Source: Ignavibacteriales bacterium
GTDB taxonomy: Bacteria; Bacteroidota; Ignavibacteria; Ignavibacteriales; Melioribacteraceae
Length of the DNA: 64,000 nucleotides
Direction: 5' to 3'
Assembly: GCA_021740915.1 (NCBI GenBank)
Contig: JAIOYW010000009.1
Location: 62,001-126,000, forward strand
Part shown: positions 1 through 64,000 of the stretch, piece by piece
How positions within the stretch are numbered: the stretch's first letter is position 1
How the letters are laid out: every line of letters starts with the position of its first letter
The notes under the pieces: generated by a model
What the model was told of the DNA's origin: nothing
What the model saw: only the letters and a program-made list of their open reading frames with translations
Database searches by the model: none
Translations under genes and position numbers: made by a program

Positions 1-1688
1 ATAACGACAGACGCGTTGAATACAAAATGACAAAATTTGCCGGCACAAACCAGGAAACCTGTTTTAATCAGAGACCTGTTGTTTATACCGGACAGAAAAT
101 TAAAAAAGGCGATATTCTTGCAGATGGTCCCGCTATAGACAGAGGCGAACTTGCGTTGGGCAAAAACGTACTGGTTGCATTTATGCCCTGGCGCGGATAC
201 AACTTTGAGGATGCTATTATTCTTAGTGAAAGAATAGTTGCCGAAGATGTTTATACATCAATCCACATTGAGGAATTTGAACTTCAGGTGCGTGAAACCA
301 AACGCGGCGAGGAAGAACTCACAAGAGATATTCCAAACGTAAGCGAAGAAGCCACCAGGAACCTCGATGAATATGGTATTATCAGAGAAGGAGCCGAAGT
401 ACGCGAAGGCGATATCCTTATAGGTAAGATCACACCGAAAGGTGAAAGTGATCCTACGCCTGAGGAAAAACTGCTTAAAGCCATATTCGGGGATAAAGCC
501 GGCGACGTGAAGGATGCTTCGCTGAAGGCACCTCCGGGATTAAAGGGTATTGTAATCAAAACAAGGCTTTTCAGCAGGAAGAAAAAGGACGCGGATGCAA
601 AGAAGCAGGAAAAACGCGAACTTGAACTTCTTGAAAAAGATATCGAGAAGAAAAAAGTTGAACTCTACGAAAAACTTGTTAAAAAAATTGTTAAGATAAG
701 CGACGGACGCACTTCGGCAGGAATTCACGATCTCGACGGTTCTATTATGGTTGAGAAAGGCGTGAAGATCAGCGAAAAAACATTCGTTAAAATTGACGAT
801 GTTACAAAGTTCGATTATACCTCCGAATGGTTCAGCGACAGCAAAGCCAACGATGCAATTAAACTTGTGTTTACAAATTATTTTAATCTTCAGACCGATC
901 TTGGTGAAGAGCACAAGCGGGAAAAACTGAAAATACAATCGGGCGATGAACTTCCTCCGGGAATAGTTCAGATGGCGAAAGTGTATGTTGCCAAGAAACG
1001 CAAAGTATCAGTCGGTGATAAAATGGCAGGACGACACGGAAATAAGGGAGTTGTAGCCAAGGTAGTTCCAAGAGAGGATATGCCTCATCTTGAGGATGGT
1101 ACGCCGGTTGATATAGTTCTTAATCCGCTTGGTGTGCCTTCCCGAATGAACCTCGGGCAGATTTATGAAACTGCGCTTGGATGGGTAGGAAAACTTACCG
1201 GAACGAAATTCGAAACACCGATATTCGATGGAGCAAGATTCGAACAGATTGATGAATTGCTTATTAATGCAGGACTCAATCCGGGAAGTAAAAGAGTTTT
1301 ACGCGATGGACGGTCGGGCGAGAAATTTGACCAGCCGGTAACATGCGGATACATCTACATGCTTAAACTGGGTCATATGGTTGACGATAAAATCCATGCA
1401 AGGTCTATAGGACCATACTCTCTGATCACGCAGCAGCCTTTGGGCGGTAAAGCTCAGTTCGGCGGTCAGCGCTTCGGAGAAATGGAAGTGTGGGCGCTTG
1501 AAGGTTACGGAGCCGCTCATATTCTTCAGGAAATCCTGACTATTAAGAGCGATGACGTTATCGGGCGTGCAAAATCGTATGAAGCCATTGTAAAAGGTGA
1601 AAACCTTGGACAGCCCAACATTCCTGAATCCTTTAATGTTCTTTTAAAAGAACTTCAGGGTTTAGGCTTAGATGTGAAAATAAATTAA
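1..1688 (+). CDS. rpoB: RNA polymerase beta subunit, C-terminal part (partial)
   Basis: The window opens inside rpoB. The frame is open from base 3 and reads N-D-R-R-V-E-Y-K before the first Met at 27, so that Met is internal and not a start. The visible part is roughly the last 560 residues of the catalytic beta subunit. It includes the [11 protein letters not shown] segment near 1020-1055 and the C-terminal [16 protein letters not shown] segment near 1440-1490, both typical of beta. A lysine/glutamate-rich helical insertion lies at about 575-700. The rifampicin-binding cluster lies upstream and is not visible. rpoC follows after 22 bp, so the two are certainly cotranscribed. Confidence 0.98.
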
Positions 1689-1710
1689 TAAAGCTTGAAG
1701 GGGAATATAA

Positions 1711-5958
<4,248 letters not shown>

Positions 5959-5984
5959 TAATATTGAATATTTTATGTGCCATA

Positions 5985-6013
5985 TTGACTTTGAAAAATA
6001 ATAATGCTAAATT
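5985..6013 (+). promoter_or_regulatory. Candidate sigma-70-like promoter ahead of rpsL
   Basis: In the 98-bp gap between rpoC and rpsL there is TTGACT (5985-5990), a 17-bp spacer, and TAAATT (6008-6013). The elements sit about 45-70 bp upstream of the rpsL ATG. The -10 box is imperfect and the organism's sigma factor is of Bacteroidetes type, whose preferred boxes differ, so this is a pattern match only. Confidence 0.4.
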
Positions 6014-6056
6014 ACGAGTCTGAGTTTCATTTAAACGAACAATTTTGGAGTTGTGA

Positions 6057-6440
6057 ATGCCAACAATAAATCAGTTGGTCAGAAAAGGTAGAGCGAAGGT
6101 AGTTTCGAAGAATAAAGCCCCGGCGCTGCAGTCATGTCCGCAGAAAAGAGGGGTTTGTACACGTGTGTACACAACCACTCCGAAAAAGCCCAACTCTGCA
6201 TTGAGAAAAGTAGCAAGGGTTAGGCTTACTAACACTATTGAAGTAACTGCATACATACCGGGTGAAGGCCACAATCTTCAGGAGCACTCGATTGTGATGA
6301 TCAGGGGCGGAAGGGTAAAAGATCTTCCAGGTGTACGTTACCACATTATTCGTGGAGCCCTTGATACAAGCGGAGTTGAAGACAGAAGAAAAGGCAGGTC
6401 AAAGTACGGAAGTAAGAAACCAAAGGCAAAAACCAAATGA
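6057..6440 (+). CDS. rpsL: 30S ribosomal protein S12
   Basis: S12 (127 aa) lies at the decoding centre. The [10 protein letters not shown] loop and the [14 protein letters not shown] loop are both intact. The lysines that change in streptomycin-resistant mutants are therefore wild type. The ATG at 6057 follows TTGGAG at a good distance. Its stop overlaps the rpsG start (ATGA), so the two are translationally coupled. Confidence 0.99.
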
Positions 6441-6904
6441 GAAAGAAAAGAGCAGAAAAACGGTATATAAAACCCGATCCGAAGTATAAAGATCTTAGCG
6501 TTGCCAAATTTATTAATTACATCATGTGGAGCGGAAAAAAAACTGCTGCACGCGATATAGTTTATACTTCTTTTGACATAATAGCTGAGAAAACAAAACA
6601 GAATGCTCTTGATGTTTTCAAAAAAGCGATTTCAAATGTTCAGCCGCTTGTTGAAGTTAGAAGCCGCAGGGTTGGAGGAGCCACATATCAGGTGCCGATG
6701 GAAGTCAGATCAGAAAGAAGAATGGCACTGGCGATGAGATGGATCAGAACTTATGCCCGTTCGAGGAAGGATAAATCATCTGCAGCAAGATTTGCGGCAG
6801 AATTAATGGCAGCTGCAAACAATGAAGGTTCAGCGGTTAAAAAGAAAGAAGACACCCACAAAATGGCAGAAGCAAATAAAGCCTTCGCCCATTTTAAGTG
6901 GTAA
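6437..6904 (+). CDS. rpsG: 30S ribosomal protein S7
   Basis: S7 (155 aa) organises the 3' major domain of 16S rRNA and contacts the E site. The diagnostic [11 protein letters not shown] segment is near residue 75 and the A-x-R-W-I family signature (M-R-W-I-R) is near residue 100. It starts at the ATGA overlap with rpsL and is followed by fusA after 28 bp, the usual str operon order. Confidence 0.99.
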
Positions 6905-6932
6905 TGATTAAGGCAAAGGATATTTTAGTTAG

Positions 6933-9029
6933 ATGAAGAAACGTGTTCCTATAAATAAAGTAAGAAATATTGGTATTATGGCGCATATCGATGCCGGTAA
7001 GACCACGACGACGGAGAGAATTCTCTTCTATACCGGAAAGGTACACCGTCTTGGTGAAGTGCATGATGGCGCAGCTACGATGGACTGGATGGAGCAGGAA
7101 AAAGAACGCGGTATCACTATTACAAGTGCTGCCACAACTGCCTATTGGAATGAACATGAAATAAATATTATTGACACCCCCGGGCATGTCGATTTCACGG
7201 TTGAGGTTGAAAGATCACTTCGTGTTCTCGATGGCGCCATTGCTCTTTTCTGCGCAGTTGGCGGTGTTGAACCACAGTCTGAAACCGTATGGCGCCAGGC
7301 TGATAAGTACAAAGTTCCGAGAATTGCATTCGTTAACAAAATGGACCGCATCGGTGCTGATTTTTATCATGCAGTTGATATGATGAAAGAAAGGCTCAAA
7401 GCAAATGCAGTCCCGATCAACCTTCCTATTGGAGCGGGTGATCTTTTTGCAGGCGTAATTGATCTTATTTCAATGAATGCCCGTATGTATAACGATGAAT
7501 CACTCGGCGCAAAATTTGAAGATAAGCCTATACCGACCGATCTTATTCCTATTGCGAATAAATATCGGACTCTTATGCTCGAAGCTGTTTCAGAGGTTGA
7601 TGATTCTCTTCTCGAAAAATATCTCGATGGTAAAGAAATCACTGAAGCCGAAGTAAGAAAAGCGCTTAGAGAGGCTACTATTCAGTTAAAAATTACACCG
7701 GTCTTATGCGGAGCATCTTTTAAGAATAAAGGCGTTCAGAAACTTCTTGATTCAGTAGTTGAGTTTTTACCTTCACCGGTTGACACTGCCGAATTAGAAG
7801 TGCATCATGTGAATACTGACGATCATGTTATTAGAAAAGTTGATGAGAACGAAAGCCTTACAGCTCTTGCATTCAAAATTATGACCGATCCTTATGTCGG
7901 AAGAATTACTTTCGTAAGGATTTACGCCGGTAAACTTGCAAGCGGAAGCTATATTTACAACTCAGTATCCGGTAAAAAGGAAAGAGTTGCCCGTTTGCTG
8001 CAGATGCATGCAAATTCAAGGGAAGATATAGACGAAGCAAGAGCAGGCGATATTATTGCAGTAGTTGGTCTGAAATATACCCGTACAGGCGATACTCTGT
8101 GTATTGAAAATGATTCGATTCTTCTTGAAAGAATGGCTTTCCCTGAACCGGTTATTCAGATTGCAATCGAACCAAAAACCAAAGCCGATCAGGATAAACT
8201 CGGTGAAGCGTTATCGAAACTTGCTGATGAGGATCCTACTTTTAAGGTTCATGTTGATGAAGAAACAGCACAGACACTAATCTCAGGAATGGGCGAACTT
8301 CATCTTGAAATACTCGTTGATCGTATGAAACGTGAATTCAAGGTAGAAGCCAACGTGGGTAAACCTCAGGTTGCTTACCGTGAGACTATCACAAAAACTG
8401 TTGAAGCTGAAGGTAAATTTATAAAACAGTCAGGCGGCCGCGGAAAATATGGTCATGTATGGCTTGAAGTCGGACCGAATGAGCCTGGCAAAGGATTTAC
8501 ATTTGAAAACGCAATTGTTGGCGGTGTTGTACCGAAAGAATACATACCGGCAGTTATGAAAGGCGTTGAGGAAACATTGAAAAACGGTGTTATCGCTGGT
8601 TTCCCGGTAGTTGACGTAAAAGTTAAATTGTTCGATGGATCGTACCACGATGTTGACTCCGATGAACTTTCGTTCAAGGTTGCAGGATCAATGGGATTCA
8701 AAGAAGGTGCAAGAAAAGCAAGCCCTGTTCTTTTAGAGCCCCTTATGGCTGTTGAAGTAACAACGCCTGAAGAATATCTCGGCGATGTAATGGGAGATTT
8801 GAACTCGAGAAGAGGAAAAATTGAAGGATTTATTGCACGTAAGGATGCTCAGGTAATAAAGGCAATGGCTCCGCTTTCTGAAATGTTCGGATATGCAACA
8901 ACGTTACGTTCAATGACTCAGGGACGTGCAATTTATTCGATGCAGTTCTCGCATTATTCAGAAGTTCCGAAATCTGTACTGGAGCATATAACAGAGAAGT
9001 TCGGAAATAAAAAATCAGATTCAGTTTAG
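6933..9029 (+). CDS. fusA: Elongation factor G
   Basis: EF-G (698 aa) is the GTPase that drives ribosomal translocation and, with RRF, recycling. The P-loop A-H-I-D-A-G-K-T-T is near residue 17, the switch [10 protein letters not shown] near residue 81, and the N-K-M-D guanine-specificity motif near residue 135. Domains II to V follow at normal length. The position between rpsG and tuf is the classical str arrangement, so this is the housekeeping EF-G and not a paralogue. Confidence 0.99.
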
Positions 9030-9071
9030 CAATATTATAAAACAGTAAATAATCAGCAAGGAGTATATTAA

Positions 9072-10277
9072 ATGGCAAAAGAAAAATTTGACAGGAGTAA
9101 GCCCCACGTTAACGTTGGTACTATCGGACACGTAGACCATGGTAAAACTACTCTTACTGCTGCGATCACCATGTCCCTGGCAAAAAAAGGTCTGTCAGAA
9201 ATTAGAACCTTTGACAGTATAGACAACGCTCCCGAAGAAAGAGAGCGCGGTATTACAATCGCAACAGCACACGTTGAATATTCAACGGAAAACAGACATT
9301 ATGCACATGTTGACTGCCCTGGTCACGCCGACTATGTAAAGAACATGATCACCGGTGCCGCCCAGATGGACGGAGCTATTCTTGTTGTTGCAGCTACAGA
9401 CGGTCCGATGCCGCAGACACGCGAGCACATTCTTTTGGCACGCCAGGTTGGTGTACCGAGAATAGTTGTATTTCTTAATAAAGTTGATGCAGTGGACGAT
9501 GAAGAAATTCTCGAACTTGTTGAAATGGAATTAAGAGAACTTTTAACCAAATATGAATTCCCGGGAGATGATATCCCGATAATCCGCGGTTCTGCTCTTC
9601 ATGCTCTTGAAGCAGCAAGTTCTGATGCTCCTGCTGACGATCCGCGTTTGGTTTGTATCTGGGAACTAATGAAAGCTGTTGACGAATATATTCCGATTCC
9701 TCAGCGCGAAGTTGACAAACCATTCGTTATGCCGGTTGAGGACGTGTTCTCAATTACCGGACGCGGTACAGTTGCTACTGGTAGGGTTGAAAGAGGAATG
9801 GTTAAGATCAACGAAGAAGTTGAACTTATTGGTCTTGGATTGAAAAAGAAAACCGTTGTTACCGGTATCGAAATGTTCAGAAAAGAACTTGATTCCGCAA
9901 TGGCGGGAGATAATGCCGGATTGCTTATGCGCGGTGTTGACAAAAAAGAAATTATGAGAGGAATGGTTCTTGCTAAAACCGGAAGCATCACACCTCATAC
10001 AGATTTTGAAGCTGAAGTTTATATCCTTTCAAAAGATGAAGGCGGACGTCATACTCCATTCTTCAACGGATACAGACCTCAGTTCTATTTCAGAACTACA
10101 GACGTTACCGGAATTGCCACTCTTCCTGAAGGAACAGAAATGGTTATGCCTGGTGATAACGTAAGGCTGAAAGTTAATCTTATTACCGATATCGCTATGG
10201 AAGAAGGTCTCCGTTTCGCTATACGCGAAGGCGGAAGAACAGTTGGCGCCGGTGTTGTTGGTAAAATATTAAAATAA
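9072..10277 (+). CDS. tuf: Elongation factor Tu
   Basis: EF-Tu (401 aa) carries aminoacyl-tRNA to the ribosome. It has the P-loop [10 protein letters not shown] near residue 19, D-C-P-G-H near residue 80 and N-K-V-D near residue 135. It is slightly longer than the E. coli protein (393 aa), partly because of a short acidic insert around residues 182-191. A GGAG ribosome site precedes the ATG. A 122-bp gap with a hairpin separates it from rpsJ. Confidence 0.99.
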
Positions 10278-10304
10278 ACAAAGAAAAGCCGGAATTTTAT
10301 ATTA

Positions 10305-10338
10305 GAGGCGGAGTTGCCCTTCGGTGTGGCTCCGCCTT
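10305..10338 (+). promoter_or_regulatory. Stable hairpin between tuf and rpsJ
   Basis: GGCGGAG (10307-10313) pairs perfectly with CTCCGCC (10330-10336). The stem can be lengthened on both sides by A-T and G-T pairs. The loop contains the tetranucleotide TTCGG. No T-run follows, so it does not look like an ordinary intrinsic terminator. It lies about 60 bp ahead of the rpsJ start, where S10 leaders often carry control structures. Confidence 0.5.
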
Positions 10339-10399
10339 CAGTATCCTTACTAAGCAGTATAAAATTATCGGTAGTTATTAAACTCAAGGAGGCTTTAAG

Positions 10400-10708
10400 T
10401 TGCCCGGACAGAAGATAAGAATTAAGTTGAAGTCGTATGATCACATTTTGATTGATAAGTCGACAGAGAAAATTATCAAGACCGTTAAGATGACTGGTGC
10501 GGTTGTCTCGGGTCCTATTCCGCTGCCTACGCGAAGGACTGTGTTTACTGTGCTAAGGTCGCCCCATGTTGATAAAAAATCTCGCGAGCAGTTTGAGATT
10601 AGAGCTCATAAAAGAATTATTGATATTCATAACTCCAACAACAAAACCGTTGATGCTCTGAGTAAATTAGAGATACCTGCGGGTGTTGATATAGAGATAA
10701 AGTTATAA
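10400..10708 (+). CDS. rpsJ: 30S ribosomal protein S10
   Basis: S10 (102 aa) is a 30S head protein and also the NusE antitermination partner. The [10 protein letters not shown] start and the G-P-I-P-L-P-T-R loop are diagnostic. The start is TTG at 10400, chosen because a strong AAGGAGG site lies at 10386-10392 and no ATG gives a family-like N-terminus. It is the first gene of the S10 block, with rplC 11 bp downstream. Confidence 0.98.
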
Positions 10709-10719
10709 GGATTAGTAAA

Positions 10720-11334
10720 ATGCCTGGTTTGATTGGAAAAAAGCTTGGAATGACAAATTACTACACTGCCGATGGCAGGATGTTGCCTGTTACTGTTATT
10801 GAAGCAGGCCCTTGTACTGTTGTTCAGATAAAAACAGCCGATAAGGATGGTTACACTGCATTGCAGCTTGGATATGGTTCGAAGAAGAATGTTAACAAAC
10901 CTGAGAGCGGACACCTTAAAAAGGTGAATCTCGAATCTGCTTCAGTTTTGAAGGAATTTAGGAATTTTGATATTTCCGGGTTTTCTCAGGGAGATAAAGT
11001 TACTGTTGAATTATTTAAAGCAGGCGATAAAGTAAAAGTTTCTTCAAAAAGCAAAGGCCGCGGTTTCCAGGGTGTTGTTAAAAGACACGGATTCAGCGGT
11101 GTGGGCGGAACTTCTCATGGTCAGCATGACAGAGAAAGAGCTCCCGGTTCAATCGGTTCAAGTTCTTACCCTTCAAGGGTTTTCAAAGGAATGAAAATGG
11201 CGGGCCGCATGGGATACGATAACTTCACTGTAAGAAATCTTCAGGTTGTTAATGTTATTCCCGAAAAAAATATAGTTTTAGTTAAAGGCGCTGTACCAGG
11301 TGCAGCTAATTCTATTGTTGAAATAAACATATAA
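10720..11334 (+). CDS. rplC: 50S ribosomal protein L3
   Basis: L3 (204 aa) is an early 50S assembly protein whose loop approaches the peptidyl-transferase centre. The M-P-G-L-I-G-K-K-L-G-M start and the conserved G-x-G-F-Q-G-V-V-K-R-H region near residue 110 are present, with the R-x-P-G-S-I-G loop after it. It sits directly behind rpsJ in standard S10 order. Confidence 0.99.
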   Translation: MPGLIGKKLGMTNYYTADGRMLPVTVIEAGPCTVVQIKTADKDGYTALQLGYGSKKNVNKPESGHLKKVNLESASVLKEFRNFDISGFSQGDKVTVELFKAGDKVKVSSKSKGRGFQGVVKRHGFSGVGGTSHGQHDRERAPGSIGSSSYPSRVFKGMKMAGRMGYDNFTVRNLQVVNVIPEKNIVLVKGAVPGAANSIVEINI

Positions 11335-11345
11335 TTGGTCAGACG

Positions 11346-11972
11346 ATGAAAGTAGAAGTATTAAAGATTGACGGTACAAAATCCGGTGCATCCGTAGAGT
11401 TGCCTGAAAGTGTTTTTCAGATCGATCCTAACGATCATGCTATATACCTTGCTGTAAAAGCATATCTTGCCAATCAGAGGCAGGGAACTCATAAATCGAA
11501 AGAGAGAAATGAAATAAGGGGCGGCGGAAAGAAGCCCTGGAAACAGAAAGGGCGCGGTACTGCCCGTTCCGGAACATCGCGTTCACCCCTTTGGGTTGGC
11601 GGCGGTAGAATATTCGGACCAAAACCCCGCGATTATACACAGAAACTGAATAAAAAAGTTAATGTTTTGGCTCGTAAATCAGCGCTTTCGTATAAAGCCA
11701 AAGCAGAGCAGATTGTTGTTATTGAGGATTTTGATTTTGAAAATCCTAAAACAAAAGATATGGCTGCAGTATTAAACGCTCTTAACCTTAACGGGAAAAA
11801 GACACTGCTTCTTACAAGTTCCGGCTCCATGAATATTTACAAATCCGGAAGGAATATTGCTAAACTGAATATATTGGAAGCAGACAGCGTATCAGCTTAT
11901 GATCTTTTGAATAACCAGATTCTGGTTATGCAGAAAAGCGCTATTGATAAAATTGTTAATATCTTAAACTAA
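11346..11972 (+). CDS. rplD: 50S ribosomal protein L4
   Basis: L4 (208 aa) has an extended loop that lines the peptide exit tunnel. That loop (G-G-G-K-K-P-W-K-Q-K-G-R-G-T-A-R near residue 60) is intact, which argues against a macrolide-resistance change. In many bacteria L4 represses its own operon, but no L4-binding leader can be demonstrated here. Confidence 0.98.
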   Translation: MKVEVLKIDGTKSGASVELPESVFQIDPNDHAIYLAVKAYLANQRQGTHKSKERNEIRGGGKKPWKQKGRGTARSGTSRSPLWVGGGRIFGPKPRDYTQKLNKKVNVLARKSALSYKAKAEQIVVIEDFDFENPKTKDMAAVLNALNLNGKKTLLLTSSGSMNIYKSGRNIAKLNILEADSVSAYDLLNNQILVMQKSAIDKIVNILN

Positions 11973-11985
11973 GAGTTGTTTCAAG

Positions 11986-12279
11986 ATGCATAATATCCTT
12001 GTAAAACCGCTGATCACAGAAAAAATGACAGCCTTGACAGAAAAAGCAAAGCATTATGGCTTTATTGTTGACTTCAGAGCCAATAAGATCCAGATTGCGA
12101 AAGCCGTTAAGGATAAATTTAACGTAGAAGTTTTATCGGTCAATACCATCAAGATGAAAGGTAAGACTAAGACACAGTTCACCCGCAAAGGAAAATTTGC
12201 CGGCAGAACTCCTCAGTATAAAAAAGCATTTATCCGCCTAAAAGATGGTCAGACGATTGATCTTTTCGGTGAAGCATAG
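11986..12279 (+). CDS. rplW: 50S ribosomal protein L23
   Basis: L23 (97 aa) sits at the tunnel exit and docks trigger factor and SRP. The L-V-K-P-L-I-T-E-K start, the central F-x-V-x-V-L-S-V-N-T segment and the basic K-x-K-x-x-x-R-K-G loop are present. It lies 13 bp behind rplD and ahead of rplB in the standard order. Confidence 0.98.
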   Translation: MHNILVKPLITEKMTALTEKAKHYGFIVDFRANKIQIAKAVKDKFNVEVLSVNTIKMKGKTKTQFTRKGKFAGRTPQYKKAFIRLKDGQTIDLFGEA

Positions 12280-12303
12280 AGAAGTTTGAAACGGAGTTAG
12301 TAA

Positions 12304-13131
12304 ATGGGAATTAGAAAAATTAAACCGATGACCCCAGGTACGAGATTTATGTCAGTACCTGATTTTACTGAAATTACGAAGACTACTCCAGAAAAATCTT
12401 TAACAGTTTCGTTAAAGAAAAGCGGAGGTCGTAATAATCTCGGACGGATCACAACACGGTTCAGAGGCGGCGGTCATAAAAGAAAGTACAGAATAATTGA
12501 TTTCAAAAGAGATAAGGCTAATATACCGGCAAAAGTTGCTTCTATTGAATATGATCCTAACAGATCGTGCCGTATTGCTCTTCTGAATTATGCAGATGGT
12601 GAAAAGAGATATATTCTTGCTCCTGAAGGATTGAAGGTTGGTGAAACCGTAATATCAGGAACAAATATAGATATCAAAACCGGTAATGCATTAAAATTGA
12701 AAGATATGCCTCTCGGCAGTTTTGTTCACAATGTTGAACTGAAACCCGGGAAAGGCGGACAACTTGGGCGTTCAGCCGGATCATCACTTCAGCTTATGGC
12801 TAAAGAAGGATCGTATGCGCAGGTAAAACTTCCTTCGGGTGAAGTAAGACTTGTAAACCTTGAGTGTATGGCTACATATGGTTCAGTTGGAAACTCAGAT
12901 CATGAAAACCTGAGTCTTGGTAAAGCAGGACGTAACAGATGGTTAGGTTTAAGACCCCATGTACGCGGTGTTGCAATGAACCCTGTTGATCATCCAATGG
13001 GCGGCGGTGAAGGTAAAACTTCAGGCGGCGGTCATCCGGTATCACCATGGGGACAGAAAGCCAAAGGTCTGAAAACCAGAAAGAGAAAGAATCCAAGCAA
13101 TAAACATATTATTAAACGAAGAAAAGGTTGA
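12304..13131 (+). CDS. rplB: 50S ribosomal protein L2
   Basis: L2 (275 aa) is one of the most conserved 50S proteins and is needed for subunit joining and peptidyl transfer. The C-terminal signature [16 protein letters not shown], which includes the essential histidine, is intact near residue 225. The C-terminus is strongly basic, as usual. rpsS follows after 8 bp. Confidence 0.99.
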
Positions 13132-13139
13132 TAAACAGT

Positions 13140-13427
13140 ATGCCCCGTTCAATTAAAAAAGGACCTTTTATTGACTATAAGCTGCTCTTGAAAATCAGGA
13201 AACTGAATGAGCAGAATAAGAAGACAATTGTGAAAACATGGTCGCGTGCGAGCACCATATCGCCTGAATTTGTAGGACACACAATAGCTGTTCATAATGG
13301 AATGAAAATGATCCCGGTATATGTTAGTGAGAACATGGTGGGTCACAAATTAGGAGAATTTTCACCAACAAGAATTTTCAGGGGCCACCCCGGAACGAAA
13401 GCTGAAAAAGCTTCGAAAGTAAAATAA
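13140..13427 (+). CDS. rpsS: 30S ribosomal protein S19
   Basis: S19 (95 aa) forms the 30S head complex with S13. The [10 protein letters not shown] start is the family N-terminus, so the ATG at 13140 is chosen over an in-frame TTG at 13128 that overlaps the end of rplB. The [11 protein letters not shown] signature is near residue 67. Confidence 0.98.
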
Positions 13428-13440
13428 TATCAGGAAAACG

Positions 13441-13788
13441 ATGGAAGCCAGAGCTAAAAAGAGATACATTGGTTCATCGCCCCGAAAAATGAGGCTCGTG
13501 ATTGATCTCATCAGGGGCAAATCTGTTGAAGAAGCAATTAAGATCTTGCATTTTCATACTAAACATGCTTCAAACGAAGCTGAAAAAGTTTTAAGGTCGG
13601 CTGTTTCGAATCTTATGAATAAGAATGAAGAAAAAGCCCCGGATGTAGCGGATGTTTTTGTTAAAACAGCCTTTGTTGATCAGGGTCCGACTATCAAAAG
13701 AATGCTTCCGGCACCACAGGGCCGCGCATACAGAATGAGAAAAAGATCAAATCACGTAACTATTGTTGTAGCGACTAAAAGCGAGTAG
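13441..13788 (+). CDS. rplV: 50S ribosomal protein L22
   Basis: L22 (115 aa) lines the exit tunnel. The S-P-R-K-M-R-L-V-x-D-L-I-R-G-K helix near residue 13 and the C-terminal hairpin ([15 protein letters not shown]) are intact. The hairpin tip shows no insertion of the type linked to macrolide resistance. rpsC follows after 8 bp. Confidence 0.98.
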
Positions 13789-13796
13789 GAGGAAGA

Positions 13797-14438
13797 TTGG
13801 GTCAGAAAACGAATCCCGTAGGTTTTAGAGTCGGAATTATCCGCGGTTGGGAATCTAACTGGTATGAAAATAAAAGTTATTCCAGTAAATTGCAGGAAGA
13901 TCAGAGACTTCGTCAATATATCAGGAAAAGGCTTAGCAAAGCAGGTATAGCAAGAATTATTATTGACAGAACTTCAAAGAATGTGATCCTTACCCTTCAC
14001 ACTTCCCGACCGGGAGTTGTAATTGGTAAGAGTGGAAAAGATATTACACAGTTAGAAGAAGAGTTGAAAAAACTGGTTGATAAAGAAGTAAAGGTTCAGA
14101 TTACTGAAATAAAGAAACCCGATCTTGATGCTCATCTCGTTGGACAAAATATAGCAATACAGCTTCAGGGAAGGATATCTTTCAGAAGAGCTATGAAGTC
14201 AGCGATTTCGAATGCAATGCGTAATGGCGCCGAAGGTATCAGGATTATGTGCGCGGGTCGTCTGGGCGGAGCCGAAATGGCACGTACAGAGCAGTACAAA
14301 GACGGCAGGATCCCTCTTCACACAATACGTGCTGATATTGATTATGCCACTTCAACAGCTTTCACAATTTATGGTGCAATAGGAATTAAGGTCTGGATCT
14401 GCCGTGGCGAAGTTTATGGCAGAAGAGTCGCCGAGTAA
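13797..14438 (+). CDS. rpsC: 30S ribosomal protein S3
   Basis: S3 (213 aa) forms part of the mRNA entry channel. It starts [11 protein letters not shown] with a TTG codon at 13797, preceded by AGGAGG. A KH-type RNA-binding domain follows, with V-V-I-G-K-S-G-K-D near residue 76. The C-terminal G-A-I-G-I-K-V-W-I segment is complete. It is slightly shorter than E. coli S3 (233 aa) because the C-terminal tail is short. Confidence 0.98.
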
Positions 14439-14460
14439 TATTGAGTAGGAGATTTTTACA

Positions 14461-14898
14461 ATGTTAATGCCAAAAAGAGTTAAATTCAGAAAAGCGCACA
14501 GAGGCAGAAGAAGCGGGAAAGCCAAAAGAGGTTTCAGCATAAGTTTTGGTGATTTCGGATTGAAGGCGCTTGAGCCGGCATGGATAACCAGCCGTCAGAT
14601 AGAAGCCTGCCGTGTTGCCCTGAGCCGGTCGATGAAAAGAGATGGTAAAGTTTGGATACGTATATTCCCGGATAAGCCGGTTACAAAGAAACCTTTGGAA
14701 ACTCGTATGGGTAAAGGTAAAGGAGCTCCGGAATTCTGGGTAGCAGTTGTAAAACCAGGCAGGGTAATGTTCGAGATTGGTGGTGTTTCGAAAGAAATAG
14801 CTGTAGAGGCTTTGAATCTTGCAGCGCATAAACTTCCGATCAAAACAAAGATCAGCCAGCGCCCTGACTATGAGAAGCCGCAAGGAGTTACGAAATGA
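14461..14898 (+). CDS. rplP: 50S ribosomal protein L16
   Basis: L16 (145 aa) helps position the A-site tRNA. It has the [12 protein letters not shown]-terminus, close to the E. coli M-L-Q-P-K-R, which supports ATG 14461 over ATG 14467. The R-x-G-K-G-K-G-x-P-E-x-W-V loop near residue 82 is conserved. Its stop overlaps the rpmC start by 4 bp. Confidence 0.98.
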
Positions 14899-15125
14899 AA
14901 AAGCATGAAATAAGAGAAATGAGTGATACAGAACTCGTAAAAAGAATTGCTGAGGAGCAGGCAAATATTATTGATATGCGCTTCCAGCACGAGTTCAAAA
15001 ACTTGACTAACACTGCAAAACTTCCGCTTTCACGCAGAGATATTGCCCGAATGAAAACAGTTCTGCGCGAAAGAGAAATTGTTAAATCGCTTGCAGAAAA
15101 AGTATCAAAACAAGGAGAAGGATAA
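14895..15125 (+). CDS. rpmC: 50S ribosomal protein L29
   Basis: L29 (76 aa) is a two-helix protein at the tunnel exit beside L23. The E-I-R-x-M-S-D-T-E-L start and the C-terminal [12 protein letters not shown] signature are visible. The ATGA overlap with rplP makes translation coupling likely. It is a few residues longer than the E. coli protein. Confidence 0.96.
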
Positions 15126-15131
15126 TTTAAG

Positions 15132-15389
15132 ATGGAAGAACGCGGTCTCAGAAAGACAAGGGTTGGTCAGGTAGTTAGCGACAAAATGCAGAAGAGTATT
15201 GTCGTAGCTATTGAAAGGCGTGTTGCGCATAGAATCTACCGCAAATATTTTAAGAAAACGACGAAAATTATGGCGCATGATGAGAACAATCAGTGCACAG
15301 TCGGTGATATTGTAAGGATAATGGAAACCAGGCCGTACAGTAAATCAAAGAAATGGCGGCTTGTTGAAATAATTCAAAAAGCTCAGTAA
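15132..15389 (+). CDS. rpsQ: 30S ribosomal protein S17
   Basis: S17 (85 aa) is an OB-fold primary binder of 16S rRNA. It shows the [16 protein letters not shown] start, a V-A-I-E-R-R-V strand and the C-terminal [12 protein letters not shown] motif. The length is normal and the order after rpmC is standard. Confidence 0.98.
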
Positions 15390-15416
15390 GGGCTCTTTCC
15401 AGGAGGAATTGGTTTT

Positions 15417-15785
15417 ATGATACAGGAAGAAACAAATCTGGTGGTAGCCGACAACTCGGGCGCAAAAAGAGTTAAATGCATTAGGGTTCTCGGAGGAAGT
15501 AACAGACGTTACGCCACCGTTGGAGACCTGATTATGGTCTCTGTTAAAACTGCTATTCCGGGCGGTAACGTAAAAAAAGGTGAAGTTTCGAAAGCAGTTA
15601 TCGTTAGGACAGCAAAAGAAATTCGCAGAAATGACGGTTCATATATAAGGTTCGATGAGAATGCGGCTGTTTTGCTGAATACCCAGAACGAACCACGTGG
15701 TACCCGTATTTTCGGACCGGTTGCCAGAGAATTACGTGACAAAAAGTTTATGAAAATTATTTCTTTAGCGCCAGAAGTTTTATAA
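15417..15785 (+). CDS. rplN: 50S ribosomal protein L14
   Basis: L14 (122 aa) contacts 16S rRNA in an intersubunit bridge and is the docking site for RsfS. The M-I-Q-E-E-T start and the [17 protein letters not shown] segment are canonical. AGGAGG precedes the ATG. Length is identical to most bacterial L14 proteins. Confidence 0.99.
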
Positions 15786-15801
15786 AAGTTTGGATTGAAA
15801 A

Positions 15802-16125
15802 ATGAAGATTAAAAAAGACGATAAGGTGATGGTAGTAGCCGGTAACTCAAAAGGTTCAACCGGGAAAGTACTTAAGGTTTTCGCCAAGAAGGAAAGGGTT
15901 ATTGTTGAGGGAGTCAATCTCAGAAAAAGGCATACAAAACCTAATTCGAAAAACCCGCAGGGCGGAATAATTGAAAAAGAACTGCCGATACATGTTTCGA
16001 ACGTGATGATCGTTGATCCTAAGTCCAATGCTCCTGTAAGGGTTGGCAAAAAGATCATCATCGATGAGAATACGGGGAAAGAAAAAAGAGCCCGTATCAG
16101 CAGAAAAAGTGAAGAAATGATCTAG
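15802..16125 (+). CDS. rplX: 50S ribosomal protein L24
   Basis: L24 (107 aa) is an assembly initiator with a KOW motif. The K-K-D-D-K-V-M-V-V-A-G-N-S-K-G-S-T-G-K-V-L-K KOW segment is at residues 4-25 and V-E-G-V-N-L-R-K-R-H near residue 35. The C-terminus is typical. It lies 16 bp behind rplN. Confidence 0.98.
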   Translation: MKIKKDDKVMVVAGNSKGSTGKVLKVFAKKERVIVEGVNLRKRHTKPNSKNPQGGIIEKELPIHVSNVMIVDPKSNAPVRVGKKIIIDENTGKEKRARISRKSEEMI

Positions 16126-16151
16126 TTATTTATTGAGGTTTAGTTATAAAA

Positions 16152-16802
16152 ATGGCCAAAAGCGAGAAAAAAACTCAGGATACTAAACAGCAGCCGAAAG
16201 CAGCTCCGAAAGAGAAAGCAGTTAAAGCCGCTGTTGCAGAAGAAAAGATACCTGCAAGGCTGTACGAAAAGTATAAGTCGGAAATAATCCAGAAACTGCG
16301 TAAGGATTTTTCATACAAAAATGTAATGGAAGTACCTAAATTACAGAAGATAGTCGTCAATATGGGTTTAGGCGATGCGGTTCAGGACCAGAAAGTACTT
16401 GAAGAAGCTGTTAAAGAGCTTGAGACAATTACCGGTCAGAAACCTTCAGTGCGCGCAGCTAAAAAATCCATCTCGAACTTTAAGTTAAGAGAAGGAATGA
16501 AGATTGGCGCAAAAGTTACGCTCAGAAGGGAAATTATGTTCGAATTTCTCGACAGGCTCATTACAGTTGTTCTTCCGAGGGTGAGGGACTTTAAGGGAAT
16601 TTCAGATAAATCTTTTGATGGAAAAGGAAATTATACCTTAGGTGTAAAAGAGCACATTATTTTCCCGGAAATTAACGTTGACAAAGTTCCGAGAGTGCTT
16701 GGAATGGATATTACATTTGTAACCAATGCAAAAAGTGACAATGAGGCTCATGCTTTACTGACTGCCTTTGGTTTACCGTTCAGAAAGAAAGAAATTCAAT
16801 AA
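16152..16802 (+). CDS. rplE: 50S ribosomal protein L5 with N-terminal extension
   Basis: L5 (216 aa) binds 5S rRNA and the P-site tRNA elbow. The core starts near residue 36 (P-A-R-L-Y-E-K-Y) and runs through the V-V-N-M-G-L-G region to the standard end. Ahead of it are about 35 residues rich in Lys, Ala, Pro and Gln that a typical 180-aa L5 does not have. The extension is in frame, has its own ATG, and no better start with a ribosome site is visible at the core. It is low in complexity and probably disordered. Confidence 0.96.
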
Positions 16803-16817
16803 GTTTGGATCGATAAA

Positions 16818-17087
16818 ATGGCAAAAAAATCATCAGTTGCAAAAGACTTAAGAAGAAGAAAATTAGCCGAAAAATATGCTGAAAAGCGTAAAGAACTCAA
16901 GGCTGCAGGCGATTCTGTCGGGCTTCAGGCTTTACCGAGGAATTCAGCTCCCACACGCATACACAACAGATGTGCTATGACCGGAAGGGCAAGAGGATTC
17001 TACAGAAAATTCGGTGTCTCAAGGTTAGTGTTAAGGGAAATGGCCCTCAGGGGTGAAATTCCCGGATTAAAGAAATCAAGTTGGTAA
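16818..17087 (+). CDS. rpsN: 30S ribosomal protein S14 (zinc-free long form)
   Basis: S14 (89 aa) is the long form that lacks the C-x2-C zinc ribbon. Only one cysteine is visible, in the R-C-A-M-T-G-R segment near residue 54. The C-terminal R[20 protein letters not shown] is canonical. Its place between rplE and rpsH is standard for spc. Confidence 0.98.
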
Positions 17088-17107
17088 ATTACAAGGAGTA
17101 GATTATT

Positions 17108-17503
17108 ATGTCCATGTCTGATCCGATATCCGATTTTTTAACCAGAATGCGGAATGCTATTAAAGCCAGGAAGAGATTTGTGAATATTCCATCTTCAAAT
17201 GCTAAAATTAAAATAGCGGAGATCCTCAAGGATAAAAATTTTATAAAAGATTTTGAAGTTATTCAGGATAACAAGCAGAATATTTTGAAAGTTTATCTGA
17301 AATATGTTGACGGAGTTAGTTCGATTTCAGGAATGAAAAAGATCAGCACCCCGGGAAGAAGGCTTTACGTTGCAAATACTGAATTGCCTCGCGTTCTTAA
17401 CGGACTGGGAGTCGCTATTATCTCTACTTCAAATGGAATGATGACTGATAAGGATGCCAGAGCTCAGGCTGTTGGCGGCGAAGTTATTTGTCATATTTGG
17501 TAA
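17108..17503 (+). CDS. rpsH: 30S ribosomal protein S8
   Basis: S8 (131 aa) binds the central domain of 16S rRNA and in enteric bacteria is the spc translational repressor. It shows D-P-I-S-D-F-L-T-R-M-R-N-A at the start and the C-terminal V-A-I-I-S-T-S-x-G-M-M-T-D-K-x-A signature. Two in-frame ATGs (17108, 17114) are possible. The upstream one is kept because AAGGAG (17093-17098) lies at a suitable distance. Confidence 0.97.
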   Translation: MSMSDPISDFLTRMRNAIKARKRFVNIPSSNAKIKIAEILKDKNFIKDFEVIQDNKQNILKVYLKYVDGVSSISGMKKISTPGRRLYVANTELPRVLNGLGVAIISTSNGMMTDKDARAQAVGGEVICHIW

Positions 17504-17519
17504 AACAGCGGAGTTTAAT

Positions 17520-18056
17520 GTGTCTAGAATTGGTAAAAAACCGGTAAATATTAAAGACGTTACCGTTAACCTTTCGAAAAATATGCTTAAGGTTAAAGGT
17601 AAACTTGGTGAATTGTCACATGAAGTTCACCCAGCCATTACGGTAAAAGTTGAAGGTGAAGAAATAGTTGTTACAAGACCCGATGATTATAAAGAGCACC
17701 GTGCGCTTCATGGGCTGACCCGCGCTCTTATTCAGAATATGGTGACTGGCGTTAGTGAAGGCTATGCCAAGGTTCTTGATATTGTCGGCGTTGGTTACAA
17801 GGCTGAATTAAAAGGGGAAAATCTGCTTTTGAGCCTTGGTTTTTCACATCCTATTTATTTTATGCCTCCTGCAGGAATAACCTTTGAGGTTGTTACTCCA
17901 ACGCAGATCAAAATATCGGGAATTGATAAACAGCTTGTTGGTTTGGTTGCTTCGAAAATACGTTCATTCCGTAAACCGGAACCGTACAAAGGAAAAGGTA
18001 TTAAATATTCTGGTGAGATAATCAGAAGAAAAGCAGGTAAAACTGCCGGTAAATAA
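17520..18056 (+). CDS. rplF: 50S ribosomal protein L6
   Basis: L6 (178 aa) lies near the factor-binding site. The GTG at 17520 gives the family N-terminus (M-S-R-I-G-K-K-P-V), follows the rpsH stop by 16 bp and has a GGAG site, so the longer open frame that overlaps rpsH by about 50 bp is rejected. The C-terminal signature P-E-P-Y-K-G-K-G-I-K-Y near residue 155 is intact. Confidence 0.97.
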   Translation: MSRIGKKPVNIKDVTVNLSKNMLKVKGKLGELSHEVHPAITVKVEGEEIVVTRPDDYKEHRALHGLTRALIQNMVTGVSEGYAKVLDIVGVGYKAELKGENLLLSLGFSHPIYFMPPAGITFEVVTPTQIKISGIDKQLVGLVASKIRSFRKPEPYKGKGIKYSGEIIRRKAGKTAGK

Positions 18057-18078
18057 TTAAGCTGGAGAAGGATTAGAA

Positions 18079-18444
18079 ATGTCATTCAATAGAAAAGAAG
18101 CAAGAATTAGTAAAAAATTCAGTATCAGAAAAAAAGTAAGCGGGACTTCAGAAAAGCCCAGAATGTCTATTTACAGAAGTTTGGGAAATATTTATGTTCA
18201 GCTTATTGACGATACAAAAGGTGAGACTATAGTTGCCGCCTCTTCAAAGGATAAAGAGATTGCAACAGAAGTTGCAGCCGCCAAAGGAAAAATATCGGTT
18301 TCAGCAATGGTGGGTGAACTTATCGCTAAGAAAGCTGCTGAGAAAAATATTGTAGATGCCGTTTTCGATAGAAACGGATTCAGATATCATGGCAGAGTTA
18401 AAGCTTTAGCAGATGGCGCCAGAAAAGGCGGCATGAAAATTTAA
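18079..18444 (+). CDS. rplR: 50S ribosomal protein L18
   Basis: L18 (121 aa) binds 5S rRNA together with L5 and L25. It has a basic N-terminal arm, the R-M-S-I-Y-R-S-L-G-N-I-Y-V-Q segment and the C-terminal D-R-N-G-F-R-Y-H-G-R-V-K-A-L-A signature. It is followed, unusually, by a tRNA gene only 4 bp downstream instead of directly by rpsE. Confidence 0.98.
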   Translation: MSFNRKEARISKKFSIRKKVSGTSEKPRMSIYRSLGNIYVQLIDDTKGETIVAASSKDKEIATEVAAAKGKISVSAMVGELIAKKAAEKNIVDAVFDRNGFRYHGRVKALADGARKGGMKI

Positions 18445-18448
18445 CTCT

Positions 18449-18519
18449 TGCCGGGTCGTCTAATGGCAGGACTACGCCCTTTGGAGGCGTCTGTAGAGGT
18501 TCGAATCCTCTCCCGGCAG
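18449..18519 (+). tRNA. tRNA-Gln (anticodon TTG)
   Basis: A complete 71-nt cloverleaf can be drawn. The acceptor arms TGCCGGG (18449-18455) and CCCGGCA (18512-18518) pair fully and the discriminator is G519 of the window's 18 kb block. The anticodon stem ACGCC/GGCGT encloses the loop CTTTGGA, giving anticodon TTG, which reads CAA (Gln). The T-arm contains GGTTCGAATCC. CCA is not encoded. It lies on the coding strand inside the spc operon between rplR and rpsE. Confidence 0.96.
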
Positions 18520-18558
18520 CGAGAAATTAATAAAGTTTTGTAAATCAAGGAGTATAAA

Positions 18559-19065
18559 TTGAAGCCTAGAATAGTCACTGGAATTGAAGATCTTAAAGAA
18601 AAAGTGGTTCACATCAACCGCGTTGCCAAAGTTGTAAAGGGCGGTAGAAGATTCAGTTTCAATGCAGTCGTAGTTGTTGGCGATGGTAAAGGACACGTTG
18701 GAGTAGGCCTCGGTAAAGCTAACGAAGTGACGGATGCTATCTCGAAGGGTATTGACGATGCAAGGAAAAATGTGTACAAAGTTTCTATACAGAAAGGCAC
18801 CATACCTCATCAGATACTCGGAAAGTTTGGCGCTGGTAAAGTGTTATTAAAACCTGCTTCACCCGGTACTGGTCTTATAGCCGGCGGCGGGGTTCGTGCA
18901 GTTCTCGAATCTGCAGGTGTTCAGGATATTCTTACCAAATCACTCGGTTCAAGCAATTCACACAATCAGGTAAAGGCAACTCTGAATGGTTTACTTAATC
19001 TAATTGACGCCGGTCATATGGCACGCAAGCGCGGGATGACCACTGCTGAACTTTTTAATTCTTAA
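18559..19065 (+). CDS. rpsE: 30S ribosomal protein S5
   Basis: S5 (168 aa) acts in decoding accuracy and the mRNA channel helicase. The start is TTG at 18559 behind CAAGGAG. The double-stranded RNA-binding N-domain (V-V[15 protein letters not shown]) and the C-terminal [15 protein letters not shown] segment are present. It begins 39 bp after the tRNA-Gln, so tRNA processing would cut the transcript just upstream of this ribosome site. Confidence 0.98.
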
Positions 19066-19080
19066 TAGCGGGATAAGACG

Positions 19081-19275
19081 ATGGCAAAGAAATTAAAGAT
19101 AACACAGGTGAGGAGTGTGATTGACCGTCCTAAAAGGCAGAAAGCTACAATCGAAGCCTTAGGACTGGGAAGGCCGAATTATGTATCGACACATAATGAT
19201 ACACCACAGATAAGGGGAATGATCAACAAAGTATCCCATTTGATTAAAGTTGAAGAAATTGAAGTTGAAGGTTAA
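19081..19275 (+). CDS. rpmD: 50S ribosomal protein L30
   Basis: L30 (64 aa) is a small ferredoxin-like 50S protein that is absent from some lineages. The [15 protein letters not shown] start and the A-L-G-L-G-R-P-N segment are typical. It sits between rpsE and rplO in standard order, 3 bp ahead of rplO. Confidence 0.97.
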
Positions 19276-19278
19276 TAA

Positions 19279-19743
19279 ATGGATATCTTAAGCAATTTAC
19301 AATATAGCCCTGGCTCGAGAAAACAGAGAAAAAGAGTTGGACGCGGCGAGGGTTCCGGACACGGAAGCCAGTCAACACGCGGTATGAATGGTCAGCGCTC
19401 ACGCGCCGGATCGAAAAAGAGAGCCTGGTTCGAAGGCGGTCAGATGCCTCTTCAGAGGAGAATTCCTAAAAGAGGTTTTTTCAGCCCTTTCAAAGTCAAA
19501 TATCAGGTAATTAATTTATCAAACTTGCAGAAACTTGCTGAAAAAGGAGTTTTGGAAGATGGAAAAGTTGATGCGGCAGTTTTATATAAAAACGGTCTCA
19601 TTTCCAAAGCTGCTTATCCTTATAAAATTCTTGGCAATGGTGAAATAAAAGCAAAACTTCAGATTGAAGCACATTCTTTCAGTGCATCAGCCAAAGAAAA
19701 AATTGAAGCGGCAAGCGGAACTACAAACGAGATTAAAATTTAA
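19279..19743 (+). CDS. rplO: 50S ribosomal protein L15
   Basis: L15 (154 aa) is a late 50S assembly protein. The N-terminal half is glycine- and arginine-rich (R-V-G-R-G-x-G-S-G-x-G near residue 20, F-E-G-G-Q-M-P-L-Q-R-R near residue 52), and the globular half follows. Its TAA stop shares a base with the secY ATG, which is tight coupling. Confidence 0.98.
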   Translation: MDILSNLQYSPGSRKQRKRVGRGEGSGHGSQSTRGMNGQRSRAGSKKRAWFEGGQMPLQRRIPKRGFFSPFKVKYQVINLSNLQKLAEKGVLEDGKVDAAVLYKNGLISKAAYPYKILGNGEIKAKLQIEAHSFSASAKEKIEAASGTTNEIKI

Positions 19744-21080
19744 TGAGTAAGATACAAGAATCTATCAGGAATATTTTTAAGATTCATGAACTCCGTCAGA
19801 GGATAATCTACACTCTTTCTTTATTGCTGATCGTTCGTGTCGGGTCGCATATTACTCTGCCCGGTATCGATGCATCTCTTTTAGCAGATGCAATGGCGAA
19901 CAGATCATCAGATACACTGTTCGGATTCTATGACCTTTTCGTGGGCGGCGCGTTTTCCAATGCGGCTATCTTTGCATTGGGCATAATGCCCTATATCAGT
20001 GCCTCCATTATTATTCAGCTTGCAGGTGCAATCGTTCCTTATTTCCAGAAACTGCAGCGCGAAGGTGAAGAAGGAAGAAAGAAAATAAATCAGCTTACAA
20101 GGTACGGAACTGTTTTTATTTCGGCTTTGCAGGCATGGGGTGTTACAATTCACCTTACCAGCATTCAGACAGGCGGAACAACTATCGTTCCGGTAGAGGT
20201 GCAGGGATTTTTCTTTACTTTCCAGTCGATCATGTTCCTTGTTGCAGGCACAATATTTATGATGTGGATGGGTGAGCAGATCACTGAAAAAGGAATCGGA
20301 AACGGTATTTCTCTCATCATATTCATCAATATTATCAACAGATTCCCGTTTGCAATAATGGATGAGATCAGATTGATCTCGCAGGGTCTGAGAAATATTG
20401 TTATTGAAGTTGTGATAGTAGCTTTTATGGTACTGATTATTGCGGGTATCGTACTCGTTACTCAGGGGACCAGGCGAATTCCGGTTCAGTATGCTAAAAG
20501 GGTTGTCGGCAGAAAAGTATTCGGCGGAGTAACACAGTATATACCCCTGAGAGTTAACACAGCGGGAGTTATGCCTATTATCTTTGCTCAGTCGATTATG
20601 TTTATACCAAATACTATATTATCCTTCTTCCCCGATAGTGAATTTGTAAGGACAATGGCAGGATATTTTAATTACCAGTCATTCACTTATTCAATCATAT
20701 ATGCACTGATGATCATATTCTTTACATATTTCTATACTGCAATAGCATTTAACCCTCAGGATGTTGCAGAGAATATGAAAAAACAGGGTGGGTTTGTTCC
20801 GGGTATTCGTCCTGGTAAACAGACTTCGGAGTTTATTGATAATATTTTAACAAAAATCACACTTCCGGGCTCGGTATTTCTTGCCATTGTTGCTATTCTT
20901 CCGGCATTTGTTTCGAATTTTGGAGTTTCCGGTAATTTTGCTTCTTTCTTTGGTGGAACAAGTCTTCTGATTATGGTTGGTGTTGCGCTTGATACTCTTC
21001 AGCAGGTTGAATCGCATCTGCTTATGCGCCATTATGACGGCTTTATGAAATCAGGGAAGCTCAAAGGCAGAAGGTTTTAA
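19743..21080 (+). CDS. secY: Sec translocon subunit SecY
   Basis: SecY (445 aa) is the protein-conducting channel of the inner membrane. About ten hydrophobic segments are visible. The plug and TM2 region (A-L-G-I-M-P-Y-I-S-A-S-I-I-I-Q near residue 80) and the cytoplasmic C5 loop (F-V-P-G-I-R-P-G-K-Q-T near residue 350) are conserved. Overlap with rplO and position before map match the spc arrangement of lineages that lack adk here. Confidence 0.98.
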   Translation: MSKIQESIRNIFKIHELRQRIIYTLSLLLIVRVGSHITLPGIDASLLADAMANRSSDTLFGFYDLFVGGAFSNAAIFALGIMPYISASIIIQLAGAIVPYFQKLQREGEEGRKKINQLTRYGTVFISALQAWGVTIHLTSIQTGGTTIVPVEVQGFFFTFQSIMFLVAGTIFMMWMGEQITEKGIGNGISLIIFINIINRFPFAIMDEIRLISQGLRNIVIEVVIVAFMVLIIAGIVLVTQGTRRIPVQYAKRVVGRKVFGGVTQYIPLRVNTAGVMPIIFAQSIMFIPNTILSFFPDSEFVRTMAGYFNYQSFTYSIIYALMIIFFTYFYTAIAFNPQDVAENMKKQGGFVPGIRPGKQTSEFIDNILTKITLPGSVFLAIVAILPAFVSNFGVSGNFASFFGGTSLLIMVGVALDTLQQVESHLLMRHYDGFMKSGKLKGRRF

Positions 21081-21086
21081 GAAAGA

Positions 21087-21848
21087 GTGATTTTACTTAA
21101 GTCTCGGAAAGAGATTGAATTAATAAGGGAAAGCTGTATAATTGTTGCTGAGACCCTGCAGCTTGTAAAAAAGTATGTGAAACCCGGCGTAACAACCGGG
21201 GAGCTTGATAAAATAGCCGAGGATTATATCCGGAGCAATGATGCTGTCCCGGCATTTAAGGGTTATAAGCCCGCGGGAATGGAGCCTTATCCGGCTTCAA
21301 TTTGTTCTTCAATTGATGATCAGGTTGTTCATGGTATCCCCGGACACAGAGTCCTTCGCGAAGGCGAGATTATCTCTATAGATGTCGGGGTTATCAGGAA
21401 GAAGTACTATGGCGATGCTGCTCTTACTGTTGCAGTCGGTAATATTGACGATGAAAAACGCAGATTGATGGAAATTACAGAAAAAAGTCTCTACATCGGA
21501 ATTGAACAGGCAGTAAAGGGTAACAGAATTGGTGATATTTCAGCCGCCGTTCAGGAGTATGTTGAATCAAACGGTTTTTCTGTCGTTCGCGATTTGTGCG
21601 GACACGGCGTGGGTAAACACCTTCACGAAGATCCGCAGGTTCCTAATTACGGCAGCAGGAAAACGGGAGCATTGATTAAGGATGGACTGACAATCGCAAT
21701 TGAGCCGATGGTTAATGCTGGTACTTACCGGGTAAATGTTGCGGAAGACGGTTGGACGATTGTTACGGCGGACGGAAAAGCATCAGCACATTATGAACAT
21801 ACAATAGCTGTTATTGACGGTAGAACAGAAATTTTAACGAGAATATAA
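21087..21848 (+). CDS. map: Methionine aminopeptidase, type I
   Basis: MetAP (253 aa) removes the initiator Met from new proteins using two metal ions. The metal ligands are visible: the Asp of I-S-I-D-V-G-V, the Asp of Y-G-D-A-A, the His of G-H-G-V-G-K-x-L-H-E, the Glu of I-E-P-M-V-N and the Glu of H-Y-E-H-T. The start is GTG at 21087, 6 bp after secY. The frame begins M-I-L-L-K-S-R-K-E-I-E, as in the family. Confidence 0.97.
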   Translation: MILLKSRKEIELIRESCIIVAETLQLVKKYVKPGVTTGELDKIAEDYIRSNDAVPAFKGYKPAGMEPYPASICSSIDDQVVHGIPGHRVLREGEIISIDVGVIRKKYYGDAALTVAVGNIDDEKRRLMEITEKSLYIGIEQAVKGNRIGDISAAVQEYVESNGFSVVRDLCGHGVGKHLHEDPQVPNYGSRKTGALIKDGLTIAIEPMVNAGTYRVNVAEDGWTIVTADGKASAHYEHTIAVIDGRTEILTRI

Positions 21849-21854
21849 TTATTT

Positions 21855-22073
21855 ATGGCAAAACAAGGTCCGATCAAGGTTGACGGAATAGTGACAGAAA
21901 CATTACCCAACGCTCACTTCAAAGTGAAGCTGGATAACGGACATGAGATTCTGGCGCATATCAGCGGTAAGATGCGGATGCATTTTATTAAGATACTTGT
22001 CGGTGATAAGGTTGCTATTGAACTTACGCCTTACGATCTGACTAAGGGCAGAATAACGTACAGGTATAAATAG
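21855..22073 (+). CDS. infA: Translation initiation factor IF-1
   Basis: IF-1 (72 aa) is an OB-fold protein that occupies the A site during initiation. It has the G-x-V-x-E-x-L-P-N-A-x-F-K-V start and the H-I-S-G-K-M-R-M-H segment, and ends [12 protein letters not shown]. Length equals the bacterial standard. It lies 6 bp after map and 10 bp before rpmJ. Confidence 0.98.
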
Positions 22074-22083
22074 CGGAGAAGTT

Positions 22084-22197
22084 ATGAAGGTGCGTGCTTC
22101 AGTAAAAAAAATATGTGACAATTGCAAGATTATTAAAAGAAAAGGCGTTGTTAAGGTAATTTGTAAGAACCCAAAACATAAACAGCGTCAAGGTTAA
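22084..22197 (+). CDS. rpmJ: 50S ribosomal protein L36 (zinc-binding form)
   Basis: This 37-aa gene starts M-K-V-R-A-S-V-K-K and ends K-H-K-Q-R-Q-G. It has the zinc ligands Cys11, Cys14, Cys27 and His32, so it is the C+ form. A GGAG site precedes the ATG. Position between infA and rpsM is the universal one. Confidence 0.97.
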
Positions 22198-22217
22198 TTT
22201 AACAGGAGGTTAGACGA

Positions 22218-22601
22218 TTGGCTCGTATAGCTGGTATTGATTTACCGAAACAAAAGAAAGCGTTTATAGGGCTCACCTATATATACGGTATTGGTCGTAT
22301 TACAGCGATGAACATTCTTGAAAAAGCCAATGTAAATCCCGAAAAAAAAATATCGGATCTTACAGAGGAAGAAGTTGCGGAAATTCGTGCTGTGATGACT
22401 GCTGATTATAAGGTTGAAGGAGCTCTCAGGAGCGAAGTTCAGCAGAATATCAAAAGATTGATGGATATCGGCGCTTACAGAGGTTTGAGACATAGAAGAG
22501 GATTACCTGTTCGTGGACAGCGTACAAGAACGAATTCCCGTACCAGAAAGGGTAAGAGAAGAACAGTTGCAGGTAAGAAAAAAGCTCCTGGTAAGAAATA
22601 A
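22218..22601 (+). CDS. rpsM: 30S ribosomal protein S13
   Basis: S13 (127 aa) forms intersubunit bridges in the 30S head. It starts A-R-I-A-G-I-D-L-P after a TTG codon at 22218, preceded by AGGAGG. The C-terminal [16 protein letters not shown]-x-T-N-x-R-T-R-K-G motif is intact. It is the first gene of the alpha block. Confidence 0.98.
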
Positions 22602-22628
22602 CAGGAAATTTAATTAAGGAGAAGAGAC

Positions 22629-23015
22629 TTGGCTAAAGCAGTTAAGAAAACAAAGAAAAAAGTTCACGTTGATTCGGTTGGTGTTGCTCACGTAAAGGCT
22701 TCATTCAATAATATAATTGTTACTCTTACAGACGTTTACGGTAATACAATATCGTGGTCATCAGCCGGCAAGAACGGCTTCAAAGGCTCACGTAAGAACA
22801 CCCCGTATGCTTCACAGGTAACAGCCGAAGCCGCTGCCAAAGAAGCTCATGATCTGGGATTGAGGAAAGTAGAAGTTCTTGTGAAAGGACCAGGTTCCGG
22901 AAGGGAAGCAGCTATCAGAGCGCTTGTTACTTCAGGGCTTTCAATACTTTCAATAAAGGATATTACTCCGATCCCTCATAACGGATGCAGACCACCAAAA
23001 AGAAGAAGAGTTTAA
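22629..23015 (+). CDS. rpsK: 30S ribosomal protein S11
   Basis: S11 (128 aa) lines the mRNA exit region of the platform. The start is TTG at 22629 behind AAGGAGAAG. The G[17 protein letters not shown] start and the [13 protein letters not shown] signature are present, as is the C-terminal [12 protein letters not shown]. Confidence 0.98.
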
Positions 23016-23029
23016 TCAGGAGAAATTAG

Positions 23030-23656
23030 ATGGCAAGATATACTGGATCAAGTTGCAAACTTTGCAGAAGGGAAAAAGAAAAATTATTTCTAAAGGGAAG
23101 CAAATGTTTATCCCCTGCCTGCCCGATTGAGAAAAGAAATTATCCTCCGGGAGAGCATGGTCTCAGTCGTAGATCCAAATATTCAGAGTATGGAGTACAG
23201 CTCAGAGAGAAGCAGAAAGTTAAAAGAATTTATGGTGTTCTCGAGACACAGTTCCGCAACCTGTTTGAAAAAGCAAACAGGCAGAAAGGCGTTACAGGTT
23301 CGAACCTGATTAAACTGCTCGAGAGAAGGCTTGATAATGTTGTTTACAGATTAGGATTCTCTCCTTCACGTAAAGCCGCAAGACAACTGGTATTGCACCG
23401 TCATTTTTTTGTCAACGGCAAATTAGTTAATATACCTTCTTACCTGCTTATGCCTGGTGATATTGTCACTGTAAAGGATGCGAGTAAGAAACTTGATATA
23501 ATTCATGATTCACTCAGGAAATCTAAAGAAAACGTTTATAAATGGCTTGAAGTTGATAAAGCCGCTCTCTCCGGAAAATTCCTCCAGATCCCGGAACGTG
23601 AAGATATTCCATTGAAAGCTAACGAGCAGTTAATCATCGAATTGTATTCGAAGTAA
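23030..23656 (+). CDS. rpsD: 30S ribosomal protein S4 (zinc-binding form)
   Basis: S4 (208 aa) is a primary 16S binder and a ram fidelity protein. The N-terminal zinc site is C-K-L-C-R-R followed by K-C-L-S-P-A-C, so this is the C+ form. The S4 RNA-binding domain ([14 protein letters not shown] and H-F-F-V-N-G) is complete. It follows rpsK by 14 bp. Confidence 0.98.
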
Positions 23657-23678
23657 TTAATCACACAGAGGATTGAAA

Positions 23679-24674
23679 ATGAGTTTATCTTATTTAAAAA
23701 TGCCGGATGTTGTCATTTTGGAAGAGACATCGCAGGATAAAACCTACGGACGTTTTACCGTGCAGCCATTAGAGCGCGGTTATGGCGTTACCTTGGGCAA
23801 TTCCTTCAGAAGGGTGCTTCTTTCATCATTGACTGGTGCGGCAATCACAGGGGTCAGGCTTGATGGAATTCTGCATGAATTCTCGACTATTCCCGGTGTT
23901 CTCGAAGATATTACTGAGATTGTCTTAAATCTCAAAAAAGTTAGATTAAAGATTCTCAATAAAAAAACTTCGAAACTTGATGTTACCTTAGTTGGTCCAT
24001 GCAAATTTACTGCAGCGGACTTGCAGAGTGCATCGGCTGATATCGAAATACTGAACCCTGATATTCATATTGCAACGCTGAATGCGGATGCAAAGGTATC
24101 GATGGAAGTGCGTTACGGATCAGGAAAAGGTTATGTTCCTTCATTCGAGCAGCAGTTTACAGACCAGAATATCGGTTTGATCCCGATTGACGCTATCTTC
24201 ACTCCGATAGTTAACGTTAAATATGATATCAGTAATGTAAGGATTGGAGAAAAAAACGATTTTGAAAAACTGTCGTTGGAGATAAAAACCGACGGATCAA
24301 TCACTCCCGAAGAAGCGCTTACAAGTTCTGCGATAATTCTCAGGGATCATGTTAATCTGTTCATTAATTTCGAAGTTGAAATTGAAGAAGAGAAACAGGA
24401 AGTAAAAAGAGACACAGAATTTGACAGGTTGAGAAGTATTCTTCTGCTTGGAGTAGATGATCTCGAGCTGAGTGTTCGAGCTCATAATTGTCTTAAAGCA
24501 GCTAACATCAAAATTCTTGGAGATCTTGTTAGAAGAGATGAGAGCGAATTGCTGCGTTTCAGAAATTTTGGCCGTAAATCTCTTGCAGAATTAATTGAGA
24601 TTGTTGACACCTACGGTCTCGAATTCGGAATGGATGTAGATAAGTATATTAAAGATAAACCCGAAAATCAGTAA
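23679..24674 (+). CDS. rpoA: RNA polymerase alpha subunit
   Basis: Alpha (331 aa from this start) nucleates polymerase assembly and contacts UP elements through its C-terminal domain. The N-terminal domain has G-Y-G-V-T-L-G-N-S-F-R-R-V-L-L-S-S near residue 37. The C-terminal domain has L-S-V-R-A-H-N-C-L-K and the helix F-G-R-K-S-L-A-E-L-x-E. ATG 23679 is chosen over an in-frame TTG at 23673 because the AGAGGA site would touch the latter. Confidence 0.98.
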   Translation: MSLSYLKMPDVVILEETSQDKTYGRFTVQPLERGYGVTLGNSFRRVLLSSLTGAAITGVRLDGILHEFSTIPGVLEDITEIVLNLKKVRLKILNKKTSKLDVTLVGPCKFTAADLQSASADIEILNPDIHIATLNADAKVSMEVRYGSGKGYVPSFEQQFTDQNIGLIPIDAIFTPIVNVKYDISNVRIGEKNDFEKLSLEIKTDGSITPEEALTSSAIILRDHVNLFINFEVEIEEEKQEVKRDTEFDRLRSILLLGVDDLELSVRAHNCLKAANIKILGDLVRRDESELLRFRNFGRKSLAELIEIVDTYGLEFGMDVDKYIKDKPENQ

Positions 24675-24692
24675 GTTTATACAGGTATTGAA

Positions 24693-25250
24693 ATGAGACA
24701 TAGAGTAAAGATCAATAAGTTAGGAAGAACTGCAAGCCATAGAAATGCATTGCTTAACGCGCTTGTAACAAGTTTGTTCAGGCATAAAAAGATTAAGACT
24801 ACGGTTGCCAAAGCTAAAGAAGCAAGAATGTTTGCTGAGAAGCTGATAACAAAAGCTAAGGTAGATACAGTTCATAGCCGCAGAATTGTTGCCCGCTTTA
24901 TCAAAGATAAAACAATAGTACAGGAATTGTTCGGCGAGATCAATACTACTATCGGCGACAGACCAGGCGGATACACACGCATCGTTAAACTGGGCAACAG
25001 GCCGGGCGACGCTGCTGAGATGGCAATTCTTGAACTTGTTGACTATAACACAGTAGTTAAAAAGGACACGAAGAAAAAACAGGCTTCCACACCAAAACCT
25101 GCAAAGGTGAAAGAAAAAACCGCTGCAACTGAAACAAAGGTTGAAGAGGTTAAGGTTGCACCTGCAGAAGAAGTGAAAGAAGATATGGTTCAGGATGCTG
25201 AAGTTATTAAACCGGAAGCTGAAGAATCGAAACCTGAAGAAAAAAAATAA
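24693..25250 (+). CDS. rplQ: 50S ribosomal protein L17 with long C-terminal tail
   Basis: L17 (185 aa) sits near the tunnel exit. The core (R-H-R-V-x-x-N-K-L-G-R-T-x-S-H-R to L-G-N-R-P-G-D-A-A-E-M-A-I-L-E-L-V) fills the first 120 residues. About 65 more residues of Lys/Glu/Pro/Ala-rich sequence follow, likely disordered. Many bacterial L17 proteins are 115-130 aa long. It is the last gene before a strong terminator. Confidence 0.97.
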   Translation: MRHRVKINKLGRTASHRNALLNALVTSLFRHKKIKTTVAKAKEARMFAEKLITKAKVDTVHSRRIVARFIKDKTIVQELFGEINTTIGDRPGGYTRIVKLGNRPGDAAEMAILELVDYNTVVKKDTKKKQASTPKPAKVKEKTAATETKVEEVKVAPAEEVKEDMVQDAEVIKPEAEESKPEEKK

Positions 25251-25271
25251 TATCTCTAAATATTAGTTAAT

Positions 25272-25303
25272 AAAAAGTAACCCTCCGGGGTTACTTTTTT
25301 TTT
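25272..25303 (+). terminator. Intrinsic terminator ending the ribosomal superoperon
   Basis: GTAACCC (25277-25283) pairs with GGGTTAC (25288-25294) around the loop TCCG, and nine T residues follow (25295-25303). A-run/T-run pairing can extend the stem. It is the clearest terminator in the first 25 kb. It ends exactly where the engB ATG starts. Confidence 0.92.
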
Positions 25304-25885
25304 ATGGATACAATTAAACTAACAAATACCGTATTTACCAAAGGACAAATCCCTGCGTCATCCCTTCCTGAGATAGTTTTATGCGGAAGATCGAATGTAG
25401 GGAAATCTTCTTTTATTAATTCGTTTTTCGGGTTAAGAAGCCTTGCTAAAGTCAGCTCAACACCCGGAAAAACGAGATCGCTGAATTATTACCTTATCAA
25501 TGACAGATATTATCTTGTTGATCTGCCGGGATTTGGTTATGCCCGCGTATCATTCAGCGAAAGGGATAAATGGCAGCAGTTGATAAAGGACTATTTTGCT
25601 TCTGTCAGGAAAGTTTCGTTCATACTGCATATTATTGATGCAAAAGCAGGGATGACGAATCTTGATGTACAGTTGCAGGAATTTGTAGCCGGATCCGGAT
25701 TCCCGTATAAGTTGTTAGCTAATAAATGTGACAAATTAAATCAGAGCGAAACAGGTAAACTTTTAACTGCTTTGAAGAATTCCAATCCTAAGCTTGATCC
25801 AGCAACAGATATTTATCTCTATTCAGCAAGAACCGGTAAGGGTAAGAAACAAGTTCTTAACCTGTTCCGCGATATTCAGTTTTAG
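25304..25885 (+). CDS. engB: Ribosome biogenesis GTP-binding protein EngB/YsxC
   Basis: EngB (193 aa) is a GTPase needed for 50S assembly. The P-loop G-R-S-N-V-G-K-S-S is near residue 29, the G3 motif D-L-P-G-F-G near residue 74 and N-K-C-D near residue 143. The ATG at 25304 gives the usual N-terminal length. It immediately follows the T-run of the rplQ terminator, so no Shine-Dalgarno site exists. Any transcript would come from terminator read-through or from a promoter inside rplQ. The next in-frame Met would remove most of the G domain. Confidence 0.96.
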   Translation: MDTIKLTNTVFTKGQIPASSLPEIVLCGRSNVGKSSFINSFFGLRSLAKVSSTPGKTRSLNYYLINDRYYLVDLPGFGYARVSFSERDKWQQLIKDYFASVRKVSFILHIIDAKAGMTNLDVQLQEFVAGSGFPYKLLANKCDKLNQSETGKLLTALKNSNPKLDPATDIYLYSARTGKGKKQVLNLFRDIQF

Positions 25886-25951
25886 TATTTTTTTTTGTAT
25901 GTTTAAAGAGGAATATAAGGCAGATATTGCCTGAATAATACCGGTAAATGA

Positions 25952-27835
25952 ATGAGCGACTTAAAAGGAAATATAAGAAAACTAAGCATTGTTATTGGAA
26001 TACCTTTCCTGTCGATTCTGATTGTGCTTACAGATGAATCTCTTTACGAAGTTATTATAGCTTCGATACTCACAATATTTGCAATTTATATGGCGCTGAT
26101 CGGTGGCAATAATTCGAAAGAAATTATTTCGGATTATGCTGATGATGAACTTGTAAAACCGGAAGTGAAACCAGAAGTGAAACCAGTTGAGCCCAAAAGT
26201 CAATATACTGGAGAGGAAGATGAAGGATTTTCAATTGTAAACCCTCCTGAAAAAATTGAAATCAAAACAACAGGGTATTATTCTCATGCTGATAAAAAAT
26301 TAAATTTTTCAGAAATACCTGATGATATAAAGGAAGAATTTTATTCTGTAATTAACGAAAAATTGCCGGACGTCGATGAACCCGGGGCTCAGCTATCTTT
26401 CTTAATCAATAAGCTTCTTGCCATTCTTAAGGATGCATATCTCTGTCATTCTGCGGTCTTTTTTATATACAGAAACGACAAAAAAATACTAAGTCTCAAA
26501 AACTTTGATTCGAATTCAAATGATATAGCTAAAATTGATTTTTCACTTTCAGATGATCTGGTCAGTAAAGTAATTGATTCTCAGTCACCACATTTTATCG
26601 GTGTTATCAATCAGGCAGATGAACAAAAACAGATCAGATATTATTCGAGGAATATTGGTATCAAATCGTTTATTGGTGTTCCATTATTTTTCGGTAAGTC
26701 CATTAAAGGAGTTCTGGCACTCGATTCCCGCGCCGAAGATCATTTCGGCTTTGAAACAATATTTTCACTTGGTAAAGTTGTCCGGGTTATCTCATTGCTG
26801 CTTAACATTTTCGATTCCCACATTGGTTCAGTAAAATATGAGAACCGTTTAAGGGCTCTTCTCGATTTTATTGGACCTGAAACCGAATATGAAAATGATG
26901 CGGCACTCTATTCAGCCCTTGGAAATGCAGTTACGCGGCTAATAAAATGGGATAATCATGCTCTCGTGATGTTTGATAATCAGGATAAAGCATTCAGGGT
27001 AATTCATACTATAAGTAAAGACGGAAAAGAATATATCAGGAATGGATCAGTAATCGAAATGGACCGTTCCATTGTGGGCAGAGCTATTTTAGATGGAAGT
27101 CCTGTGCGGATTGATGATCTCTCAAAGAAAACAACTGTATTATTCAGGGAGAATGAAAACATTGTTCTTCAGGGATCATTCATGGCAATTCCCCTTGTTT
27201 ATGAAACGAGGAATTTCGGTGTTTTATGTTTTTCGAATAATAATCCGCAGGGCTTTTCCTCTGAAGAAGAAAATTTCATTATGCGTTGTGCAAGGATTCT
27301 CTCCTATATAGTTTATATGCAATCGACAAGGAACCTGATTAAAAGCTATATTTCCGTTGATTTGGAAACTCAGATTCTGCATAAGTTCTCTTTTGAGGAA
27401 TTAGTAAGGGCAGATATAAAAAAAGCACAGCAGACCGATACACCAGCCAGTTTCTCGCTGATTCTGCTTGATGAATTTGATGAAGAAGAAAATCTTTTTG
27501 GCAGTAATAATCATGCGGAATTGATCCGGAAGCTTAAAGATAGAATTAAAGAGCTGCTGCCTGAAATGGCGACCTTCGGGAGAATTGATAAACATTTGTT
27601 TGGAATTTTCTTTTTTAATATGAAAAGCACAGACGTTCATATGTGGGCGGAAAAACTAAGAGTGCAGCAGGCATCAGATGTTTTGCCGGTTCTCACCAGC
27701 CAAAATACATTTACAATATCTGTTGGAATTGCACCGCTGACAGACGGGCAACAGTATGAGGATATCTTCAAGAATGCAATGAATGCTCTTGAGAAAGCAT
27801 CGCAAAAGGGGAATACAGTACAAATATCGAATTAG
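25952..27835 (+). CDS. Membrane protein with two GAF domains and a degenerate GGDEF domain
   Basis: This 627-aa protein begins with two hydrophobic segments (about residues 13-27 and 31-48), so it is anchored in the inner membrane. A Lys/Pro/Glu-rich linker follows near residues 68-90. Two GAF-like sensory domains cover about 130-290 and 305-460. The C-terminal 150 residues fit a GGDEF fold: a late I-S-V-G-I-A strand and the A-L-E-K-A-S-Q-K-G-N end are recognisable. The G-G-D/E-E-F active-site hairpin is replaced by G-R-I-D-K-H-L-F-G near residue 542, so diguanylate cyclase activity is not expected. It sits 9 bp ahead of deoB. Function is unknown; a nucleotide or ligand sensor is the best guess. 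Confidence 0.8.
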   Translation: MSDLKGNIRKLSIVIGIPFLSILIVLTDESLYEVIIASILTIFAIYMALIGGNNSKEIISDYADDELVKPEVKPEVKPVEPKSQYTGEEDEGFSIVNPPEKIEIKTTGYYSHADKKLNFSEIPDDIKEEFYSVINEKLPDVDEPGAQLSFLINKLLAILKDAYLCHSAVFFIYRNDKKILSLKNFDSNSNDIAKIDFSLSDDLVSKVIDSQSPHFIGVINQADEQKQIRYYSRNIGIKSFIGVPLFFGKSIKGVLALDSRAEDHFGFETIFSLGKVVRVISLLLNIFDSHIGSVKYENRLRALLDFIGPETEYENDAALYSALGNAVTRLIKWDNHALVMFDNQDKAFRVIHTISKDGKEYIRNGSVIEMDRSIVGRAILDGSPVRIDDLSKKTTVLFRENENIVLQGSFMAIPLVYETRNFGVLCFSNNNPQGFSSEEENFIMRCARILSYIVYMQSTRNLIKSYISVDLETQILHKFSFEELVRADIKKAQQTDTPASFSLILLDEFDEEENLFGSNNHAELIRKLKDRIKELLPEMATFGRIDKHLFGIFFFNMKSTDVHMWAEKLRVQQASDVLPVLTSQNTFTISVGIAPLTDGQQYEDIFKNAMNALEKASQKGNTVQISN

Positions 27836-27844
27836 GAGCTTCTT

Positions 27845-29008
27845 TTGAAAAATTTTCTTCTAATTGTTCTTGATGGTGTGGGCGCAGGCGAACTTCCCGA
27901 TGCGGCTGATTACGGAGATACCGGCAGTAACACTCTCGCTAATATTGGTAAGGCAGTTGGCGGCTTACATTTGCCAAACCTGACAAAGGCGGGTCTTGGT
28001 AACATTACTGATATTGGGGGCATTCCTCCAGTCGCAAAACCCGGATTCTCGTTTGGTAAAATGGCGGAGATATCTCGCGGTAAGGATTCTACAACCGGTC
28101 ATTGGGAAATTGGTGGTCTCGAGGTTACGTTCGATTTTCCTTATTATCCTGAAGGCTTTCCAAAAGAAATTATTAATGAGTTCAAAAGATTGACCGGTGT
28201 AGAGGGAGTTTTAGGCAATAAAGCTGCTTCGGGAACCGAGATAATAAACGAACTGGGCGAAGAACATCTCAGAACAGCCTATCCGATCGTTTACACTTCT
28301 GCTGATTCAGTTTTCCAGATAGCCGCACATGAAGAAATTATTCCTCTTCCGGAATTATTGAGGATTTGTGAGGTTTCCCGAAATGAACTGCTCAGAGGGA
28401 AACATTCAGTCGGCCGTGTTATTGCCAGACCGTTTCTCGGTACTCCGGGCAATTTTAAGAGGACTACCAACAGAAAAGACTTTTCGCTTGATCCTCCTGA
28501 AAAAACAATTCTTGATTATCTGAAAGATGCCGGTATAAATACCATTGCGATTGGAAAAGTGAATGACCTTTTTAATTATCGCGGAATAGTACAAGGAGTA
28601 AAAACGAAATCGAATGCCGAAGGAATTGAGAAGATTATATCAAATGCTCAATCTGCGGAAAATTCATTTATTTTTACCAATCTGGTTGATTTCGATGTCA
28701 ATTACGGTCACAGAAACGATCCTGCCGGATTTGCCGAAGCCTTAAAGGAATTCGATGACAATCTTCCACGCATCCTTAAATCGCTTGATGAAACTGATGC
28801 ATTGCTTTTAACTGCCGACCATGGCAATGATCCGACCACTAAAGGCACTGATCATTCCCGCGAGTATGTGCCGCTGCTTTTTTACCGGAAAGGGAAAAAA
28901 GGAAGGGATCTCGGAACACGCAAAACTTTCTCGGATGCAGGTCAGACTGTTGCTCATTTTTTCAGAGTCAATAATGCTTTGCGGGGAACTAGTTTTCTTA
29001 AAAAGTGA
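27845..29008 (+). CDS. deoB: Phosphopentomutase
   Basis: DeoB (387 aa) interconverts ribose or deoxyribose 1-phosphate and 5-phosphate in nucleoside salvage. It belongs to the alkaline-phosphatase superfamily and uses two Mn ions. The N-terminal metal motif L-D-G-V-G-A-G-E-L-P-D-A is near residue 8. The phosphoacceptor Thr is in K-D-S-T-T-G-H-W-E near residue 82. The C-terminal T-A-D-H-G-N-D-P-T-T-x-G-T-D-H-S-R-E site is near residue 320. The start is TTG at 27845, preceded by AGGAG at 27835-27839. Confidence 0.97.
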   Translation: MKNFLLIVLDGVGAGELPDAADYGDTGSNTLANIGKAVGGLHLPNLTKAGLGNITDIGGIPPVAKPGFSFGKMAEISRGKDSTTGHWEIGGLEVTFDFPYYPEGFPKEIINEFKRLTGVEGVLGNKAASGTEIINELGEEHLRTAYPIVYTSADSVFQIAAHEEIIPLPELLRICEVSRNELLRGKHSVGRVIARPFLGTPGNFKRTTNRKDFSLDPPEKTILDYLKDAGINTIAIGKVNDLFNYRGIVQGVKTKSNAEGIEKIISNAQSAENSFIFTNLVDFDVNYGHRNDPAGFAEALKEFDDNLPRILKSLDETDALLLTADHGNDPTTKGTDHSREYVPLLFYRKGKKGRDLGTRKTFSDAGQTVAHFFRVNNALRGTSFLKK

Positions 29009-29382
29009 CCGGGCAGATATGTTACCATTTGAGATTACTTCGCTGTATCAAGAACTATTCTTAATGTTCACCTACTGAAAAATCATAATCGGGTATCAGA
29101 TTTCGTTTCTTATCCCTCATGCGTTTTATCCTGAATGAATAATTTTTTAGTGCAGATATAGCTCCATGATATTGTTCAGAGCCCCGGTTAACCTATCAGA
29201 CTCAATCGGGTTTATGTCCCTGCATCCGGAAATCAAATATAAATGCCGGATATTTCGATAAGTTGGGTTATACTGATTAATGCCTTATTTTTGCAATTGT
29301 ACTGAATCCGCCCGAAGTTATTAATGGCAGGAATTGAAGTTTTGTACTGCTCCATATATTTATTACGAAAAAAACAATAAAA
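29009..29382. other. 374-bp intergenic region with no recognised feature
   Basis: No convincing open frame, tRNA, terminator or repeat was seen between deoB and the next gene. Short open stretches are interrupted by stops in all frames. It presumably holds the promoter for the 29383-30628 cluster, but no box could be assigned. Confidence 0.6.
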
Positions 29383-29682
29383 ATGGCTGACGAAAATCTT
29401 ATCCACATTATCGATTACAGAATAGTCCGTGATGAAAAGGGTAATTTTGTAATACCTGATTCGCTTTATGCAGATTTAAAGTCAAAGGGTCTGAATTCCT
29501 TTACTTTGAGGATTATGGCGAATCCGGAGGAGGATATGGATTTATCCGGGATGGATGCCGATATTTACCGGGCAATTATGGAGAGGCAAAAATTACCAGG
29601 ATCGGTTGTGCTTGAATTCCTTAGCGCGAAAGGGTCATTGAAGGCTGAGAGTGAATTTTATGGCAGGAAAAAGAATGCCTGA
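29383..29682 (+). CDS. Small protein of unknown function, upstream partner of PIN-like gene
   Basis: This 99-aa acidic protein is not recognised. It starts M-A-D-E-N-L-I-H-I-I-D-Y and contains G-N-F-V-I-P-D-S-L-Y-A-D-L, a segment that resembles the strand-helix layout of small antitoxins but is not enough to assign one. It overlaps the following PIN-like gene by 8 bp, so the two are coupled. The position relative to a PIN-like gene is that of a VapB-type antitoxin. That is an inference from context only. Confidence 0.65.
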   Translation: MADENLIHIIDYRIVRDEKGNFVIPDSLYADLKSKGLNSFTLRIMANPEEDMDLSGMDADIYRAIMERQKLPGSVVLEFLSAKGSLKAESEFYGRKKNA

Positions 29683-30055
29683 GTATCTTATTGAATCGGG
29701 GATAATCGCAGGATATCTGATCTCAGAGAGTACTATGACCATAGCGCTTGAAACAGCTATGATGGAAGGCATTTGTTTTACAACAGCGCTTGATGCCGCT
29801 GAATTGTATTATATGGCAAAAACGGAAAAACAGAAAAAAGCGGTTGATTCGGTTCTCAGAGCATTAAAAGTGCTGGGAATTAATTCCCGCTATGTACTCG
29901 GGATTGAAAGATTCAGCCAAAAAACCGATAACTGGAAAGATGCGCTTTTTTGCGAGATTGCCAGAATAAATAAATTAATTATTTTAAGCACCAGAAAAAA
30001 CTACTTTGCTGAATGCGGGCTTGATGTTATTTCGCCCGAGGATTTAGGAGGCTGA
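29675..30055 (+). CDS. PIN-like domain protein with altered active site
   Basis: The 126-aa product reads like a VapC-type PIN protein. Its start Y-L-I-E-S-G-I-I-A-G-Y-L aligns by eye with the usual Y-L-L-D-T-S-V-I-I-A-Y-L, so the first metal-binding Asp is Glu here. A-A-E-L-Y-Y-M-A-K-T-E-K-Q fits the second acidic motif. D-A-L-F-C-E-I-A and S-T-R-K-N-Y-F fit the third and fourth. The ATG at 29675 has AGGA upstream; an ATG at 29660 and a GTG at 29651 are in frame. It is followed 1 bp later by microcompartment genes, an odd context for a toxin. Confidence 0.6.
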   Translation: MPEYLIESGIIAGYLISESTMTIALETAMMEGICFTTALDAAELYYMAKTEKQKKAVDSVLRALKVLGINSRYVLGIERFSQKTDNWKDALFCEIARINKLIILSTRKNYFAECGLDVISPEDLGG

Positions 30056-30056
30056 A

Positions 30057-30359
30057 TTGATACTCGCAAAAGTTATTGGGACTGTATGGTCAACCCGGAA
30101 AGATGAGAATCTTGTGGGTGCGAAATTCCTTATCACGAGGGAATTGAATCTTGATTATACTCCTAAGAAAAATTTTCTTGTCGCAGTTGATTCTGTTGGC
30201 GCCGGGGTTGGTGAAGTTGTGCTTGTGGCTCAGGGCAGTTCCGCACGACAGACCACATTTACTAAGAATAAACCTGTAGATGCGGTGATCATGGCAATTG
30301 TAGATAAACTTGATATTGCCGTTAAAGAACAACTTGAAGAATTGATCTCAACGCAATGA
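30057..30359 (+). CDS. EutN/CcmL-type microcompartment vertex protein 1
   Basis: This 100-aa protein has the pentameric vertex fold of bacterial microcompartments. M-I-L-A-K-V-I-G-T-V-W-S-T-R-K, the L-V-A-V-D-S-V-G-A-G-V-G-E-V-V-L segment and V-D-A-V-I-M-A-I-V-D are the family hallmarks. The start is TTG at 30057, with GGAGG inside the end of the preceding gene. Its stop overlaps the next vertex gene by 4 bp. No hexameric BMC-domain shell gene or encapsulated enzyme is visible in this window. Confidence 0.9.
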   Translation: MILAKVIGTVWSTRKDENLVGAKFLITRELNLDYTPKKNFLVAVDSVGAGVGEVVLVAQGSSARQTTFTKNKPVDAVIMAIVDKLDIAVKEQLEELISTQ

Positions 30360-30628
30360 TCCTCGGAAGAGTACTTGGTACTATTTGGGCGACAAGAAAA
30401 TATGATTCTGTAAAGAATTATAAAATGCAGATCGTCCAGCCCCTGAATGGAAAACTGGAAAAGACCGGATCGCCGCTCATAGCTCTTGATACTATCGGTG
30501 CGGGTCCCGGAGAAATTGTTTTTTACATCACTTCGAGTGAAGCTGTTATCCCGCTTGAAGTTGACATGGCTCCTGTTGACGCCTCGATCGTTGGTATTGT
30601 TGATTCAGTCAACAACGAGCTCGGTTAA
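30356..30628 (+). CDS. EutN/CcmL-type microcompartment vertex protein 2
   Basis: The 90-aa product is a paralogue of the previous gene: [30 protein letters not shown] and [10 protein letters not shown] are all present. It starts at an ATGA overlap. The pair has diverged strongly, as vertex paralogues in one shell do. rpoD begins 14 bp downstream, so read-through into the sigma gene is likely. Confidence 0.9.
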
Positions 30629-30642
30629 AAAGGAGTTCTGAT

Positions 30643-31497
30643 TTGAAAATATTCAAGCAATTTACCAGCCGCGAAAGTCAGTCATTAGATAAATACCTGC
30701 AGGAAATCGGCAAAGTTGATCTGCTGAATTCAGACGAAGAAATAAAACTCGCCATTCAGATCAGAAAGGGTGATGACAAAGCGCTTGAGAAGCTTGTGAA
30801 GGCTAATCTCAGGTTTGTTGTGAGTGTTGCAAAGCAGTACCAGAATCAGGGCCTTTCGCTTGGTGATCTGATAAATGAGGGAAATCTTGGGCTGATCAAA
30901 GCCGCAAAAAGATTTGATGAGACGCGAGGATTCAAGTTTATTTCATATGCGGTATGGTGGATAAGGCAATCAATACTTCAGGCTTTGGCTGAGCAGTCAC
31001 GCATTGTCCGGCTGCCGCTTAACCGTGTTGGCGCCCTCAATAAAATAGGGAAAGCCTACAGTAATCTGGAACAGGAATTTGAAAGAGAGCCATCGCCTCA
31101 TGAACTTGCAATGGAATTGGAGATGGACATTTCTGAAATAGTTGATACCCTCAAAATTTCGGGACGACCCATTTCTATGGATGCTCCATTTACTCAGGGT
31201 GAGGAAAACAGACTTATTGATGTGCTTGTGAACGATTTGCAGCCAACGCCTGATCATGATCTGATGGCAGAATCCTTAAAAAATGAAATAAAGCGGGCTC
31301 TTTCCACCCTCAATGGACGTGAGGCGGAAGTTCTTATACTATATTTTGGATTAGGAGAGGAACACTCAATGACTCTTGAGGAGATAGGCGAAAAATTCAA
31401 CCTTACCCGTGAAAGAGTCAGGCAGATAAAAGAAAAAGCAATCCGGCGGTTAAAAAATACATCCCGCAGTAAAAACCTCAGAAATTATCTTGGATGA
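30643..31497 (+). CDS. rpoD: Primary sigma factor RpoD/SigA (short Bacteroidetes type)
   Basis: The 284-aa product is the housekeeping sigma factor. Region 1.2 starts directly ([10 protein letters not shown]), so region 1.1 is missing. Region 2 has the [21 protein letters not shown] core, region 3 follows, and region 4.2 has the helix-turn-helix [19 protein letters not shown]. The lack of region 1.1 is typical of Bacteroidota and relatives and helps place the organism. The start is TTG at 30643 behind AAGGAG. The stop overlaps the next gene by 4 bp. Confidence 0.96.
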
Positions 31498-32180
31498 AAA
31501 ACCTCTGCGCGACCTCTGTATTGCTGATAATTATTCTTAATTTTTCCGCATGTGCTCCTGTCGCTGTCTTTTCGACATCCGGAAGCCGTTTTTCGGATTC
31601 GGAGAATAAGCAGGAAACTGAAAAGATGCAAACTCCCGACGAAAATTCGATGGATTCGTCTTCAGAGAATTCGTCTGAAGAATTTCCTCTCGAAGAAAAT
31701 CCCGATGATTTTATTTCAAACTATGAAGAGATAATTTCAATAGGTGTGCCGGTCGAAAGCCAGACCCGGCTGCTGATTGAGATAACAAGGTATCTGAAAA
31801 CTCCTTACCGGTATGGAGGACTTGGTCCGAATGGCTTTGATTGTTCAGGACTTATAAACAGAGTTTTTCTGGATGCATTAGAGGTTGAGCTTCCACGCAC
31901 TGTTGAGGATATGTTTTATTCATCACAGATCGAAAAAGAACAATCGAACCCTGAATTCGGTGATATAGTCTTTTTTAAGTTACGTAAAAGACACCCTGAT
32001 CATGCCGGAATTTATCTTGGGAACGGATTATTCGTCCATTCAAGTTCATCGCGCGGCGTTATAGTCTCACCACTTAAAAGTGACTATTACAGTCCAAAAT
32101 ATCTGGGCTTTCGGAAAATGAATATCCTTATGATGCAGCCGCCCGCCCTGAAGCTTGAATCAGAAACTGAAAAAAGATAA
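31494..32180 (+). CDS. NlpC/P60 family cell-wall hydrolase lipoprotein
   Basis: This 228-aa protein has a lipoprotein signal (hydrophobic helix then F-S-A-C, lipid Cys at residue 20). A Ser/Glu-rich linker (about 30-75) follows, then an NlpC/P60 papain-like domain. The catalytic Cys117 is in F-D-C-S-G, His170 in D-H-A-G-I-Y-L-G and His182 in F-V-H-S-S-S. Such enzymes cut peptidoglycan stem peptides, often at gamma-D-Glu-diamino acid bonds. It overlaps rpoD by 4 bp (ATGA), which couples a wall enzyme to the main sigma gene. Confidence 0.92.
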
Positions 32181-32216
32181 ATCAAAGACAGGCTGAGCAA
32201 ACTTTGCAGAACTCAT

Positions 32217-32609
32217 TCAGAAATGCCTGTAATGTGTTTCACCTTTCATAAAAAAGCGTTTAATAAATCTGCCGGTTCCTGATCCAAAAAGAGTGATAAA
32301 AATACCAAGGAAAAAGATCATCAGAAAGCCGGTAATGCCGGTTTCTGAGAGTCCCGGGAAAAGAGCTCCTGAGACAAAAACCAAAAACAGCGCTCCGGTA
32401 TAGACGAATGGTATTCTACCCCAATTTTTCCATAAAAGGAATGAACTGACAGCGGAACTGATAAAAATTGCTCCTGCCATTATCCAGAAGCTTAATGGAA
32501 TTACATAATAGTTTGGATTGGAACCTAAAGGCAGTATCCACGGAACAATTATGGACACAAAAGCTAAAATGAAGGTCAGAATCCAGTATTTTGTAGTCGG
32601 TTTTTTCAA
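32217..32609 (-). CDS. Small multi-span membrane protein of unknown function
   Basis: The 130-aa product has about four hydrophobic segments (near residues 8-26, 36-57, 67-85 and 92-110) and a basic, His-ending tail. No family is recognised. It is convergent with the NlpC/P60 gene and stands alone. Confidence 0.65.
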   Translation of the reverse strand: MKKPTTKYWILTFILAFVSIIVPWILPLGSNPNYYVIPLSFWIMAGAIFISSAVSSFLLWKNWGRIPFVYTGALFLVFVSGALFPGLSETGITGFLMIFFLGIFITLFGSGTGRFIKRFFMKGETHYRHF

Positions 32610-32644
32610 AACTCACCTTGTAATTTAGTGTTCAAATTTAAGAA

Positions 32645-32772
32645 AAGTTCGGGAAGTGGGGAAGTTTGTCAAGTGGAAAGTTTGTCAAGTCAGAAGTTTG
32701 TCAAGTAGAAAGTTCATAAAGTAGAAAGTTTATAAAGTAGAAAGTTTATCAAGTGGGAAGTTTGTAAAGTGG
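32645..32772. repeat. 16-bp tandem repeat array, left arm
   Basis: Seven clear consecutive units of a 16-bp repeat run from 32661 to 32772, with one decayed unit before them. The unit reads GAAGTTTGTCAAGTGG with variants at a few positions, mainly GTC to ATA and the last two bases. The phase is exactly 16 bp throughout. The reverse complement is the unit of the array at 33396-33587. Confidence 0.92.
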
Positions 32773-32875
32773 GACATTTCCGGGTCGTTGTTCGGTAAAC
32801 AGCTAATTGGAATTTTTCTTTCATGATTCGTTTTGCCATGCCATAAACTAAAGTATCGAAGTGACTGTAAAATTA

Positions 32876-33220
32876 TTAAAGTTTCTGAATCAGACCCGAT
32901 ATTATCATGGAAATCTCTGTGCTTAATTTCAGTAATTTTTCGTATTCGTCACGATCAATTTTCTTTAAATCATTGAGAAGATGCAGCATTGATCTTACCT
33001 CACCACAAGATCCTTTTGAAACAAATAGAAAATACTTGAACTCTTTATTACTTTTCCGCTCGTATCCTTCGGCAATATTATTCATGACCGAAACCGATGC
33101 TCTTTGAATTTGATCCTTTAGTCCGAAGTCTTTCGAATTTTCAAATATACTATATACATATATAGCAAGTTCTTTTGCTTTTTGCCAAGCTATTATTTCT
33201 TCAAATTTCTCGAATTTCAC
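32876..33220 (-). CDS. Four-helix-bundle protein of the 23S rRNA intervening-sequence (IVP) family
   Basis: The 114-aa product shows the family pattern: F-E-E-I-I-A-W-Q-K-A-K-E-L-A at the start, L-K-D-Q-I-Q-R-A-S-V-S-V-M-N-N-I-A-E-G-Y-E-R in the middle, and S-C-G-E-V-R-S-M-L after it. GTG at 33220 is chosen because GGAGGG lies 8 bp upstream and it removes an unlikely hydrophobic leader. The family is often found inside 23S rRNA intervening sequences, but here no rRNA is near. The gene is AT-rich and sits between two oppositely oriented repeat arrays. Its biochemical role is unknown. Confidence 0.85.
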   Translation of the reverse strand: MKFEKFEEIIAWQKAKELAIYVYSIFENSKDFGLKDQIQRASVSVMNNIAEGYERKSNKEFKYFLFVSKGSCGEVRSMLHLLNDLKKIDRDEYEKLLKLSTEISMIISGLIQKL

Positions 33221-33395
33221 CTGAATCCCTCCGCGAAAACAATTTACACAGAACCTTGAAGTAACAATGATGATAACGAACAATATTCCAGAAGCGAAAA
33301 TCGATTAAGGTTTCATTTGACTAAGATTAAAACTAATTATTAGTCCTTTACTAACACCATCACAAAACTAATAATTATTAACCTCCAAACCCACC

Positions 33396-33587
33396 AACTT
33401 AACAAACTTTGGACTTGATAAACTTTCAACTTGACAAACTTTCAACTTGACAAACTTTCAACTTGACAAACTTTCCACTTGATAAACTTTCAAACTTGAC
33501 AAACTTTCAACTTGACAAACTTTCCACTTGACATACTTTCAACTTGACAAACTTTCCACTTGATAAACTTTCTAACTTGATAAACTT
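33396..33587. repeat. 16-bp tandem repeat array, right arm (inverted relative to the left arm)
   Basis: About twelve units of AACTTGACAAACTTTC or close variants run from 33396 to 33587. One-base insertions at 33492 and 33573 are the only phase breaks. Variants alternate AA/CA at the first two bases and GACA/GATA in the centre. It ends about 45 bp ahead of the fumC start. The left arm at 32661-32772 is the same unit on the other strand. Confidence 0.93.
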
Positions 33588-33633
33588 AATTTTTTTTCCC
33601 TAATTTTAAATACACAATCATTTTGGAGTCTCA

Positions 33634-35025
33634 ATGGAATATAGGATTGAAACGGACACTATGGGCGAAATAAAGGTGCCCGCGGACAAATATTACGGTG
33701 CGCAAACCGCACGTTCACTTATGAATTTTAAAATCGGAGGCGAAACTTTTCCAAGAGAACTGATACGAGCATTAGGAGTACTTAAAAAAGCTGCCGCTCT
33801 TACTAATATGGATCTTGGAACTCTCCCTAAGGAAAAGGGTGACCTGATAGTAAAAGCAGCCGATGAAGTAATTGAGGGAAAGCTCGATCTGCATTTTCCT
33901 CTGGTAGTCTGGCAGACAGGAAGCGGTACTCAGACAAATATGAATGCTAATGAAGTTATCTCGAACCGCGCAATAGAACTTGCCGGAGGGGTAATCGGAA
34001 GCAAAAAACCAGTTCATCCGAATGACGATGTAAATAAAGCTCAATCATCGAATGATACTTTCCCGACTGCTATGCATATTGCAGCCGTTGAGGAAATTCA
34101 CCGCCGTCTGATACCAATGCTGAAAAAACTTGGTGACGCGCTTAAAGTTAAAGAAACCGAGTATAAGGATATTATCAAGATCGGCCGCACACATTTAATG
34201 GATGCTGTGCCGCTAACACTTGGCCAGGAATTTGGCGGTTATGTTCAGATGATTGAAAACAGCCTTGAAAGAATTGACGCAGCATTGCCGAGATTATATG
34301 AATTGGCTCTTGGCGGGACAGCGGTCGGGACCGGGCTGAACACCCATCCTGAGTTTGCCGTAAAAGCTGCTGCATCCATTGAAAAAATAACCGGACTGCC
34401 TTTTATTACAGCGAGGAACAAGTTCGAAGCCCTTGGTACACATGATGCCCTCGTTGAATTCAGCGGGGTTCTGAAAACAATTGCCTCTTCCTTAATGAAG
34501 ATTGCAAACGATATCCGCTGGCTGGGTTCAGGACCGCGCTGCGGACTCGGTGAACTCCATCTTCCCGAGAATGAACCCGGAAGTTCAATTATGCCAGGTA
34601 AAGTAAATCCAACACAATCCGAAGCAATAACAATGGTATGCTGCCAGGTAATGGGAAATGATGTTGCGGTTGGAATCGGCGGTTCTATGGGTAATTTTGA
34701 GCTCAACGTTTTCAAACCTGTTATCATTTATAATGTACTTCAGTCAATCAGGCTGATTGCAGATGCATCAGAGAGTTTCACTGATAATTGTGTGGTTGGA
34801 ATTGAAGCAAATGAGCACAATATAGCAAAACACCTCAAAAATTCACTAATGCTCGTAACAGCTCTTAATCCGCATATCGGATATGATAATGCAGCAAAGG
34901 TTGCCAAAAAAGCGCATAAGGAGAATTCCACACTCGAAGAAGCTGCAATTGCTCTCGGACTTTTAACCAAAGAAGAATTTGAGGCTAAAGTGCGTCCTGA
35001 AAAAATGATCGGTCCGGGCAAATAA
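33634..35025 (+). CDS. fumC: Class II fumarate hydratase
   Basis: FumC (463 aa) converts fumarate and malate in the TCA cycle without an iron-sulfur cluster. The fumarase/aspartase signature [11 protein letters not shown] is near residue 316. [12 protein letters not shown] near residue 97 and [10 protein letters not shown] near residue 185 supply further active-site residues. Length is standard. The ATG follows TTGGAG. Its promoter region is occupied by the 16-bp repeat array. Confidence 0.97.
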
Positions 35026-35078
35026 TTTCAGAACTCTGGTTTTCATTATTTTGTTAATAAATAAAAACGGAGAAAAAA

Positions 35079-35315
35079 ATGGAAAAACCTGAAATTGCCC
35101 AAAAAGCGCCTTTTGTTATGACAGTACAGCCCGGAAAATATTATTGGTGTGCGTGCGGAAAATCCAGCAATCAACCTTTCTGCGACGGGAGTCACAAAGG
35201 CAGTGAATTCAGACCGGTTGCTGAAGAGATAACCGAAGAAAAAAAAGTAGCATGGTGCGGATGCAAAAATACTGCAGGCAAGCCTTTCTGCGACGGAACG
35301 CACAAAAATCTTTAA
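35079..35315 (+). CDS. Twin CDGSH iron-sulfur domain protein
   Basis: The 78-aa product carries two complete CDGSH sites: Cys24, Cys26, Cys35, His39 and Cys60, Cys62, Cys71, His75. Each would bind one redox-active [2Fe-2S] cluster through three Cys and one His. Two domains on one short chain resemble the MiNT/type 3 group. It follows fumC by 53 bp and is closed by a strong terminator. Confidence 0.93.
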   Translation: MEKPEIAQKAPFVMTVQPGKYYWCACGKSSNQPFCDGSHKGSEFRPVAEEITEEKKVAWCGCKNTAGKPFCDGTHKNL

Positions 35316-35320
35316 TTGAT

Positions 35321-35353
35321 AAAAGCCGTTCACCCCGTGGGCGGCTTTTTTTT
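35321..35353 (+). terminator. Intrinsic terminator after the CDGSH gene
   Basis: AAAAGCCG (35321-35328) pairs with CGGCTTTT (35342-35349), a CAC/GTG pair closes the inner loop, and a T-run continues to 35353. It probably ends the fumC-CDGSH transcript. Confidence 0.88.
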
Positions 35354-35394
35354 ATTAATACTCATTTTTATGAAATAATTTACCGATTGCTCCG

Positions 35395-35727
35395 ATGAAA
35401 GAGAAAATTCTTAATATTTACCTGTTGATAAACGATGGCATTATTGAAGGAATCCGGGCTAAAAGTTACGAAATCAGCGGTGAGGATTCTGAGAAAATAA
35501 ATTATCTGTATGAGATGACAGAGAAGGACTATGCTTCAGCAGAGACATTCGATCCGCCTCTGGATAAAAAGGGAAAACTGATGTCCTACAGAAAATTTGC
35601 GAGACTTGAATATACCGGAAATCAGTACAGGCTTTTCAGGGGCTTATTTGAGAATTATGAATTGCCTGAAAACCCGATAGTCTGTTTGACTCCGGTTGTT
35701 GACGGCGTAATATCAGTAAGAAAATAA
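35395..35727 (+). CDS. Protein of unknown function, upstream of nitroreductase
   Basis: The 110-aa soluble product is not recognised. It has no signal peptide and no cysteine-rich or nucleotide-binding motif. The centre is acidic and the end (P-V-V-D-G-V-I-S-V-R-K) is strand-like. It precedes the nitroreductase gene by 16 bp and is probably cotranscribed with it. Confidence 0.65.
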   Translation: MKEKILNIYLLINDGIIEGIRAKSYEISGEDSEKINYLYEMTEKDYASAETFDPPLDKKGKLMSYRKFARLEYTGNQYRLFRGLFENYELPENPIVCLTPVVDGVISVRK

Positions 35728-35743
35728 AAGCGGAGGTCTCCCG

Positions 35744-36316
35744 ATGGAATTCAGGGATAGAGTTATTAAAAACCGGAGTTACCGGAGATTTTTCCAGGAT
35801 CGTCCGGTTGAACCTGGTTTACTGAGAGATCTGATCGATCTTGCAAGGCTGACACCTTCTTCCAAAAATCTTCAGCCGTTGAAATATATTATCTCCTGCA
35901 ATGAACAGATGAACAGCCGGATTTTTCCTGCACTCGGCTGGGCGCGTTATCTCGGCGGGGCAGGTACCCCGGCTGAAGGAGAAAAACCGGCTGCGTATAT
36001 AGTTGTACTTGTGGATCACTCAATACTTAAAACCAACGGTTATGATGAAGGTATTGCCGCTCAGACCGTTCTATTAGGAGCTGTTCAGTATGGCATCGGG
36101 GGCTGTATAATTCATACAGTTGACCGCAAACAATTATCAGAGGAACTTAAACTGGAATCGCACCTTGAAATATCGCTTGTTCTCGCGCTTGGTTTTCCGA
36201 AGGAGGAGGTAATTCTTGAGCCGGTAATAGACGGCGACATAAAATATCACCGTAGGGGATATATTCATTATGTTCCTAAACGCTCCCTTGATGAAATTCT
36301 GATCGGAGAATACTAA
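35744..36316 (+). CDS. Nitroreductase family FMN oxidoreductase
   Basis: The 190-aa protein shows the nitroreductase start V-I-K-N-R-S-Y-R-R-F, the A-R-L-T-P-S-S-K-N-L-Q-P segment near residue 36 and the C-terminal L-A-L-G-F-P-K-E-E. These form the FMN pocket. Such enzymes use NAD(P)H to reduce nitro groups, quinones or flavins, and the substrate cannot be inferred. A GGAGG site precedes the ATG. Confidence 0.88.
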   Translation: MEFRDRVIKNRSYRRFFQDRPVEPGLLRDLIDLARLTPSSKNLQPLKYIISCNEQMNSRIFPALGWARYLGGAGTPAEGEKPAAYIVVLVDHSILKTNGYDEGIAAQTVLLGAVQYGIGGCIIHTVDRKQLSEELKLESHLEISLVLALGFPKEEVILEPVIDGDIKYHRRGYIHYVPKRSLDEILIGEY

Positions 36317-36536
36317 TTCCGAAATATTCAAATAATTTAATTAGCCGGATTCCAGAATAAAAATCATTCTGAAGTCCTCCATAACTCAGTATTTGTTAAT
36401 TCATTGCCAATATAGTTTTTGAATTATTTTTACTATTTTGTATTTGAATAAAAAGAAATATTCTTCTTATTGTACTTGTAAGTAAAAACTGTAAGTAGTC
36501 AGATTTTGCGAGCACGTCAAATAAAAGGATTAATTT

Positions 36537-38507
36537 ATGCGATTTAACAAATTGCCCCGAGGCATCAGCACTTTTTGCATTTTGTTGATAATTATCAGTT
36601 TCCGCCTCTCTGCCCAGGAGAGTGAATTGGAAAAGCTTCTAAGCCTCGATTTGGAGGAACTCGCAAATCTCAAAGTAGTTTCAGTAACAAAATCCCCTAT
36701 TTATATTCGCGATGCTCCGGCTACAGTCAGGGTAATAACAGCCGCAGCAATAAAACAGAATGGTTTTTTAACACTTGATGATGCGCTTGCTCAATTACCC
36801 GGTTTCCAGTTCAGGAATATTCAGGGCTTCAACAGTTACATTTTTCAGCGCGGCATTCCAAACCAAAACAATCTGACTCTTGTTTTAGTAGATGGCATCC
36901 AGATAAATGAACTGAATTCCGGAGGGTTCTATGGCGGCGGGCAATATAACCTTGCCGATGTCGAAAGGATCGAAGTTGTATATGGACCTGCATCAGCCTT
37001 ATATGGGACGAATGCTGTTTCAGGAATTATCAATATTATCACAAAATCTCCGGATAAATATCCCGGATTTTCAGGAAGCGGATACTACGGCACATTTAAT
37101 AATTTTTCCGGAGATCTTTCATATTCACAATATAACCATCTGGATGAATATGGATTCAGGATTTCGGCGATGGCGAAATCCTCTGAAAAAGCTGATCTAA
37201 GAGGTATGGAGGGTGATAATAATTGGTCAGACGAGATGGAAAATTTTGAAGATGACTATTCTATTAATTTCAAGGGCATTTACAAATCGCTGAGTTTGGG
37301 CTTTCTTTATCAGAACAAGCAGTCATCACGCACAACGAATTATAAATCAGCAGGAACACTTTATTCTGACAGAAATACGCTCTGGAATATCAGTTTTATT
37401 AATGCTTATCTCAGGACAACGCATTCATTTTCAGAATTATTTAAATTATCCTCAACGCTTTACTTCAGGGATGCAACTATCCATGATAATACCATTGCAT
37501 TCATTGATACTGTTCAAACAGGCTACTACCGCCCTAATCATCTCTTCGGTTTTGAAAACATTGTGGAATTCAACCCAGCCGGAAATATTGATCTTTTGGG
37601 TGGAATACTTTATGAGGATGAGTCACTTGCAGAAAATTATTCAGTCACATCAAGCACTTCTGCAACAGAAAGACCTTCAACCCCTCCGCCTCCGCAAATG
37701 CTCAGGAATTCCCTGCTTAGTATCTTCCTGCAGGCTAACTTCAGGATTACAGAACTCCTTAAGCTTTCTGCAGGGAGCAGGTTGGATTTCAGCAGTGTAT
37801 ATGATCAGGTACTTACCCCGAGGGCTGCTTTAATATATTCCCGGGATAATCTTCAAATGAAGGTGCTTTATTCACAAGCTTTCCGTGCGCCTAAACCCTG
37901 GGACTATAATTACGGGAACGGAAATCCTGACCTTCAGCCTGAAAAAATGAAGTCACTGGAATTTTCTGCAGCGTATGAATTCACTCACGGATGGAATACT
38001 GATGTTGCAGTTTATAAGAACACTCTTTCTGAGATTTTTATTCTTGAAAGTGCATCCGACCACTGGATTAATATGGGTGACATTAACATCTTCGGAATGG
38101 AGATCGGGTTCGAACATTTTTCGGAACACATCAAAACAGATGTTAATTATACTTATACAAATTCAGAGGACGCTGACGGAAAAAAAGTGCCGGAAATAGC
38201 AGAGCACTGTGCCAATGCAGGGATTATTTATCATCCAATTGCTGATCTGGGAATATCGTTCCGGTTTTCGTACCTCGGGAGCCGGGAAAATTATAAAATA
38301 ATTACTGCTACCGGGAGCAGTGAAATTGAACCCGCATTTATTATAAACACTTTTATCCGATACGAATTATCGGATGATATTTTTGCAAGTATCGGAATAA
38401 ACAATCTTTTGGATGAAAAATATTTCCACCCGTCCAACCGTCCTCCGGAAAGATACAGGCAGCCGCAGAGAACTTTTATATTAAAGGCAGGCTATGAACT
38501 ATTTTAG
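36537..38507 (+). CDS. TonB-dependent outer-membrane receptor
   Basis: The 656-aa precursor has a signal peptide ending near A-Q-E-S (residue 27). A segment L-D-L-E-E-L-A-N-L-K-V-V-S-V-T-K follows that is typical of one receptor subgroup. The plug domain has Q-R-G-I-P-N-Q-N, V-L-V-D-G-I-Q-I-N and V-E-V-V-Y-G-P-A-S-A-L-Y-G-T-N-A. A 22-strand barrel follows, with N-L-L-D-E-K-Y near the end and the terminal aromatic F. The ligand is unknown. Overlap with a YfiR-like gene and the kinases behind it suggest a role in signalling as well as uptake. Confidence 0.93.
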   Translation: MRFNKLPRGISTFCILLIIISFRLSAQESELEKLLSLDLEELANLKVVSVTKSPIYIRDAPATVRVITAAAIKQNGFLTLDDALAQLPGFQFRNIQGFNSYIFQRGIPNQNNLTLVLVDGIQINELNSGGFYGGGQYNLADVERIEVVYGPASALYGTNAVSGIINIITKSPDKYPGFSGSGYYGTFNNFSGDLSYSQYNHLDEYGFRISAMAKSSEKADLRGMEGDNNWSDEMENFEDDYSINFKGIYKSLSLGFLYQNKQSSRTTNYKSAGTLYSDRNTLWNISFINAYLRTTHSFSELFKLSSTLYFRDATIHDNTIAFIDTVQTGYYRPNHLFGFENIVEFNPAGNIDLLGGILYEDESLAENYSVTSSTSATERPSTPPPPQMLRNSLLSIFLQANFRITELLKLSAGSRLDFSSVYDQVLTPRAALIYSRDNLQMKVLYSQAFRAPKPWDYNYGNGNPDLQPEKMKSLEFSAAYEFTHGWNTDVAVYKNTLSEIFILESASDHWINMGDINIFGMEIGFEHFSEHIKTDVNYTYTNSEDADGKKVPEIAEHCANAGIIYHPIADLGISFRFSYLGSRENYKIITATGSSEIEPAFIINTFIRYELSDDIFASIGINNLLDEKYFHPSNRPPERYRQPQRTFILKAGYELF

Positions 38508-39063
38508 AATTATTAACTGCCTGAAAAATATGAGATCGATAAAGCGGGTTTTTATTTTATTTTTTTACGGTTTCTTTTTTATCTCAACACTAGTAGGACA
38601 GAGCATAAGCGGCGCTAAAGCAGAAAATATTATGGCAGCTTATATCTTTAATTTTACCAAATTTCTGGAATGGTCGCAGAATTATGATGATTCTTTTTAT
38701 GTATCTGTACTCGGAGATGATAAAATAATTGAACCCCTTATTCACTTAGCTAAAAAGGAAAGAGTGAACGGAAAAGTTATTGTGGTTGACAAGCTGGATG
38801 ATTTATCAAAACTCTCAAAAAGCAATATATTATTTATACCTCAGTTCCATGATGACGATATAAAAACGATAATTAAAAAAGCGGCAGAAAAAAAGATTCT
38901 GACAATTGGTTCAGGAGAAAATTTAGCAAAAAGGGGAATCTGCATCAATTTTTTGCAGGATAAAGACAAGATAAAATTTGAAATAAATATAAAATCCCTC
39001 CGGGATGCCGGAATTATTCCGAATACCCGGTTATTAAAAATTGCCGAAAAAATCTATGATTGA
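38494..39063 (+). CDS. YfiR/DUF4154-like periplasmic protein
   Basis: The product (189 aa from ATG 38494, or 177 aa from ATG 38530) has a signal sequence ending near V-G-Q-S. A core follows with A-A-Y-I-F-N-F-T-K-F-L-E-W, V-S-V-L-G-D-D, I-L-F-I-P and the end N-T-R-L-L-K-I-A, the pattern of the YfiR family. In Pseudomonas YfiR is a periplasmic inhibitor of the diguanylate cyclase YfiN. Here the gene follows a TonB receptor with a 14-bp overlap and precedes a membrane kinase, so it may relay a periplasmic signal to that kinase. Confidence 0.83.
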   Translation: MNYFRIINCLKNMRSIKRVFILFFYGFFFISTLVGQSISGAKAENIMAAYIFNFTKFLEWSQNYDDSFYVSVLGDDKIIEPLIHLAKKERVNGKVIVVDKLDDLSKLSKSNILFIPQFHDDDIKTIIKKAAEKKILTIGSGENLAKRGICINFLQDKDKIKFEINIKSLRDAGIIPNTRLLKIAEKIYD

Positions 39064-39100
39064 ACAGAAGAATTCTTCTCAGAAATTTAAGGTTTCGTAA

Positions 39101-41734
39101 ATGAATTTCAGTTTTTTTGACAAGTTATCAATCAAACATAAACTGATTCTTATCATATATGTTGTGAGTGTTACGATGACTGTTCTCGGATTGATAATTG
39201 CGGGGACATTTGATTATCTGCATTATAAAAATGAGATGCAGATTGCCGCCTCAGCAAATGCAAAACTTGTCGGTGATTATTGCAGCGCTCCCTTATTATT
39301 CAAATATGCGGATGAGGCTGAAGATGCTCTAAAGCAGATTCAGAATCTTCCGGGAATTGTGAAAGCCGGTGTGTATGATAATACAGGCAGCTTATTTGTC
39401 AGATATGCTAAAAATCCCGGTGATAATTTTGACTTTCCTGAACCGGTCAGAAAATCTGCTGAATTCGAGAGGGGATATCTGAACGTTTTTGAACCTATAA
39501 TAAATGGACCGGATACAATCGGAACCATTTATATACGTTTATCTGCAACAAATCTAAATCAGAAAATATTTTCCCAGGTTTTAATACTGTTAGTACTCAT
39601 TATTGGTCTGAGCGCTCCTATCCTGTTTCTCGCGTCAAAATTACAAAGGCGTGTTTCTGTGCCTATACTTAAACTTGCTGAGGCAATGACTGAAATTTCG
39701 CATAGTCCCGATCTTTCCTTTAAGGCAGTTTATAAAAGCGATGATGTTATCGGAACTTTATATAAAAGATTTGTGGAAATGCTTGAGCAATTAAGGATCA
39801 GAAATGAGGAGATAAGCAACAAGTCCGGTCAATTAACCAAATTGAATGAAGAATTGGAGGTCAGGGTTCGGGAAAGGACCGCAGAACTTGAAGAAAAGAA
39901 TACGGATTTAAGACGGGCACAGACTGCTCATATTGAAAGCGAACAAAGGTTAAGAGATATACTTAATCATGCTCCGATACTTACTTACATTAATGATATT
40001 GAAGGCAGATACCTTTTTGTAAATGAAGAATTTGAAAGAAGGATGGATCTGAAAGCTGAAAATATCATCGGGAAAAAAGATGATGAGATTTTTCCGGCTG
40101 ATAGAGCAAGGAGAAATATCGAGCAAAACAAGAGGATAATAGCAGGCGGCAAATCGTGGATTTTCGAGAATCTTTCCCATAAAAATGACACGGACTATTA
40201 TTTCGTTGATATCCTATTTCCGATAAGGGATAGTTCAGGCAATATTTATGCTACATGCGGCTGGTCTCTTGATATTACTGACAGAAAGAAGTCTGAGGAA
40301 TTATTACGAATTGCAAAAGAACAGGCGGAATCTGCGAGCAAGGCTAAAAGTGTTTTCCTTTCAAGTATGTCTCATGAATTACGAACTCCTCTGAATGCAA
40401 TACTTGGATTCTCACAATTACTTCTGCGATACCAGAATCTTACTCCTCAGCAGTTGAAGAATGTAGAAGTAATTAACCGAAGCGGTGAACACTTGTTAAA
40501 CCTCATTAATGAAGTGCTTGAGTTATCAAAAATTGAAGCAGGTAAATCGGAAATAAAAAGGGAAGTTTTTGATCTTCTGACAATTATTGAAGATCTACGA
40601 TTGATGTTTGAAAGCAAAACAGCTTCAAAAGGGCTTGAGTTTTTTGTATCAACAGCCGAGGATATACCAAATTTTATCAGAGGCGATCAGAGTAAACTAA
40701 GGCAGATACTCATCAATCTGATTGGCAACTCAATTAAATTTACCGATGCTGGTTCCATACAGTTAATAGTTGGCCCTGTCGTGCGGAAAGAAAATATCAT
40801 CAGGCTATTTTTTGAAGTGGTTGATACGGGACTGGGAATTGACGGGAAAGACATCGAACGAATATTTATGTCATTCGAACAATCTGAGAGCGGGCTGAAA
40901 TCTAAAGAGGGGACAGGACTCGGGCTTGCAATAAGCAGACAGTATGCAAGACTGATGGGCGGAGATATTTTTGTATCCAGTGCAATAGGAGCCGGCAGTA
41001 AATTCAGGCTTGAAATTGAAACGGAAATTGCTGCTATAAGTGAAGCGAAACATAAGATCAGTTATAAAAAAGTAAAAGGAATCAAAACAGATAAGGAATT
41101 CAGGGTAATTGTTGCTGATGACAGGGAAACAAACCGTGATCTGCTGACTTCTATGCTGGATATTGAAGGAATAACTGTTAAAGAAGTATCGAATGGACTT
41201 GAGGCTGTTGAATTGTGTGAGAATTGGGAGCCGCATCTGATATTGATGGACATGGCAATGCCGGTTATGGATGGTTTTCAGGCAACGTCAAAAATTATTA
41301 ATAGTGATTTACGTAAAAAACCATTAATAATTGCAGTTACAGCGAGCGTTCTTGAAGAGGAGACTCAGAAAGTACTTGAGTCCGGCGCTGTTGATGTTAT
41401 CCGAAAACCCTTCAGGGAAGATGAATTGTTTGGAGCAATGGCGCATTACTGTGATCTTGAATATGTATTTGAAGAAGAATTCGACATCTCTGCTCCCGAG
41501 TCAATAAAAACGGCTGAGGTTCCGCTGCCGCAGAATTCGCAAAAGATTCCTGACGATCTGCTTAATGCTTTAAAGAAGACTGCCATGGAAGGATATGGAA
41601 AAAAATCTCTTCTGCTTATTGATGATATTCAGATGTATGACAGGAAACTGGCTGAAAAACTTAAGGAAGCAGCGTTAAACTATGATTTTAAGAAAGTTGT
41701 GGACTTGATCAGTTCCGGAGTGGAAAATGGATAA
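39101..41734 (+). CDS. Membrane hybrid histidine kinase with PAS and receiver domains
   Basis: The 877-aa protein has a transmembrane helix at about 15-36, a periplasmic sensor of about 120 residues, a second helix near 160-182, a HAMP region near 185-240 and a coiled coil to about 275. A PAS domain follows (about 280-400), then a HisKA domain with His425 in S-H-E-L-R-T-P-L-N. The ATPase has N-L-I-G-N-S-I-K-F-T and D-T-G-L-G-I-D, and the receiver has Asp717. A C-terminal helical tail (about 795-877) may be an Hpt-like or docking segment, but no Hpt histidine motif is evident. It overlaps the next gene by 8 bp. Confidence 0.92.
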   Translation: MNFSFFDKLSIKHKLILIIYVVSVTMTVLGLIIAGTFDYLHYKNEMQIAASANAKLVGDYCSAPLLFKYADEAEDALKQIQNLPGIVKAGVYDNTGSLFVRYAKNPGDNFDFPEPVRKSAEFERGYLNVFEPIINGPDTIGTIYIRLSATNLNQKIFSQVLILLVLIIGLSAPILFLASKLQRRVSVPILKLAEAMTEISHSPDLSFKAVYKSDDVIGTLYKRFVEMLEQLRIRNEEISNKSGQLTKLNEELEVRVRERTAELEEKNTDLRRAQTAHIESEQRLRDILNHAPILTYINDIEGRYLFVNEEFERRMDLKAENIIGKKDDEIFPADRARRNIEQNKRIIAGGKSWIFENLSHKNDTDYYFVDILFPIRDSSGNIYATCGWSLDITDRKKSEELLRIAKEQAESASKAKSVFLSSMSHELRTPLNAILGFSQLLLRYQNLTPQQLKNVEVINRSGEHLLNLINEVLELSKIEAGKSEIKREVFDLLTIIEDLRLMFESKTASKGLEFFVSTAEDIPNFIRGDQSKLRQILINLIGNSIKFTDAGSIQLIVGPVVRKENIIRLFFEVVDTGLGIDGKDIERIFMSFEQSESGLKSKEGTGLGLAISRQYARLMGGDIFVSSAIGAGSKFRLEIETEIAAISEAKHKISYKKVKGIKTDKEFRVIVADDRETNRDLLTSMLDIEGITVKEVSNGLEAVELCENWEPHLILMDMAMPVMDGFQATSKIINSDLRKKPLIIAVTASVLEEETQKVLESGAVDVIRKPFREDELFGAMAHYCDLEYVFEEEFDISAPESIKTAEVPLPQNSQKIPDDLLNALKKTAMEGYGKKSLLLIDDIQMYDRKLAEKLKEAALNYDFKKVVDLISSGVENG

Positions 41735-42992
41735 AATATTATGCGATTGCAGCATTATGGTTGTTGACGACACCACTGCAAATCTTGATCTCCTGGATGA
41801 TATTCTATCAAAAAAATATGAAAAAATAAGGCTTTTTACTGACGGTAATTTTGCCTTTAAATCTGCATTGAGTGATCCTCCGGATATTATACTTCTCGAT
41901 GTTATGATGCCGCAGATTGATGGTTATGAACTTGGTTTGAAAATTAAGGCGAATCGGGTGTTGAGCGATATACCTATTATTTTTATCAGCGCAAAATCCG
42001 AAACATTGGATAAGGTAAAAGCTTTTCAATCGGGCGGAGTCGATTATATCACCAAGCCTTTTCATATTCCTGAAGTAATGGCCAGGGTCGAAACTCACCT
42101 CCGGCTTGGAAAGTACAGGGCTGAACTGGAAGAAAAAAACAATAAACTTAAAGAAACGCTAAAATCCTTGAAAGAGGCGCAGTCGCAACTGATCCAGGCG
42201 AAGACACTCAGTTCTCTCGGCACTCTGACCGCAGGAATTGCCCATGAAATAAATAATCCCGTAAATGCAATTAATTCAAGCGGTATTGCACTTGGAAAAA
42301 TTATCCGGAAATTTCTGGCTCTTATCGAAATTTATGATAAACTGAGAACTGAAAATACAGATAGTATTTTGGAAGAAGCCGCAATTTTTAAGGAGGAGAT
42401 CAGTTACTCTGAGATCACCGAAGGTGTTGAGCAGCTTCTCAGGAATATTGATGTGGCTTCGAACCGTACTATTGAAATAGTGCGGAGTTTGAAGACATTT
42501 ACCCATATGGGGCGCAATGAGAAAGAAGCTATTGATATTCATGAAAATATCGAATCTACTTTGATCCTACTGAATCAGCGGATCAAAGACAGAATTCGTG
42601 TTACAAAGCATTTTGGAAATATTCCAAAGGTTAAATGTTTTCCGGGTAAGATAAATCAGGTTTTTGTAAACATTTTGGCTAATGCTGTTGATGCGCTTGA
42701 AAACAAAATTAACATCGGTGAGCCTGCGGAAATAGAGATAAAAACTTCACTGGCTGCAGACCAGGAAAAGCCCTCTGTAAATATTGAATTTTCAGATTCC
42801 GGAGCCGGCGTTCCTGAGGATATAAAAGAGAAAATCTTTGATCCGTTTTTTACTACAAAAGACGTCGGACAGGGAACAGGACTGGGGCTTTCGATTTCGT
42901 ATGGCATTATAAAAAGTCACGGTGGCAATATCAGTATCGGGACAAATCGGGTTGGCGGGGCTGTTTTCATTCTGAACCTTCCAATTGAATAA
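41727..42992 (+). CDS. Response regulator-histidine kinase fusion
   Basis: This 421-aa soluble protein has an N-terminal receiver (Asp58 in L-L-D-V-M-M-P, Lys in T-K-P-F near residue 111), a coiled coil (about 128-155) and a kinase core. The phosphoacceptor His173 is in A-G-I-A-H-E-I-N-N-P. The ATPase has N-I-L-A-N-A-V-D-A-L and G-T-G-L-G-L-S-I-S-Y. It overlaps the upstream hybrid kinase by 8 bp and lacks a DNA-binding domain. It is a likely intermediate in a phosphorelay. Confidence 0.93.
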   Translation: MDKILCDCSIMVVDDTTANLDLLDDILSKKYEKIRLFTDGNFAFKSALSDPPDIILLDVMMPQIDGYELGLKIKANRVLSDIPIIFISAKSETLDKVKAFQSGGVDYITKPFHIPEVMARVETHLRLGKYRAELEEKNNKLKETLKSLKEAQSQLIQAKTLSSLGTLTAGIAHEINNPVNAINSSGIALGKIIRKFLALIEIYDKLRTENTDSILEEAAIFKEEISYSEITEGVEQLLRNIDVASNRTIEIVRSLKTFTHMGRNEKEAIDIHENIESTLILLNQRIKDRIRVTKHFGNIPKVKCFPGKINQVFVNILANAVDALENKINIGEPAEIEIKTSLAADQEKPSVNIEFSDSGAGVPEDIKEKIFDPFFTTKDVGQGTGLGLSISYGIIKSHGGNISIGTNRVGGAVFILNLPIE

Positions 42993-43006
42993 AGAGGAAA
43001 ATTTTG

Positions 43007-45094
43007 ATGGAAAATTTTGATGAACTTTTACTCAAAAAAACTAAACCGGTTAAACCGGATTTACTGTATATTGACGATGACTACGAGAACCTGAGCAGTT
43101 TCAAATTTCAGTTTATGGATTATTATAATATAACGATTGCGAAAAGTGCTGAGCAGGGATACGCCGAACTTATTAAAAAAACCTTCCCAATAATTATCGC
43201 TGATCAAAGAATGCCGGGAATGACCGGCACACAATTTTTTGAAAAAATTCTGCCGGAATTTCCCAAAACAAAAAGAATGATATTAACCGGGTACAGCGAT
43301 TTTCAATCCATTATAGATGCAATAAATAAAGGGCAGATATATTATTATCTTCAGAAGCCGTGGAATGAGAAAGAAGTTATTCTCGTAATTAAAAACGCCC
43401 TTGAATCGCTTGAATTCGAAAGAAAAAATGATGAACTGATACACCTGCTTACTCATACAAATGAAAAACTTGAAAAAAGCAAAAAAGAACTTCAATGGAG
43501 AATTGAAGAGACCCTGAGCGCCGAAGAAAGATACAGGGATCTTTTTGATAACAATCCCATTGCAGTAATAGAGATGGACTTTTCCGAGATAATACCCTTT
43601 GTATTAAAATTGAAGGCTGAGAAGCCGGATTCAATTGAAAAATATTTTGATGAAAATCCGGAATACTTAAACGAGTTTGCGGGGAAAGTGCATCTTGTTG
43701 ATTTTAACAGGGCAGCGCTCTCATTCTGGGGTATAGAACGTAAGAGTGAACTAAGGAAAAGGCTTCCCGCATTGCTGAGGTCCGGCTCGCGCGACACATT
43801 CCTAAAAGTGATCACCGGGATTTTCTACGGGGAACGCATAATAGAATTTGAAACTGAAATAAAGAATTTTAAGGGTGAGAAGCTTGTCGCATATATTACC
43901 TTTTCAGTTTCACCCGGATTTTCAGAAGATTATTCCAGAACCCTGTTTTCACTCACAGATATCACACGCAGAAAAGCCGCTGAAATGGCGCTTAGCGAAA
44001 GCGAAAGAAAATTCAGAACGACCTTTGAACAGGCTCCTGTTGCCATGCATCTTTCCGATATAGGCGGATCGCTGATAATGGTAAACAAATCAATGGCTGA
44101 TATCGTTGAATACTCTCAGGAGGAACTAATTGGAAGGACTCTTTCAGAATTTACGCATCCTGAAGATTGTGAACTGAGTTTAAAAAACCAGAAAAGCCTC
44201 TTTTTACACGAAATTCCGCAAATAAGATTCGAAAAAAGGTATATATGCAAATCCGGGAAAATTATATGGGTCGATATCCATTCGGTTCTTATCCAGGATA
44301 TAAACGATAAGCCGATGTTTGCCGTCACCCATGCCATTGATATAACAGAGCGAAAGCGGATAATGGAGGACCTCATTCTTGCGAAAGAAAGAGCGGAGCA
44401 GGCTGATAAATTAAAATCTGAGTTTCTCGCCCAGGTATCGCATGAAATCAGGACCCCGATGAATTCGATGTTAGGTTTTACGAGTTACCTGAGAGATAAC
44501 AGAATAGAAAGAACAAGAGAGGATATTGATGAGTTTATTGAAGTAGTTCATTCGAGCGGTAAACGACTTATCAGAACCGTTGAGTTACTTCTCAATACCG
44601 CTCAGCTTGAAGTCGGGCTTTATGAACCCACTTTCAGGGAACTCGATCTCGAAGAAATATTGGAAAAACTGCTTCGGGAATTCACTCCTGCAATTGAATT
44701 AAAAGGACTTGTTTTTAAGTATTCTTCTGAAATAAAAGGTATTAAGGTTTATGCTGATGAATATAGCGTTGATCAGATATTTTCAAATGTTTTCGACAAT
44801 GCCATTAAATACACATCATCAGGCTCAATAACTCTTGATCTCAGATTAGACAAAAGCAATGGCAATATAATTGCTGAGTTGGCTGATACCGGAATCGGGA
44901 TGTCCGAGGAATTTTTATCTAATCTCTTCAGACCATTTACACAGGAAGAAAGAGGTTATTCAAGGAGTTTTGACGGAAATGGACTTGGATTATGCCTTGT
45001 AAAAAATTATTGCGATATTAACAATATTACAATCGGGGTAATTTCAAGGAAAAATGAAGGGACGAGCATCACTTTAGCTTTTCGCAAAAAATAA
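43007..45094 (+). CDS. Receiver-PAS-PAS histidine kinase
   Basis: The 695-aa product has no membrane segment. An N-terminal receiver (Asp66 in A-D-Q-R-M-P-G-M-T-G) is of the R-M-P-G type common in RpfG-like regulators. A coiled coil and two PAS domains (about 170-325 and 335-455) follow. The kinase core has His479 in S-H-E-I-R-T-P-M-N, N-A-I-K-Y-T and G-N-G-L-G-L-C-L-V. ATG 43007 is preferred over TTG 43004 because AGAGGA lies 9 bp upstream. It closes the three-gene kinase set. Confidence 0.92.
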   Translation: MENFDELLLKKTKPVKPDLLYIDDDYENLSSFKFQFMDYYNITIAKSAEQGYAELIKKTFPIIIADQRMPGMTGTQFFEKILPEFPKTKRMILTGYSDFQSIIDAINKGQIYYYLQKPWNEKEVILVIKNALESLEFERKNDELIHLLTHTNEKLEKSKKELQWRIEETLSAEERYRDLFDNNPIAVIEMDFSEIIPFVLKLKAEKPDSIEKYFDENPEYLNEFAGKVHLVDFNRAALSFWGIERKSELRKRLPALLRSGSRDTFLKVITGIFYGERIIEFETEIKNFKGEKLVAYITFSVSPGFSEDYSRTLFSLTDITRRKAAEMALSESERKFRTTFEQAPVAMHLSDIGGSLIMVNKSMADIVEYSQEELIGRTLSEFTHPEDCELSLKNQKSLFLHEIPQIRFEKRYICKSGKIIWVDIHSVLIQDINDKPMFAVTHAIDITERKRIMEDLILAKERAEQADKLKSEFLAQVSHEIRTPMNSMLGFTSYLRDNRIERTREDIDEFIEVVHSSGKRLIRTVELLLNTAQLEVGLYEPTFRELDLEEILEKLLREFTPAIELKGLVFKYSSEIKGIKVYADEYSVDQIFSNVFDNAIKYTSSGSITLDLRLDKSNGNIIAELADTGIGMSEEFLSNLFRPFTQEERGYSRSFDGNGLGLCLVKNYCDINNITIGVISRKNEGTSITLAFRKK

Positions 45095-45178
45095 ATTGAC
45101 ATTTTTGAGATAGTTAGCCAATGCTTTTACTGGTTCGTCGCCCCCATTCTTTAATCTCATTGAATTTTCCGGTTGCAG

Positions 45179-45949
45179 CTATTTAAAGATCCTGCTGAAA
45201 AATAATTTCATATCTTCCCAGCTTCTTTCATCTGCTGAAGCATTGTAAGCAGCTCCTCTCGAAGGATCGTTCCCGGCTCCCGGGTTTGTGAAGCTGTGAA
45301 CAGCATTTCCGTATGATATCATTATCCAGTCAATTTTTTCACGGTTCATTTCCTCAGTGAAGGCATTCACTTCCTCTGCGGGTACAAAAGGATCGGCTGC
45401 GCCGTGGCAGACGAGAACTTTAGTTTTTATATTCCCGGCATCTTCTGTTTTGGGATTATCAAGATTTCCATGAAAACTTACAACTCCCGAAATCTCAGCT
45501 CCGCTTCTCGCTAATTCAAGCACTGTCGTTCCGCCGAAACAATAACCTATTGCCGCAATTTTCGCCTGATCCACCTGGGAAAATTCTTTCATTTTATTGA
45601 GTCCTGCAATTACTCTGCTGCGCAGGAGCTGCCGGTCCGACTTATACTTTCCTGCCTGCGCCGCCGATTCCTGCATGGTTTTTGGTCTTATCCCTTTGCC
45701 ATAAATATCGGCAGCGAAAGCAAAGTATCCTTCTTCAGCAAGTTTTTCCGCTCTTGCGAGTGAGTGCTCATTCAGTCCGTTCCATTCATGCACAATGAGA
45801 ATACCCGGAACTTTCCCGCTTTTAGAATCGTCCCATGCAATAAATCCTTCGAGTACTGTTTCCCCATCTGAATATTCAACATAAGCAGTTCTGATTTCAG
45901 CATGTGTTATAATTGCAGCAAACAATATCAAACCAAACAAAAAACGCAT
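45179..45949 (-). CDS. Secreted dienelactone hydrolase family protein
   Basis: The 256-aa precursor has a short signal peptide (R-F-L-F-G-L-I-L-F-A-A-I-I-T-H-A). An alpha/beta-hydrolase follows with the dienelactone-hydrolase triad: Cys137 in G-Y-C-F-G-G, Asp186 in H-G-A-A-D-P-F-V and His218 in N-A-V-H-S-F-T-N-P. The natural substrate is unknown, since most family members are not in aromatic degradation. ATG 45949 is used because GGAG lies about 8 bp upstream. A TTG start at 45979 would only add residues before the signal. Confidence 0.9.
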   Translation of the reverse strand: MRFLFGLILFAAIITHAEIRTAYVEYSDGETVLEGFIAWDDSKSGKVPGILIVHEWNGLNEHSLARAEKLAEEGYFAFAADIYGKGIRPKTMQESAAQAGKYKSDRQLLRSRVIAGLNKMKEFSQVDQAKIAAIGYCFGGTTVLELARSGAEISGVVSFHGNLDNPKTEDAGNIKTKVLVCHGAADPFVPAEEVNAFTEEMNREKIDWIMISYGNAVHSFTNPGAGNDPSRGAAYNASADERSWEDMKLFFSRIFK

Positions 45950-46118
45950 AAAGATTTCTCCTTTTCCTTTAAATAACAATCTCTTTTACGCAAACGTTTC
46001 ATATCTTTTGATAGATTTATTATTATAAATGCCTTATTTTAACTAAATTAAAAAAAAATCTTTAACAGGGAACAACTTCGTAACCTTAATAGTCATAAAT
46101 AAAAATTGGGGATTGCAA

Positions 46119-48491
46119 ATGAAGTCACGTTTGAGAATACTTGTTGCACTGCTGATGATATATACAATCGGATGTTCGACTTTTAAGGAGCTCGAACCCG
46201 ATCCGGAGATTTTAGCCGGAGAGAGAGGATATCTCGATATCAAAGACGACAAGGAAAATTTTGAACTCGAAAAAGGAGAAAAATACTTTATTCAGTTTCC
46301 TCCTCCGCCAAAGAACAATTTTTACCTTGTTCTTGAGAGTCAGACGACAGCTCCCCTCGGCTATTATTTTACCAATGTTTTTGATGATGGTGAAGGTGCA
46401 AAAATTGAAATGACCGATGAGGGTAAAGGGACAGGAAAAAGTGTATATGAGATAACTACTAATTCTATGCATTATTTCTGGGTTATTGACCGCGTCGGAT
46501 TCGATATGCAGCTTAATGCCAAATATCGTTACGTTCCGGCATGGCGGTATAAATTCGAGAACAAACACGCAGACTACAAAAACATACTCGAAACAAACCG
46601 CGTTGAAAGAAATACTTATGAATCGATAGATGAAAATTTCAACCTGCGCTCACTTAATTTTGACAGAGAGATTGATATTGTTGATACACGGCTGAGCACT
46701 ATCAAAAAAATGCAGGGCGACCTCAACTCCTTATCTTCTCTTTTCCCTCCTGGAGTTGCCAACTCTAATGATGAAGCATTTATCAACTGGACGAATCTGA
46801 GGAATGCCACTACTGATGAGATTGCTTTTCAGAGCAAATATCTTGCAGTGCTAAAATTCTTTTATACTGAAAACAGAACTATTGGGAATACAGAATTATT
46901 TATAAGCGAAACCGGAACATTTCTTAATTTTTTCAACAGCAGTTCCGATCTGCCTCCGAGAGTGATTGAACGAGCAAAGAAAGAAATTGGCGAAAGACTC
47001 GATAATGCAGTCGGCTATTACAATAAGATTCTGAACGCAAAAAATGACGTTGATGAAATAAAATTTTCACCTCCGCTCAGTGATGTGCGTGAACTTTTTA
47101 TTGAAACACGGGGAAGCGCACCGGAAGATTTTAATACATTGATGAGTTATGTTGCCACCCTCAACAAAGAAGCGGCACAGCTCGAGAGGATAAAGGAAGG
47201 TTTGGATGAGATTGATTATAAGTTCAGAAGGGAAAATTCCTGGCCGAACAATAATTTCTATCCCGACGTTTTAAGCAGAATTGAAACTTTGATGCCGCTT
47301 GTGCCAAGAGGTGAAGTTGCTAATTATAGAACATACAGGAATTATAACTGTACGCAATTAATGGAGCGCACAGCAGCCACGAAAAAGAATCAGTTGAGAG
47401 AGATGCAGTTAGGATACGATCAGGCGAAGCTTCTTGTGGTTGAAATTAATAATTACCGTGCACGCTCGGTTTATAAAGAAATTATTAAACTGCTCAACCA
47501 GAACCGGAACCTGACTTTTTTACGCAGGCAGTATCCTGATCTTGATGATTTGTCACTCGAATTTCAGAGAAGAACAATTCAAAATCTGACAATTGGTAAA
47601 GCATATCCGGCGGCAGAGCAAAACCTCATCAATCTTTTTAAGGATGAAGATTATCTCGATTACGCAGGTATCAGACAGAAAAAATCGAATATCGTTCTGC
47701 AGCTTGAGAATGAGCTTTTTGAAAGCATCAAAATCGGATCGAAAGAAAGGGTTGATAAATTTGTACTTGAAAACGAGACGACATTTACAAACGTAAAATC
47801 AATGTACAAGGATTCTGTATTTCTTCCGGCGTATGATATTACCTTCTCTTCGCTTGGGAATAACACTTTGCAGAAAAAGCGTCAGGATATAAACGGTTAC
47901 CTTGCCAATATGAAGCATTTTGATTTTCCGGAGGCGGCAATAAAATCGCTTTATGCCAATTTCACCCGTAATATTTCGCAACAGGGTGTTGAAAAGTGCC
48001 GCGCCATTGTTGATCACGGAACGTTTTATAAGGGCAAGGATATTAAGGTGAGAAATATTATCGCTGAATGCGATATAAATTCACCGAAATGGATAACCCG
48101 GCCTAAGGAATACCGCAGACTTTTTGCTCTTCCGGCGACATCGAACCGTAATGGAAACAATGAATACGTCTTTAAGACGCTGCTTCAGATTCCTTCTGAA
48201 GCTCAGTTCCCGGTGTTCGATATCAATATCAAGCTGCCTGAAGAAGTTGCTAAAAATGCCTCGAACAGGCAATGGTATTCGATAATCAAATTGAATAGCC
48301 GGGAAATCAAGAATGAGGGTAGAATTAAAATAACCGCTCCAACGAGCGAGAATGACTACGAATTCCAGGTTACTCCTGTCTCAATGGATAAGGACGGAAA
48401 AAATATCCTTGAAGTGCGGTTCAATTATCCTGCTTTCAAAGTTTTTGAGATAAGCGTAATGGCTCAGAAACCGATAATCAAGAAAAATTAA
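46119..48491 (+). CDS. Large lipoprotein of unknown function, first gene of a divergent ABC operon
   Basis: The 790-aa product is not recognised. It has a lipoprotein signal ending Y-T-I-G-C, so Cys19 would be lipidated. Residues 35-150 look beta-rich, the long centre (about 155-640) is mainly helical and charged, and the last 120 residues look beta-rich again. There is no enzyme motif. ATG 46119 with GGGGA upstream is chosen over TTG 46113. The next gene starts 17 bp later. As the first gene of an ABC-type operon it may be the envelope-side partner of the transporter. Confidence 0.75.
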   Translation: MKSRLRILVALLMIYTIGCSTFKELEPDPEILAGERGYLDIKDDKENFELEKGEKYFIQFPPPPKNNFYLVLESQTTAPLGYYFTNVFDDGEGAKIEMTDEGKGTGKSVYEITTNSMHYFWVIDRVGFDMQLNAKYRYVPAWRYKFENKHADYKNILETNRVERNTYESIDENFNLRSLNFDREIDIVDTRLSTIKKMQGDLNSLSSLFPPGVANSNDEAFINWTNLRNATTDEIAFQSKYLAVLKFFYTENRTIGNTELFISETGTFLNFFNSSSDLPPRVIERAKKEIGERLDNAVGYYNKILNAKNDVDEIKFSPPLSDVRELFIETRGSAPEDFNTLMSYVATLNKEAAQLERIKEGLDEIDYKFRRENSWPNNNFYPDVLSRIETLMPLVPRGEVANYRTYRNYNCTQLMERTAATKKNQLREMQLGYDQAKLLVVEINNYRARSVYKEIIKLLNQNRNLTFLRRQYPDLDDLSLEFQRRTIQNLTIGKAYPAAEQNLINLFKDEDYLDYAGIRQKKSNIVLQLENELFESIKIGSKERVDKFVLENETTFTNVKSMYKDSVFLPAYDITFSSLGNNTLQKKRQDINGYLANMKHFDFPEAAIKSLYANFTRNISQQGVEKCRAIVDHGTFYKGKDIKVRNIIAECDINSPKWITRPKEYRRLFALPATSNRNGNNEYVFKTLLQIPSEAQFPVFDINIKLPEEVAKNASNRQWYSIIKLNSREIKNEGRIKITAPTSENDYEFQVTPVSMDKDGKNILEVRFNYPAFKVFEISVMAQKPIIKKN

Positions 48492-48508
48492 CGTTTACAG
48501 GGAATCAG

Positions 48509-50245
48509 ATGAATAAAAGACAAATTTATATTGCCGGCTCTGTTGCGGGCGTTATTGTTATCGTACTATTGTACATACTCCTCTCCGGGAGAGATCTTAG
48601 GGGAATAGCGGCTTTTCCTTATATCAGCCACCAGAAACCTGTAGTGGATCCTCACCTTCCTGCATCGGTTTCAATCGCTGATAAAATTGACGAAGTGTTA
48701 TTTGACGGTCTTTTTAATATTTCCGCAAATAAAAGCGGTATTATTTACGAGGACGGTCTTGCTTCCTTCAACGGAATTTCAGGCGACAATGTGGTTTCGA
48801 TTACGCTGAAAAAGAATAAAAAATGGCATGATAGTTACAAAGTATGGCTTGATGATGATGAGTACCGTATTTCGGACAGCACCGCGCACTATTTTTCGGC
48901 TGCTGATGTGCGTTACACACTGAACAGAATACTTAGACTTGGCAGTCTTTCGCCTGATTATATACTTGTAACACAGGCTATGCCCGATGTCGATTTTTCA
49001 GGACCGGAGGCGGATGGGACAATTTATTTCAGATTCAAGGGTGATAGAATCTGGACTGAACCTGATATTAAGGAAGTCCTTTCATTTAAAGTAATTCCTG
49101 AAAAAGCCGGATTTAATGATTTTGAATTCCTTAACGGAACCGGTGAATTTGTGAATCTTCCCCTGAACGAAGAAGGCGTTGCCGGTTTCAGGGCAATTCC
49201 CGGAGGGCTGGCTTCAATACCGAGTCTGCTGTTAAATCCTTTTATCGATAACTCCACTTTTACAACCGAGTTAAAGAATAATAATATAAACGTTTTGCTT
49301 GAGACTCCTTTTGGCAGCGTTTCACCTGTACTCGACGAAAAGGAATTTTTCTATAAATCAAATTCGAGCACAACATTTTTTGCAATCCTGCTTAATACTC
49401 AGAAGTTTGACCGCCAGCAGCGGAGAGAGATCAAAAACCTTATTGATAACAGGAATGTTATTGACCGCTTCTTCCGGGTAGGCACTCAGCAGCAAAGGGG
49501 AATTGTTGATTATCAGGGCAAAAGGAACAATTATCCCGATTACCTTAACAATAGCGTTTTCCCTTCGAACTCGTATTATGTTGATGAGGATATTGTTGTT
49601 CCTGTGGTTGATAGATCGAGACCAAATCTTTCAATATTACCGGATACAATAAGGATAAAAACTTCCGTTGGAATAGGATACAAAGAGGAATTGGAGGATA
49701 TTGCAGGAATTCTTAACGATCCCAAATTATTCAATGGCAAAGTTAAAGTTACCGTAGTTGGAAATAATGATATAAAGAACGGAAATTATGATGCGCTGCT
49801 ACTCCCTTTCACGGGCTACCGCAGCAATTTTCTGTTCGATCTCTACGATATTTTCCTGAGAGAGCCTGATCTTGATATTTACAAGATCAATCTTATTACG
49901 ATGCCTTCAGAGAACGGGGGAACGGCTATAAATCCCGCAAGCTGGAACGGCAGAAATAATTATTTCAGGATTGACGCATTCCAGAACAGCCAGGATAGTG
50001 AAGATCTCAATCTGCTGCTTCAGTATATTTATGGTTTTATGTCAACTCATGAGATCGGCGACAAGCAGGAATATGCCTACAGGATTGATCAGCTTGAAAA
50101 CGACCTTTCATTGGGTGTCTGGATGTTCTCACTGCCTTCACTATCATATTTCAGCGCACAGTTCGACAGCTCAAGCATCGATCTGTTCGGAGTAGCATCA
50201 CAGTTATCGACGATTGAAAAGTGGAAAGAACGTCCGGAGCAATAA
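48509..50245 (+). CDS. Membrane-anchored family-5-like solute-binding protein
   Basis: The 578-aa protein has one N-terminal transmembrane helix (about 7-26) and no lipobox, so it is tethered to the inner membrane. The body resembles peptide/nickel-binding proteins: L-F-D-G-L-F near residue 65, W-H-D-S-Y near 109, and F-S-A-A-D-V-R-Y-T-L-N-R near 130, which is the F-x-A-x-D-V-x-x-S-x-x-R pattern of the family. The rest is strongly diverged. Permeases and a double ATPase follow in the same operon, supporting an ABC import or sensing role. Confidence 0.78.
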   Translation: MNKRQIYIAGSVAGVIVIVLLYILLSGRDLRGIAAFPYISHQKPVVDPHLPASVSIADKIDEVLFDGLFNISANKSGIIYEDGLASFNGISGDNVVSITLKKNKKWHDSYKVWLDDDEYRISDSTAHYFSAADVRYTLNRILRLGSLSPDYILVTQAMPDVDFSGPEADGTIYFRFKGDRIWTEPDIKEVLSFKVIPEKAGFNDFEFLNGTGEFVNLPLNEEGVAGFRAIPGGLASIPSLLLNPFIDNSTFTTELKNNNINVLLETPFGSVSPVLDEKEFFYKSNSSTTFFAILLNTQKFDRQQRREIKNLIDNRNVIDRFFRVGTQQQRGIVDYQGKRNNYPDYLNNSVFPSNSYYVDEDIVVPVVDRSRPNLSILPDTIRIKTSVGIGYKEELEDIAGILNDPKLFNGKVKVTVVGNNDIKNGNYDALLLPFTGYRSNFLFDLYDIFLREPDLDIYKINLITMPSENGGTAINPASWNGRNNYFRIDAFQNSQDSEDLNLLLQYIYGFMSTHEIGDKQEYAYRIDQLENDLSLGVWMFSLPSLSYFSAQFDSSSIDLFGVASQLSTIEKWKERPEQ

Positions 50246-51105
50246 AAAAGAACATTTATAACCGGAGCCTAATAAAGGCAGTATCACTCTTTGTATTAAA
50301 TCTGTTGCTTTTTTCAGGTCTTGCTGCTCAGACCACTGATTATCTTCTGCTCGCATATCCTGCGGAGGCTGTCATATATGATGGTTTTCAGAAAAAACTT
50401 AGCGGAGCGAAAAAAGAAAGTTTTGCCGGGGGTACGCCTTTCAGGATATTACGTAAAGACGGTTATTTTAACGACGGTTTTACCCGGTATATCTACGTTG
50501 AATACGGAGGGAACAATTATTACATCCAGAAGGATGAAAAGGGCAGAATAATAAACTCACAGGCTTGCCTGCCGGAGTTTTTAAGCGGTATTTCAATATC
50601 CCGGAAATTAACCATTACCGATAAAGAAAAAATCACGCTTAATCCGTGGCCCGAGGGTCAGCGGAAAGTGCTTGAGAGCGGTAAAGAAATTAAGGTAATT
50701 TTCAGGTATATGAATAAATACTATATCCAGGAAATTTCAGAGAAGAATGGTCTCGGATGGGCGCAGTTATCATCAAAATTCCTGAAAAAATCAGCAGAAA
50801 CCGGCAGCGGAATTTTAAGATCGCCTCAGATAAAGGATGATCTGAAGAATATAGTAAATGAGCAGAATAAACTTTTCGGCAATTTTAAGCAGCTTTTGGA
50901 TTCGCTTTCCGGAGAAGAGAAAGAAATACCTGTTTACAGGCTCCGGTTTGAAGATTACAGAATAACTATTTTTTCGGGGAACCAGGAATTGGAGAAGAAA
51001 TTCCGTTCAGGGTTTTCTATTCTCGAGAACAAAATAAAAACAAAATTGGCGGGCACCGGGCTAAAAGTGGAAACTATCAAGGGTCAGATCGTTATTACGG
51101 AATAA
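50221..51105 (+). CDS. Secreted protein with SH3-like repeats, unknown function
   Basis: The 294-aa product begins with GTG at 50221 inside the end of the preceding gene (25-bp overlap). A signal peptide ends near L-A-A-Q-T-T (about residue 38). Two stretches (about 45-110 and 130-190) have the look of SH3-like beta barrels, with W-P-E-G-Q and G-W-A-Q-L-S-S-K-F in the second. A helical linker and a small C-terminal domain follow. No catalytic motif is seen. It may bind cell wall or the partner lipoprotein. Confidence 0.65.
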   Translation: MERTSGAIKKNIYNRSLIKAVSLFVLNLLLFSGLAAQTTDYLLLAYPAEAVIYDGFQKKLSGAKKESFAGGTPFRILRKDGYFNDGFTRYIYVEYGGNNYYIQKDEKGRIINSQACLPEFLSGISISRKLTITDKEKITLNPWPEGQRKVLESGKEIKVIFRYMNKYYIQEISEKNGLGWAQLSSKFLKKSAETGSGILRSPQIKDDLKNIVNEQNKLFGNFKQLLDSLSGEEKEIPVYRLRFEDYRITIFSGNQELEKKFRSGFSILENKIKTKLAGTGLKVETIKGQIVITE

Positions 51106-51106
51106 T

Positions 51107-52237
51107 ATGAAAGAAAAACTGTTAAATCATTTATACAGCATTTTTTTTGTATTTATACCGGTGGCTGCATTCATATTTTATTATTCAGGTTCATACCGGA
51201 ATTTTGAAGAAAGTCTGCCCGCCGAGCTGGAACCCTTTCTATCTGCAGAATTTTTTAATCCGGATGATCCTTCACACCGGCAGCTTCTTGCAGAGTTTAT
51301 CAATTATTACTATTCCGATAAACAACAATGGGGCGAAAGAGTAGTTTCAAAACTCGAATCTTTCAGACAGGAAGAATTCTTAAAAAACCGTGACGCCGCA
51401 AAATTTGTCCGGGGAAAACTTACCACTGCAATGGTTTCACAGATTTTCGGACTATTTTCAAAGTTTTTATTCATTTTTTTCGTTGTAATGATTTTGTTAT
51501 TGTATTTCTCAATAAACGGGGGACTGCTCAAATTTATTCTGGCTCAGAGAGCGAAGCCTGAACTGGTTACATTCAAAAAATCAATCTCAATCATTTACGG
51601 ACAATTAAAACAAAATAAATATCTGACTGCCGAGCAGGGGCGGCTTCTTTTTTCAGCGGTAAAATCATTTGGGCGCGTTCTGCTTTATGTTCTGTTATTT
51701 TCGCCTGCCTATGTTATAGCCTACTCATTTAAGAATGATTTCAGCAATAATTCCACAATGATGATGATACTGCTTGGATTTCTTACAAACGGGCTGCTGA
51801 TCAACTATGTAAATAAGTTTTATGGTTTCCTGATGGCAGAGAACAGAAAAAATTATGTTCTGCTGCTGAGAGTTAAAAACCTCAACTGTGAATATAATTT
51901 TGACTTTACCGAATTCCGGACTATAAAATACTTGTTCTCTTTCAACAAGAAATTTTCAGATCATATCCTTGGCGCGATATACAAAAATGCGCTGTTCCAG
52001 TATTTTCATTCAATAAAAGAACTTGCGGCATTTACGGTTTCAGGACTGATAATAATTGAGATGGCGCTTAATATTCAGGGACACCTGAGCTATGAGATGC
52101 TGAAATATGTGCTGAACAGAAATTATGACACTGTTTTTTTTATTGTAATGCTGATTTTTATTCTTATCAAACTGATCGAAATTTCGGTGGATTATTATTA
52201 CGAAAGGCTTTATGCGCGGTATTCAAATAACAAATAA
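51107..52237 (+). CDS. Divergent DppB/OppB-like ABC permease
   Basis: The 376-aa protein has about six hydrophobic segments, with a large extracytoplasmic loop of about 85 residues after the first, as DppB proteins have. The C-terminal part (about 305-372) follows the DppB pattern of helix, short amphipathic loop, N-R-N-Y-D-T-V, long helix and a Y-E-R-L-Y-A-R tail. The cytoplasmic EAA coupling loop is hardly recognisable. It starts 1 bp after the previous stop and overlaps the next permease by 26 bp. Confidence 0.72.
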   Translation: MKEKLLNHLYSIFFVFIPVAAFIFYYSGSYRNFEESLPAELEPFLSAEFFNPDDPSHRQLLAEFINYYYSDKQQWGERVVSKLESFRQEEFLKNRDAAKFVRGKLTTAMVSQIFGLFSKFLFIFFVVMILLLYFSINGGLLKFILAQRAKPELVTFKKSISIIYGQLKQNKYLTAEQGRLLFSAVKSFGRVLLYVLLFSPAYVIAYSFKNDFSNNSTMMMILLGFLTNGLLINYVNKFYGFLMAENRKNYVLLLRVKNLNCEYNFDFTEFRTIKYLFSFNKKFSDHILGAIYKNALFQYFHSIKELAAFTVSGLIIIEMALNIQGHLSYEMLKYVLNRNYDTVFFIVMLIFILIKLIEISVDYYYERLYARYSNNK

Positions 52238-53117
52238 ATTATCTGCGCTTTTGAAGGATTCAATGTCCTATATCCGCAGGAATCGGGACATATTCTGGGC
52301 ATTTATCTGGTCTGCCGGCTTTATGACTTTACTCCTCTGGAATTTTCTTTTTCTCAATTCATCTGCTTTTTCACTTGTTTATAAAGCCTTCGGGAATTCA
52401 TTGTTTTCGGCTTTTGCCGTGATAACATTTTCAACATTGCTCGGTTTCGGATTTACTTATCTCTCCTATTTTTCACGTGTATCCGGAAACAAATATCTGG
52501 GTCTTGGAACGCAGTTTTTTATCAATCTTATAAAATCGATACCGCAGATATTAGGAATACTTGCAGGATACATTTACGCGAATTATCTTATTATCAGGGA
52601 CATGACTCCCGGATCGCTGCCTGTTCTGGTGCTTCTTAGTTTTTCGATAAGCCTTTTTGTCTTTCCTGAAATCTACGATCTGATGCAGGAAAGAATCAAA
52701 TATTTTGAAAGAAAAGATTTTGTGAATGCAATGCTGTGCTGCGGCATAAACCGTTACAGGATAATTTTTTTGGATGTGCTGCTTGTTAACAGCCGTTTTC
52801 ATCTTTTTCATAAAATAATCTCGATATTCGGTATAACTATTTTCCTTCAGTGCAGTGTTGATTTTATTATATCAGTAGGCTTATCAACTGATATAAGTGC
52901 GGCGAACCTGCCTGTAACACTTGGAAGCCTGTTGGCTAAAATGGACAGCAAACAGGATGTTCTTGCAGTAAGCAATATCTGGACAGACCCGTTTTATATT
53001 TTTGAATTATTTTTTGTGCATCTGCAGGGGATAAGTATCGCATTCCTGATCGTTTTTACACTTTTTTCTATCTATAAAATCTCAAACGGTTTTTTCAGCC
53101 GGAAGGATTTATTCTGA
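52212..53117 (+). CDS. Divergent DppC/OppC-like ABC permease
   Basis: The 301-aa protein has about six membrane segments. The region K-D-F-V-N-A-M-L-C-C-G-I-N-R-Y-R-I-I (about residues 169-186) corresponds to the EAA loop, but the Glu-Ala-Ala is N-A-M. The spacing to the Gly is kept. The N-terminal cytoplasmic segment before the first helix resembles DppC. It overlaps the upstream permease by 26 bp and ends 7 bp before the ATPase, which fits a two-permease transporter. Confidence 0.74.
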   Translation: MRGIQITNKLSALLKDSMSYIRRNRDIFWAFIWSAGFMTLLLWNFLFLNSSAFSLVYKAFGNSLFSAFAVITFSTLLGFGFTYLSYFSRVSGNKYLGLGTQFFINLIKSIPQILGILAGYIYANYLIIRDMTPGSLPVLVLLSFSISLFVFPEIYDLMQERIKYFERKDFVNAMLCCGINRYRIIFLDVLLVNSRFHLFHKIISIFGITIFLQCSVDFIISVGLSTDISAANLPVTLGSLLAKMDSKQDVLAVSNIWTDPFYIFELFFVHLQGISIAFLIVFTLFSIYKISNGFFSRKDLF

Positions 53118-53124
53118 AATAATT

Positions 53125-54615
53125 ATGAAGCAGTTTACGTTTTCACTCAATATTAATAAAGATGGGAAAGAACTTCTAAGTCTCAGCGATTTCCGCTTCC
53201 CTCAGAATAAGATCAGTTTTCTTTTCGGGGAATCGGGGATAGGGAAAACTGTTGCCTCAAAAGCGATTTATGGATTACTCAATCCCGATGAATTCAGAGG
53301 GCAGATAAACGGGAAAGATTACGCAGCATACACGAGGGGTAAATTCAGCCGGGCTCTCAGAGCCGGAGGATTTTTTGTTTTTCAGGAACCTTCAACCAGT
53401 TTTAATGCGCTTGAAAAACTGACTGACCAGTTAAGGGAAGGCGATATCTCGTTCAAAGAGGGCGAAAAAAAGATTCTCAGTAGTTTATGGGGCGGGGAAT
53501 TACCGGAGGATTTTGGATCGGTAATTGATATATTTCCTGAACCCTTCAGGCCAAGCGGCGGTGAAAAACAGCGTCTGCTTCTGGCAATGGCATTCAAAAA
53601 ACTTGTTTTGGCTCTGAACACAGAATCAGAGGAACCCTCAATTTTTATCTTTGATGAACCGACCGGAAATCTCGATAACAGGTTCAGGAATCATTTTCTT
53701 GACCTGCTTCTGAAACGATTCCGGGAAAAACCATTTACCGCGCTTTTTATCACCCACGATTATTCTATTGTCAAATTTCTTTCAGATAATCATTCTGAAC
53801 ACAAAACTGATATCCGGTACTATGAGTTCAGAAAAGTTAACGGGGCGCTGAAGCAGGAGGAATTCGATACCGGTCTGCTTTCGGGCTGGCTCGCAAATCT
53901 TAAAAAAATCGGACCGCAGGATTCATCAGGCACGGTGCTTGAACTTGAGCCCTTCGTCAGGGTTTTTGACAGAAGTCTTGTTATTTCCGATAGAAACGGA
54001 AAAGCCCGGCCTATGACAGTGCGCCGCGGCTCGATAGTTTACCTTAAAGCCCCGAGCGGAATGGGAAAAACAACTATTTCGAAGATTATTACCGGCTTGC
54101 AGAAAGCGGCTTATTTTCAGTATAAGACCGGGAATCATCTTGTGGATGACTCAACACCGCAATCTTATTTCGAAAAGCATTTATGGGGAAAAGTTATTTC
54201 AATGACCTTTCAGCACGCCGATGAGGCTTTGAATCCATACGCAAAAGTCCGGAATATGCTTGATGGTTTACCCGAAAGCGCGGGTCTTGTTTCCAAAGGA
54301 GTTGAGAATGTATTAAAACTGCTTTTTGAGGAAGAGATAGACTCGAAATTTCTCAATAAAAGGATTTTTGAGCTTAGCGGGGGACAGAAACAGAAAATAA
54401 ATCTGCTGAGGGCAATGGCTTTACGGACGGAGATATTAATACTTGATGAACCTGTTGCCGGAATGGATCTGATAAGTATTAAAAAAGTAATAAATCTGAT
54501 GTTGTTATTACGTTCGAAGGGCAGTTCAATAATTCTTATCTCGCATAATGAGGATATTTTTGACAGAATCATCCCCGAGGAAAATATCTATTATATCACT
54601 GAAACAAAAGGGTGA
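53125..54615 (+). CDS. Double ABC ATPase (DppD-DppF-like fusion)
   Basis: The 496-aa protein contains two nucleotide-binding domains. Domain 1 has Walker A G-E-S-G-I-G-K-T (35-42), signature S-G-G-E-K-Q-R from 144 and Walker B F-D-E-P from 176. Domain 2 has A-P-S-G-M-G-K-T from 309, S-G-G-Q-K-Q-K from 418 and L-D-E-P from 440. All catalytic Glu residues are present, so both sites should hydrolyse ATP. Peptide transporters usually encode these as two proteins. It ends the six-gene operon. Confidence 0.92.
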   Translation: MKQFTFSLNINKDGKELLSLSDFRFPQNKISFLFGESGIGKTVASKAIYGLLNPDEFRGQINGKDYAAYTRGKFSRALRAGGFFVFQEPSTSFNALEKLTDQLREGDISFKEGEKKILSSLWGGELPEDFGSVIDIFPEPFRPSGGEKQRLLLAMAFKKLVLALNTESEEPSIFIFDEPTGNLDNRFRNHFLDLLLKRFREKPFTALFITHDYSIVKFLSDNHSEHKTDIRYYEFRKVNGALKQEEFDTGLLSGWLANLKKIGPQDSSGTVLELEPFVRVFDRSLVISDRNGKARPMTVRRGSIVYLKAPSGMGKTTISKIITGLQKAAYFQYKTGNHLVDDSTPQSYFEKHLWGKVISMTFQHADEALNPYAKVRNMLDGLPESAGLVSKGVENVLKLLFEEEIDSKFLNKRIFELSGGQKQKINLLRAMALRTEILILDEPVAGMDLISIKKVINLMLLLRSKGSSIILISHNEDIFDRIIPEENIYYITETKG

Positions 54616-54704
54616 TAACGCCTGGGGACTGAAACCGTAAAAGTTAACCTGGGTGAAAGTACTCTGCCTTGATGTGTGATGCCAATTATGAGTATTTCAA
54701 TATT

Positions 54705-55295
54705 TTATTCTTGTTCAATCCCCAATATCAAAAGGGGGACCGGTGGATTGTTTCTTCCGTGTCTCAACACATTATAAACCTCGCCTTCATAATATGCGAT
54801 TCCACTACTCATTCGCGATTGCATTTTTTTTGTAGGCAAAACTTCTATTCCAAGGTTAATCACACCACCCGAATAAAATAGCAGATGTTTTACGAATAAG
54901 TCAAATGCAACAAACGCATACTTACCAAACTGGACTTCAACAGCTATTTGATCTTTTACGAAGTCAGTTTGTTTATATGAGGAAATTGGTTCTTTTGTCC
55001 CTTGTGATATCAAAAACTCTTTCTGCTTGTCATACGGCAACATAACTAACTCAGGTAAAATCTTTTGATCAGTTGTTATGTAATATTTATAACGGCTTTC
55101 ATTCCAGCCAAGTTGGTTAAATTTTTTATTAAATATCTTATTCAATTCAATCGGACTATAAAGCATTTTCCCCGTCATCGTTTTTTCTTTGCTGATTTTA
55201 GTTATAAACTTTGAGGCATCGATGCTTTGGATCGTGTCCACAATTTCTTTGTAAAGTTTTTTATGATGAACTATGAGATATTCCTCTCCGTTCAA
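54705..55295 (-). CDS. Type II restriction endonuclease, BstYI/BglII-like; 5' end probably frameshifted
   Basis: The 196-aa frame has the BglII-type active site: Asp111, Glu120 and Gln122 in T-D-F-V-K-D and V-E-V-Q-F-G-K-Y, with the spacing of BglII. From memory the whole sequence resembles BstYI (R^GATCY), including M-S-S-G-I-x-Y-Y-E-G-E near residue 160. The only in-frame start is TTG at 55295, without a ribosome site. The frame stays open upstream and reads Y-S-H-L-N-G across the TTG. An ATG at 55321 forms an ATGA overlap with the methyltransferase stop but is out of frame by one base. The gene is AT-rich. Confidence 0.85.
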   Translation of the reverse strand: MNGEEYLIVHHKKLYKEIVDTIQSIDASKFITKISKEKTMTGKMLYSPIELNKIFNKKFNQLGWNESRYKYYITTDQKILPELVMLPYDKQKEFLISQGTKEPISSYKQTDFVKDQIAVEVQFGKYAFVAFDLFVKHLLFYSGGVINLGIEVLPTKKMQSRMSSGIAYYEGEVYNVLRHGRNNPPVPLLILGIEQE

Positions 55296-55317
55296 ATGAG
55301 AATATTTTGTGCTATTT

Positions 55318-56298
55318 TCATTTCGAATGATTGTGTTTGTTATAAGTACCGTTCAGATTTTCAAATTCTAGTTGTAGCCATTCTTTTGGAATTTGGGATA
55401 CTTTATCATTTGCAGAGGGTTTATGAATCGGTTTATTAATTGGCCGGATATTCAATTTCCCTTCTTGAAGGTCCAATACTCTTTGGTTAGCAATTTTACA
55501 ATATTCTTTTTCTTTTTCTATTCCCAATACATTTCGATTGTTTTTAATTGCTGCGATTACCGTGGAACCAACTCCAGCAAAAGGATCAAGAATCCAACTA
55601 TTATTATCTGTTAAAGCAAGAACACACCGTTCAACCAATTCGATGGGAAATTGACAAGGATGCTCTGTTTTTTCAGGATGATTGGATTTGACGTTTGGGA
55701 TATTCCATAAAGCCGTTTCCCAGTCATTGGCAATAATCTCCCAAATATCACTTGGGTTTTTGCCCAAGGGGTTACCTGATGGTAATCCCTTTTTTTCTCC
55801 TTTAAAGTGTAGTTTCCCAGGGTATTTGGCGGGGATTCTAACGTTATCAAGATTAAATATATATTCATCTGTTTTGCTGAACCACAAAATTGTTTCGTAT
55901 CTTCCGCTAAATCTGTTTGAAGCGTGGAGTCCATGCCCAAAGTGCCATATAATCCTATTACGAAGTTTTAATCCGAATTTCTTGAAAATCTGATAATAAT
56001 AAATATCTAATGGAAAAACTTCACCTTTGTCGACGTAATTTCCAACTTGCCAACAAAGATTTCCTTTGTTCGATAGTACCCTGACAAGTTCGTTTATTAT
56101 TTCTTCCTGAGTATCTAAGTATTTTTCTATACTCGTTTTTATTTCATACGATTTACCAACATTGTATGGAGGAGAAGTTATAATAAGGTCAAATCTTCCA
56201 TCTTCTATTTTTTTTAGAACAGAAAGACTATCCCCATTAACAATCTGATAAGAGATTTCAGGGTTAATAAAATCGAATAATGGTTCTTTAACTTTCAT
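55318..56298 (-). CDS. Site-specific DNA methyltransferase (beta class, probably N4-cytosine)
   Basis: The 326-aa enzyme has catalytic motif IV T-S-P-P-Y (41-45) ahead of the AdoMet motif D-P-F-A-G-V-G-S-T (238-246), the order of the beta class. S-P-P-Y is most common in N4-cytosine enzymes, as in the BglII partner, but N6-adenine cannot be excluded. It lies just upstream of the endonuclease on the same strand, so it is the protecting methylase of a type II system. The AT-rich composition suggests acquisition. Confidence 0.92.
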   Translation of the reverse strand: MKVKEPLFDFINPEISYQIVNGDSLSVLKKIEDGRFDLIITSPPYNVGKSYEIKTSIEKYLDTQEEIINELVRVLSNKGNLCWQVGNYVDKGEVFPLDIYYYQIFKKFGLKLRNRIIWHFGHGLHASNRFSGRYETILWFSKTDEYIFNLDNVRIPAKYPGKLHFKGEKKGLPSGNPLGKNPSDIWEIIANDWETALWNIPNVKSNHPEKTEHPCQFPIELVERCVLALTDNNSWILDPFAGVGSTVIAAIKNNRNVLGIEKEKEYCKIANQRVLDLQEGKLNIRPINKPIHKPSANDKVSQIPKEWLQLEFENLNGTYNKHNHSK

Positions 56299-56516
56299 CT
56301 TATTTTTTTCTTTTAGTAAATTTATTAATTCTCAACCACTTTTCCTGCCTATAATTTTATTGAAAATATCAACGATGGTCCACTCAAAATTGCAGAAGAG
56401 ATGCAGATTTAATAATGCAACGAATTTATAAACTGTTTCTGTATTCACTCCTCACAAGTTGCTGATAATTTGAACGCGCTCATTAACTCCGTTTATTTCC
56501 GATAGAGCAACTACGC

Positions 56517-56804
56517 TTAGCTTTTTAGAATTCTCTCATAGCCGGTATAAGGTCTCAATTCCATCACATCAAATTTTATCATTCCCGATTTAACTAACGG
56601 CAGGGAATCGAGCAGTATTTTTGCTGTTCTAATATCGGTTGTTTCCAAAATGAGAACTGCTGTTTTATTTTCTGTAAAGTAAATTTCTCTTAAAGAGTCT
56701 GAGAGATATAATTCAAAAATCCTGGACGCTTCATCTTTTAACAGATTTTCGAATACATCCCAATTAACGCTCTCAATTTCTTTTTCTATTGCAAGTATTT
56801 TCAT
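56517..56804 (-). CDS. Small YCII-like protein of unknown function
   Basis: The 95-aa product starts 1 bp after the PhzF-like gene on the minus strand and is surely cotranscribed. Its strand-helix-strand layout (K-I-L-A-I-E-K-E at the start, V-L-I-L-E-T-T in the middle, F-D-V-M-E-L-R-P-Y at the end) resembles small dimeric alpha/beta-barrel proteins of the YCII or muconolactone-isomerase fold. No specific function can be given. Confidence 0.7.
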   Translation of the reverse strand: MKILAIEKEIESVNWDVFENLLKDEASRIFELYLSDSLREIYFTENKTAVLILETTDIRTAKILLDSLPLVKSGMIKFDVMELRPYTGYERILKS

Positions 56805-56805
56805 A

Positions 56806-57603
56806 TCATTCCATAATTATTTCACCTGTTAAATACAATCGGGCTTTCCCGCCAATTGAACATCTTTCATTCTTATATTCGCAGAAAAGCTGTCCGCCGC
56901 GTTTTGATAATTGTCGGGCTATTAGTTTGTTCTTATCCAATTTTTTCGACCAGTAAGGCAATAATGTAGTATGAGCAGAACCAGTGACCGGGTCTTCATT
57001 TATGCCGGATTGCGGGGCGAAAAATCGTGACACAAAATCAACAGTGTTTCCACGGGCTGTAACTATTAATCCACGCGCTTTTAATACAGATATTTTTGTA
57101 AAATCAGGCTGAAGATTTATTAAGGACTCTTCAGAATCAATCACCGCCAGATAATCTGTCCTTCCTTTGTACAACTTAGCAAGTTTAATTCCTAAACTAT
57201 CCTCAACCGTAATCTTTTCACCTTCTTTGGCTAATTCCGAAACATCCGTCGGGAAGTCCAGAAACAGCATACCCTCATTTTTCGAAACGGATAATAATCC
57301 GCTTTTCGCTGAATGAAACCGAATTATTGAATCCGGATAATGAAGAACATCAAACAGCACAAAAGCAGATGCAAGGGTTGCATGTCCGCACAAATCCACC
57401 TCTGTTGTCGGGGTAAACCACCTGATTTCATAATCTTTCCCGTCCGGAACAATAAACGCAGTTTCAGCAAGATTGTTCTCAGCGGCAATTGACTGCATCA
57501 GATCATCATTGATCCATTTTTCGGGTAAACAAACAGCGGCAGGGTTGCCTGAGAATAGCTTATCTGTAAAAGCATCGACCTGGTACATTTTTATCTTTTC
57601 CAT
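56806..57603 (-). CDS. PhzF family isomerase-like protein
   Basis: The 265-aa product has the PhzF layout. It shows V-D-A-F-T near residue 9, F-S-G-N-P-A-A-V, the catalytic Glu47 in N-L-A-E-T-A-F, the F-T-P-T-T-E-V-D-L-C-G-H-A-T segment and, in the second half, G-I-N-E-D-P-V-T-G-S-A-H. PhzF proteins catalyse proton shifts or epimerisation, but the substrate is unknown for most. ATG 57603 (M-E-K-I-K-M-Y-Q) is preferred; the open frame continues 14 codons upstream without a family-like sequence. Confidence 0.92.
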   Translation of the reverse strand: MEKIKMYQVDAFTDKLFSGNPAAVCLPEKWINDDLMQSIAAENNLAETAFIVPDGKDYEIRWFTPTTEVDLCGHATLASAFVLFDVLHYPDSIIRFHSAKSGLLSVSKNEGMLFLDFPTDVSELAKEGEKITVEDSLGIKLAKLYKGRTDYLAVIDSEESLINLQPDFTKISVLKARGLIVTARGNTVDFVSRFFAPQSGINEDPVTGSAHTTLLPYWSKKLDKNKLIARQLSKRGGQLFCEYKNERCSIGGKARLYLTGEIIME

Positions 57604-58115
57604 AACTTTCCATTTTCCCGGTTTTAATTGCGGTTTCGATTGCACTTATTAGAAACAGGAATTGCAGAACAGTTTCTTCAGCTCAGGATAAGAACCCGAA
57701 CAAATGAAGCCGGCAAATCCATACATTTTGAATATTGAAGAAAATTGTTCGTACACTAATCAGTAAGAGCCGGAAAATAGCATAATATTTACGGGAAATC
57801 AAGAATAGACCCGGGTTTAAAAAATGAATAAGATATTTCACATTATCAAAATAAGAATATGCAGACAAGCAGAATGATGTTAAAGATATTACCGGAATGA
57901 TTAAATAAATATTCAATGGGTAGTTGAAGGACTTGTTTCTTCAACTGCCCTTTTTCTCTTTCCGCAAAGAGCGGATCCGGGAGGCGCTTATTACGCTTAA
58001 GTCTTTCACCTGATTTCCTTCAAAACAGTTTAATCCTGAAAATCCGGATTATAATGCTTACCATAATTATTTCCTGAGTGTATTCATTATGCGGTCATCG
58101 CTTCTGCTGGTTTTA
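57604..58115. other. About 510-bp gene-free stretch upstream of the phzF-like gene
   Basis: This stretch holds no gene that can be supported. A 77-codon minus-strand frame at 57683-57916 is Phe/Leu/Ile-rich with no start context and is judged spurious. The promoter of the phzF-like gene should lie at its left end. Confidence 0.5.
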
Positions 58116-58253
58116 CTTGCCAGGGCGGCGATTTAACCACGAGGGACACATAGGGAAGTGAATTATTTCAGGAGATATAAGTTCAAAAAATGGGGATCTT
58201 TGCAGAGATTGCGTTCCGAAGTGGGGAGATTAAACGTTTCCGGCAGGTCTTTT
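58116..58253 (+). repeat. 138-bp direct repeat, left copy, beside the AbiE operon
   Basis: The sequence from CTTGCCAGGGCGGCG to GCAGGTCTTTT recurs at 60024-60161 in the same orientation, with about nine substitutions and no gap by eye (about 93% identity). It ends 17 bp from the 3' end of the AbiEii gene. No coding capacity or transposon-like inverted ends were recognised in it. Confidence 0.93.
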
Positions 58254-58270
58254 AGTCAGTTTTCGGCTAT

Positions 58271-59077
58271 TCATAGCAATGGTAAATTTTTTAATTGCCG
58301 CATTACATCTCTTTGAACATTATCAAAATCGGGCAAATCTTTAATCTGATCTGACAAAGAGTTTTCCCAACGACCTCTGTACTGCGGTAAACGAAATTCG
58401 ATTTTAGCAGGAAATTCGGAAGGATTAACCTTTTTTGATTCGCACTTTGCCCGAAATTCATTTATTAGAAATTTAACATCCAAACCGGCAATTTCCAGCA
58501 AATACCAAATGTCATAAAAATCCCGCGCCTGCATTCTCTGAATAAGAGAACGCATTTTCTCGATCAGGATTTCTTCAAGTGTGTAACAAAGTAATTCGTG
58601 TTTTTCCTGATCGCTATAGCTGCAGAAAACATACTTTTTAACAGGCTCAAATTCGAGTTTTTCACTTCTCGAAATATCAATTTTGATTTTTTTATTTGCC
58701 CCGGTACCTCCAAGCGGTCCGACATAACTGATATAAAAATTGATTCCGCCATCAATATGCTCGTTATAATCAATGCTTTCCAAGGTAATATTGGACATTT
58801 CTTTAATATATTCAAAAACCGCTTTTAACAACCCGAATATCTGTTCGTTTTTAGTCTGATTATCAAGCAGAGTAAAATCCAGATATTCAGAAAAACGATA
58901 ATCTTCAAAATAGACTTTCTTAAGAACTGTTCCACCTTTAAAAACTAATATTGCTGACAAATCAGGGTTATTTGCAATTCCCTGTAATAGCCAGGAAAGA
59001 ACATAATCTTTTTCAATCTGTTGATCACGCACACCTGCAGCGCGTGCCTTTTTTTGTATTTCGCCGGGTCTGATCAT
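58271..59077 (-). CDS. AbiEii-type nucleotidyltransferase toxin with altered catalytic motif
   Basis: The 268-aa protein is the toxin of a type IV AbiE system. Motif I has F-K-G-G-T (46-50) and R-F-S-E-Y-L-D-F (61-68); the family reads R-F-S-E-D-L-D-F, so the first catalytic Asp is Tyr65. Motif II K-I-D-I-S (132-136), motif III L-E-E-I-L-I-E-K-M (167-175) and motif IV R-D-F-Y-D-I (185-190) look intact. Characterised AbiEii proteins are GTP-binding or nucleotidyltransferase toxins that stall growth. This copy may be inactive. It starts at an ATGA overlap with abiEi. Confidence 0.9.
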   Translation of the reverse strand: MIRPGEIQKKARAAGVRDQQIEKDYVLSWLLQGIANNPDLSAILVFKGGTVLKKVYFEDYRFSEYLDFTLLDNQTKNEQIFGLLKAVFEYIKEMSNITLESIDYNEHIDGGINFYISYVGPLGGTGANKKIKIDISRSEKLEFEPVKKYVFCSYSDQEKHELLCYTLEEILIEKMRSLIQRMQARDFYDIWYLLEIAGLDVKFLINEFRAKCESKKVNPSEFPAKIEFRLPQYRGRWENSLSDQIKDLPDFDNVQRDVMRQLKNLPLL

Positions 59078-59895
59078 GTGTATATTGCGGATTGAATTGT
59101 TTCTGTTTCTAAATTTTGCTGAATACTCCAGCGGCTTAACATTTTACCAGTCTTTGGTAATTCAGTATCTAAAATCACATAGGAATTTGTTTTCAGCCTT
59201 TGAAATTGTTCGATAATATGGGTATTAATACTGAGTGTCTCTAATAAAAATCCAAGCCTTTTGATTACTGCCTGTGATTGATATCTTATCGAGTACTCAA
59301 GCAGTTTCTGATAATTTATTTGATTTCTTGATATGTAGATAGCTTTGCTGATCTCAACAATACCTCCCGCATACACAGGTCTAAAAAGACAATCCAGAAA
59401 AGTTTTTTCCAAATCACTGCATAAAACTTTGGTATAATTATCTATCCATAATTTTTCCGAGCCAAAAAAATGATTTTTATTGTGATAAACAAATTGGAAT
59501 GTAATATCTTTAATGATTAAACTTGATGGCCGGAGCTGCTTTGACACAACAATCTGTTCCTTTAATGATGGCTGAGTGATCAGATTATGAATCTGCAAAG
59601 CAGAATAATACCCGATATAATGCTCTGTTCCTTTGGTTAAGGGTTCTGCTAATAAGTGCCAATCAGGCATAAAAGTTTCCGGGTCTTTTTCATAAGGAAT
59701 CATATAATAAAGCCCCTTTTTCAGCCGCATTAAAAGCCCTCTTTTAACCATGTCGCTGAGAAGTTCCTTCAATGCGCTATCGCTTGAATTTGGCAGAACA
59801 AGTTTTGCCTCTGAAAAGTCAAAACATTCTTGTCCTAACTGATTAAAGTTGGATAGAATCTTATTAGACTGAGTTGATATATTTTTATTTATCAT
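59074..59895 (-). CDS. AbiEi-type antitoxin and transcriptional regulator
   Basis: The 273-aa product (from ATG 59895) has an N-terminal winged-helix region (about residues 10-65, ending L-L-M-R-L-K-K-G-L-Y) and a C-terminal domain with H-Y-I-G-Y-Y-S-A-L and L-E-K-T-F-L-D-C-L, as in AbiEi. In studied systems AbiEi represses its operon through its winged helix and counteracts the toxin. A longer start at 59952 would add a hydrophobic, unrelated leader and cover the probable operator. It overlaps the toxin gene by 4 bp. Confidence 0.9.
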   Translation of the reverse strand: MINKNISTQSNKILSNFNQLGQECFDFSEAKLVLPNSSDSALKELLSDMVKRGLLMRLKKGLYYMIPYEKDPETFMPDWHLLAEPLTKGTEHYIGYYSALQIHNLITQPSLKEQIVVSKQLRPSSLIIKDITFQFVYHNKNHFFGSEKLWIDNYTKVLCSDLEKTFLDCLFRPVYAGGIVEISKAIYISRNQINYQKLLEYSIRYQSQAVIKRLGFLLETLSINTHIIEQFQRLKTNSYVILDTELPKTGKMLSRWSIQQNLETETIQSAIYT

Positions 59896-59904
59896 AGTTG
59901 TAAA

Positions 59905-59921
59905 GTCAGTTATAACCTGAC
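59905..59921. promoter_or_regulatory. Near-palindrome ahead of abiEi, candidate operator
   Basis: GTCAGTTATAACCTGAC contains the perfect 8-bp palindrome GTTATAAC framed by GTCA and TGAC. It lies 10-26 bp upstream of the chosen abiEi ATG. AbiEi proteins are known to bind inverted repeats ahead of their operon, so this is a reasonable operator. A TATAAC-like -10 box overlaps it. Confidence 0.45.
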
Positions 59922-60023
59922 CATAATGATACGAAAAAAACAACAGAAACAATAATAAACCAGGTTTTTAATATTTATTTCCTGCTTGTTTTAGCTCACC
60001 GGTAATCCTTTATCCCAGGTTTC

Positions 60024-60161
60024 CTTGCCAGGGCGGCGATTTAACCACAAGGAACACAAAGGGAAATGAATTATTTCAGGAGATATAAGTTCAAAAAATG
60101 GGGATCTTTGCGGAGATTCCGTTCCGAAGGGGGGACATTAAACGATTCCGGCAGGTCTTTT
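60024..60161 (+). repeat. 138-bp direct repeat, right copy, upstream of the AbiE operon
   Basis: This is the second copy of the repeat at 58116-58253, 1908 bp away in the same orientation. Most differences are single transitions or transversions in the first 45 and last 50 bases. The central 40 bases are identical. It lies between abiEi and yebC, 85 bp ahead of the yebC start. Confidence 0.93.
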
Positions 60162-60246
60162 TCTTTCATTTTTTTGTTAATGCGGGTATAAACCAATAGA
60201 TTTGAATTACAAAATTTTATGATTTTCGTCCATAATACGGATTTAT

Positions 60247-60957
60247 ATGGGAAGAATATTTGAAAAAAGAAAGCATAGAATGTTTGCGCGATTTGCAAAA
60301 ATGTCGCAGGCATTTAACCGTGTAAGAAAAGAAATTGAAATTGCCGTTAAAGCAGGCGGCCCGGACGTAAAAGGCAATTCAAGGCTGAGAATTGCTGTTC
60401 AGAATGCAAAAGCAGTAAACATGCCGAAGGACAGGGTCGATGCTGCAATAAAACGCGCTTCATCGAAGGATACGTCAGGTTATTCCGAGATTCTTTATGA
60501 AGGAATGGGACCGCATGGAATAGCTTTTATTGTAGATACTGCGACTGATAATGCAAACCGTACGGTTGCGAATGTGAGGCATCATTTCCGGAAACACGGA
60601 GGAAATCTCGGGAATACGGGCAGCGTTACATTTATGTTCGAACATAAAGCGTTTATAAAAATTGACCGGACTTCAGTTGAAGATCCTGAAAGTCTGGAAC
60701 TCGAATTGATTGATGCGGGTCTTGAGGAATTTAACGTTGAAGAGGATTCCTGTTACATTTATACTGCTTTCGAGGATTTCGGCTCAATGCAGAAAGCTCT
60801 TGATGAAAAAGGTATTGAATTTGCATCTGCTGAATTCCAGTATTTAGCCACAAATTACAAAGAATTGAATGAAGAGCAGCAGGCGGAAGTAAACGCCCTT
60901 ATTGAAGCCCTTGAAGAAGACGAGGACGTTCAATCGGTTTTTCATAATATGGCTTAA
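60247..60957 (+). CDS. yebC: YebC/PmpR family protein
   Basis: The 236-aa protein has the family start M-G-R-I-F-E-K-R-K-H-R-M-F-A-R and the segments N-S-R-L-R-I-A-V-Q-N-A-K-A-V-N-M-P, Y-E-G-M-G-P-H-G and G-G-N-L-G-N-T-G-S-V. Members were first described as transcriptional regulators, and some, such as TACO1 and YebC2, act in translation of proline-rich stretches. Length is standard and the C-terminal acidic region is typical. A terminator-like hairpin follows. Confidence 0.93.
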   Translation: MGRIFEKRKHRMFARFAKMSQAFNRVRKEIEIAVKAGGPDVKGNSRLRIAVQNAKAVNMPKDRVDAAIKRASSKDTSGYSEILYEGMGPHGIAFIVDTATDNANRTVANVRHHFRKHGGNLGNTGSVTFMFEHKAFIKIDRTSVEDPESLELELIDAGLEEFNVEEDSCYIYTAFEDFGSMQKALDEKGIEFASAEFQYLATNYKELNEEQQAEVNALIEALEEDEDVQSVFHNMA

Positions 60958-60964
60958 AATTTTG

Positions 60965-61003
60965 CCCCGGTATTTTGTAAAACACAGTACCGGGGTTATT
61001 TTC
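60965..61003 (+). terminator. Probable terminator after yebC
   Basis: CCCCGGTA (60965-60972) pairs perfectly with TACCGGGG (60988-60995), followed by TTATTTTC. The stem is GC-rich and the T-run is broken, so strength is uncertain. Confidence 0.7.
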
Positions 61004-61717
61004 ATTCCTCCCGGCATACTCCATAATCGTCATGGATTCCACCCTAAGAAACATCAGCCCGAAAATTCTCTGGATAGAATATAATTTTTAAGTGATCGGT
61101 ATATTTATTTGATTCGCAGAGCGGGCACTTATTTTTATTTGAATTAATTAATTTCAGAGCAGAAGCATCCCGGATTTATAATGTCTTTTTCTCTGTGTTA
61201 TTCACTGATATTTGGATAAAACTATTCCATATTCTGATTTGTTGTGCTTTCTTGATTATTAAATAAGTGTGCTTATGCTTTTCAGCAGCAATATTTATAA
61301 ATCCGGGTGATACTTCGCCTCAAAGGATTTTTATAACGATTCAGCGACTAATAATTAATTGAAGCGCTGGCAGCTACGTAAGTGCTGAAACAGCGAAACA
61401 CTTCAGGTGATTTGAGATATTGATGAACATAATAGGATAATATTATCTTAAAAAGATTACGATAAAGTAAATTATCAGCCGAATTCAGCCGCCGTTAGTA
61501 ATCATAATCAGATAATCGTGCACGAAGTAACATCTTATTCGATGTGCGGAAAGGCATAATATTATCGGGAATCTGGAAATTATTTGACTACTATAAATAT
61601 CTTCATTGTTAATTATCAAAGAATTTAGTAATTTCATATAGATTTTGAAATATTTCAGCAAGATTTTTACTAAAGTATTATCCTGTTTCCTCCCTCCAGG
61701 GTAGTAAAAGGAATATT
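61004..61717. other. 714-bp region with no supported gene
   Basis: Only short frames are present, such as a 60-codon frame that overlaps the yebC end. No tRNA, repeat or strong hairpin was found. The right end should hold the promoter of the sensor gene that starts at 61718; AAAAGGA lies just before its ATG. Confidence 0.55.
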
Positions 61718-64000
61718 ATGTCTAAAATAATGCCTGAATACAGAATCAAACAGCGATTCATCATTATTATTACGGCAATAATTGTTGTATCGTTGAGCGT
61801 GGGTTACTTTTTTTACCGGATTGAACAGAATGCAATTCGAAAATCGCATGAGGACATTCTACAATCGGTCTCAGAAATAAAAACCGATCAATTAATTCAG
61901 TGGCTTGCAGTACGAAAATCTGATATCTCCACAATTTCCAATTCATATTATTTCAAAATTTTGTTGTCGGCATATCTCCAGGACAGAAGTAACCCAAAAT
62001 TAATCAAAGAATTGAGTGAAAAATTTGATATTGACGAGGTGAGTTATTATTACCGGGAGATAATACTTTGTGATATTAATGGAGAAATCCTCTACCCAAA
62101 TACAAAACAAAAACAATACTTTAGCGATGAAGCGCTTATAAAAGAATCCGTTAAAACTAAAAATACCACATTTTCGGACTTTTATTTTTCGGATAGCAGC
62201 CGGCAGCATCTAATCGAATTTGTATCCCCGGTTCTGGAAAATGAAAATGTTATTGCAGTATTGATCTTTGAGGTCGATGCTCAGAAATTTCTTAATTATT
62301 ATAGCAAATTGCAGCCAATCGGGAGCGATAATTATGAGAATTACCTTGTAAGAAGCCGCGGAGACAGCGTACAGTACATGATTGACTTCAGTGATATAAA
62401 GTCGTCTGTCCAGTATGGACGGATGAAAATAACGAATAAAAATCTGCCATCGGCAAAAGTACTCACCGGATTCGAGGGTATTTTTGAAGGCGTAGATTTC
62501 AAGGGGATCGAAGTCTTATCATACATTAAAAAAATTCCGGGCACCGATTGGGGGCTGGTAACCAAAATAGATGAAAGCCATATTTCCCGGCATATTACCA
62601 GCACATTGATTCTTATTGTTTTGTTATCCACGGCAATAATTGCATTAACCGGAATAGGCATTTTGCTGTTATTTAATCATCGGGAGAAAAAAACTCTTTC
62701 TGAAATTGTAAGTAAACAGTCGCAGCTTCTTCAGGCAAGGGAGGAGACGCAGGCGGTATTATATAGCATTGGTGAAGGAGTTATCACAACGGATAAAAAA
62801 GGAATAATTGACGGAATAAACCCGGCTGCTCAGAAAATCACAGGCTGGACTGAGAATGAATGTATCGGGCAAACGCTTGAAAAAGTATTTAATATTGTAA
62901 ACGAGGACTCCGGTGAAACTGTTCTGCCGCCAATTGCAAGGATTGTGCAGGAAGGTCTGATCACCGGATTTTCAAATCATACTGTTCTAATTAACAGAAA
63001 TGGTGAAACAATTCCTATTTCCGAGAATGGCGCCCCGATAAAAGATGAGACCGGAAATGTGCGCGGCGCTGTCATAGCTTTCCGGGATCAGACTGAAGAG
63101 AGGTCTCTTTTAAAAGAAATTACCGAAAGTCAGAAAAATTTCAGAACTCTTTTTGAAAACTCTCCGACCGGAAAATCAATGACTGGAATTGATGGATCAC
63201 TCCGGGTGAACAGGGCTTTCTGTGAAATTACCGGTTACAGCAGGGAGGAACTCAAAAATAAAAAATGGCAGGAAATTTCTCATCCCGATGATATATCTAA
63301 AACATCTGAAATTGTTTCGTCACTTATTGAAGGAAAAACTGCCCAAGCCCGGTTCGAACAACGATTTATTAATAAACAGGGAGAGATCGTCTGGACGGAT
63401 GTTTCCACTTTTCTTCAGAGGGATGAGCTCGGGGACCCCAAATTTTTTATAACAACAGTTATTGATATAACAAAGAAAAAAGCCGATGAAGAAGCTTTGC
63501 GAAGGAGTTCTTTTGAATTAAAAGTAAGGAACGAAATAGTTGAAGTTTTTCTTTCTATATCCGGAGATCAAATTTATAGCGCAGTATTGCGGATAATTCT
63601 TGAAGCTTTCCGGAGCAGATTCGGAATTTTCGGCTATATAGATGAGAATGGCGACCTTATTGTTCCAACCATGACTGATGAAGTCTGGGATAGATGCAAC
63701 ATCCAGGATAAGAAGGTAAAATTTAAAAAGCAGACATGGGGTGACTCAAGCTGGCCCACAGCAATCCGAGAAAAACGGATTGTTTTTTCAAATGCTCCTT
63801 CATCAAATATCCTGGAAGGGCATATACAGATTGAAAGGCATATTTCGATGCCAGTTATCCATATGGATCGTGTTATAGGGCTTATACAGGTTGCGAACAG
63901 AGAAACCGATTACACTGAGAGTGATCTTGAACTTATTGAAATATTGGGCAAAACTATAGCTCCGATCCTTGATGCCCGGCTGAGTGCTGAGCTTGAAGAG
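61718..64000 (+). CDS. Membrane PAS-PAS-GAF sensor protein, partial (runs off the window)
   Basis: The frame is open for 761 codons to the last base, so the C-terminus is missing. A transmembrane helix (about 13-31) is followed by a periplasmic sensor of about 260 residues (dCache-like by size) and a second helix near 295-318. Two PAS domains follow: A-V-L-Y-S-I-G-E-G-V-I-T-T-D near 345, and F-R-T-L-F-E-N-S-P-T-G near 474 with a PAC motif. A GAF domain (about 610-761) is at the edge. By analogy a histidine kinase or cyclase output should follow. The ATG at 61718 has AAAAGGA upstream. Confidence 0.88.
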   Translation, partial: MSKIMPEYRIKQRFIIIITAIIVVSLSVGYFFYRIEQNAIRKSHEDILQSVSEIKTDQLIQWLAVRKSDISTISNSYYFKILLSAYLQDRSNPKLIKELSEKFDIDEVSYYYREIILCDINGEILYPNTKQKQYFSDEALIKESVKTKNTTFSDFYFSDSSRQHLIEFVSPVLENENVIAVLIFEVDAQKFLNYYSKLQPIGSDNYENYLVRSRGDSVQYMIDFSDIKSSVQYGRMKITNKNLPSAKVLTGFEGIFEGVDFKGIEVLSYIKKIPGTDWGLVTKIDESHISRHITSTLILIVLLSTAIIALTGIGILLLFNHREKKTLSEIVSKQSQLLQAREETQAVLYSIGEGVITTDKKGIIDGINPAAQKITGWTENECIGQTLEKVFNIVNEDSGETVLPPIARIVQEGLITGFSNHTVLINRNGETIPISENGAPIKDETGNVRGAVIAFRDQTEERSLLKEITESQKNFRTLFENSPTGKSMTGIDGSLRVNRAFCEITGYSREELKNKKWQEISHPDDISKTSEIVSSLIEGKTAQARFEQRFINKQGEIVWTDVSTFLQRDELGDPKFFITTVIDITKKKADEEALRRSSFELKVRNEIVEVFLSISGDQIYSAVLRIILEAFRSRFGIFGYIDENGDLIVPTMTDEVWDRCNIQDKKVKFKKQTWGDSSWPTAIREKRIVFSNAPSSNILEGHIQIERHISMPVIHMDRVIGLIQVANRETDYTESDLELIEILGKTIAPILDARLSAELEE

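What the first reader, a model, noticed from the sequence alone, without database searches (positions are those of the whole stretch)
46119..54615. Six-gene operon for a highly divergent Dpp/Opp-like ABC machine with its own large lipoprotein
Seen: six tightly packed genes (17, -25, 1, -26 and 7 bp spacing) encode a 790-aa lipoprotein, a membrane-tethered family-5-like binding protein, a secreted SH3-like protein, two permeases with degraded EAA loops and a fused double ATPase with both sites intact. Known: peptide/nickel importers use a free or lipid-anchored binding protein and two separate ATPases, and do not have a large lipoprotein or an SH3-like partner. Inference: this could be an envelope-spanning system in which ATP hydrolysis is coupled to something other than simple peptide uptake, such as signalling, wall remodelling or export of a lipid or peptide. 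It is the strongest candidate here for an undescribed system.
Basis: partly seen in the sequence, partly recalled or inferred. Interest (0 to 1): 0.68.

Follow-up and report, generated by a model that had tools for sequence, protein, structure and literature searches.

The report
Six-part Dpp/Opp-like ABC envelope machine
An uncharacterised six-gene bacterial transport machine, built on a peptide-importer core but always found with a long rod-shaped lipoprotein and a second periplasmic protein, is conserved across several related phyla, so it is a real and apparently undescribed variant of peptide-type ABC importers rather than an oddity of one genome.

Summary
Four parts belong to the peptide/nickel (Dpp/Opp) ABC class: a signal-anchored family-5 binding protein, a DppB-like permease with a coupling-loop insertion, a DppC-like permease, and a fused double ATPase with both sites invariant in 42 homologues. 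The other two, a ~790-aa lipoprotein and a secreted ~290-aa protein, match no Pfam family. AlphaFold models the lipoprotein as two small beta-domains separated by a ~500-residue helical segment. The same set occurs in about 40 distinct full-order loci across Ignavibacteriota, Calditrichota, Fibrobacterota and relatives. In a single-contig Calditrichota genome it is split into two distant clusters, both retained, so the parts go together without linkage. The binding protein is the most conserved part, unlike in canonical Opp operons of the same order. Best reading: a Dpp/Opp-derived type I importer with a dedicated envelope scaffold, probably reaching the outer membrane; substrate unknown. Import itself is inferred, and a signalling or mechanical role is not excluded. 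New variant of a known kind.

The parts
46119..48491 (+). Large lipoprotein (790 aa): lipobox Cys19, beta-domain ~20-140, helical segment ~141-651, beta-domain ~655-785
   Evidence: ORF; Cys19 nearly invariant; no coherent Pfam family in 64 homologues; AF2 model pLDDT 90.9, pTM 0.58; beta-domains resemble PliG (Z 8.0) and collagenase CBD (Z 7.5)
46173..46175 (+). Lipobox cysteine; +2 residue Ser. In 48 homologues read by pattern +2 is A/S/G/T, never Asp
48509..50245 (+). Family-5-like solute-binding protein with N-terminal uncleaved TM anchor (no lipobox)
   Evidence: SBP_bac_5 E=3.3e-4 in window; 44 of 63 homologues match, best 5.5e-13; N-termini
50221..51105 (+).
   Evidence: ORF; signal peptide-like N-terminus; no coherent Pfam family; 51 homologues of near full length
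51107..52237 (+). Permease A: DppB/OppB fold with a coupling-loop insertion of about 22 residues
   Evidence: BPD_transp_1 in 12 of 48 homologues, best 7.9e-8; AF2 pLDDT 87.8; DALI-like Z 17.1 to E. coli DppB; insertion
52212..53117 (+). Permease B: DppC-like MetI-fold permease
   Evidence: BPD_transp_1 in 12 of 47 homologues, best 9.1e-8; PDB hits Mtb DppB, MetI; aligns to own-order DppC over 207 columns
53125..54615 (+). Fused double ABC ATPase (DppD+DppF type)
   Evidence: two ABC_tran stretches; best PDB hits Mtb Opp and Dpp double ATPases
53227..53250 (+). NBD1 Walker A GESGIGKT
   Evidence: residues 35-41 invariant in 42 of 42
53551..53574 (+). NBD1 ABC signature PSGGEKQR
   Evidence: invariant in 42 of 42
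54049..54072 (+). NBD2 Walker A APSGMGKT
   Evidence: A-x-S-G-x-G-K-T kept in 42 of 42
54373..54396 (+). NBD2 ABC signature LSGGQKQK
   Evidence: kept in 42 of 42 apart from one Q/E and K/R changes

Best explanation
A dedicated, envelope-organised type I ABC importer derived from the Dpp/Opp class. Shown: a DppB/DppC-like permease pair, a fused ATPase with two complete catalytic sites, and a family-5-like binding protein whose N-terminus reads as an inner-membrane signal anchor, co-inherited with a large lipoprotein and a secreted protein. Inferred: ATP hydrolysis drives import of a conserved, possibly peptide-like ligand that the tethered binding protein hands to the permeases. Also inferred: the lipoprotein, probably outer-membrane anchored, reaches across the periplasm with its helical segment and docks the binding protein, and the SH3-like protein joins the assembly or touches the cell wall.
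For: Importer core: permease A matches DppB/OppB (Z 17); both permeases match BPD_transp_1; the binding protein matches SBP_bac_5 and aligns to canonical SBPs at E=3e-7; both ATPase sites are invariant. One machine: six-gene order in about 40 loci. In six genomes with lipo-sbp loci lacking the permeases nearby, permease B is found elsewhere (L104, L089, L095, L077, L075, L094). In a single-contig genome the two clusters lie about 3.1 Mb apart in coordinates and both are kept. No seventh partner recurs. Envelope scaffold: lipobox with non-Asp +2 and long helical architecture. Fixed ligand or partner: SBP more conserved than the ATPase in 400 of 400 pairs, while in canonical operons of the same order they are equal.
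Against: No function is tested. Ligand residues equivalent to DppA R383/D436 could not be located because the C-terminal half of the SBP is not alignable. Permease A's coupling loop is enlarged and the EAA glycine is replaced. The ATPase lacks the conserved cysteines of the DppD/F [4Fe-4S] domains. Outer-membrane location rests on E. coli sorting rules. Rod length was not measured, and pTM 0.58 leaves the inter-domain arrangement open.
Confidence: 0.5

Rival explanations
1. A signalling or mechanotransmission machine: the importer core has been repurposed so that ATP cycles move the lipoprotein/SH3-like pair in the periplasm (FtsEX- or MacB-like logic) to control wall enzymes or report envelope state, with little or no import.
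For: Two obligatory non-transport partners; inner-membrane-tethered SBP; SBP more conserved than permeases and ATPase; altered coupling loop in permease A.
Against: Type I importer fold and SBP are retained with both ATPase sites; FtsEX/MacB permeases are a different fold (own knowledge); no recurring peptidoglycan hydrolase or kinase neighbour.
Confidence: 0.25
2. An ordinary, merely divergent peptide importer whose lipoprotein and SH3-like protein are accessory chaperones or anchors without an essential role.
For: Four of six parts are in known families.
Against: Partners are kept across phyla and after the locus is split; the genome already has a canonical Opp operon with a lipid-anchored SBP and two ATPases.
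Confidence: 0.15
3. An exporter or lipid/lipoprotein-trafficking system working in the outward direction through a trans-envelope lipoprotein bridge.
For: Large, possibly envelope-spanning lipoprotein.
Against: The solved fold relatives of permease A are importers and an SBP is retained.
Confidence: 0.1

Closest known systems
E. coli DppABCDF / OppABCDF peptide importers
   Same: DppB-like and DppC-like permeases, two ATPase sites, family-5 binding protein; permease A fold matches DppB at Z 17
   Different: SBP is TM-anchored and its C-terminal half is not alignable; ATPases fused and without the [4Fe-4S] cysteines described for DppD/F (PMC12136057); coupling-loop insertion; two extra co-inherited proteins
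M. tuberculosis OppABCD and DppABCD
   Same: single-chain double ATPase; these are the best PDB hits of the window ATPase
   Different: no large lipoprotein rod or SH3-like partner in the solved complexes (own knowledge)
Microcin C importer YejABEF
   Same: fused double ATPase YejF, hit over residues 33-478 at E=5e-29
   Different: far below the YejF family cut-off; extra partners absent from the yej operon (own knowledge)
PliG-like / PPC-like beta-sandwich domains
   Same: both ends of the lipoprotein resemble such folds, Z 7.5-8.0
   Different: weak matches; the central helical segment has no convincing relative among the chains compared

Membership tests
Dpp/Opp (PepT) type I ABC importers | Two MetI-fold permeases of the DppB and DppC kinds | tested here: met
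   PF00528 in 12/48 and 12/47 homologues; DppB fold Z 17.1 over 232 residues, rmsd 2.9; permease B to DppC profile E=1.1e-5
Dpp/Opp (PepT) type I ABC importers | Family-5 solute-binding protein | tested here: met
   SBP_bac_5 in 44/63 homologues, best 5.5e-13, 45.6 bits over the cut-off in G437; the window protein itself is under the cut-off
Dpp/Opp (PepT) type I ABC importers | Two functional ABC ATPase sites of the DppD/DppF type | tested here: met
   sequence motifs complete and conserved; activity not tested
Dpp/Opp (PepT) type I ABC importers | [4Fe-4S]-binding C-terminal ATPase domain (E. coli DppD/F; to my knowledge not universal in the class) | tested here: not met
   no alignment column with Cys in over 30% of rows; no oligo_HPY hit
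Dpp/Opp (PepT) type I ABC importers | Arg/Asp pair that binds peptide termini (DppA R383/D436, PMC12136057) | tested here: inconclusive
   C-terminal half not alignable to canonical SBPs
Dpp/Opp (PepT) type I ABC importers | ATP-driven import of peptides | not testable with these tools
   needs biochemistry
Outer-membrane lipoproteins | Lipobox with non-Asp +2 residue (E. coli sorting rule) | tested here: met
   48 homologues by pattern, none with Asp; location itself not shown
SH3b domain proteins | Recognisable SH3 profile match | tested here: inconclusive
   no SH3 family among the 25 families shown for 52 members at E<=1; structure not predicted

The most novel reading that the evidence does not exclude
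An envelope-spanning ABC machine of a kind not yet described: a Dpp/Opp-type motor whose inner-membrane-tethered binding protein and trans-periplasmic lipoprotein form a continuous bridge, used for direct outer-to-inner membrane delivery of a ligand or for transmitting force or signal, conserved since early in the Fibrobacterota-Calditrichota-Ignavibacteriota radiation.
Probability: 0.3. Interest if true: 0.75.

Novelty: new variant of a known kind. Interest (0 to 1): 0.56.

Why it matters
ABC importers usually work with a binding protein alone. A conserved six-part machine with a large lipoprotein that may cross the periplasm would show a further way for Gram-negative cells to link the outer envelope to inner-membrane transport, or to turn an importer into an envelope motor. 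It is carried by most genomes searched in the group containing Calditrichia (25 of 36), so it may be a core envelope function of that group.

Tried and rejected
Chance or genome-specific cluster: rejected by about 40 loci with the same order. Part of, or decayed copy of, the canonical Opp operon: rejected; that operon sits on another contig with its own SBP, permeases and two ATPases, and two carrier genomes show no canonical SBP (G023, G028). A conserved seventh partner: flank clustering found no cluster in more than 5 loci. Recent horizontal transfer as the main cause: the SBP tree mostly follows phyla, 11 changes against 30.7 in shuffles. PDB sequence searches with the SBP, lipoprotein, SH3-like and permease A profiles gave no convincing homologue; permease A was resolved by fold. 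Locating the peptide-terminus residues in the SBP failed. A possible perB fusion in L085 is a read-through into what looks like an outer-membrane beta-barrel protein, not a fusion with an ATPase domain. Literature searches found no description of such a system. No known fold was found for the central helical part of the lipoprotein among the chains compared; this does not exclude one. Promoter and terminator scans were at chance level.

Full report
OBSERVATION. The six ORFs and the five spacings (17, -25, 1, -26, 7 bp) are exactly as reported. The genome is a ~4.35 Mb assembly whose nearest named relatives, by the SBP tree, are Melioribacteraceae MAGs of the Ignavibacteriota.

IDENTITY OF PARTS. 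In the window only the ATPase (two ABC_tran stretches) and, weakly, the SBP (SBP_bac_5, E=3.3e-4, under the cut-off) give sensible Pfam matches. With homologues added, permease A (12 of 48, best 7.9e-8) and permease B (12 of 47, best 9.1e-8) match BPD_transp_1, and the SBP matches SBP_bac_5 in 44 of 63 (best 5.5e-13). AlphaFold2 of permease A (pLDDT 87.8) gives DppB/OppB as the best solved relatives: E. coli DppB Z 17.1, rmsd 2.9, 232 residues; Foldseek's best E was 1.3e-3. Permease A keeps the DppB C-terminal signature, but its coupling loop is about 22 residues longer and the EAA glycine is replaced; permease B keeps a near-normal loop. The ATPase has both Walker A and B motifs, signatures and H-loops conserved in 42 homologues and no conserved cysteine, unlike the [4Fe-4S]-bearing DppD/DppF (PMC12136057). 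Its best PDB hits are the M. tuberculosis Opp and Dpp double ATPases, so fusion is not a novelty.

TWO UNKNOWN PARTNERS. The lipoprotein (64 homologues) and the SH3-like protein (52) match nothing coherent in Pfam. The lipoprotein model (pLDDT 90.9, pTM 0.58) has a beta-domain at 20-140, long helices at 141-651 and a beta-domain at 655-785. Only the beta-domains have modest matches, PliG Z 8.0 and collagenase CBD Z 7.5. The lipobox cysteine is nearly invariant, and +2 is never Asp in the 48 homologues read by pattern, which by E. coli rules suggests the outer membrane; this is inference. The SBP carries an N-terminal TM anchor without lipobox in the homologues read. 'SH3-like' remains unproven.

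CONSERVATION. Homologues occur in 5 of 58 relatives, 12 of 395 genomes of the phylum, 25 of 36 genomes of the group containing Calditrichia (E below 1e-100), and 73 named loci: Ignavibacteriota, Calditrichota, Fibrobacterota, Latescibacterota, Zixibacteria, Raymondbacteria. The 73 come from a scan with two peptide patterns, so absence elsewhere is not shown. The order lipo-SBP-SH3-permA-permB-ATPase occurs in 49 loci, about 41 after removing duplicates. One locus (L037) has the permease-ATPase block first. The locus is split in some genomes: G028 breaks after the SH3-like gene, whereas others break after the SBP. In G437, a single contig of 4,978,541 bp, lipo-SBP lies near 1.34 Mb and SH3-permA-permB-ATPase near 4.47 Mb. 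In all 14 genomes tested, including six whose lipo-SBP locus lacks the permeases, permease B is present. Different break points with full retention argue for functional coupling without linkage. The SBP tree mostly follows phyla, so the system is old and largely vertical within this group. No seventh neighbour recurs.

AN UNUSUAL CONSTRAINT. Across 400 locus pairs the SBP is the most conserved part (median identity 0.57, against ATPase 0.48, permease B 0.51, permease A 0.43, lipoprotein 0.38, SH3-like 0.27). It beats the ATPase in 400 of 400 pairs. In canonical Opp operons of the same order, SBP and ATPases are equal (0.43 against 0.44 and 0.41). The two comparisons cover different taxonomic depth, so only the within-operon ranking is compared. 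An unchanging ligand or a partner-packed surface would explain it.

MECHANISM. Shown: Dpp/Opp-type core, intact ATPase motifs, co-inherited partners. Inferred: import direction, ligand type, outer-membrane anchoring and periplasm crossing by the lipoprotein, and the place of the SH3-like protein. The peptide-terminus residues of DppA (R383/D436) could not be placed because the SBP C-terminal half does not align with canonical SBPs.

VERDICT. Real, conserved and apparently undescribed; a new variant of the Dpp/Opp kind rather than a categorically new system on present evidence. No paper describing it was found in the library searched, which does not exclude one elsewhere.

Noticed in passing
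window 54705-56298, - strand: BglII-type restriction endonuclease (PF09195, E=2.5e-23) next to an N6/N4 DNA methylase (PF01555): a probable type II restriction-modification pair directly downstream of the operon.
   Followed up: partly
window 43004-45094, + strand: Response regulator-PAS-histidine kinase protein upstream; kinases appear near a few homologous loci (L014, L035, L037) but not consistently.
   Followed up: partly
L129 (own genome contig C5): Canonical peptide-importer operon with lipid-anchored SBP, DppB, DppC and two divergent separate ATPases, independent of the window operon.
   Followed up: yes
L056 and L104: Records titled Deltaproteobacteria and Caldisericaceae carry SBPs inside Calditrichota branches, probably mislabelled bins.
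   Followed up: no
L085:9267-11111: Permease B reads through in frame into what looks like an outer-membrane beta-barrel protein in a Zixibacteria bin; no ATPase found in that locus.
   Followed up: partly
window 50221-50245: The SH3-like gene starts inside the SBP gene, and several homologues keep a 19-22 bp overlap with a similar MER start, suggesting translational coupling.
   Followed up: no
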